From NCBI GenBank assembly GCA_018663035.1, contig JABJEX010000007.1, positions 1 through 32,591 of the forward strand: 32,591 nucleotides of DNA, given 5' to 3'. Source of the DNA: Porticoccaceae bacterium (lineage in GTDB: Bacteria; Pseudomonadota; Gammaproteobacteria; Pseudomonadales; Porticoccaceae). A model generated the notes under the pieces. The model searched no databases. It saw only the letters and a program-made list of their open reading frames with translations, and was not told where the DNA came from. Position 1 is the stretch's first letter, and every line of letters starts with the position of its first letter. Positions 1 through 32,591 of the stretch are shown piece after piece. A program made the translations under genes and the position numbers.

Positions 1-1847
1 GCCAGCTTATGGCTGTGGTTAGCATCGAAGCGGGCCGCACCCTAGATGATGGTATTTCGGAGGTGCGCGAAGCCATCGACTTCTGTAGGTACTATGCATT
101 ACAGGCTAAGGAGCGAATTAACGGCCCACTCCATGGCCATGGCGTGTTTCTCTGTATCAGCCCCTGGAATTTCCCCCTGGCCATCTTTGTCGGCCAAATT
201 GCCGCCGCCCTAGCCGCAGGCAATACAGTTATCGCCAAACCCGCAGCCCAGGCTCCGGCTATTGCCGCCTGCGCTGTACGTCTCTTTCACGAGGCTGGCG
301 TGCCAACAGCTGCACTTCACCTGGTGCTGGGTAGTGGCTCGCAAATTGGTAAGCTGCTAATCCCCGACAGCAGAGTCGCAGGCATTGCCTTTACCGGCTC
401 CACCGACACAGCCCAAACCATCAACCAGCAGCTCGCCCAGCGTCCCGGCGGCCCAATTCCCTTTATCGCCGAAACCGGCGGCCAAAACTGCATGATTGTG
501 GACTCCACCGCCCTGCCCGAACAGGTCGTCGACGATGTGATTACCTCGGCATTTCTCAGTGCCGGCCAACGCTGTTCCGCCCTGCGTGTACTGTTTATTC
601 AGTCGGATATTGCCGACCATACCCTAGACATGCTCAGCGGCGCCATGGCTGCCATTCAGGCCGGCGACCCCAGACTATTGAGTAGCGATCTAGGCCCAGT
701 GATAGACCGCGGTGCCCAGCAAGAGCTGGAAACCCATATCCAGCGCATGCACAAAGAAGCTCGCCTAGTGGCCAAAGTTGAACTACCCGAGCAGTGCCAA
801 CAGGGTAGCTTTGTGGGCCCCCATGTGTTCGAACTGCAAAGCCTGGACCAACTGACCGAAGAAGTATTTGGCCCCATACTGCATGTGATTCGCTATAAAG
901 CCGAGCAGCTTCCAGAGGTCATCCAGCAGATCAACAACACAGGCTATGGCCTTACATTGGGCATCCACAGCCGTATCGAAGCCTTTGCCGAAACCGTGTA
1001 TCGCAACACCATTGCCGGCAACACCTATATCAACCGCAATATGGTCGGCGCCGTGGTGGGCGTAAACCCCTTTGGCGGTCGCGGCTTATCCGGCACAGGC
1101 CCCAAAGCCGGCGGCCCCAACTACCTATTGCGCTTCTCCACCTCAAAAGCACCAGTGGATAGCCATGAAGCCTATTCACCTGAGCTAGACCATAGCCCGC
1201 ACAACTCTAAGGCCGTCAGCACCGCCATGCAGGCCATGGCCAAATGGCAGGCCACCAGCATTGATAGCCGCCTATTAATTATTAAACAGTGCGCACCAGA
1301 GTTTGCCCCCATTATTGAGCCAATTGCCCGAGAAAAACTCGCCAACCCCATCCAGCTACCCGGCCCAACCGGCGAAGACAACAGGCTCTCCTTACTAGGC
1401 CGCGGCCCCATGCTATTAGCAGTCACCCAGGTCGACACCATTGAGGCTGCAGAAAAGCAGATTGCCAGCGCCCTGCTCTGCGGCTGCCCAGTCATTGTTG
1501 CCGCCGACCATAGGCACAGAACTGCCCTAGAGGCCATTCAGGCCAGCTATCAGAAAGCAGCACTGCCCAGCGGGCTATTGCAACTGGAGCCACTGCAAAG
1601 CCTCGCCGGCATAGTTAAAGATAACGGCATTGAAGGAATGATGGCCAACAGCTTAAATAAAGACAGCAGCCAGATCAGGCAGCTAATGGCCCAGAGAACC
1701 GGAAGCATTATTCCGCTTATTGAATGGCCCGAAAACGACCGCGATTTTAACTATCACTGGTTGTTTTGGTTTTTAAGTGAGCGCACCAGAACAGAAAATC
1801 TGGTGGCTAGAGGGGGGAATACCCAGTTGTTTAATTTGGCGGAGTAG
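1..1847 (+). CDS. putA: PutA, C-terminal part (P5C dehydrogenase), 5' partial
   Basis: This is the 3' part of bifunctional proline dehydrogenase / delta-1-pyrroline-5-carboxylate dehydrogenase. The visible part oxidises glutamate semialdehyde to glutamate with NAD+ in proline catabolism. The open frame runs to the left edge, and the first ATG (base 9) sits inside the conserved PutA segment that continues as EVREAIDFCRYYA, so the real start lies outside the window. Numbered from that Met, the aldehyde dehydrogenase hallmarks are SPWNFP (51-56), FTGST (128-132), the general base Glu155 in ETGGQN, and the catalytic Cys189 in GQRCSALR. NPFGGRGLSGTGPKAGGP closes the catalytic domain near residue 370. 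About 220 more residues follow, matching the extra C-terminal domain of long-form PutA proteins. The proline dehydrogenase domain is not in the window. The aldehyde dehydrogenase half is certain; full-length PutA follows from that segment and the C-terminal extension. Confidence 0.93.
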   Translation, partial: QLMAVVSIEAGRTLDDGISEVREAIDFCRYYALQAKERINGPLHGHGVFLCISPWNFPLAIFVGQIAAALAAGNTVIAKPAAQAPAIAACAVRLFHEAGVPTAALHLVLGSGSQIGKLLIPDSRVAGIAFTGSTDTAQTINQQLAQRPGGPIPFIAETGGQNCMIVDSTALPEQVVDDVITSAFLSAGQRCSALRVLFIQSDIADHTLDMLSGAMAAIQAGDPRLLSSDLGPVIDRGAQQELETHIQRMHKEARLVAKVELPEQCQQGSFVGPHVFELQSLDQLTEEVFGPILHVIRYKAEQLPEVIQQINNTGYGLTLGIHSRIEAFAETVYRNTIAGNTYINRNMVGAVVGVNPFGGRGLSGTGPKAGGPNYLLRFSTSKAPVDSHEAYSPELDHSPHNSKAVSTAMQAMAKWQATSIDSRLLIIKQCAPEFAPIIEPIAREKLANPIQLPGPTGEDNRLSLLGRGPMLLAVTQVDTIEAAEKQIASALLCGCPVIVAADHRHRTALEAIQASYQKAALPSGLLQLEPLQSLAGIVKDNGIEGMMANSLNKDSSQIRQLMAQRTGSIIPLIEWPENDRDFNYHWLFWFLSERTRTENLVARGGNTQLFNLAE

Positions 1848-1975
1848 CTGACCACCACTCCGCTTCCACCCATTATGTCATCCTAAACAAAGCGAAGAAT
1901 CTCAGCTCGCCCCAATAGATTTAAATGTAACTACAAATAAACCTGCCATAACCCGTATATAGAGTCTTTGCAGAT

Positions 1976-2011
1976 AAAAAAGAGTCCCCATGAACAATGC
2001 CTTTGCTGGGG
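1976..2011 (-). terminator. Possible weak terminator after recQ
   Basis: On the minus strand, just after the recQ stop, CCCCA (2011-2007) can pair with TGGGG (1990-1986) across a 16-nt loop. A run of six T follows a few bases later (1981-1976). The stem is short and the loop long, so this is a weak candidate. Confidence 0.3.
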
Positions 2012-2026
2012 TGACGGGGTTAAGCC

Positions 2027-3841
2027 TTAACTTGCCTCGGCATAACGGCGAAGGATATCCAAAAAGTCGCCGCCGTATTTTTCCAACTTGCTATCCCCTA
2101 CGCCGCCAATACGCAGCATCTCACTTGGTGAGGTGGGCATGGTATCTAGCATTTCTTTTAATGTGGCGTCGTGGAAAATCACATAGGGCGGTACATTATG
2201 TTCTTCAGCCAGAAATTTGCGGCACTCTCGCAGTTCATCCCATAGCTCTTGGTCTTCGGGCAGTATCTGGGCTTTTCTGGCGGATTTTGAACCTGCTTTT
2301 TTCGCAGTTGGGGCTTTAATTTCTTCGACGCGCAAAAACAATGATTGCTCGCCTTTAAGTATCGGCCTGCATAGGTCTGTCAATTGCAAGGCGCTGTAGC
2401 CCTCTATATCCACCCGCAGCAGGCCGCGCACCACTAGTTGGCGGATAAGCGAGCGCCACTGGGCTTCGTGAATATTTTTGCCTAGACCAAAGGTACTCTG
2501 TTGCTGGTGGCCGTGCTGCACGACCTTGTCGGTCTCTTTGCCCTGTAATACATCCATCACATGCATGGCACCAAAGCGCTGGCCAGTGCGATACACACAG
2601 GAGAGCAGCTTTTGGGCGGCTTCGGTGGCGTCCCAGGTCTGTGGGGGTATCTGGCAGTTGTCGCAGTTGCCACACTGGTCTGACGCTTCGTCGGCGAAAT
2701 AGTTGAGCAGCACTTTGCGGCGGCAGCTGGTGACTTCGCAGAGCCCCAGCATGGCGTCGAGCTTGTGTCGCTCGACGCGCTTAAATTGTTCGGAGCCATC
2801 TGATTCTTGCGCCATCTGTTGCAGGCGGACTACATCTTGCAGGCCGTAGACCATCCAGGCATCTGCGGGCTGACCATCGCGGCCGGCGCGGCCGGTTTCC
2901 TGATAATAAGCTTCTATGCTTTTGGGTAGGTCAAGATGAGCCACAAAGCGCACATCAGGCTTATCTATGCCCATGCCAAAGGCTATGGTGGCGACAATAA
3001 TAATGCCGTCGTCCCGCAGAAAGCGTTTCTGGTGGGTCTGCCTTAGCTGGGCCGGCAGCCCGGCATGGTAGGGCAAGGCGGTAAAGCCCTGCTGGGTGAG
3101 CCAGTTAGCGGTGTCTTCGACCTTTTTGCGGGACAGGCAGTAGACTATGCCGGCCTCGTTTTGGCGCTGTTTTAAAAAGTCTAATAGCTGTTTTTTGGCG
3201 GTGGTTTTGTTGGCGATGGCGTAGCGAATATTGGGCCGGTCAAATCCGCTAACGAAGGCGCGGGCATCGGTGAGGGACAGGCGCTCAGCAATCTCTTTGC
3301 GGGTGCGCACATCGGCAGTGGCGGTTAGAGCTATGCGCGGAATATTGGGAAAGCGCTCCTGCAGCAGGCTGAGGGACAGATAGTCCGCGCGAAAGTCATG
3401 GCCCCATTGGGATACACAGTGGGCTTCGTCAATGGCAAACAGTGCAAGTTTGCAGTTTGCCAGTAGCTCTTGGGTATAGGGCTGTATCAGTCGCTCTGGG
3501 GCTATATACAGCAGGTCTAGCTGCCCTGCCCTAAGCTGTTGTTCGATAGTATTTTGCTCGCTGTGGCTTAGGCTGGAGTTTAAAAACGCTGCCTTGACCC
3601 CAAGCTGCTGCATGGCGTCGACCTGATCCTGCATCAGGGCGATTAATGGCGAAATAATCACCCCGACGCCATCGCGAACTAGTGAGGGAATTTGATAGCA
3701 AAGAGATTTACCGCCACCGGTGGGCATTAGTACCAGCGCGTTATTGCCGGCGCTGACAGTCTCGATAATCTCAGCCTGGTGACCGCGAAAGCTATCGTAG
3801 CCATAAAGGCTATTTAAAATCTCTAATGCTTTATGCGACAT
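2027..3841 (-). CDS. recQ: ATP-dependent DNA helicase RecQ
   Basis: This is a 3'-5' superfamily 2 DNA helicase of recombinational repair (RecF pathway). At 604 aa it has the usual bacterial length. The helicase core shows Walker A MPTGGGKS (39-46), the DEAH box (138-141) followed by [10 protein letters not shown] typical of RecQ, and LTATAD (motif III). The second RecA-like lobe has GRAGRDGQ (motif VI). The RQC zinc site follows as CEVTSCRR with the later cysteines of CGNCDNC. The last ~80 residues form the HRDC domain (from [15 protein letters not shown] to the end). The ATG start is followed directly by the RecQ N-terminus ([18 protein letters not shown]). It is the last gene of the minus-strand run from fadD and lies 36 bp after the PPOX-like gene. 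Confidence 0.97.
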
Positions 3842-3877
3842 GTTGTTCCGACTATTAATATTGAAGCGAGAAAGATT

Positions 3878-4375
3878 TTACAGCTGCCACTCGGTACGGC
3901 CTGCGAAGCTGTCACCATTATTGGAGAAACGCACAAAGGATGGGGTGACGCAGTAGAAGTGGCTGCGGCCGAAGGCGGCGCCGATTAGCTCTTCCTGTTT
4001 GGTCTGGGGGCTGTCTATTAGGCCTTGGATTTCTGGATAGCGGGCAAAGTAGGCGGTGGCGACTGCTGCCCTCTCCTCTTCAGCAACCTGCTTTATTGTG
4101 CCGTGAATCTGAGCGCCACGAATAGACTGCCAGTTGCCATCGTAGTCGGAGTAGACAGAGACGGCGGCGGCGCCATCGATTGGCAAGCTTTTGATATGGC
4201 GACTGTTGGCAGAGGAGAGAAAGTACAGAGCAAAGGGCTCGGCACTAATATCTGCCACAAAGAGTACCGGCGCTGACCAGGCCCCACAGGCATCGGCTGT
4301 AGCTATGGTAAGTACAGATTCCTTTTGTAGAAACTGGTGCAGCTGAGAAAAATCAGCGGTTGAGAGTTCAGACAT
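3878..4375 (-). CDS. PPOX-like FMN-binding split-barrel protein (YhbP-like)
   Basis: This 165-aa protein resembles the pyridoxamine 5'-phosphate oxidase-like split-barrel family, with YhbP/UPF0306 the closest remembered relative. The fold shows as alternating short strands: LTIATADACGAWSAPVLF (20-37), the FALYFLSSANSRHIKSL segment typical of the flavin-contacting region, and VSVYSDYDGNWQSIRGAQIHG. The C-terminal FYCVTPSFVRFSNN segment also fits. Members bind FMN or heme and many lack a known substrate, so no reaction is assigned. Its ATG overlaps the ubiX stop by 8 nt (ATGTCTGA), which suggests translational coupling. UbiX uses FMN to make prenylated FMN, so two flavin-linked proteins are produced together; any functional link is inference. 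Confidence 0.8.
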   Translation of the reverse strand: MSELSTADFSQLHQFLQKESVLTIATADACGAWSAPVLFVADISAEPFALYFLSSANSRHIKSLPIDGAAAVSVYSDYDGNWQSIRGAQIHGTIKQVAEEERAAVATAYFARYPEIQGLIDSPQTKQEELIGAAFGRSHFYCVTPSFVRFSNNGDSFAGRTEWQL

Positions 4376-4931
4376 TGCCCTGCCAGCGTTTTAGACTGTC
4401 GGACTCTATATCAAACAGGTCCAATACTCGGGCCACCGAATGATTGATAATGTCGTCCAGAGTTTTGGGCTCTGTGTAGAACGCCGGTGATGGCGGGCAG
4501 AGTATGGCGCCGATCTGACTGGCTTTAAGCATCAGCTCACAGTGCCCGGTGTGCAGCGGTGACTCTCGTGGCACAATTACCAGTTTACGGCGCTCTTTAA
4601 GCACCACATCGGCGGCGCGCACAATCAGGTTATCTGCATAGGAGTTGGCTACGCCGGAGAGGGTTTTCATCGAGCAGGGCACGATCACCATGCCAGCTGT
4701 TTTAAAGGAGCCGCTGGCAATGCTGGCGCCGATATTTTTATTATTGTGTACCACATCGGCGAGCGCCTCGACATCTTCTACTTTCCAGTCGGTCTCTATG
4801 CCTATATTCATGCGCGCTGCGCCACTGAGTATAAGGTGCGTCTCTATGCCCTCGCAGGCTGCGAGCATCTCGAGCATTCTTATGCCGTAGATAACGCCGC
4901 TGGATCCGGAAATGCCGATAATAAGTCGCAT
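4368..4931 (-). CDS. ubiX: Flavin prenyltransferase UbiX
   Basis: UbiX joins a dimethylallyl group to FMN, making the prenylated flavin cofactor of UbiD-type decarboxylases used in ubiquinone synthesis. The 187-aa protein starts with the family signature MRLIIGISGSSGVIYG. It also carries GSFKTAGMVIVPCSMKTL and RRKLVIVPRESPLHTGH, both strongly conserved in UbiX. I chose the ATG at 4931 over an upstream in-frame TTG (4964) because family members begin at this point and an AGAGAG stretch lies just upstream. It follows fadD by about 40 bp and overlaps the PPOX-like gene by 8 nt, so the three are probably cotranscribed. No ubiD is in the window. Confidence 0.95.
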   Translation of the reverse strand: MRLIIGISGSSGVIYGIRMLEMLAACEGIETHLILSGAARMNIGIETDWKVEDVEALADVVHNNKNIGASIASGSFKTAGMVIVPCSMKTLSGVANSYADNLIVRAADVVLKERRKLVIVPRESPLHTGHCELMLKASQIGAILCPPSPAFYTEPKTLDDIINHSVARVLDLFDIESDSLKRWQGNV

Positions 4932-4972
4932 AGTTACTCTCTGTTTACCGACGGAGTAGCCCAAGTGCCCCT

Positions 4973-6649
4973 TTAGGCGACTTTGGCTTGCTCCTCAGCT
5001 TTTAAATCTTTTCGCAACACCTTGCCGACATTGGTCATAGGCAGCTCGTCGCGGAATTCTACAAACTTGGGCACCTTGTAGCCGGCCATCTGCGCTTTGC
5101 AGTAGTCAATCACCTGCTCGGCGGTCAGTTTTGGATTGGTGCGCACTACAAACATTTTAACTACCTCACCGGCCTTGTCATCTGCAACACCAATGGCAGC
5201 GCACTGCGCCACATCAGGGTGTAGTGTCAATGCCTGCTCTAACTCATTGGGATAGACATTAAAGCCAGAGACAATAATCATGTCCTTCAGGCGATCGACA
5301 ATCTTAATATAGCCGTCTTCGTCAACGCTGACTATGTCGCCGGTATGGAGCCAACCATCGACCAGCACCTCAGATGTCTGCTCTGGACGCTGCCAGTAGC
5401 CCTCCATCACCTGGCGACCGCGCACACAGAGCTCGCCTATGCCACCGACTTCCTGTTCTACGCCCTCTTCGTTAACCACTTTGATCTGGGTACCCGCAAT
5501 CGGGATGCCCGCATAACCAATCTTTTCAAAACCCGAGGGATTCATTGAGATCACTGGTGATGACTCGGTCATACCATAGCCTTCACTGACCACGCAGCCT
5601 GTTGCCTTTTGCCAGTCATTGGCGACGGAGTCCATCAGTGCCATGCCCCCAGAGAGGGTCATACGCAGGCGGGAGAAATCCAGTTTAAGGAAGTCTTTGT
5701 TTTGCAGTAGCCCAACGAACAGAGAGTTGAGCCCAACAAAGATTTCAAACTTAAAGTTCTTAATGGCGCGCACAAAGCCTGGCAGGTCGCGAGGATTTGG
5801 AATCAGTACCGCATGGCCACGAGTGGCAGGCATTAGCCCCATACAGAGTGAATAGGCATAGATATGATAGATCGGTAACGGCGCAATGGTGGTGCAGTAT
5901 TTAATTGGCTCGTCCACCACGGTCAGCACATCCAACGACTGAGCAATATTGGACATTATGCTGCCCTGGGTAAGCATCACACCTTTGGATGCTCCCGTGG
6001 TACCACCAGTGTACTGAAGCGCACAAACATCATCTAGGCTTGCTCTGTGGCCACTGTAATTACTGCCGGCCGAAAGTAGCTCTGAAAATGGAATCCAGTC
6101 ACCCTTGGGCAAGGGAGGACGCTTGCCAGTGAGCTTCATCAGACCAGCCAGTACAGCTCTCTTGGGCTGAGGCAGCAGGTCTATAGGTCTGGTGACAACC
6201 ACGTGCTCAATAGCTGTTTGCGGCAGTGCCTCAGTTAGGGTGTCATAGAATTGGTCCAGCACAACCACTGCTTTTACATTGGCATCGGTAAACTGATGCA
6301 CTAGCTCACGCACGGTATACATGGGGTTGGTATTTACAATAATCAGCCCGAGTTTCCAAGCGGCAACCACCACTATTGGGTACTGAATAAGATTGGGCAG
6401 CTGAATGGCGATGCGATCACCAGCTTGCAATTTGAGCCGGCGCTGAAAATAACTGGCCACTCGTCGCGACAGCTGGTCAACTTCGGCGTAACTAAGGGTC
6501 TGCCCAAGACAGGTAAAGGCTGGCCTGTCTCTGCTATCTGCCACCGCCATGTTCCAAAGTTCAAGCAGTGAATCTGCCGGCAGTGGTGGCTGCTTATCTG
6601 AAAGCCCGACTCGCTTTTGCGCCTGGTCTACTGCATCTTGAACCAACAT
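4973..6649 (-). CDS. fadD: Long-chain fatty acid--CoA ligase (FadD-type)
   Basis: This AMP-forming acyl-CoA synthetase activates fatty acids to acyl-CoA for beta-oxidation or lipid synthesis, acting at the inner face of the cytoplasmic membrane. At 558 aa it matches FadD length. The ATP/AMP signature is YTGGTTGASKG (213-223). Further on are GYGMTESSPV (motif A5), DGWLHTGDIVSVDEDGYIKIVDR (A7-A8) and VSGFNVYPNELE. The C-terminal GKVLRKDLK carries the acyl-adenylation lysine. The N-terminal NTNPMYTVRELVHQFTD stretch is typical of the FadD branch. The ATG at 6649 gives a normal N-terminus. It heads the fadD-ubiX-PPOX-recQ run, with an 88-bp gap to the VWA gene upstream where a promoter could sit, although I see no convincing one. 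Confidence 0.93.
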   Translation of the reverse strand: MLVQDAVDQAQKRVGLSDKQPPLPADSLLELWNMAVADSRDRPAFTCLGQTLSYAEVDQLSRRVASYFQRRLKLQAGDRIAIQLPNLIQYPIVVVAAWKLGLIIVNTNPMYTVRELVHQFTDANVKAVVVLDQFYDTLTEALPQTAIEHVVVTRPIDLLPQPKRAVLAGLMKLTGKRPPLPKGDWIPFSELLSAGSNYSGHRASLDDVCALQYTGGTTGASKGVMLTQGSIMSNIAQSLDVLTVVDEPIKYCTTIAPLPIYHIYAYSLCMGLMPATRGHAVLIPNPRDLPGFVRAIKNFKFEIFVGLNSLFVGLLQNKDFLKLDFSRLRMTLSGGMALMDSVANDWQKATGCVVSEGYGMTESSPVISMNPSGFEKIGYAGIPIAGTQIKVVNEEGVEQEVGGIGELCVRGRQVMEGYWQRPEQTSEVLVDGWLHTGDIVSVDEDGYIKIVDRLKDMIIVSGFNVYPNELEQALTLHPDVAQCAAIGVADDKAGEVVKMFVVRTNPKLTAEQVIDYCKAQMAGYKVPKFVEFRDELPMTNVGKVLRKDLKAEEQAKVA

Positions 6650-6737
6650 AGTTTGCTACCCATCTTTTGTTTTTATGATTTGAAAGAGTTTTAGACCACT
6701 GAGGATTTTGAGAGCTTTGGCAGGCGCCTGCTGCATA

Positions 6738-7913
6738 CTAGCGCGATAACACCTGCATGCCTTTCTCGAGACCGCTCAGGGTCATGGGGTACATCTTATC
6801 CTCAACGAGCTCTTTTATCATGGTAATTGAGGGTGTGTACTCCCAGTATTTTTCCTGAACCGGATTGATCCAGATCAGTTTCTCGTAGGTCTCGGCCATG
6901 CGTTGCATCCAGACTGCGCCTGACTCTTCGTTGTGATACTCGACGCTACCACCGGGGCTGGTGACTTCGTAGGGTGCCATGGAAGCATCCCCAACATAGA
7001 TCACTTTGTAGTCTGAAGAATACTTGTGCATCAGATCAAAGGTCGATATCTGCTCTTCTCGACGGCGATGATTATCTTTCCAAACATAGTCGTACATGCA
7101 GTTGTGAAAGTAGAAGTATTCAAGATGTTTGAATTCTGTTTTTGCCGCAGAGAACAGCTCTTCACAGAGCCTTACATAGGGGTCCATGGAACCACCAACG
7201 TCAAAAAAGATCAGCACCTTGACGGCGTTGTGGCGCTCTGGAACCATCTTCAGATCTAAAAAACCTGCATTGCGAGCTGTGCTGCGGATAGTGTCATCGA
7301 GGTCAAGCTGGTCTGCTGCGCCCTCTCGGGCAAACTTGCGCAGGCGTCGCAGTGCTACCTTAATGTTGCGGGTGCCAATCTCTACGGAGTCATCTAGGTC
7401 CTGATACTGACGCTCATCCCATACCTTCACCGCAGTGCCCTTACCACCGGGACCACCAATACGGATACCCTCGGGATTGAAGCCCCCATGACCAAAGGGT
7501 GAGGTGCCATTGGTACCTACCCATTTATTGCCGCCCTCGTGGCGCTCTTTTTGTTCTTCGAGGCGCTTTTTAAACTCTTCGATAAGCTTTTCTAAGCCAC
7601 CGAGGCTTTCTATTTTAGCTTTTTCTTCTTCCGTAAAGTGCTTTTCAAACTCTTGCCGCAACCAGTCCTCTGGAATCAGCGCCTCAATAATGCCATCGAC
7701 ATTTTCGAGATTTTTAAAGTAGGCACCAAAGGCTTTGTCAAAACGGTCGTAGTACTTTTCATCCTTGACCATAATGGTGCGCGCCAAAAGATAAAAGTCA
7801 TCGATAGAACCAAAGGCAAGTCGTTTCTCCATAGCCTCCAGAAGCACCAGTAGCTCCTTGACGGAGACTGGAACCTTGGCTCTTTTAAGCGTGTAGAGAA
7901 AGTTAATTAGCAT
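6738..7913 (-). CDS. VWA domain protein, CoxE-like, partner of MoxR
   Basis: This 391-aa protein resembles the CoxE-like von Willebrand factor A family that is normally encoded next to a MoxR AAA+ ATPase. The N-terminal half is helical and highly charged, with a likely coiled coil around 95-125 (EEEKAKIESLGGLEKLIEEF). A Gly-rich linker follows (135-160). The VWA domain begins near 230, with the metal-site motif FFDVGGSM at 237-243. The usual DxSxS reads D238-V-G240-G-S242, so the first serine is glycine. From memory this substitution is common in the family. The gene lies 12 bp after the MoxR gene. MoxR/VWA pairs are known as chaperone-like systems for assembling or activating protein complexes; the client here is unknown. 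There is no signal peptide or membrane segment, so it should be cytoplasmic. Confidence 0.88.
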   Translation of the reverse strand: MLINFLYTLKRAKVPVSVKELLVLLEAMEKRLAFGSIDDFYLLARTIMVKDEKYYDRFDKAFGAYFKNLENVDGIIEALIPEDWLRQEFEKHFTEEEKAKIESLGGLEKLIEEFKKRLEEQKERHEGGNKWVGTNGTSPFGHGGFNPEGIRIGGPGGKGTAVKVWDERQYQDLDDSVEIGTRNIKVALRRLRKFAREGAADQLDLDDTIRSTARNAGFLDLKMVPERHNAVKVLIFFDVGGSMDPYVRLCEELFSAAKTEFKHLEYFYFHNCMYDYVWKDNHRRREEQISTFDLMHKYSSDYKVIYVGDASMAPYEVTSPGGSVEYHNEESGAVWMQRMAETYEKLIWINPVQEKYWEYTPSITMIKELVEDKMYPMTLSGLEKGMQVLSR

Positions 7914-7925
7914 GGCGGCAACTTT

Positions 7926-8771
7926 TTACTGTGCTGCGCGACGGGTCATAAAGGCCAATCGTTCTAGTAAGTGAACGTCCTGCTCGTTCTTTAACAGCGC
8001 ACCATACAGCGGGGGAATTGCTTTAGTGGGATCGCGATTAGTCAGAATGTCTTCGGGAATATCGTCCGACATAACCAACTTTAACCAGTCAACCAGCTCT
8101 GAGGTTGATGGCTTTTTCTTTAGGCCTGGTATTTTGCGCACATCAAAGAAAATATCCAGAGCTTCATCCACCAGAGTCTTCTTAATTTTGGGGAAGTGCA
8201 CATCGACAATACGCTGCATGGTCATGCGGTCTGGGAAGTTAATAAAGTGGAAGAAACAGCGGCGCAAAAATGCGTCTGGCAGCTCTTTCTCATTGTTACT
8301 GGTAATAATCACAATCGGACGCTGCACTGCCTTAATGGTCTCGCCAGTCTCGTAGACGTGGAATTCCATCTTATCCAGTTCAAGCAACAGGTCGTTGGGG
8401 AATTCAATATCGGCTTTATCGATCTCGTCGATCAGCAGGACAACCTGCTCATCGGCTGTGAAAGCTTCCCAGAGCTTACCTTTGTCGATGTAGTTAGCAA
8501 TGTCATGTACCTTGTCACTGCCGAGCTGAGAATCGCGCAGACGGGACACTGCATCGTATTCGTAGAGCCCCTGCTGAGCTTTGGTGGTGGATTTGATATG
8601 CCAGCACAGCAATGGTTTGCCGAGAGCCTTGGCGACCTCTTCCGCGAGCATTGTTTTACCTGTTCCCGGCTCGCCTTTGATCAGCAGCGGGCGCTGAAGT
8701 GTGACCGCAGCGTTTACCGCCATCTGCAGCTCGTCGGTGGCTACATAGTTATCTGTTCCAGTAAATTTCAT
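7926..8771 (-). CDS. MoxR family AAA+ ATPase
   Basis: This 281-aa AAA+ ATPase of the MoxR class shows Walker A GEPGTGKT (33-40), Walker B LLIDEIDKAD (Asp115, Glu116), sensor 1 in PIVIITSNNEKELPDA, and the arginine finger region AFLRRCFFHF. The family is thought to remodel or mature protein complexes together with VWA partners, and the next gene is such a partner. An upstream in-frame GTG (8786) would add five residues. I prefer the ATG at 8771 because relatives start with M-[KR]-F-x-GT and the GTG has no Shine-Dalgarno sequence. The divergent small-peptide transcript begins about 100 bp away, so the two promoters share one intergenic region. Confidence 0.92.
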   Translation of the reverse strand: MKFTGTDNYVATDELQMAVNAAVTLQRPLLIKGEPGTGKTMLAEEVAKALGKPLLCWHIKSTTKAQQGLYEYDAVSRLRDSQLGSDKVHDIANYIDKGKLWEAFTADEQVVLLIDEIDKADIEFPNDLLLELDKMEFHVYETGETIKAVQRPIVIITSNNEKELPDAFLRRCFFHFINFPDRMTMQRIVDVHFPKIKKTLVDEALDIFFDVRKIPGLKKKPSTSELVDWLKLVMSDDIPEDILTNRDPTKAIPPLYGALLKNEQDVHLLERLAFMTRRAAQ

Positions 8772-8818
8772 ATCTTCTGAATCCACATCATTGGGTTAGT
8801 CTTTGCGTTTAGCCCAGC

Positions 8819-8848
8819 ATAATAATCTAAACCGCACTATTTTTTGAA
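8819..8848 (-). promoter_or_regulatory. Possible sigma-70 promoter for the moxR-VWA pair
   Basis: Reading the minus strand, TTCAAA (8848-8843) is separated by 18 bp from TATTAT (8824-8819), 48 bp ahead of the MoxR start. The -35 match is poor. The element overlaps the plus-strand TGAATC box of the divergent ECF-type element, so the two promoters could compete if both are real. Confidence 0.25.
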
Positions 8849-8874
8849 TCTAAATCACTTCTAGACCGCGTCAT
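8840..8874 (+). promoter_or_regulatory. ECF-type promoter, copy 1 (small peptide gene)
   Basis: TTTTTTGAATCTAAATC (8840-8856) is followed after 12 bases by CGTCAT (8869-8874). The TGAATC and CGTC boxes are exactly 18 bp apart. The same two boxes at the same spacing occur at 9262-9296 ahead of the operon that encodes an ECF sigma factor. ECF sigma factors recognise paired short boxes of this layout, often with CGTC in the -10, and usually activate their own promoter. Assigning this element to that sigma factor is inference. A transcript would start near 8880 and have a leader of about 120 nt. Confidence 0.6.
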
Positions 8875-9001
8875 AATTATGAAAATTGGTAAAAAGTATG
8901 ACCGCGGAGTACTTACCGGATTTTCGCTGTCATAGAAAATAGATTATGCGGACATGCATGATCTTGATTTTTAAAGTCCCTCAGAGGACATGGAGAAAGT
9001 A

Positions 9002-9103
9002 ATGAAAACGGACCTAATCAGAAACTTCTTGCTCGCTGTAACCATTTACCTAGTACCTGTAATGCTAACCACTGTGGTGATCGGTAGCTTAGCCAACGCC
9101 TAA
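9002..9103 (+). CDS. 33-codon membrane micropeptide, unrecognised
   Basis: This short open frame encodes 33 residues beginning MKTDLIRNFLLAVTIY and ending IGSLANA. It is preceded at good distance by a clear ribosome binding site (GGAGAAAGTA then ATG). After a short positively charged N-terminus (Lys2, Arg7) the rest is almost entirely hydrophobic, with one proline in the middle. It therefore looks like a single transmembrane helix, or a secreted peptide ending in a signal-peptidase-like Ala-x-Ala (ANA). It has its own candidate ECF-type promoter 130 bp upstream and an intrinsic terminator about 105 bp downstream, so it could be an independent transcript. I do not recognise the family. Small inner-membrane peptides under stress sigma factors are known elsewhere, but no function is claimed. 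Confidence 0.65.
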   Translation: MKTDLIRNFLLAVTIYLVPVMLTTVVIGSLANA

Positions 9104-9207
9104 AATAGACTGATACCTTAGCTTCAAATATTAGCTGCACAGGCTAGATGCGCAGCATAAGCCTAACCTATGTAACCTGCTAAACAGCCACTATTCTGCT
9201 AACAAGC

Positions 9208-9239
9208 AAACCTCTGCGCTGCTGGTGCAGAGGTTTTTT
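9208..9239 (+). terminator. Rho-independent terminator after the micropeptide gene
   Basis: CCTCTGC (9211-9217) pairs with GCAGAGG (9227-9233) over a 9-nt loop. A run of six T follows (9234-9239), with A residues ahead of the stem that extend the pairing. It is a textbook intrinsic terminator, and the A-rich left flank could also let it work on the opposite strand. It separates the micropeptide transcript from the sigma-factor operon. Confidence 0.88.
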
Positions 9240-9261
9240 GCTCGCAAATGCTAAAAGATAC

Positions 9262-9296
9262 TTTTTTGAATCCAAATCGTCCGATCAGAACGTCCT
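9262..9296 (+). promoter_or_regulatory. ECF-type promoter, copy 2 (sigma-factor operon)
   Basis: TTTTTTGAATCCAAATC (9262-9278) is followed after 12 bases by CGTCCT (9291-9296). The TGAATC and CGTC boxes are 18 bp apart, exactly as in copy 1. The first 17 bases differ from copy 1 at one position, while the 12-base spacer is largely different. The element lies about 90 bp ahead of the first gene of an operon that encodes an ECF sigma factor, where an autoregulated promoter is expected. Confidence 0.65.
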
Positions 9297-9382
9297 ACTG
9301 ATGAACACTAAGATTGCCTGGCATTCGATGCTGCTCTTAGAATAACCTTTACCCACAGCTTTAAACGCTATAGGAGTTACTA

Positions 9383-10207
9383 ATGAAGACCAGTTTATTA
9401 AAATCCCTGCCGCTAACAGCAGCACTACTGATGCCATCCGCCTTTGCCACCGAGCCTGCCGAACAACAGGATGCTGTCAAGCAAACCTTTGAGAAGCACG
9501 TAGAGATGGTACTGTCGGCATCGGAAGATGGCCCAGAGAAAACTATGAAAATAGTGGTCCGTGGCTCTGATGATGGCGAGACTAAAACTTGGATAACCGA
9601 CGTAGACAGCGATAGCGATGAGGTTAGTCCTAGCAGCGAGGCGGATAATACGCTTATCCGCTTCCAGTCATCAGAAGATGGCATTGCCTCGATTAAGAAA
9701 GTTATTAAAACCCTCGCCATGACTGAATGGCAGGACCTCAGCAAGGAAGACAAGGAAGAGCTGCTAGAAACTCTTGAGAATCTCGATGACGATATGGAGT
9801 TAGAGGTACGCCATGATATCGAGTTAAACAGCGACTCTGACGCCAAATCGATTATTGCCATTATCGCGGTCTTTGGCTTGCCGCTGTTTCTCCTAATTGC
9901 CGTCCTTTACTACAAGCATAGAAAGCGCATGGTCAAGGTAGCGCTGGTTAAAGATTATCTGGATGCAGGAAAAGATGTACCAGCTGATGTGCTGGTGGCA
10001 ATCAATGGTGGCGAACCTGATGCTCCAGCAGATAGTTTCCAAAGTGCTGTGCGTAACATAGCTATAGGTGCCGGACTGTTTCTTTTCTTAGGCCTCATGA
10101 TTGACTGGGATCTCGCCGCAGTAGCCTTGATTCCGCTGTTTATAGGTATTGGCAAACTGATTGTGTGGCGCATGAATAGAGATGCCACTGACAATCAGGC
10201 CGACTAG
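9383..10207 (+). CDS. Membrane protein with acidic exported domain (DUF6249-like)
   Basis: This 274-aa protein has an N-terminal signal peptide (MKTSLLKSLPLTAALLMPSAFA, likely cleavage near residue 22). A highly acidic, presumably periplasmic region (about 23-153) follows, rich in Asp, Glu and Ser. The C-terminal half has three hydrophobic segments (about 156-177, 225-240 and 243-262). A basic stretch (YKHRKRMVKVALVKDYLDAGKDVPADV) follows the first helix. This stretch recalls the DUF6249 membrane domain, an assignment made from memory. A strong ribosome binding site (AGGAGTTACTA) precedes the ATG. It is the first gene of a three-gene operon with the ECF sigma factor 8 bp downstream. It could therefore be a sensor or effector of that regulon, but its function is unknown. 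Confidence 0.82.
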   Translation: MKTSLLKSLPLTAALLMPSAFATEPAEQQDAVKQTFEKHVEMVLSASEDGPEKTMKIVVRGSDDGETKTWITDVDSDSDEVSPSSEADNTLIRFQSSEDGIASIKKVIKTLAMTEWQDLSKEDKEELLETLENLDDDMELEVRHDIELNSDSDAKSIIAIIAVFGLPLFLLIAVLYYKHRKRMVKVALVKDYLDAGKDVPADVLVAINGGEPDAPADSFQSAVRNIAIGAGLFLFLGLMIDWDLAAVALIPLFIGIGKLIVWRMNRDATDNQAD

Positions 10208-10215
10208 GACAGCTA

Positions 10216-10776
10216 GTGGTCGCTACTGACCAGGCACTGATCGAGAGAGTCGCAGCAAGCCATTGTCGCGACTCTTTCTCGATTCTGGTAGAACGTCATC
10301 AGTCGGATCTGCGCTATTCGCTGCGTCAGATGACCGGATGGGATAAGGCGTTGGCCGACGATCTTGCTCAGGAAACCTTTATCAAAGCCTTTCAGGCTAT
10401 AGGTAGTTATAAAGCAGAGGCCAAGTTTAGTAGCTGGCTCTACCGCATCGCCTATAACCAAATGATCAGCCACTTTAGACTGGCTAGAAATCGAGAGATT
10501 ACCGGCATTGAAGAAAGCCTGATCAACGAGAGAGAAAATCTAGTTAGCGGCGAGTTTCTTCAGCAGGAGCTGCACCAGGATCTAGCTCGGGCCATGCGGC
10601 AGCTGCCGACTCAGCAGCGGATGGCGATCCATCTATACTTGCATCGGCAGTTAACTCATCAGGAGATCTGTACTATTATGGAGATCCCATTGGGCACGGT
10701 TAAGACCTGTATAACCCGCGGCAAAGCCACACTGAGAGATCTACTGTCCAGCTGGAAAAACGAGGAAGCACTATGA
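10216..10776 (+). CDS. ECF (group 4) RNA polymerase sigma factor
   Basis: This 186-aa sigma-70 family factor has only regions 2 and 4, as in the extracytoplasmic function group. Region 2 spans about 19-88, with DDLAQETFIKAF (48-59, core RNA polymerase contact) and KFSSWLYRIAYNQMISHFR (-10 recognition). Region 4 spans about 125-178 and contains the helix-turn-helix LTHQEICTIMEIPLGTVKTCITRGKATL (-35 recognition). The GTG start at 10216 is supported by an AGGA six bases upstream and by the 8-bp gap from the preceding gene. The next gene overlaps by 4 nt (ATGA). Such factors direct envelope, oxidative or light-stress regulons under an anti-sigma factor. The subgroup cannot be settled by eye. The two TGAATC-N18-CGTC elements upstream are its likely targets. 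Confidence 0.93.
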   Translation: MVATDQALIERVAASHCRDSFSILVERHQSDLRYSLRQMTGWDKALADDLAQETFIKAFQAIGSYKAEAKFSSWLYRIAYNQMISHFRLARNREITGIEESLINERENLVSGEFLQQELHQDLARAMRQLPTQQRMAIHLYLHRQLTHQEICTIMEIPLGTVKTCITRGKATLRDLLSSWKNEEAL

Positions 10777-11096
10777 GTAAGGTAACAGACATCGACAGTT
10801 TATTTGTTGAGGCCCGCAACAGCGAACCCTATTTCAATGATCAGGGATTTGTCAGCAGCGTCTCGGCCATGTTGCCGGCTGGTAGAAAAGTATCTGTGGG
10901 TCAGGAAACGGCAGTTACCATTGCTGCCACTGTTCTCGGTAGCGCTGTGGCCTATCCTTTTTTCCCTATCGGGGACATTCTGGCACTGATTCCCAACAGC
11001 ATTACGATTACTCCAATTGGCCTGCTAGCGGCCTCTAGCCTTGTCTCTGGCCTAATTTACTGGCTTGCCGAGCATGCTGCTCCCAACAGGATGTAA
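10773..11096 (+). CDS. Small two-helix membrane protein, candidate anti-sigma factor
   Basis: This 107-aa protein overlaps the sigma-factor gene by 4 nt and so is probably translationally coupled to it. The first ~45 residues are polar and presumably cytoplasmic, with the stretch FNDQGFVSSVSAMLP. Two hydrophobic segments follow (about 47-65 and 81-98). Position and topology, a short cytoplasmic head plus membrane anchors right after an ECF gene, are those expected of an anti-sigma factor. I see no zinc-binding HxxxCxxC motif of the ZAS class. The gene stops a few bases before the convergent oxidoreductase gene. The anti-sigma role is inference; the coding assignment is firm. Confidence 0.75.
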   Translation: MSKVTDIDSLFVEARNSEPYFNDQGFVSSVSAMLPAGRKVSVGQETAVTIAATVLGSAVAYPFFPIGDILALIPNSITITPIGLLAASSLVSGLIYWLAEHAAPNRM

Positions 11097-11103
11097 ATCA
11101 AAC

Positions 11104-12777
11104 TTATTGGCTGGGCAATACCTGCCCGGATTTAATTTTTTTCATTAACTGCCCTGCTCCTCTGATACCCAGTAGAGACATAGCGGTGACCATACCCGCC
11201 ATCAATGCTCCCACTACACCGCAGGTAACGACATCCTGACCTGTTAAATAAAGGCCTGACAATGAGGTTTTCGGTTTTAGCCAGTCCTGCTGAAAGCGAT
11301 CTTTATGATGAGCTAAACCATAGGCCTGACCATGTTCATAGCGGCAGAAATGGCTAGTGGACAATGGCGTGGAGACTTCGGCGTAGTCAATCTTGCCTTG
11401 CAGATGCGGCATCTGTTTGTAGAGAGCTAAGAGCATACGGTCGGCGAGATCCTGCTTTAGCCCCTCGTAGTCGTCACCTCGCTTGCCCCAGGTTTTGTCT
11501 GCCCATTCTCTATACTGTTCGTAGTCACAGGGTCCTACAACAATCTCTATGGTCGATCGGCCGGGGTAGCGGCGCTGAAAATCTGGATCTTTGGCAGAGG
11601 GAAAAGACACATAAACCAGCGGCAATGGCGCGCTGGGGTCTTGTCTAAGCGCCTCGACATTGGCATCGTGGTGCTGATCAAGATAAATCCATAAATTGGT
11701 TTTGGGCAGCTGCAACTCCTCTGCTGTCCCCTTAAGTCCCAGGTACATTCCCGCATGGGACATAGAGCGGCTAAGCTCAGTCGCTCTCTTCTGATAACCG
11801 AGTTTTTGACTAGTTTCGGCGGGTAACAACTTGCCAAAGGTGTTGACCACACCGGCATTACTGATAATGTTCGGAGCATAGAGACAGTGGCCGTCAGCCA
11901 TTTTTACACCCACAGCGCGGTTATCTGCAACCAAAATTTCCTGTACATCGGCATAGGTAAATACATCGCCGCCAGAGCACTGTATTTGAGGAATGATGGT
12001 TTCGGCAATTTTAGAGGCCCCACCCACAGGATAAAAACCGCCATTAAAATAATGGCTAGCAATCAGGGCGTGCATTAGGAATACAGATTCTTTGGGCGGA
12101 CAACCATGATCACCCCACTGACCACAGAGCACCGCAATTAGTTTTTCGTTGTGGGTCAGGCTTTTTATCACATTATAGGCTGTGTCTAGAGCGTAGTCGG
12201 GCAAGCGGTTTTTGGCAGACATCGACATAACCTTGGCTACCGAACTGGGCATAGCTTTTAGCTGGCTGATATTGCCCATGTACTTAGCGGTGGCCAACAC
12301 CAGATCCACATACTGATCTATGGCCTCTGATTCATCGGGGAAATACTCTTTGAGGCGATCTTTAAAGTTATCTTTGCCAGCAACAAAATCAAACTGCTCG
12401 TCGCCGAGAATGATGCGGTCGTAAACAGGGTCCATTTCAGCCCACTTTAACTGGCCAGCGGAGATAAAATCAAAAAGGCCGCGGCCAGCACTTTTGCGGC
12501 CCATATCACCAATATAATGGACCCCCACATCCCATTCATAGCCATTGCGCTCGTAGGCATGGGTAAAACCGCCGGCGGTGTAATGCTGCTCCAGCACTAT
12601 CACTTTTTTACCCATCTGAGATAACAGTGCCGCGGAACAGAGCCCACCAATACCGGAGCCTATAACAATAACATCGTAATTTTCATCTACCCGTTCGGCG
12701 CGATAGCGCTTACCAATGCGCAATGTGCTTGGGCTGGTATTTTTTTTGGTAGCGGGATCCATAGTGCTCTGTGTCAT
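11104..12777 (-). CDS. FAD-dependent oxidoreductase, retinol saturase / carotenoid isomerase-like
   Basis: This 557-aa flavoprotein belongs to the CrtI/CrtISO/RetSat group. After a ~33-residue N-terminal extension comes the dinucleotide-binding motif VIVIGSGIGGLCSAALL (GxGxxG at 40-45), with Glu63 in VLEQH closing the fold. The following GGFTHAYERNGYEWDVGVHYIG strongly resembles all-trans-retinol 13,14-reductase and its bacterial relatives. A C-terminal FAD contact is visible in GLYLTGQDVVTCGVVGALMAG. Family members saturate, desaturate or isomerise polyenes, and the substrate here is not deducible. No carotenoid or retinal genes are in the window. It is the last gene of the dnaX-led run, 38 bp after a small membrane protein gene, and ends convergently with the sigma-factor operon. 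Confidence 0.85.
   Translation of the reverse strand: MTQSTMDPATKKNTSPSTLRIGKRYRAERVDENYDVIVIGSGIGGLCSAALLSQMGKKVIVLEQHYTAGGFTHAYERNGYEWDVGVHYIGDMGRKSAGRGLFDFISAGQLKWAEMDPVYDRIILGDEQFDFVAGKDNFKDRLKEYFPDESEAIDQYVDLVLATAKYMGNISQLKAMPSSVAKVMSMSAKNRLPDYALDTAYNVIKSLTHNEKLIAVLCGQWGDHGCPPKESVFLMHALIASHYFNGGFYPVGGASKIAETIIPQIQCSGGDVFTYADVQEILVADNRAVGVKMADGHCLYAPNIISNAGVVNTFGKLLPAETSQKLGYQKRATELSRSMSHAGMYLGLKGTAEELQLPKTNLWIYLDQHHDANVEALRQDPSAPLPLVYVSFPSAKDPDFQRRYPGRSTIEIVVGPCDYEQYREWADKTWGKRGDDYEGLKQDLADRMLLALYKQMPHLQGKIDYAEVSTPLSTSHFCRYEHGQAYGLAHHKDRFQQDWLKPKTSLSGLYLTGQDVVTCGVVGALMAGMVTAMSLLGIRGAGQLMKKIKSGQVLPSQ
11111..11142 (+). terminator. Candidate terminator of the sigma-factor operon
   Basis: CTGGGCA (11111-11117) pairs with TGCCCGG (11123-11129) over a 5-nt loop, with one T-G wobble. 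It is followed by ATTTAATTTTTTT. The hairpin lies 15 bp after the last plus-strand stop, inside the last codons of the convergent oxidoreductase gene. Confidence 0.55.
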
Positions 12778-12815
12778 GCTGTGCCCTGCTTTTATTATTA
12801 GTTTTCTTGTGCAGA

Positions 12816-13184
12816 CTAATCTGGCTGCGACGACCCGCTTTTACGGCGCCCAAAGCGCCAGGCGATCAGCCTTGCAATGAGATACAGAAAAATAGTCACT
12901 GTCGATAAGGCTAGAATGGGTGCCAGACCTCTCTGAAACCCCATATCATCGCCTGAAGCCATCAAGCCTTCGTAAAGGCTGACAAAGAAAGCTGGGGCTA
13001 AATGCGGATCATCCTGATAGGCAGTTACTGGCGTAAACAAACTGATAGCGCTCAGCAGCAAAATCAGGTGCCGAACTGCGGTAAAACGGAGGTTGCGTAT
13101 CAGCAGCCAGAGACCGAACAGCAGACAGCTTGCGCCAATTGAGTAGGCTACCCAACCCCAAAGATAATTTTCTGCACTGTACAT
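12816..13184 (-). CDS. Hypothetical three-helix membrane protein
   Basis: This 122-aa protein has hydrophobic segments at about 12-29, 36-53 and 87-109. A polar loop between helices 2 and 3 contains YQDDPHLAPAFF and SLYEGLMASGDD. The C-terminus is basic (RFGRRKSG), suggesting a cytoplasmic tail. I believe similar small membrane proteins sit beside ycgN in Pseudomonas-type genomes, but I recognise no named family. It is 32 bp after ycgN on the same strand and is probably part of that operon. No catalytic or binding motif is visible. Confidence 0.75.
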   Translation of the reverse strand: MYSAENYLWGWVAYSIGASCLLFGLWLLIRNLRFTAVRHLILLLSAISLFTPVTAYQDDPHLAPAFFVSLYEGLMASGDDMGFQRGLAPILALSTVTIFLYLIARLIAWRFGRRKSGSSQPD

Positions 13185-13216
13185 AGTTTATTAACCCAAC
13201 TTGCTAAATCAGTAAC

Positions 13217-13654
13217 TCAATCAACCCACTGGACAATATGGTCTTCAATATCATCATCGTGTACATGTAGTTCGGATATTACCTTACCACGCAATGAGGC
13301 TCCGTAGCTGTGCAATGTCTCCCGAGAGCCTGTCACCAGATGGTGCCATTCTGGAAGTGCCTCTCCCGCAGCAATCAATCTATAAGAACAGCTCTTTGGC
13401 AGCCAGCTAAGGTCATGGATATTGTTTCTATCCAGCTTAATACAGTCATCGACTATATTGTGGCGTCCATCGTAGTCTATGCATCTACAGCTCTCAGTAT
13501 CCAGCAGTTCGCAACTGACATTGGTGTGAAAGATTTCGCCGCTGTAATGGTCTTCGAGCTTGACTAGACAACATTTGGCACAGCCGTCACAGAGCCGCTC
13601 CCACTCCTCGGTGCTCATCTGCTCAAGGGTTTTGGTCTGCCAGAATTCAGCCAT
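13217..13654 (-). CDS. ycgN: YcgN family cysteine-cluster protein (UPF0260)
   Basis: This 145-aa YcgN-like protein has a metal or Fe-S binding cysteine cluster: CDGCAKCC (Cys22, 25, 28, 29) and further cysteines at 48, 56, 58, 71 and 89. WERLCDGCAKCCLVKLED and SWLPKSCSYR are typical family signatures. The frame is open for 27 codons upstream, but that part lies inside ycgL, so I chose the ATG at 13654, where family members begin (MAEFWQTK). This start overlaps the ycgL stop by 8 nt (ATGGCTGA). The biochemical function of the family is not established. The constant pairing with ycgL and rnd suggests a link to RNA metabolism, which is inference. Confidence 0.92.
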   Translation of the reverse strand: MAEFWQTKTLEQMSTEEWERLCDGCAKCCLVKLEDHYSGEIFHTNVSCELLDTESCRCIDYDGRHNIVDDCIKLDRNNIHDLSWLPKSCSYRLIAAGEALPEWHHLVTGSRETLHSYGASLRGKVISELHVHDDDIEDHIVQWVD

Positions 13655-13952
13655 ACTTATTGATCGAACTCGGCGGTTGATCGACCTCTGGATACAGCGT
13701 TGGCGGCATCTGTAGATAAAAGCCACGGCTCTCAATCTCAGCCATCACCTTGGTCACATCGGCGCGGGCCAGCTTGCGAGTTTCAGTAAGCACTAGGGTG
13801 GTAACCAGAGTCATTTCACCAAAGCGGGCCAGTAATGCCTCCGGCACCTTATCCAGTCCCTCGGCCTTGGGCACATAGAGATACATCTCTTGTTTTTTGC
13901 TGCCTTTGTAAATATCGCAAAGGATCCTGCTGGGGTTATTAAAGTCGGTCAT
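13647..13952 (-). CDS. ycgL: YcgL domain protein
   Basis: This 101-aa protein carries the YcgL domain. It begins near CDIYKGSKKQEMYLYVPK, followed by DKVPEALLARFGE, and the domain ends with the RGFYLQMPP stretch. The function is unknown. Its ATG overlaps the rnd stop by 4 nt (ATGA), and its own stop overlaps the ycgN start by 8 nt, so rnd, ycgL and ycgN are translated as a coupled set. Confidence 0.93.
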   Translation of the reverse strand: MTDFNNPSRILCDIYKGSKKQEMYLYVPKAEGLDKVPEALLARFGEMTLVTTLVLTETRKLARADVTKVMAEIESRGFYLQMPPTLYPEVDQPPSSINKYG

Positions 13953-15064
13953 AGGGCTTCTGTACGATCAAGTACATCCTTTAGTGCGGGCTTTACTTTG
14001 GCGAGTCGCCATCCCTGGTTTAGTCTTTCCGGCCATTGGCACTGGCCCTCCATGGAGCTGCGTAAAATAGTCTCTAATTCCTTTTTATTGCACAAAAATT
14101 CCTGAGGAATTTTCATAGCCTGGGCCACATCAGTCAGCGAATCACGCATTTCTCGCATGAGTGCGGAGATCGTTTTTGGCAGCGGCTGAGGCATAGGGGC
14201 TACTGGAGTATCAGTTGCCGCCGCTGCGATCTGCTGCAGCACTGCATCGCCATGGCGTTTAACCGAGCGCGGAAACCAATCTTCAATGCCATGCAGATGC
14301 TCCTTTGCTGAAGGCAAGCGCCTAGCGAGCTCAATTAGCACCGAATCCTTGATAATGTGGGCTCTGGGGCGATTGCTAGAGCGCGCCAGATGCTCTCGCC
14401 AGTCACAGAGCCGGTTAAGGGCTGTCAATGATTTGACACCCAGACGCCAGGCACCCTTTAATTTAAGATAGTACTCACCGTGGTCTTTGCGCGAATCAAC
14501 CATGGCAAATAGGCCCTGCGTCTCTTCAATGAACCAATCTTGACGCTGCTGCTCTGCCAACGCCTTGCTAAGTATTTCTTCCATGGCGTGCAGATATTGC
14601 ACATCAACTTCAGCGTAATCCAGTTGCCGCTGACTGAGTGGCCGCGCCAGCCAGTCTGAGCGGGTCGCCTGCTTGTCGAGGCTAATGTCGAACAGGCTGT
14701 CCACCAATCGCGCATAACCCATGCAATAGCCAAGATTTACTATACCGGCGGCAATCTGGGTATCAAAAATATTGCTGGGCCTAATATCCAGCGCATAGTC
14801 CAAAACTTCGAGATCTTCAGCACAGGCATGCAGTATCAACTGATTGGTTGGGCTCTCTAAAAGAGCCTTTAGAGAAGCAAACTGGGTGATTGCCAAAACG
14901 TCAATTAACCAACACTGCTGACCGTCAGAAACCTGAATAAGAGCGATTTTGGGGTAAAAGGTATCGGTGCGAATAAACTCGGTGTCCAGAGCTATTTTGG
15001 CGACTGGAGCCAGTGTTTCACAAAGTTGCTGGAGCTGGTGGTCGCTATCAATCCATTGATGCAT
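13949..15064 (-). CDS. rnd: Ribonuclease D
   Basis: This 371-aa protein is a 3'-5' exoribonuclease that trims tRNA and other stable RNA precursors. The DEDDy catalytic set is complete: Asp27 and Glu29 in DTEF (Exo I), Asp84 in HACAEDLEVL (Exo II), and Tyr150 with Asp154 in YAEVD (Exo III). An HRDC RNA/DNA-binding domain follows around 205-290 (LTALNRLCDWREHLARS...), and a second HRDC-like region occupies the C-terminus, as in E. coli RNase D. The ATG abuts the recR stop with no gap, and the gene overlaps ycgL at its end, placing it inside the dnaX-recR operon. Confidence 0.96.
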   Translation of the reverse strand: MHQWIDSDHQLQQLCETLAPVAKIALDTEFIRTDTFYPKIALIQVSDGQQCWLIDVLAITQFASLKALLESPTNQLILHACAEDLEVLDYALDIRPSNIFDTQIAAGIVNLGYCMGYARLVDSLFDISLDKQATRSDWLARPLSQRQLDYAEVDVQYLHAMEEILSKALAEQQRQDWFIEETQGLFAMVDSRKDHGEYYLKLKGAWRLGVKSLTALNRLCDWREHLARSSNRPRAHIIKDSVLIELARRLPSAKEHLHGIEDWFPRSVKRHGDAVLQQIAAAATDTPVAPMPQPLPKTISALMREMRDSLTDVAQAMKIPQEFLCNKKELETILRSSMEGQCQWPERLNQGWRLAKVKPALKDVLDRTEAL

Positions 15065-15658
15065 CTATAACACCTTCCGACTTTGCAGCGCCATATTAAG
15101 CGTGCCGCCATCAACATATTCAAGCTCACCGCCCATGGGCACGCCGTAAGCAATGCGCGACACCTCTACACCCAAGGCCTTGGCTTTGTCGGCGATAAAA
15201 TGTGCGGTGGCCTCGCCCTCTACGGTTAAGTTGGTGGCCAAAATTAGCTCACTAACCTGATCCTGCCGCAGGCGCTCAAGTAGCTGGTTTATGCCCAGTT
15301 GTTCTGGACCAATACCATCGATGGGCGATAGATGCCCGAGCAAAACAAAATACTTGCCCTGAAAGCTTCCGGCCTGCTCTATGGCATAGAGGTCAGCGGG
15401 ATTCTCGACCACGCAGATCTGTGAAGCCTGACGGCGACTGTTGCTGCAGATGCCACAGACCTCATGCTCGGTCAGGGTACGACAGGAGTCACAGCGGCCG
15501 ACTTTTTTTACCGCCTCCTGAATGCTCTCAGCCAATCGACTGGCCCCCAGTTTGTCGCGCTCTAAGAGCTGTAGAGCCATGCGCTGGGCAGACTTTGCGC
15601 CTACTCCGGGCAATACTCGCAAAGCATCGATCAGTTGGTCTATAACAGGTCCGTACAA
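15065..15658 (-). CDS. recR: Recombination protein RecR
   Basis: This 197-aa protein helps RecFO load RecA at gaps. It shows the N-terminal helix-hairpin-helix ([16 protein letters not shown]), a C4 zinc finger (Cys56, 59, 68, 71) and the Toprim domain starting at [14 protein letters not shown]. The C-terminal Walker-B-like region [22 protein letters not shown] is also clear. The start is TTG at 15658, supported by GGAGG eight bases upstream and by the normal family N-terminus. No in-frame ATG fits better. It follows ebfC closely, the standard dnaX-ebfC-recR arrangement. Confidence 0.96.
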
Positions 15659-15671
15659 GGTATTGCCTCCA

Positions 15672-15989
15672 CTAGAAGGGCATTTTAAAGCCCGGGGGAA
15701 GGTCTATACCGCCGGTCATTGCGCTCAGAGCCTCTTTGCTCTGAGCTTCGATCTTACGCACAGCGTCATTGACTGCAGCCGCTAGTAGATCTTCGAGAAA
15801 TTCTTTGTCTTCGCTCATTAATGAGGGATCGAGAGTAACTTTGCGAACATCGTGGCGGCCCGTCATAACCACCTTTACCATACCGGCACCAGACTCACCC
15901 ACCACCTCTGCATTGGCGGCTTTATCCTGCATTGCAGCCATTTTTTCCTGCATCTGCTGAGCCTGTTTCATTAAGTTGTTTATATCCAT
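15672..15989 (-). CDS. ebfC: YbaB/EbfC nucleoid-associated protein
   Basis: This 105-aa dimeric DNA-binding protein begins [21 protein letters not shown], the family signature and a helix that forms part of the dimer. The central sheet is [24 protein letters not shown], and the C-terminus is [13 protein letters not shown]. The frame is open for 21 codons upstream, but the ATG at 15989 has AGAGGAA just ahead and matches family starts. It lies 19 bp after dnaX and 13 bp before recR, as in many gammaproteobacteria. Confidence 0.96.
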
Positions 15990-16008
15990 TGATTCCTCTG
16001 TAATTACC

Positions 16009-17826
16009 TTAGTCGATGGGCCGCACAGACTTCTCGTCCAGGCTACCTTCAAACAGTTGCTTAAACTTAATTACGGCTGGGTCCGAATTTAGGGTCTCTA
16101 CCGCGTCAGCGAGACGCTCGGCCTTCTGGCGTAGATCTGCCGCTCTAGGCGTTTCTTGCTCGGCAACGCCAAAACTAATCTCAACACTGATTTGCTGATC
16201 AAAATAGTCAGACAGAGCCTCCCCCAGACTCTGCTGATGCGCAGCGTCGTAGAGGCTGGTTTGATCACTGTCGATCATAAACTGAAGCTGGTTTTCTTGA
16301 CGACCAAGATAGAGGCAATGACTAGCAATCTCTCCCAGAGACGCGCCTATATTGAGCTGACTGCGCAACTCGATCCAGTTGCTGGGGTTAAAATCTTGCA
16401 GTGCTATTTTCTTGACCGCCGGTTCAGACAGCTCCACCTCCTGTTGCTGAACCGCCTCGAATGTGCTTTGAATCTCGGCCACTGGCGTACTTTCAACCTC
16501 AGCCACCGGCGTACTGTCAACCTCAGCCACAGGCGCGCTTTTTGGCTGTGCTACTGGGACTGGTTGCGATGCAACGGCTTGGTCTACGGCCAGCGCGGCG
16601 TTGGATGACTTAGCAGGCACGATTTGCATTATCGGTGCATGCTGAGGCCCTTGCTCATCGGCCTCAGGTTGAGGCTTTTTTGCAGGTGACTCCGCCTCCT
16701 GGGGAGCGCCACCAGAGTTGCTTCTTCGCGCAGGAGGGTTAGCCTCGGGACGGAATGCCAGCGCTCGCAACATAGTCATTTCAAAACCAGACTTGAGGTC
16801 CGGAGCCAGGTTCAAATCTTTGCGCCCCAGCAGAGAGATTTGGTAGAACAGTTGAACATCCTCTTTAGATGCCTGTGCGGCTAACGTCAGCAACTGGGAA
16901 TAATGACTGACTCCTTTATCTAGAGCTTCTGGCACGGTCTGCAAAATTGCCACCTGGTGCCAGATCGAAAGCACATCAGCCAGTGCCTGATCATAGTCTG
17001 GAGCCTGTTCAGCCATTCGCGATATAGCCGCTAAAACATCGGTGCCTGTTCCCTGGGCGAGCGCGGAGCAGATATCCATTACATAGCTGCGTTCAATCGT
17101 GCCCAGCATGGCGTTAACATCAGCTTCATTTACCTGACCGCCACCATGACCAATCGCCTGATCTGTGAGGCTTAGCGCATCGCGCATACTGCCATCAGCA
17201 GCACGCGCTAAAGACCATAGCGCCGCTTCTTCGAACGGTATTTGCTCTTCCCCCAACACAAATTGCAGGTGCTGGGCAATGCGCTCGGAGCTGAGATTTT
17301 TAAGATTAAATTGCAGACAGCGGGACAGGACTGTAATCGGTAATTTTTGGGGGTCTGTGGTAGCGAACAGAAACTTTACATGGGGTGGCGGCTCTTCAAG
17401 AGTTTTTAGCAATGCAGCAAAGCTGCTTTTGGACAGCATGTGCACTTCATCGATTAGGTAGATCTTAAAGCGCCCTCTGGACGGCGTATACTGGACGTTA
17501 TCGAGCAGGTCACGCATGTCGTCAACACCGGTACGCGATGCTGCATCGACCTCAATCAGGTCGATAAAACGACCTTCGGGAATTTCTTTACAGCTACTGC
17601 ACTGGCCGCAGGGCTTGGAGCTAACACCCTGTTCGCAATTGAGACATTTGGACAGAATTCGACCAATCGTAGTCTTACCCACGCCGCGGGTGCCAGTAAA
17701 CAGATAGGCATGATGCAGGCGGTCGTTGTCCAGAGCATTGATCAATGCCTGCAGCACATGTTCCTGCCCAGCCATTTCGGCAAAGGAGTTGGGGCGCCAT
17801 TTACGGGCAAGGACCTGATAGCTCAT
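16009..17826 (-). CDS. dnaX: DNA polymerase III subunits gamma and tau (DnaX)
   Basis: This 605-aa tau protein is the clamp-loader ATPase that also ties together the replicative polymerases and DnaB. Walker A is GTRGVGKTT (45-53). The zinc module cysteines are in CLNCEQ and CGQCSSC (61-79). Walker B/DExH is LIDEVH (124-129), the SRC motif is 168-170, and sensor 2 is [11 protein letters not shown] start at the ATG at 17826 ([12 protein letters not shown], the universal DnaX N-terminus) instead of nine codons upstream. The tau-specific part after about residue 365 has a low-complexity linker, including three 8-aa repeats, before the alpha/DnaB-binding C-terminus. A -1 frameshift cassette at codons 383-384 would give a 387-aa gamma form ending Ala-Ser-Thr. 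It is the first gene of a long minus-strand operon. Confidence 0.97.
16475..16546 (-). repeat. Three 24-bp tandem repeats in the tau linker
   Basis: There are three imperfect 24-bp units (16475-16498, 16499-16522, 16523-16546). On the coding strand they encode copies of an 8-aa unit resembling VESTPVAE. They lie downstream of the frameshift site, so only the tau form contains them, in the flexible linker before the C-terminal interaction domains. Confidence 0.8.
16642..16700 (-). promoter_or_regulatory. dnaX programmed -1 frameshift cassette
   Basis: Read on the minus strand, an internal Shine-Dalgarno AGGAGG (16700-16695) comes first. After 13 bases comes the slippery heptamer A AAA AAG (16681-16675), in the same frame register as E. 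coli dnaX (GCA AAA AAG). Seven bases later there is a perfect 8-bp stem CTGAGGCC/GGCCTCAG (16667-16660 with 16649-16642) with a 10-nt loop. After a -1 slip the frame reads GCC TCA ACC TGA, so translation stops at 16664 inside the stem. Known E. coli dnaX signals have the same three parts. An alternative 6-bp hairpin (16675-16661) starts right at the slippery site. Confidence 0.88.
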
Positions 17827-17855
17827 CGCGATATCTGCTTTTTGATAAAGCACTT

Positions 17856-17884
17856 ATTATAGGGAGATAAGGGGTGCGGAGGAA
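17856..17884 (-). promoter_or_regulatory. Candidate dnaX promoter
   Basis: On the minus strand there is a perfect TATAAT (17861-17856), 17 bp after a weak TTCCTC (17884-17879). The start would be near 17849, giving a leader of about 20 nt before the dnaX ATG. It sits between the 3' end of the SRP RNA and dnaX, where a separate promoter would be expected. Confidence 0.4.
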
Positions 17885-17898
17885 GGCCTAATGGCGAT

Positions 17899-18004
17899 GA
17901 CCCCCAGCAGCCACACCTCGGCACACAGTGTCACCACTACCGTTGCTCCCTTCCGGGCCTGGCGGGGTTCGCGGTTGACTGTTGCGAGGGGACCAAAGGG
18001 GGCC
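17899..18004 (-). ncRNA. ffs: 4.5S / SRP RNA (small bacterial type)
   Basis: The minus strand carries the conserved SRP domain IV motif, with CCAGGCCCGGAAGGGAGCAA at about 17962-17943 and the paired GTGCCGAGGTGTGGCTG side further 3'. The outer ends GGCCCCC (18004-17998) and GGGGGTC (17905-17899) pair with one G-T wobble, closing a hairpin of about 106 nt, the size of gammaproteobacterial 4.5S RNA. It binds Ffh and directs membrane proteins to the translocon. Exact ends are inferred from the terminal stem; 5' processing by RNase P is likely, as in E. coli. It lies upstream of dnaX on the same strand, divergent from the opp operon. Confidence 0.93.
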
Positions 18005-18025
18005 ACCATTGAAGCGAAGCGCGTG

Positions 18026-18054
18026 ATTATCCGAGGTTTAGTCAACAAGTGCAA
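18026..18054 (-). promoter_or_regulatory. Candidate ffs promoter
   Basis: On the minus strand, TTGCAC (18054-18049) is followed after exactly 17 bp by GATAAT (18031-18026). This is about 20 bp ahead of the mature SRP RNA end, which leaves room for a short 5' leader removed by processing. The -10 matches consensus in five of six bases; the -35 is weaker. Confidence 0.45.
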
Positions 18055-18199
18055 CAGGGCCGCGCAATCAAAGTAAAATAAGCGTCAAAAATAGCCCTAA
18101 GAGGGGGTAGTTCTTCACTTCCTAGGCCAGCTTGTTTACACTGCCTCGCAACTAGTCGAACCTATGACTGGACCAATAATAATTAAGGAATCTGACCTT

Positions 18200-19852
18200 A
18201 TGAAACTGACTTCTATAGCATCGAGTTCAACCCTGATTTCAGCTATTGCACTGTGCCTAGTGTCAAGCCTTCTACTGAGCGGTTGCGGCAGCTCAGAAAG
18301 CAATGTTGAAGCAGGCAATCGCACTGGTACGTTGCACTGGGGTAACGGGACAGAGCCACAGAGCCTGGATCCGCATATTGCCACTGGTGTTCCAGAGCAC
18401 CACATTATTAAGGCCCTGATGGAAGGGTTGGTGCATAAGGACAGTGAGTCGTTGGGACCAACCCCTGGGGTTGCCGAGTCTTGGACAGTCAGCGACGATG
18501 GCACTGTATATACGTTTAAGATTCGCGACGACGCTCGCTGGTCTAACGGTGATGTGCACAATGCCCATGACTTTGTCTGGTCTTGGTGGCGCGCACTGCA
18601 GCCCGCACTGGGTAATCTCTACGCCTATATGTACTTCCCGATCGTCAACGCCCGGGAGTACTACATGGGTGAGGTCACTGACTTTGATCTTGTCGGCGTT
18701 AAAGCACTTGACGATCTGACTCTGCAGGTCACTCTGGATAACCCTACCCCCTATTTCCTGCAGCTGCTAGATCATTACAGTATGTTCCCCGTACATCAGG
18801 CCACATTAGAAAAGTTTGGCGCTCCCGATGAGCGAGGCACTCGCTGGACCTATGCAGGTAATATGGTTGGCAACGGGGCATTCAAGCTGACCAGCTGGGA
18901 GATCAATCGCGCTATTGAGGTGGAACGCAATACGTTCTACTGGGGCAACGATGATGTTCGACTAAACAAGATTATTTTCTACCCCACTGAGAACACCACG
19001 ACCGAGGAGCGCATGTTCCGTGCTGGTCAGCTGCACTACACCAATGATGTCCCGATAGATAAGGTTGCCACCTATCGTGAAGCCAATGACCCAGCTCTGC
19101 GCGTCACGCCTTATCTGGGCACCTATTACTACAGGGTTAATATCCGCGAGCCCCACCTGCAGGACAAACGCGTGCGTCGCGCGCTGGCCATGACCATTGA
19201 TCGGGAAAAAATTACCGAGAATGTAATCAAGGCAGGACAGATTCCAGCCTATGCAATGACGCCGCCCAATACCAGAGGCTACTACCCACCGATCAGCCTG
19301 AGCTTCGACCCAGAAGCCGCTCGTCAACTGCTGGCTGAAGCAGGCTATCCCAACGGCGAGGGTTTCCCAGTCACTGAGATTCTGTACAACACAAACGAGG
19401 GCCATCGCAAAGTAGCCGTGGCAATTCAGCAAATGTGGCGTGAGCATCTAAATATCGAAGTGAAACTGCTCAACCAAGAATGGAAGGTATATCTCGATAG
19501 CGAGAGCAATGGCGACTATCAGATTTCCCGGGCGGGCTGGATTGGCGACTATGTAGACCCCAACAATTTCCTAGATATGTTTATCTGTAATGGCGGCAAC
19601 AACCGCACTGGCTGGTGTAACGAAGAATACGATCGCCTAGTGTTGGATGTAGCTCCCAGAGCCAAGACTCACGAAGAGCGTATGGCTGTCTTTACTCAGG
19701 CTGAACAGATGCTTTTGGATGATCTTCCGGTACTGCCCATTTACACCTATACCACCAAGCATCTCGTACACCCCTCGATGAAAAATGTTGCCTCCAATAT
19801 TATGGATCAACAGTCTTACCGAGAAATTTATCTTGAGGGAGATCAAGACTAA
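18200..19852 (+). CDS. oppA: Oligopeptide-binding lipoprotein (OppA-type, SBP family 5)
   Basis: This 550-aa extracytoplasmic solute-binding protein captures peptides for an ABC importer. The N-terminus is a lipoprotein signal, with lipobox LLSGC at 25-29 and acylated Cys29 followed by GSSES. The SBP family 5 signature appears as TEPQSLDPHIATGVPEHHIIKALMEGL. Later segments such as VRRALAMTIDREKITENV and WIGDYVDPNNFLDMF are typical of OppA/MppA proteins. An upstream in-frame ATG (18164) would spoil the signal, so I use 18200, preceded by AAGGAA. It heads a four-gene operon and overlaps oppB by one base (TAATG). OppA is the best fit, but ligand specificity (oligopeptide or murein peptide) cannot be read from sequence. 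Confidence 0.93.
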   Translation: MKLTSIASSSTLISAIALCLVSSLLLSGCGSSESNVEAGNRTGTLHWGNGTEPQSLDPHIATGVPEHHIIKALMEGLVHKDSESLGPTPGVAESWTVSDDGTVYTFKIRDDARWSNGDVHNAHDFVWSWWRALQPALGNLYAYMYFPIVNAREYYMGEVTDFDLVGVKALDDLTLQVTLDNPTPYFLQLLDHYSMFPVHQATLEKFGAPDERGTRWTYAGNMVGNGAFKLTSWEINRAIEVERNTFYWGNDDVRLNKIIFYPTENTTTEERMFRAGQLHYTNDVPIDKVATYREANDPALRVTPYLGTYYYRVNIREPHLQDKRVRRALAMTIDREKITENVIKAGQIPAYAMTPPNTRGYYPPISLSFDPEAARQLLAEAGYPNGEGFPVTEILYNTNEGHRKVAVAIQQMWREHLNIEVKLLNQEWKVYLDSESNGDYQISRAGWIGDYVDPNNFLDMFICNGGNNRTGWCNEEYDRLVLDVAPRAKTHEERMAVFTQAEQMLLDDLPVLPIYTYTTKHLVHPSMKNVASNIMDQQSYREIYLEGDQD

Positions 19853-20784
19853 TGCTGCGATTTGCGTTAGGCCGCCTGCTGCAGGCCATCCCTGTCCTTC
19901 TGGTTGTGATCACCATGACCTTTATGTTGGTGCACAGCGCCCCCGGCGGGCCGTTCTCGGCAGATAAGGCCGTACCAGAGGAAGTACTGGAGGCTCTTGA
20001 GGCTCAGTACAACCTCGACCAACCCCTGTGGCAGCAATACATTAGCTATCTAGGAGATGTCTTGCAGGGCGATATGGGTCCATCCTTCAAATATCCAGGC
20101 CGCAGTGTCAACGAACTGATTCTCTCTGGCTTGGGAACCACAGCTGAACTGGGCATGTATGCCATGATGGTGGCGATCTTTATTGGTGTAATCGCCGGGG
20201 TTACCGCCTCCATGCGGCCCAATACGGCTCAGGACTATGTGCCCATGACAGCGGCCATGATTGGCATCTGCATGCCGTCGTTTTTACTTGGGCCGCTGCT
20301 AGTTTTAATCTTTGGTATTCATCTGGAATGGCTACCTGTGTCCGGCTGGAATCAGATTCCAGGGGATAAGATTTTACCGGCGATTACGCTGGGTACTGGC
20401 TACGCTGCCTATATTGCCCGGCTCTCTCGCGGCGGCATGCTGGAGGTTCTCTCTCAGGACTATATCCGCACTGCCCGCGCTAAAGGCCTGTCTGAGTTTT
20501 TGATTATCAGCAAACATGCGCTGCGAGGCGGCTTGATTCCCGTGGTAGCTTTTCTTGGCCCGGCGTTTGCCGGCCTGCTGGGCGGCTCATTTGTGGTGGA
20601 GACAATTTATCAAATTCCCGGGCTGGGCCGCTTTTATGTGCAGGCTGCGTTCAACCGTGACTACACAATGATCCTGGGCACTACAGTTTTCTTTGCTACG
20701 CTGATTATTCTGTTTAATCTGCTGTCCGATATGCTGGCTGTTTGGCTCAATCCCAAGCTGCGTCAGCAGGTTAGAGGAGAATAA
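19852..20784 (+). CDS. oppB: Peptide ABC transporter permease OppB
   Basis: This 310-aa inner-membrane permease of the DppB/OppB family starts MLRFALGRLLQAIPVLLVVI, the usual first helix. It contains the HSAPGGPF motif after that helix. The EAA loop contacting the ATPase is LSQDYIRTARAKGLSEFLIISKHALRGGLIP. GGSFVVETIYQIPGLGRFYVQA is also typical. About six membrane segments are visible. GAGGGAG lies ten bases ahead of the ATG, which shares one base with the oppA stop. Confidence 0.96.
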   Translation: MLRFALGRLLQAIPVLLVVITMTFMLVHSAPGGPFSADKAVPEEVLEALEAQYNLDQPLWQQYISYLGDVLQGDMGPSFKYPGRSVNELILSGLGTTAELGMYAMMVAIFIGVIAGVTASMRPNTAQDYVPMTAAMIGICMPSFLLGPLLVLIFGIHLEWLPVSGWNQIPGDKILPAITLGTGYAAYIARLSRGGMLEVLSQDYIRTARAKGLSEFLIISKHALRGGLIPVVAFLGPAFAGLLGGSFVVETIYQIPGLGRFYVQAAFNRDYTMILGTTVFFATLIILFNLLSDMLAVWLNPKLRQQVRGE

Positions 20785-20786
20785 AA

Positions 20787-21668
20787 ATGAACTCTAACAG
20801 TACAATTATGGCAGCCGAAAAAGGTACCTCTCTATGGGAAGATGCCTGGATTAAGCTAAGTAAAAACCGTCTGGCGCTGGTAGGTCTTGGCCTGCTGATA
20901 TTCCTCTGTGTAATTTCCTTGCTAACTCCTTGGATTGCACCCTATGGCTACGAAAAGCAGGACCTACTGATGGGTGCTACGCCGCCCTCTGCAGAGCACT
21001 GGTTGGGCACTGATGTGTTTGGTCGCGATATGCTGACACGCATTATGTGGGGCGGCCGCGTTTCACTCATGGTGGGCTTTATTGCTACTGCTGTAGCACT
21101 GGCTATAGGTGTTGTTTACGGTGCTGTGGCCGGCTATGTGGGCGGTCGCGTTGACGCGGTAATGATGCGCCTTGTGGATATTCTCTACGCCCTGCCCTTT
21201 ATGATCTTTATCATTCTGCTGATGGTGGTGTTTGGACGCAATTTGCTGCTGCTATTTTTCGCCATTGGTGCCGTTGAATGGCTCACTATGGCGCGTATTG
21301 TGCGCGGCCAGGTGATGTCGTTACGCAAGCAGGAATTTGTTGAGGCAGCTCATTCGCTGGGCCTTTCCCAGTGGATCATTATACGTCGTCACATTATCCC
21401 TAATACGTTGGGCCCAGTGATTGTTTACACCACCCTCACAATTCCCAGCGTCATGTTGTTGGAAGCCTTTTTAAGCTTTCTGGGCCTGGGTATACAGCCC
21501 CCACAGAGCTCATGGGGCCTGCTGATTAACTACGGTGTAGAAACCATGGAGGAATACCCCTGGCTGCTTATCTTCCCGGGGATTGCCCTCTCTTTAACCC
21601 TCTTTGCCCTTAACTTCCTGGGTGATGGCCTGCGCGATGCGCTGGATCCACGCACTGCCAAGGACTAA
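20787..21668 (+). CDS. oppC: Peptide ABC transporter permease OppC
   Basis: This 293-aa permease pairs with OppB. A ~30-residue cytoplasmic N-terminus precedes the first helix (ALVGLGLLIFLCVISLLTPWIAPYGY). LGTDVFGRDMLTRIMWGGRVSLMVGF is the classic OppC/DppC signature. The EAA loop is RKQEFVEAAHSLGLSQWIIIRRHIIPNTLGPV. The end shows FLGDGLRDALDPR, the standard family C-terminus. GAGGAG lies just upstream of the ATG, 2 bp after oppB. Confidence 0.96.
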   Translation: MNSNSTIMAAEKGTSLWEDAWIKLSKNRLALVGLGLLIFLCVISLLTPWIAPYGYEKQDLLMGATPPSAEHWLGTDVFGRDMLTRIMWGGRVSLMVGFIATAVALAIGVVYGAVAGYVGGRVDAVMMRLVDILYALPFMIFIILLMVVFGRNLLLLFFAIGAVEWLTMARIVRGQVMSLRKQEFVEAAHSLGLSQWIIIRRHIIPNTLGPVIVYTTLTIPSVMLLEAFLSFLGLGIQPPQSSWGLLINYGVETMEEYPWLLIFPGIALSLTLFALNFLGDGLRDALDPRTAKD

Positions 21669-21681
21669 TGGATTAATCAAT

Positions 21682-23316
21682 ATGGCTGCTCTACTCGATG
21701 TTAAAAATTTAAAAGTCCATTTCCATACCAGAAACGGCTTGGTGAAAGCGGTGGACGACGTCAGCTTTTCTGTCAATGCTGGCGAGACACTGGCAATTGT
21801 GGGTGAATCCGGGTCAGGCAAATCAGTGACCTGTTACAGCCTGCTGGATTTACTGCCAAAGCCGCCCGCTAAGATTGAGGGTGGCACAGCAATGTTCGAT
21901 GGCGAAGACCTGCTGACCTGCGACAAGGATCGTATGCGGCATTTCCGCGGCAATGATATTGCCATGATCTTTCAGGATCCAATGACATCGCTAAACCCCA
22001 ATCTAACCGTCGGTGAGCAGCTAATCGAACCGCTGATCTACCACCCTGATAAAGCCCGTCGACAGGATCGCGCTACCGCCAAGCTGAGAGCTATCGAGCT
22101 GCTTAACGAGGTCGGCATTGTCAACTCAGAGCGTCGCTTTGACAGCTACCCACACGAATTTTCCGGTGGTATGCGTCAGCGTGTAATGATTGCTATGGCA
22201 CTGATTAACGAGCCCCGCCTGCTAATCTGTGATGAGCCCACTACGGCTCTAGATGTCACCATTCAGGCGCAAATTTTGGATCTGATCAAACAGCTTCAGA
22301 AATCTCGGGATGTGGCGGTAATCTTTATCAGCCACGATCTTGGCGTGGTAGCAGGCATTGCCGATAAGGTTCTGGTGATGTGCAACGGCGTGGCTATGGA
22401 GTCTGGGGATACTGACAAGATTTTTTACCACACCGAAAATGACTACACTAGGCGTTTGCTGGATGCGATTCCCGAGGGCGCCAAGACCATGGCAAACCGC
22501 GCTCAGTCCGAAAACCTGGTGGAGGTGTCTAATCTGCGTACCTGGTTTAAGGATTTCTCAGGCCCCAAGCTCAATATAGTCAAAGCGGTCGAGGATGCCT
22601 CGTTAACCATCAAACGCGGTGAGATTTTAGGTCTGGTCGGCGAGTCGGGGTCGGGCAAGTCGACTCTGGGACGTTCTATTTTGCAGTTGGCCCCCACCAC
22701 CGAGGGTACTGTAACCTTCGATGGCACTCAGCTTACTGGCATGAGTCCCGCTAAGCTGGTGCCCTGGCGCCGCAGAATGCAGATGATTTTCCAAGACCCC
22801 TACGCATCGCTCAATCCGCGTATGACCGTATTTGAAACCCTTGCCGAGCCCCTTCTCTACCACGGTATTGCTGATAAAAATACGGTTACCGAGCAGGTCC
22901 AGCAGCTTATGGACGATGTGGGTCTGGCTCGCGGGCACATGCGCAAGTATCCTCATGAGTTCTCAGGTGGCCAGCGTCAGCGCATTGCAATTGGCCGCGC
23001 AATTGCCACCAAGCCAGAGCTCATTATTGCTGACGAGCCAGTATCTGCACTAGATGTAACTATTCAGGCGCAGGTGTTGGATTTGATTCTTGAATTGGTA
23101 GAGCGACATAACCTAACCATGCTGTTTATTTCTCACGATCTGTCGGTGGTGCGCTATATTTCTGATCGCGTGCTGGTAATGCATCATGGGGTGTTGATTG
23201 AGCAGGGTGACACAGAGCATCTATGGGCAAACCCTCAGCAGGACTACACCAAGAATCTGCTCAAGGCGATTCCATTGGCTGACCCCAAGTCGGAGCGAGC
23301 GCGACTCTCTAGTTAG
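21682..23316 (+). CDS. oppDF: Fused double ATPase of the peptide importer (OppD-OppF fusion)
   Basis: This 544-aa protein has two complete ABC ATPase domains in one chain. Domain 1 has Walker A GESGSGKS (41-48), signature FSGGMRQR (160-167) and Walker B LLICDEP (180-186). Domain 2 has Walker A GESGSGKS (320-327), signature FSGGQRQR (427-434) and Walker B LIIADEP (447-453). Each is followed by SALDV or TALDV and an SHDL switch. Each domain ends with the oligopeptide-transporter C-terminal extension (YTRRLLDAIPEG; YTKNLLKAIPLA). Separate OppD and OppF proteins are thus combined, as in YejF or GsiA. I start at the ATG at 21682 (MAALLDVKNLKVHF), 13 bp after oppC; an upstream ATG lies inside oppC. 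It is the last gene of the operon. Confidence 0.94.
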   Translation: MAALLDVKNLKVHFHTRNGLVKAVDDVSFSVNAGETLAIVGESGSGKSVTCYSLLDLLPKPPAKIEGGTAMFDGEDLLTCDKDRMRHFRGNDIAMIFQDPMTSLNPNLTVGEQLIEPLIYHPDKARRQDRATAKLRAIELLNEVGIVNSERRFDSYPHEFSGGMRQRVMIAMALINEPRLLICDEPTTALDVTIQAQILDLIKQLQKSRDVAVIFISHDLGVVAGIADKVLVMCNGVAMESGDTDKIFYHTENDYTRRLLDAIPEGAKTMANRAQSENLVEVSNLRTWFKDFSGPKLNIVKAVEDASLTIKRGEILGLVGESGSGKSTLGRSILQLAPTTEGTVTFDGTQLTGMSPAKLVPWRRRMQMIFQDPYASLNPRMTVFETLAEPLLYHGIADKNTVTEQVQQLMDDVGLARGHMRKYPHEFSGGQRQRIAIGRAIATKPELIIADEPVSALDVTIQAQVLDLILELVERHNLTMLFISHDLSVVRYISDRVLVMHHGVLIEQGDTEHLWANPQQDYTKNLLKAIPLADPKSERARLSS

Positions 23317-23380
23317 GTTCGTATCTTATTTTGAATTAACTATCCGATCGCGGGTACTGATTGATCTCAGCATAGCACGC

Positions 23381-23410
23381 GGCTCAGCTGTCCCTAGGGG
23401 CAGCCGAGCC
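23381..23410. terminator. Strong inverted repeat between opp operon and msrA
   Basis: GGCTC-A-GCTG (23381-23390) pairs with CAGC-C-GAGCC (23401-23410). One mismatch interrupts the stem, and the centre TCCCTAGGGG can pair further. The hairpin lies between two convergent genes, where a shared terminator is expected. Neither side has a T run directly after the stem, so it may act as a transcript-end stabiliser or need Rho instead. Confidence 0.4.
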
Positions 23411-23461
23411 TTGATAGCGAGAGAGATTTTATTTGGTCGGATGCACTGCGGGGGCTCAAAA

Positions 23462-24088
23462 CTAACCGCAACTAATTCCAGTACCTCGCAACCCACAGTA
23501 TCCTGCAGGATTCTTGGCTAGATACTGCTGATGATATTCTTCAGCATAATAGAAAGTCGGGGCCGCCATGATCTCCGACGTGATTGCTCCAAAACCAAGG
23601 TCTGTTAGCTGCTTCTGAACCGTCTTGGCAGAGGCAAGGGCAGCATCTAACTGCTCAGAGCTGGTGCAATATATAGCAGAGCGGTACTGCGAACCTCGAT
23701 CATTGCCCTGGCGCATGCCCTGGGTGGGATCATGAGCCTCCCAAAACACGGCCAGCAATTTCTCGTAACTGATCAGTTTGGAGTCAAACACTACCATTAC
23801 AACTTCCGTGTGCCCGGTCATGCCAGTGCAGGTCTCTTCATAAGTTGGATTTGGCGTGTGGCCACCAGCGTAGCCAACGGCAGAGGTGACCACGCCCTGC
23901 TGTTCCCAGAAGCGGCGCTCCGCACCCCAAAAACAGCCCATGGCAAAATAGGCAATCTCCAGCCCTGCCGCAAAGGGACCCTTTAGTGGCTCGGCATTAA
24001 TAAAATTTTTATTGGTTAGCGGCATCTCAGTGTCGCGGCCGGGAAGTGCCTGCTCAGCAGAGGGTAAATCAGGAGTTTTTAAAAACAT
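23462..24088 (-). CDS. msrA: Peptide methionine-(S)-S-oxide reductase MsrA
   Basis: This 208-aa enzyme reduces methionine-S-sulfoxide in oxidised proteins using thioredoxin. The catalytic Cys52 is in [49 protein letters not shown] and the [11 protein letters not shown] stretch are all present. The resolving cysteines are in [13 protein letters not shown] at the C-terminus, the arrangement of E. coli MsrA. The length and the ~40-residue N-terminal arm also match the E. coli type. It starts 9 bp after the metZ stop and may be cotranscribed with it. Confidence 0.96.
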
Positions 24089-24097
24089 AGGTACGTC

Positions 24098-25282
24098 TCA
24101 GAGGGCACTGAGGCCCAGTTCAAGGTCAGCTTTAATATCAGCAATATCTTCCAAACCAACGGCGACACGAATTAGACCGTCAGAAATACCAGCGGCGGCA
24201 CGGGCCTCTTCAGACAGTCGCCCATGAGTGGTGGTTGCCGGGTGCACAATAGTGGTCTTGGCATCGCCTAAATTGGCCGTCAGAGACAGCATTCTCGTGC
24301 TATCAATAACCGCCCAAGCAGTTTCGCGCCCACCTTCGACAGTGAAGGCAACGACCCCTCCAAAGCCCGACTGCTGTTTCAGGGCAAGAGCGTGGCCGGG
24401 ATGATCTTCTAATCCAGCGTAGAAAACCTTGACGACCTTTGGATGGGCATTGAGCCAGTTCGCTAACTCGTTGGCATTAGCAGAATGAGCCTGCATACGG
24501 ATGCGCAGAGTTTCTAGACCTTTGAGAAAGACCCAGGCATTGAAAGGGCTCATGGTTGGCCCCGCGGCGCGCAAAAAACCAACCACCTGCTCCATCAGAT
24601 CTGAGCTGCCCAGCACAGCGCCCCCCAGGCAGCGACCCTGGCCATCAATGTATTTGGTCGCTGAGTGCAACACAATATCGGCACCCCAAAGCAGAGGTTT
24701 TTGCAGTACAGGTGTACAAAAACAGTTGTCTACCACAAACAGAGCATCGGCCTGTTTAGCAATCGCGGACAACGCCTCTAGATCGGCTATCTCAGATAGC
24801 GGGTTTGAGGGAGTCTCACAAAACATCATTTTGGTATTGGATTGAATAGCAGCCTGCCAGGCCTGTAGATCGGCTAACGGCACATAGGTCACCTGCACAC
24901 CGAACTTGGTAATGTACTTGTCCATCATGACTCTGGTGCTACCAAAGACGTCCTGAGAGCAGACCACATGATCACCAGATTGCAGAAGCGCCATGATCAC
25001 GCTGAGGGCGGCAGCCATGCCAGACGCTGTGGCAACACATTGCTCAGCTCCCTCTAGCGCGGCTAGACGCTTTTCAAAGGTGCTGACCGTAGGGTTGGTG
25101 TAGCGCGAGTAAACATTACCCTGTAGCTCATTGCTAAAGTACTTGGCGGCCATTTCGGCATTTTCAAAGACGTAGCTCGAGGTTAAAAATAGTGCCTCGG
25201 AATGTTCACTTTCATGACTGCGCTGATAGCCGCCGCGAATGGCGACTGTATCTGGCTGATACTGATCTTCATCCTTATCCAT
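24098..25282 (-). CDS. metZ: O-succinylhomoserine sulfhydrylase MetZ
   Basis: This 394-aa PLP enzyme of the Cys/Met metabolism family forms homocysteine from O-succinylhomoserine and sulfide. The PLP lysine is Lys210 in LHSATKYIDGQGR. YSRYTNPT (58-65) and ASGMAA (86-91), which help hold the cofactor, are present, as are FCETPSNPL and SLGD-like SLTANLGDAKTTIVHP. The RCLGGAVLGS segment and the purF neighbour point to MetZ and not to MetB or MetC. It starts 20 bp after purF, the same order as in Pseudomonas. Confidence 0.94.
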   Translation of the reverse strand: MDKDEDQYQPDTVAIRGGYQRSHESEHSEALFLTSSYVFENAEMAAKYFSNELQGNVYSRYTNPTVSTFEKRLAALEGAEQCVATASGMAAALSVIMALLQSGDHVVCSQDVFGSTRVMMDKYITKFGVQVTYVPLADLQAWQAAIQSNTKMMFCETPSNPLSEIADLEALSAIAKQADALFVVDNCFCTPVLQKPLLWGADIVLHSATKYIDGQGRCLGGAVLGSSDLMEQVVGFLRAAGPTMSPFNAWVFLKGLETLRIRMQAHSANANELANWLNAHPKVVKVFYAGLEDHPGHALALKQQSGFGGVVAFTVEGGRETAWAVIDSTRMLSLTANLGDAKTTIVHPATTTHGRLSEEARAAAGISDGLIRVAVGLEDIADIKADLELGLSAL

Positions 25283-25302
25283 GATTCAAATCCCAATGGG
25301 TT

Positions 25303-26832
25303 TTAAGACACGCTATTGTTGTGAATACCAATCACCTGCCCTGTTTTAGACTTGGCACTAGGATCCGATTTTTGCTTCGCGGCATCGTTGCGTAGACCCT
25401 CAATACGATCCAGATAGGTCTTATCTACGTCGCCGGTTATGTAGTTGCCATCGAACACCGAGCACTCAAAGCGGTTTATATCCTCATTACCCTCTGCAGC
25501 AGAACTGATTAAATCCTCAAGGTCCTGATAAATAATCCAGTCTGCACCTATGATTTCGCCTACTTCATCATCGGTGCGACCATGGGCGATCAGCTCAGTG
25601 GCTGACGGCATATCTATGCCATAGACATTGGGGTAGCGCACGCCTGGCGCTGCTGATGCCATATACACATTTTTGGCACCGGCGTCGCGAGCCATCTGAA
25701 TAATTTCCTGAGAGGTGGTACCACGGACAATGGAGTCATCGATCAGCAGTACATTTTTACCGGCAAATTCCAGTTTGACCGCATTGAGTTTTTGGCGCAC
25801 CGATTTCTTGCGCTCGGTCTGACCCGGCATAATAAAGGTTCGCCCGATATAGCGGTTTTTCATAAACCCTTCGCGCAACTTAACCCCGAGGCGCTCGGCC
25901 ATGGCCTGTGCAGAGACTCGGCTGGTATCAGGAATTGGGATGACCACATCGATATCATGATCAGGTTTGAGACGCAGCAGCTTTTCAGCCAGCTTCTCAC
26001 CCATGCGCAGACGACATTTGTATACCGATATATTGTCCATCAGAGAATCTGGGCGAGCAAAGTAAACGTGCTCAAAAATACAGGGTACCAGTTCGCTCTC
26101 GGCTGCACATTGTTGCAGGTGCACCTCACCGGCTTTATCCACAAACAGGGCCTCACCTGGAGCTAGGTCGCGAATCAACTCAAAGCCTAGATTATCCAAA
26201 ACCACTGACTCTGAGACCACAGCATATTCTTTACCGGCCGCCGTTTCTCGGACCCCATAGCAAAGCGGACGAATACCATGGGGGTCACGGAAGGCAAACA
26301 TACCGTAGTTGGCAATCAGACCTACAACCGCATAGGCACCTCGACAGCGCTTGTGAACCTGCTCTACAGCAGCAAAAATATCCTTACTACTGGGCTCTAA
26401 TTTACCACGCAACTGTAATTCATGGGCGAAGACATTGAGCAGCACTTCAGAATCAGAATCAGTATTTAGGTGGCGTAGATCGGCGCGAAAAATATGTCCG
26501 CGCAGTTCGTCAGCATTGGTCAGGTTGCCATTGTGAGCAATACAGATGCCATAGGGACTGTTCACATAGAGAGGCTGAGCCAGCGCTGGGCCAGAGCTGC
26601 CTGCGGTGGGATAGCGAACATGGCCAATACCCACATTGCCCACAAGACGCTCCATATGGCTCTGGCGAAATACATCTCGAGCCAGGCCTTCGCCTTTGCA
26701 CTGGTGCAGTTCGCCGTCAGCTTCGGTAACAATACCCGCTGCATCCTGACCGCGATGCTGCAGCATGGTCAACGCATCGTAGAGCCTTAAATTTACATCA
26801 GAAGATCCAGAGATTCCTACTACACCACACAT
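25303..26832 (-). CDS. purF: Amidophosphoribosyltransferase PurF
   Basis: PurF makes 5-phosphoribosylamine from PRPP and glutamine, the first step of purine synthesis. At 509 aa it has the E. coli-type length. The N-terminal nucleophile is Cys2 in MCGVVGISG. The glutaminase domain continues with [10 protein letters not shown] (25-34), GHVRYPTAG (70-78) and AHNGNLTNA (99-107). The PRPP loop is [13 protein letters not shown] (362-374). There is no long propeptide and no obvious Bacillus-type Fe-S cysteine set. It is 3 bp after cvpA, the classical cvpA-purF pair. Confidence 0.97.
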
Positions 26833-26835
26833 GGG

Positions 26836-27336
26836 CTACATCCAACTCGTCAAGAAGTCTTTAACGCCAGCTGCCGCCTCCCTGCCCCAGGTTTCAAAGC
26901 CCTGAAACAGCGGAATAAGTGCCGACGCATTCCACCAGGGATCCTGATCGACTGGCACCGCTTTTGGCAATATTACTACCAGCGCCAGCACAATCAACAA
27001 TCCTCGAAATACACCAAAAACCAACCCTAACGTCCTGTCTGTTCCGCTCAATCCCGTTGAGCTCACCAGTTTTCCCAATAAAAAATTCACTACGGCTCCA
27101 AGCAATAAGGTGCCAACAAACAGGCCACCCCAGGCTGCCAGCTGCCGAAACGAAGCCAGCTCTATAAAGTTAACCAGCATCTCGGACACTGGCTCTTTAA
27201 AATTCATCGCCACAATAAAGGCGGCTATCCAAATAACCAGTGACATAGCCTCTTTAACAAAGCCTCTCACTAAGCTAATTAGTCCTGAAATCGCAACAAT
27301 TGCCAGTATAACCAAATCTGCAGTGGCGAAATCCAT
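26836..27336 (-). CDS. cvpA: CvpA family membrane protein
   Basis: This 166-aa inner-membrane protein of the CvpA (colicin V production) family has four hydrophobic segments, at about 5-23, 30-45, 65-90 and 103-125. The N-terminal DLVILAIVAISGLISLVRGFVKEAMSL and the central DRTLGLVFGVFRGLLIV segment are family signatures. The role is poorly defined, linked to envelope homeostasis in enteric bacteria and to colicin V export. It sits between dedD and purF, 10 and 3 bp away. Confidence 0.95.
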   Translation of the reverse strand: MDFATADLVILAIVAISGLISLVRGFVKEAMSLVIWIAAFIVAMNFKEPVSEMLVNFIELASFRQLAAWGGLFVGTLLLGAVVNFLLGKLVSSTGLSGTDRTLGLVFGVFRGLLIVLALVVILPKAVPVDQDPWWNASALIPLFQGFETWGREAAAGVKDFLTSWM

Positions 27337-27346
27337 CGGCTAACCT

Positions 27347-27868
27347 CTAGGGCACATAGTGCAAAATAATTGCATCGGTTTGAAAAGCCTTATCAATACT
27401 CGCCTTGTCGGCAGCCGCTCGGCGTTTGTCTATTTTTGGCCCTACATACACTCTATGATGAGTCTTATCATTAATCACAACGCGCTTGGTAAAGGCCCTG
27501 TAGTTTTGTTCACGCAGTTTGTCGGACAGCTCTTCGGCACTGCTCTGCTCGGCAAAACTACTGACCTGCACCAGCCACCCTTTTGGTAGCCCTTGATCAT
27601 TTAGGCCATAGGGTTTTTCACTGTCATCAGTGGCGGGCAGAGATTTTTCGACATCGAATAGCGGAGTCTTGAGATCCTGATCCGCGATGGCGGCAGGACG
27701 CTGCGCCTTGTCTACAGATACTGCGATTATTTCTGGCGCTGCTGGCAGTTTACTGCTGCGATCCACGCGGCTGGGATCGGCAAAATCGAAGAGCACCGGC
27801 AAGATAATCACGCCTAGGGCTCCCAATACCAGAGCACCGACAATTCGCTGATTTAATCCACTACTCAA
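27347..27868 (-). CDS. dedD: SPOR domain protein (DedD-like)
   Basis: This 173-aa protein has one membrane helix (about 10-27, VGALVLGALGVIILPVLF) and a periplasmic linker. A C-terminal SPOR domain spans about 96-173 (GWLVQVSSFAEQSSAEELSDKLREQ... HRVYVGPKIDKRRA). SPOR domains bind denuded peptidoglycan at the division site, and DedD takes part in septal constriction. The start is TTG at 27868, supported by AGAGG six bases upstream and by the 8-nt overlap with the folC stop (TTGAGTAG). The folC-dedD-cvpA-purF order supports the assignment. Confidence 0.92.
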   Translation of the reverse strand: MSSGLNQRIVGALVLGALGVIILPVLFDFADPSRVDRSSKLPAAPEIIAVSVDKAQRPAAIADQDLKTPLFDVEKSLPATDDSEKPYGLNDQGLPKGWLVQVSSFAEQSSAEELSDKLREQNYRAFTKRVVINDKTHHRVYVGPKIDKRRAAADKASIDKAFQTDAIILHYVP

Positions 27869-29141
27869 AAGAAACCTCTGCCATTATTAATTTCAACACC
27901 GATGCGACAGTGTGAAATGATCCAAATACCACAATTTGATCTGCTGTTGTCGCTGCCTCTACCGTCTTTAAAAACGCGGCCTCTAGAGAGCTGTGTAACT
28001 GCCCTGACTGGCCAGCATTGTATAACAAATCGAGCAGAGATTGGCCTTTGCTAGCCCTCGGGCTATCGCTTATTTCTGCCAAATTCCATTCATCTACCAC
28101 ACTCGCCATGGGCGCAATAATTCCCGACCAATCTTTGTCATCTAAGACCGAGGCGACCGCCAGTGTTTTACCCTCGACATCTGGCAAACCCAATGCCAGC
28201 ACCTCTGCAGCCGCTGGATTGTGAGCGACATCTAAAATAATCTTAACGCCCCTAAACTGTAACTGCTGCTGTCGCCCGGTTAGGCTCAAGCCCTGCAGGG
28301 CGCTGCGCACGCCTTGAGCATTTAATGAGATACCAGCACTGAGCAGTGCCTGAATAGCCAGAGTTTTATTTAATGGCAGCAGACCCGGGCCCTCAAGGCC
28401 GTCAAACTGTGTCCTTGCGGCTTTAGTCTGAACAGAGCAGCTAAATGTCTGACCCTGGGTGTAGGTAAAATCATGGCCGGCAAACAGCGCACTAGCGCCG
28501 GTCTCTGCAACCAACAGATGGAAGTCTTCTGGATAGTCCTGCTCACCGATTATCAGTGGCCGTTCAGGACGGGCTATGCCGAGCTTCTCGCGGGCGATTA
28601 AAGTTCTCGTATGACCCAACCAGTCGCAGTGGTCCAGAGCAACGCTGGTGAGCACCGCAACATCTGCATCTATGATGTTTATTGCGTCTAGGCGACCACC
28701 GAGGCCAACCTCAAGCAACATAACTTCGAGGCCAGCCTGATAAAATACTACCAGCGCCGCCAAGGTGCCAAATTCAAAATAGGTGAGGGAAATTTCACCG
28801 CGAACCGCTTCTATTTGCTCAAACGCGTTGACGACCACCTGATCCGATACAGGCTGCCCCGCTAGGCAGATACGCTCGTTGTAGGCTAGAAAGTGCGGCG
28901 AGGTAAAGGCCCCCACAGTGTAACCATGTGCCAGCAGGAGAGCCTGCATACTGCGAACACAGGAGCCCTTGCCGTTGGTTCCGGCCACAGTGATCGCAAG
29001 CGGTGGTTTTTGTTGGCTTAACTCTGGACTGAGCAAAAGCCGAGACCAGACTTCGGCAACACGCTCTAGACCCAACTCTATCTCACTGGGGTGCCTGCTT
29101 TCGAGTAGTTGCAGCCAGTCAGCGAGAGACCGGTCAGGCAT
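27861..29141 (-). CDS. folC: Folylpolyglutamate / dihydrofolate synthase FolC
   Basis: This 426-aa bifunctional ligase adds glutamate to dihydropteroate and to folates. The P-loop is GTNGKGS (54-60), followed by the family's TSPHLLAYNERI-like segment ([14 protein letters not shown]). The metal-binding region [13 protein letters not shown] and the HCDWLGHT stretch follow. LDVAHNPAA marks the Mur ligase C-terminal domain. I use the ATG at 29141 ([10 protein letters not shown]) instead of a start 18 codons upstream, because it gives the usual N-terminus and an 8-nt overlap with the accD stop (ATGCCTGA). Confidence 0.95.
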
Positions 29142-30006
29142 CGCTGGGTTCTGGTACGTTGATGAGTTTGGAGAGTATGGAGCCCAGACGGTCACGCATT
29201 TGATGACGGCTGACGATCATATCAATATGGCCCTTCTCCAGCAGAAACTCACTGCGCTGAAAACCTTTCGGCAGTTTTTGGCGAATGGTTTGCTCAATAA
29301 TATTGGGGCCAGCAAATCCTGCTCGAGCACCAGGCTCTGCAACATTTAAATCACCTAGCATAGCGAGACTGGCTGATACGCCACCGTACACAGGATCCGT
29401 CATAACAGAAATATAGGGTACGCCCGCCGCGCTCAGGCGCTGAAGCACAGCACTGGTTTTAGCCATTTGCATCAGTGAAATTAGCGCTTCCTGCATACGG
29501 GCTCCGCCGGTGGCAGAAAAACAGATAAAGGGGCGACGCTCTTCAAGTGCTAGATTGGCCGCTCGGGTAAATTTCTCGCCCACTGCGTAGCCCATTGATC
29601 CACCATGGAAGGCAAATTCGAAGGCGCAGGCAACAACTGGGATGCCCTTTAGAGACCCACTCATGGCGATCAATGCGTCTTTTTCACCGGTCTTTTTCTG
29701 GGCATCCGTGAGGCGATCTTTGTACTTTTTCACATCGCGGAATTTGAGGCGATCTATAGGCTCGACATCATCGGCGATCTCGGCACGCCCCTGTTCATCA
29801 AGGAACATATCAAGGCGACGTCGGGCGCCAATACGCATATGGTGTTCACATTTGGGGCAGACATCAAGATTGCGTTCTAACTCTGGGCGATATAACGGCG
29901 AAGCGCACTTAGGGCACTTTTTCCAGAGCCCTTCGGGGATGGAATTTGAGCGTTCGTTTTTGCCTGTGGAGGGTCCTGCAGGTCTAATGCGTTTCAGCCA
30001 ATTCAT
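29134..30006 (-). CDS. accD: Acetyl-CoA carboxylase carboxyltransferase beta subunit AccD
   Basis: With AccA, this 290-aa subunit transfers the carboxyl group from biotin to acetyl-CoA, the first committed step of fatty acid synthesis. The N-terminal C4 zinc finger is Cys31, 34, 50 and 53 (CPKCASPLY... DVCPKCEHH). The carboxyltransferase core shows the [13 protein letters not shown]-like stretch ([20 protein letters not shown]), [25 protein letters not shown] and [19 protein letters not shown]. It is separated from trpF by a 213-bp gap, so a promoter may lie there, and it is translationally coupled to folC. Confidence 0.97.
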
Positions 30007-30071
30007 CGCTTACCTTTTAACTAAGGTTACTGAGCTTGAGCCCAATTATTGTAACGTCGTCAGAGTCGGGC

Positions 30072-30080
30072 ATTCTAACA
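30072..30080 (-). promoter_or_regulatory. Possible extended -10 for the accD operon
   Basis: In the 213-bp gap between trpF and accD the minus strand has TGTTAGAAT (30080-30072), an extended -10 with a good TAGAAT hexamer. I could not find a convincing -35 at 17 bp. The leader to accD would be about 60 nt. The rest of the gap shows no gene or clear terminator. Confidence 0.25.
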
Positions 30081-30219
30081 TGACAATATGGCTCTAGATA
30101 AGATGCAGAGAAATTTTTTATCGCTCTGAGTCAATGCAAAAATAGCCCCTGAAGCTCGTCATGAGAAGACTACCGTTGTCGCTTGCACCACGCAGCCTAT
30201 ACTCAAAACATACCCTTAA

Positions 30220-30849
30220 CTATAGACCCACTGCAGCCAGTTTAGCTTGATTAATAAATTCAGCCACCTTGACAGGATCTTTTATGCCCGGTGCTGATTC
30301 AACGCCACCGCTGACATCCACCATATCCGGAGCCACCAACTGCACCGCGCTAGCAACATTTTGCGGCGTTAAACCGCCAGCTAAAATCAGTGGGTAGTCT
30401 CTATGGCTGGGCAGCCGATTCCAATCAAACCTGTGACCTGTGCCGCCGTATTGATCCGCACTCCAAGCATCGAAAAGAAAGCCACCTGGTGCCTGATAAG
30501 CGGCTACTTCAGCATCTAAATCGAGACCCTCGCGCATGCGGATTGCGCGAATAAATGGAAAGTTAAACTGCTGACAAAATTCTGGCGTCTCATCACCATG
30601 GAATTGCAGTACATCCGGCTTTACCTCAGTAATCACCTGCTCTACCTGTGTCCTATCGGCATTAACTAGCAGTGCCACGGCCAAAACGCTCTCACCAATT
30701 TGCTGGCGAATTTCAGCAGCGCGTTGCATGTCCACATGGCGAGAACTTTTTGAATAGATCACTAGCCCCAGAGCATCGGCACCAGCTCGCTGGGCCATCA
30801 GGGCCTGTTCGGGACTAGTGATACCACAGATTTTTACGCGCACTGTCAT
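30220..30849 (-). CDS. trpF: Phosphoribosylanthranilate isomerase TrpF
   Basis: This 209-aa TIM-barrel enzyme catalyses the Amadori rearrangement in tryptophan synthesis. The catalytic Cys8 is in VKICGITS. DALGLVIYSKSSRHV, the LQFHGDE strand and AGGLTPQNV (the phosphate-binding loop) are present, and VDVSGGVESAPGIKD carries the catalytic Asp. It is a monofunctional TrpF, 31 bp after truA and ahead of accD, as in Pseudomonas. Confidence 0.96.
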   Translation of the reverse strand: MTVRVKICGITSPEQALMAQRAGADALGLVIYSKSSRHVDMQRAAEIRQQIGESVLAVALLVNADRTQVEQVITEVKPDVLQFHGDETPEFCQQFNFPFIRAIRMREGLDLDAEVAAYQAPGGFLFDAWSADQYGGTGHRFDWNRLPSHRDYPLILAGGLTPQNVASAVQLVAPDMVDVSGGVESAPGIKDPVKVAEFINQAKLAAVGL

Positions 30850-30880
30850 GGGGTTAACTCGTTATCTTGGTCTGGATCTA

Positions 30881-31750
30881 TCAGTTTAATGGGTTGAGCT
30901 GGTCTGGCAAAAATACCGGGCCCACTGGCAGCACTGGCATACTTGGGTGCTCAGGATACTGCACATTTACCAAATATAAGCCATTGGGAGCGGCGGTAGC
31001 GCCACTCTGGTTACGGTCACCTGCGGCTAGCAATTGCTTGATCCAACTGGGCTGTTTACGCCCAAAACCAACTTCCAACAGCGAGCCTACCATATTGCGT
31101 ACCATATGCAGCACAAAGGCATTGGCACTCACTTCAAATACGAGTAACTGGCCTGCCTGATAGATATTGGCGCTAGTGACATTGCGAAATGGCGACAGTG
31201 ACTGACAGCCGGCTCCGCGGAATGCTGAGAAGTCCTGCTCTCCCAACAGATACTGACAGGCCTCTTGCATAGCCACTGGATTAACAGGAAATTTTACCCA
31301 GGTAACAGCATTGGCCAAAATGCCCGGCCGCGCCCTGGAGACGGCCATCACATAGCGATAGGTTCTCGACGCAGCGCTAAAGCGCGCATGGAAGCTGGCA
31401 TCTACCTGATCAGCCCAGACTAAAGAGATACTGTCTGGCAGCTTGCTATTGGCACCCTGAATCCAATTATGGCCAGTTCTATCCGCTTGACTATCGAAAT
31501 GAATAACCTGATGACTGGCGTGAACCCCTGTGTCTGTGCGACCTGCGCAGTTAAGAGTAAGCGGCTGATCGGCAACATAGCTGAGCGCTGACTCCAGCGC
31601 CTGCTGCACCGAGGGGCTGTGCTTTTGTTTTTGGAAACCACAAAAAGCACTGCCGTCGTATTGGACGACGGCAGCGTAGCGTTTTGTTCCCTCTGGGAGA
31701 TTATAAGCCTCGGGAATTTTGCAATTAGGTGTGTAAACCCAATCTGACAT
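30881..31750 (-). CDS. truA: tRNA pseudouridine synthase TruA
   Basis: This 289-aa enzyme makes pseudouridine at positions 38-40 of the tRNA anticodon arm. The catalytic Asp73 lies in CAGRTDTGVHASHQVIHFD. RYAAVVQYDGSAFCGFQ opens the fold, and NAFVLHMVRNMVGSLLEVG is the conserved C-terminal helix region. About 23 residues precede the usual start of the fold, a modest N-terminal extension. It starts 24 bp after fimV, the usual fimV-truA order. Confidence 0.96.
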   Translation of the reverse strand: MSDWVYTPNCKIPEAYNLPEGTKRYAAVVQYDGSAFCGFQKQKHSPSVQQALESALSYVADQPLTLNCAGRTDTGVHASHQVIHFDSQADRTGHNWIQGANSKLPDSISLVWADQVDASFHARFSAASRTYRYVMAVSRARPGILANAVTWVKFPVNPVAMQEACQYLLGEQDFSAFRGAGCQSLSPFRNVTSANIYQAGQLLVFEVSANAFVLHMVRNMVGSLLEVGFGRKQPSWIKQLLAAGDRNQSGATAAPNGLYLVNVQYPEHPSMPVLPVGPVFLPDQLNPLN

Positions 31751-31774
31751 TGTTGTTTTCCGTTAAGTGACTCG

Positions 31775-32591
31775 TTAGTTTTTGTTATCTAGTCTGTCCA
31801 GCACCGCCTGAGCACGCGCCTGACCCAGGTCGTCTGCTTCGCCAATAATTTCCTCTAGGATCTCTCGGGCACCCTCTGAATCACCCATTTCGATATAGGT
31901 ATTGGCTAGGTCTAGCTTAACGTCCACAGGGTTGATCTCTGCCACATCATCGAGATCTTCAAAATCATCTAGGCTAGTGGAAAATACATTTAGCTCGTCG
32001 TCGGCAGCAACCTGAGCACCGCTGTCTGAACTCTCCACTGGAGTTATATCGGCGAAGATTCCACCGTCCATAAAGCCATCATCAAGGAAGTCTTCGTCGA
32101 GAACCGAGGCGGCCAGTTCATCGATATCCTGATCACCTACCAGCTCTAGATCTTCTAAGTCATCGCTAGCGGTTCGCGGATTTACCTCTGATGTTTGTTG
32201 TACGGATTCCTCTGAGCCTGCAACTTCGGGGCTGTCTGCTGCCAGCTTTTCTGGCTCTTCATCCATGTGCGCCGCTGGTTCCTCGCTGGGCTCAGCTTTG
32301 TTATTTGGCTGAGGCTCTTTATCTAGCTGAGGCTCTGTATCTGGCTGAAGCTCTTTATCTAGCTGAGGCTCTGCATCTTGATGAGGCTCTGCATCTTGAT
32401 GAGGCTCTGCATCTGGCTGAGGCTCTTTAACTGGCTGAGGCTCTGCATCTTGCTGAGGCTCTAAATTCGGCTCAGTGATGGCTAGGTTATCTGTGACGTC
32501 GGCTAGGCTGTCTTCCTCGCCGACTGGCGCAGAGGTTCTGCGCAACATAACAAGCAGCAACAAAATAAGGGCTCCGAGCCCACCCCAGACA
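31775..32591 (-). CDS. fimV: FimV/HubP-like polar protein, C-terminal part, 5' partial
   Basis: The frame is open to the right edge, so only the last ~270 residues are seen. They begin with a membrane helix (VWGGLGALILLLLVMLRR). A long acidic, Pro/Glu-rich cytoplasmic region follows, with an 18-bp tandem repeat. The C-terminal FimV domain is about the last 60 residues (VDVKLDLANTYIEMGDSEGAREILEEIIGEADD), a TPR-like helical pair. FimV/HubP proteins organise the cell pole, including type IV pili, twitching and chemosensory components. The LysM domain expected upstream is outside the window. The downstream truA neighbour supports the call. Confidence 0.92.
   Translation of the reverse strand, partial: VWGGLGALILLLLVMLRRTSAPVGEEDSLADVTDNLAITEPNLEPQQDAEPQPVKEPQPDAEPHQDAEPHQDAEPQLDKELQPDTEPQLDKEPQPNNKAEPSEEPAAHMDEEPEKLAADSPEVAGSEESVQQTSEVNPRTASDDLEDLELVGDQDIDELAASVLDEDFLDDGFMDGGIFADITPVESSDSGAQVAADDELNVFSTSLDDFEDLDDVAEINPVDVKLDLANTYIEMGDSEGAREILEEIIGEADDLGQARAQAVLDRLDNKN
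32311..32472 (-). repeat. Nine 18-bp tandem repeats in fimV
   Basis: Nine contiguous 18-bp units span 162 bp. On the plus strand they resemble GAGGCTCTGCATCTTGAT. Two neighbouring units (32365-32382, 32383-32400) are identical and the rest differ at a few bases. The coding strand gives a hexapeptide close to Q-x-D-x-E-P in the acidic linker after the membrane helix. The unit length keeps the frame, so copy number can change without breaking the protein. Confidence 0.92.

What the first reader, a model, noticed from the sequence alone, without database searches (positions are those of the whole stretch)
8840..9296. Two matched ECF-type promoter elements flanking a micropeptide gene
Directly visible: TTTTTTGAATCYAAATC occurs at 8840 and 9262. 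In both cases CGTC follows TGAATC after exactly 18 bp, while the 12-base spacer is largely different. Sequence kept in two short boxes at fixed distance, with a freely changing spacer, is what a shared sigma factor leaves behind. The second copy precedes an operon that encodes an ECF sigma factor, where an autoregulated promoter is expected. Inference: the sigma factor controls both its own operon and the 33-codon gene, a minimal local regulon. I found no third copy in this window.
Basis: partly seen in the sequence, partly recalled or inferred. Interest (0 to 1): 0.75.

Follow-up and report, generated by a model that had tools for sequence, protein, structure and literature searches.

The report
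Sigma-factor promoters flanking orphan signal peptide
Two matching switch sequences, very probably read by the stress sigma factor encoded next to them, control that factor's own operon and a tiny gene that appears to be a detached signal peptide of the operon's first protein.

Summary
TGAATC-N18-CGTC occurs exactly twice in the window, at 8845 and 9267; about 0.05 copies are expected by chance. Comparative evidence supports both as promoters of the ECF sigma factor encoded at 10216-10776. The box precedes the DUF6249-sigma-membrane-protein operon in 15 of 18 same-genus genomes found with the sigma gene; the other 3 carry a variant. Across 35 genomes a longer pattern has 44 matches against 4 for the reversed control; 2 of the 44 fall in the 19 genomes with neither sigma ortholog nor operon promoter.

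The "minimal local regulon" is not right. The window's own genome has a third site before a DUF885 gene, conserved in several relatives. Relatives add tolC-like and HlyD-like genes.

The "micropeptide" is an orphaned signal peptide: it matches the DUF6249 signal peptide of single-promoter relatives. P1 (8845) is the ortholog of their operon promoter. P2 (9267) and a new DUF6249 signal peptide were seen only in the clade G000/G018/G028. The peptide is under purifying selection between G000 and G018 (dN/dS about 0.14). Its function is unknown. A second conserved element, ATGACC-N3-SAGTAYT, sits 53 bases after the start of the P1 -35 box.

The parts
8840..8872 (+). P1: ECF promoter, TTTTTTGAATCTAAAT (-35 region; TGAATC at 8845-8850) and CGTC (-10, 8869-8872)
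   Evidence: ortholog of the single operon promoter of relatives, next to divergent moxR
8898..8913 (+). conserved leader element ATGACCGCGGAGTACT (ATGACC-N3-SAGTAYT), 53 bases after the start of TGAATC
   Evidence: 17 matches in 16 of 35 genomes, 4 control matches; offset 53 in 13 of the 16
8941..8964 (+). hairpin in the P1 leader (function unknown)
   Evidence: -11.3 kcal/mol, z -3.95
9002..9103 (+). 33-codon ORF, MKTDLIRNFLLAVTIYLVPVMLTTVVIGSLANA, orphan DUF6249-type signal peptide
   Evidence: profile match and codon test
9205..9245 (+). probable intrinsic terminator between the 33-codon ORF and P2
   Evidence: RNA fold -21.6 kcal/mol, z -3.82, with a T run; the scan, which allows loops of 3-8, did not list it
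9262..9294 (+). P2: ECF promoter, TTTTTTGAATCCAAAT (TGAATC at 9267-9272) and CGTC (-10, 9291-9294)
   Evidence: present in the 3 genomes of this clade, G000, G018, G028
9383..10207 (+). DUF6249 membrane protein with an ordinary short signal peptide (by eye), first gene of the operon
   Evidence: PF19762 E 1.3e-21
10216..10776 (+). ECF sigma factor
   Evidence: PF04542, PF08281; TIGR02937
10773..11096 (+). 107-residue protein with two likely membrane helices (by eye), probable anti-sigma factor (inferred from position and conservation)
   Evidence: no Pfam family, no NCBIfam family near its cut-off; found beside sigma in 13 of 13 genus relatives
7926..8786 (-). divergent MoxR-type AAA ATPase, conserved neighbour (not part of the regulon as far as shown)

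Best explanation
P1 and P2 are two promoters of the ECF sigma factor encoded at 10216-10776. P2 drives the DUF6249-sigma-membrane-protein operon (positive autoregulation). P1 drives a short transcript that ends at the terminator near 9240 and carries one conserved leader element and the 33-codon ORF. P1 is the ortholog of the operon promoter of relatives: in those with a single promoter it is followed by the same leader element and directly by the DUF6249 gene, whose signal peptide is what the 33-codon ORF encodes here. In the clade of the window (G000, G018, G028) the signal peptide stands apart as its own unit, and the operon has its own promoter and an ordinary signal peptide. The sigma factor also reads a distal promoter before a DUF885 gene and, in relatives, promoters before tolC-like and HlyD-like genes, so it is probably an envelope or efflux stress regulator. 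Shown by comparison: conservation and co-occurrence of the boxes, homology of the peptide, purifying selection on it in one species pair. Inferred: direct recognition by this sigma factor, transcription units, the anti-sigma role of the third gene, the stress type, and any function of the peptide.
For: Two exact matches against 0.047 expected. TGAATC-N18-CGTC upstream of the operon in 12 of 14 sigma-bearing genomes of the first set and 3 of 4 of a held-out set. TGAATCYAW-N15-CGTC: 44 matches in 35 genomes, 4 for the reversed pattern; 35 in the 14 sigma genomes, 7 in two partial genomes that have the operon promoter near a contig end, 2 in the other 19. In the held-out 15 genomes, 6 matches fall in 4 sigma genomes and 2 in 11 others, both of the latter within ORFs or antisense to one. 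DUF885 site conserved; tolC-like site 122 bases before the ATG in 7 genomes. Peptide: 20.6 and 23.0 bits (G000, G018) to the profile of relatives' DUF6249 signal peptides, best of 2000 shuffles 11.8, best of 402 other ORF starts 7.6. dN 0.116, dS 0.80 between G000 and G018, 13 of 20 differences at codon position 3, p 0.004. Clade G000/G018/G028 supported 100/99. Terminator fold.
Against: No expression data. Three sigma-bearing genomes (G002, G015, G062) lack the exact box and show a variant (TGAATCC or CGAATCC, GCATCTWA) at another spacing. Of 34 wider loci with a DUF6249 gene, only the three Porticoccaceae ones have the box at a sensible place. Of 12 tolC-like loci re-examined, G000, G018, G032, G002, G015 and three genomes without a sigma ortholog (G010, G022, G025) showed no site, and G028 could not be read. 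The G028 copy of the ORF has ACG for ATG and little codon bias against G000 (20 of 50 differences at position 3, p 0.20). The tree does not settle whether the separate peptide or the fused signal peptide came first. The review read in passages gives AAC as the usual ECF -35 core, whereas this box has AATC. At least 4 of the 44 matches lie inside ORFs.
Confidence: 0.82

Rival explanations
1. The 33-codon ORF is only a relic: after P2 took over the operon, the old start of the DUF6249 gene was left behind P1 and is decaying; P1 matters, if at all, for its leader RNA.
For: In G028, which the tree makes sister to G018, the ATG is ACG while P1 and the leader element are kept.
Against: dN/dS about 0.14 between G000 and G018, like the neighbouring membrane protein gene (0.13); an intact 30-codon ORF persists in G010, which has no sigma ortholog; third-position excess also in G000-G010 (19 of 39, p 0.03), G018-G010 (22 of 44, p 0.02) and even G028-G010 (23 of 39, p 0.0009), though not G028-G000 on the same 30 codons (18 of 43, p 0.15).
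Confidence: 0.35
2. The two boxes are operator sites of an ordinary regulator, not sigma-factor promoters.
For: Two short boxes at fixed distance would also fit a dimeric regulator.
Against: TGAATC and CGTC are not repeats of each other (by eye); CGTC is an ECF-type -10 (CGT core); sites occur before the sigma operon itself and co-occur with the sigma gene.
Confidence: 0.06
3. P1 and P2 are read by another ECF sigma factor of the cell and the linkage is incidental.
For: G000 has four matches to this sigma protein, three of them weak; crosstalk between ECF factors is possible.
Against: The box tracks the linked ortholog: of the 19 genomes of the first set with neither the ortholog nor the operon promoter, 17 have no match at all, although nearly all have weak sigma paralogs.
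Confidence: 0.08

Closest known systems
Autoregulated ECF sigma / anti-sigma operons (RpoE-RseA type; review PMC8103513, passages read)
   Same: two-domain sigma factor, co-encoded small membrane protein, own promoter with -35 and CGT-type -10 boxes, envelope-type targets
   Different: -35 core is AATC rather than AAC; DUF6249 protein as first gene; a second promoter of the same type upstream of a separate peptide gene; no RseB or DegS type protein among the seven window proteins scanned
DUF6249 (PF19762) proteins encoded beside ECF sigma genes in Cellvibrio, Microbulbifer, Verrucomicrobia and others
   Same: same gene order, DUF6249 then sigma
   Different: no TGAA[AT]C-N16-19-CGT box at a sensible place upstream in the loci examined (37 of the 80 returned); relatives of the peptide were sought outside the genus only in four order-level loci, none found
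Remnant signal peptides and small membrane proteins degraded by RseP (PMC10470546, abstract read)
   Same: a free signal-peptide-like membrane helix in a cell with ECF pathways
   Different: here the signal peptide is its own gene behind an ECF promoter; no protease link was tested

Membership tests
ECF sigma factor | only sigma regions 2 and 4, short linker | tested here: met
   PF04542 at 24-91, PF08281 at 121-173 of 186 residues; TIGR02937
ECF sigma factor | conserved -35 and CGT-type -10 boxes at fixed spacing upstream of own operon (autoregulation) | tested here: met
   exact in 15 of 18 sigma-bearing genus genomes, variant in 3; autoregulation itself not shown
ECF sigma factor | AAC in the -35 box (early hallmark in PMC8103513) | tested here: not met
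   TGAATC; TGAAAC only at P1 of G028. The same review says the definition was later restricted to the sigma2 and sigma4 domains
ECF sigma factor | cognate anti-sigma factor | tested here: inconclusive
   small membrane protein in 13 of 13 genus relatives (13 of 14 sequences aligned), no family match; structure prediction was not accepted
ECF sigma factor | direct recognition of the promoter | not testable with these tools
   needs a transcription assay
DUF6249 signal peptide (33-codon ORF) | sequence match above shuffled and unrelated starts | tested here: met
   20.6 bits against 11.8 and 7.6
DUF6249 signal peptide (33-codon ORF) | same genomic position (behind P1 and its leader element) | tested here: met
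functional small protein | selection on the encoded residues | tested here: met
   dN/dS 0.14, p 0.004 for codon position 3 in G000-G018; G000-G028 not significant
functional small protein | translation | not testable with these tools
   needs ribosome profiling or tagging

The most novel reading that the evidence does not exclude
A signal peptide that carried a regulatory function of its own has been cut loose from its protein and is made as a free membrane peptide under control of the same ECF sigma factor, for example as feedback on the membrane-bound anti-sigma step or as a decoy for the protease that clears signal peptides and cuts anti-sigma factors.
Probability: 0.15. Interest if true: 0.75.

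Novelty: new variant of a known kind. Interest (0 to 1): 0.45.

Why it matters
It gives a testable target motif and a first candidate regulon (own operon, DUF885, tolC-like and HlyD-like genes) for an ECF system of Porticoccaceae for which the paper searches showed no description. It also offers an unusual case in which relatives show the same signal peptide fused to its protein, split off as a separate gene, losing its start codon, and left alone without the operon, which makes the question of whether a signal peptide acts after cleavage directly testable.

Tried and rejected
The leader element ATGACC-N3-SAGTAYT was considered as a short leader peptide (MT-x-[EQ]-Y). I hold this less likely because codon 3 varies freely, frame lengths differ and no ribosome-binding site stands before it (by eye); this is not decisive, because the search pattern itself fixes the third bases of codons 2 and 4, and G059 has ATGACT. 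It was considered as an RNA hairpin: the consensus fold of 5 leaders is weak, -2.3 kcal/mol with a positive covariation term. A shared element in tolC-like leaders looked likely at first, but part of that stretch is also seen (by eye) in tolC-like upstream regions without the sigma site, so it may belong to a housekeeping promoter. The resemblance in the G023 DUF885 leader overlaps the ribosome-binding site and is probably chance.

I first suspected tandem duplication of the whole 5' part; no remnant of mature DUF6249 coding sequence was seen by eye between the ORF stop and P2, so duplication is not shown. A plasmid search with the peptide gave no match. Paper searches: DUF6249 is in 1 held paper, on plant kinases (listing only); SAR92, Porticoccaceae and sigma factor gave 23 papers holding 2 of the 3 terms, and none of the 8 listed is on an ECF system by title and abstract start (listing only). 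The listings were not followed except for PMC8103513 (passages) and PMC10470546 (outline and abstract).

Rows dropped: the DUF6249 starts of G002 and G015 came out empty through a wrong start and entered neither profile nor decoys; G000, G018 and G028 were left out of the profile on purpose; 2 of 404 decoys proved to be DUF6249 starts and were not counted. In one search two TolB starts were mis-trimmed, corrected (0.32 became 0.38). TolB covers 8 and SurA 7 of the 9 genomes compared. One search examined 37 of the 80 loci. One search aligned 13 of 14 sequences.

Full report
OBSERVATION. TGAATC-N18-CGTC occurs twice, at 8845 and 9267; the only other match with one mismatch, at 19078, lies inside the ORF 18164-19852. 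With one mismatch allowed the count is ordinary (3 found, 1.37 expected). For the exact pattern, first-order Markov resamples give 0.047 on average, and none of 300 had two.

SURROUNDINGS. The sigma gene (10216-10776) encodes an ECF factor. It is preceded by a DUF6249 membrane protein gene (9383-10207, PF19762) and overlaps by four bases a gene for a 107-residue protein with two likely membrane helices (by eye) and no family (10773-11096). P1 lies beside a divergent MoxR-type ATPase gene. The window is contig C2 of a 2.0 Mb genome.

THE BOXES IN RELATIVES. Of 34 same-genus relatives, 13 have a close ortholog of the sigma protein (57-88% identity); the best matches of the others are weak paralogs (E 1e-18 to 1e-14). 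Upstream of the operon, TGAATC-N18-CGTC is exact in 12 of these 14 genomes, window genome included. G028 has it exactly at P2 and TGAAAC at P1. G002 and G015 have TGAATCC with GCATCTWA at one base shorter spacing (by eye). In a held-out set of 15 further genus genomes (first seen), 4 have the sigma ortholog. Three of these (G059, G066, G068) have the exact box before the operon, and G062 has a variant like that of G002. Together the box is exact in 15 of 18. Of 37 wider loci examined (L123-L159, of 80 returned), 34 hold a DUF6249 gene. A box was reported for 5 of these: three are Porticoccaceae (two of them the same records as G027 and G005), one lies 20 bases and one 423 bases from the start codon and these two are probably chance.

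GENOME-WIDE. The pattern TGAATCYAW-N15-CGTC has 44 matches in 35 genomes, against 4 for the reversed pattern. Of the 44, 35 lie in the 14 sigma genomes and 7 in G026 and G030, whose contigs end within about 500 bases after the operon promoter; 2 lie in the other 19 genomes. Four of the 44, besides the G030 operon promoter, lie inside ORFs of 100 or more codons and are probably background. In the held-out set, 6 matches lie in 4 sigma genomes and 2 in 11 others; of these two, one is antisense to an ORF and one within an ORF.

REGULON. The window's own genome has a third match on another contig, 91 bases before a DUF885 gene. DUF885 orthologs were found in 11 of 14 sigma genomes. Upstream of them the exact box is present in G000, G003, G014, G023 and G027, with a 17-base spacer in G028. 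G018 has TGCATC in its place (by eye). G005 has a site before an adjacent upstream gene. None was seen in G002, G015 or G032. Seven genomes (six with the sigma gene, and partial G030) have the box 122 bases before a tolC-like gene (one protein scanned, OEP domain), and G005 has one at 149 bases. Of the 12 tolC-like loci examined, G000, G018, G032, G002, G015, G010, G022 and G025 showed none and G028 could not be read. Other sites stand before HlyD-family genes (three), an MFS gene, a gene with a weak SHOCT match, two SnoaL-like genes (one scanned), a serine-hydrolase (Beta-lactamase family) gene and a gene that looks like a small mechanosensitive channel (by eye). So a purely local regulon is not supported, though the window genome has only one distal site by this pattern.

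THE 33-CODON ORF. A profile of the first 40 residues of the DUF6249 proteins of 10 single-promoter relatives scores the peptide at 20.6 bits and its G018 ortholog at 23.0. The best of 2000 shuffles scores 11.8, and the best of 402 other ORF starts 7.6. The ORF lies where the DUF6249 start lies in those relatives, behind P1 and its leader, and ends about where signal peptidase would cut (by eye). The window's own DUF6249 protein has a different signal peptide (11.7 bits). Between G000 and G018 the ORF shows dN 0.116, dS 0.80; 13 of 20 differences are at codon position 3, p 0.004. The 107-residue gene shows 0.106 and 0.80, the sigma gene 0.061 and 0.90. In G028 the ATG is ACG, although the remnant is recognised (23.6 bits with a profile that included the two peptides); 20 of 50 differences to G000 are at position 3, p 0.20. 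In a search of 50 genus genomes with the peptide, only G000, G018 and G010 match below E 0.01. G010 has no sigma ortholog, yet it keeps an intact 30-codon version beside a relative (by eye) of the FAD-oxidoreductase gene that flanks the operon on the other side in the window. Third-position excess to G010: G000 19 of 39 (p 0.03), G018 22 of 44 (p 0.02), G028 23 of 39 (p 0.0009). In the 9 single-promoter relatives compared, the signal peptide (mean pairwise identity 0.64) is as conserved as the C-terminal part of the protein (0.60), against 0.29 for the next 40 residues. In TolB it is 0.38 against 0.83, in SurA 0.57 against 0.85. This hints at a function beyond targeting, but it rests on two control proteins.

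ORDER OF EVENTS. G000, G018 and G028 form a clade (100/99) and share P2. A terminator stands before P2 in G000 and, by eye, in G018; G028 has a hairpin without a T run (by eye). The leader element follows P1, not P2, and marks P1 as the ortholog of the single promoter elsewhere. The pair G002/G015, placed outside the rest with weak support (68/85), has ordinary DUF6249 signal peptides (by eye) and no peptide match. Whether the fused or the separate peptide came first is open, because the deep branches are weak and the outgroup branches long.

LEADER ELEMENT. The pattern has 17 matches in 16 of 35 genomes: the 14 sigma genomes plus G026 and G030, with one extra in G006; the reversed pattern has 4. 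The offset from the start of the -35 hexamer is 53 in 13 of the 16, 54 in G028, and 105 and 124 in G002 and G015. G059 has ATGACT at offset 53. Its role is unexplained.

KNOWN KINDS. ECF factors usually autoregulate and were first described with AAC/CGT cores (PMC8103513, passages); here the -35 core is AATC. E. coli RseP eliminates remnant signal peptides, cuts small membrane proteins and cleaves the sigma regulators RseA and FecR (PMC10470546, abstract), which suggests, without any test here, how a free signal peptide could touch an ECF pathway. That some bacterial signal peptides act as messengers (enterococcal pheromones) is recalled, not looked up.

Noticed in passing
window 8898-8913; same element in 15 other genomes of the first set: ATGACC-N3-SAGTAYT leader element, mostly at a fixed 53-base offset from the P1 -35 box, in all 14 sigma genomes of the first set and in none of the 19 genomes with neither sigma ortholog nor operon promoter; role unknown.
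   Followed up: partly
L250 (G010:C1), 1501-1593: Free 30-codon version of the peptide gene in a genome without a sigma ortholog; a relative of the FAD-oxidoreductase gene that flanks the operon in the window follows directly.
   Followed up: partly
window 8819-8848, minus strand: Sigma-70-like promoter (TTCAAA-18-TATTAT) in front of moxR that would overlap the P1 -35 box; two such sites found in the region, 1.5 expected.
   Followed up: no
window 9314-9343, plus strand: Sigma-70-like site (TTGCCT-18-TAGAAT) between P2 and the DUF6249 gene, in a stretch nearly identical in G018; possible housekeeping promoter of the operon, at chance level as a match.
   Followed up: no
window 31775-32563, minus strand: ORF with an acidic repeat (EPQPDAEPHQDAEP...) in its N-terminal half.
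   Followed up: no
L143 (CAMAXE010000016.1): Record titled Klebsiella pneumoniae whose contig length (106910) equals that of G042:C16, a genome placed in the window's order; the title is probably a mislabel.
   Followed up: no
window 6738-8786, minus strand: MoxR-type ATPase and VWA (CoxE-like) pair, found next to the sigma operon in 12 of 13 genus relatives examined.
   Followed up: no
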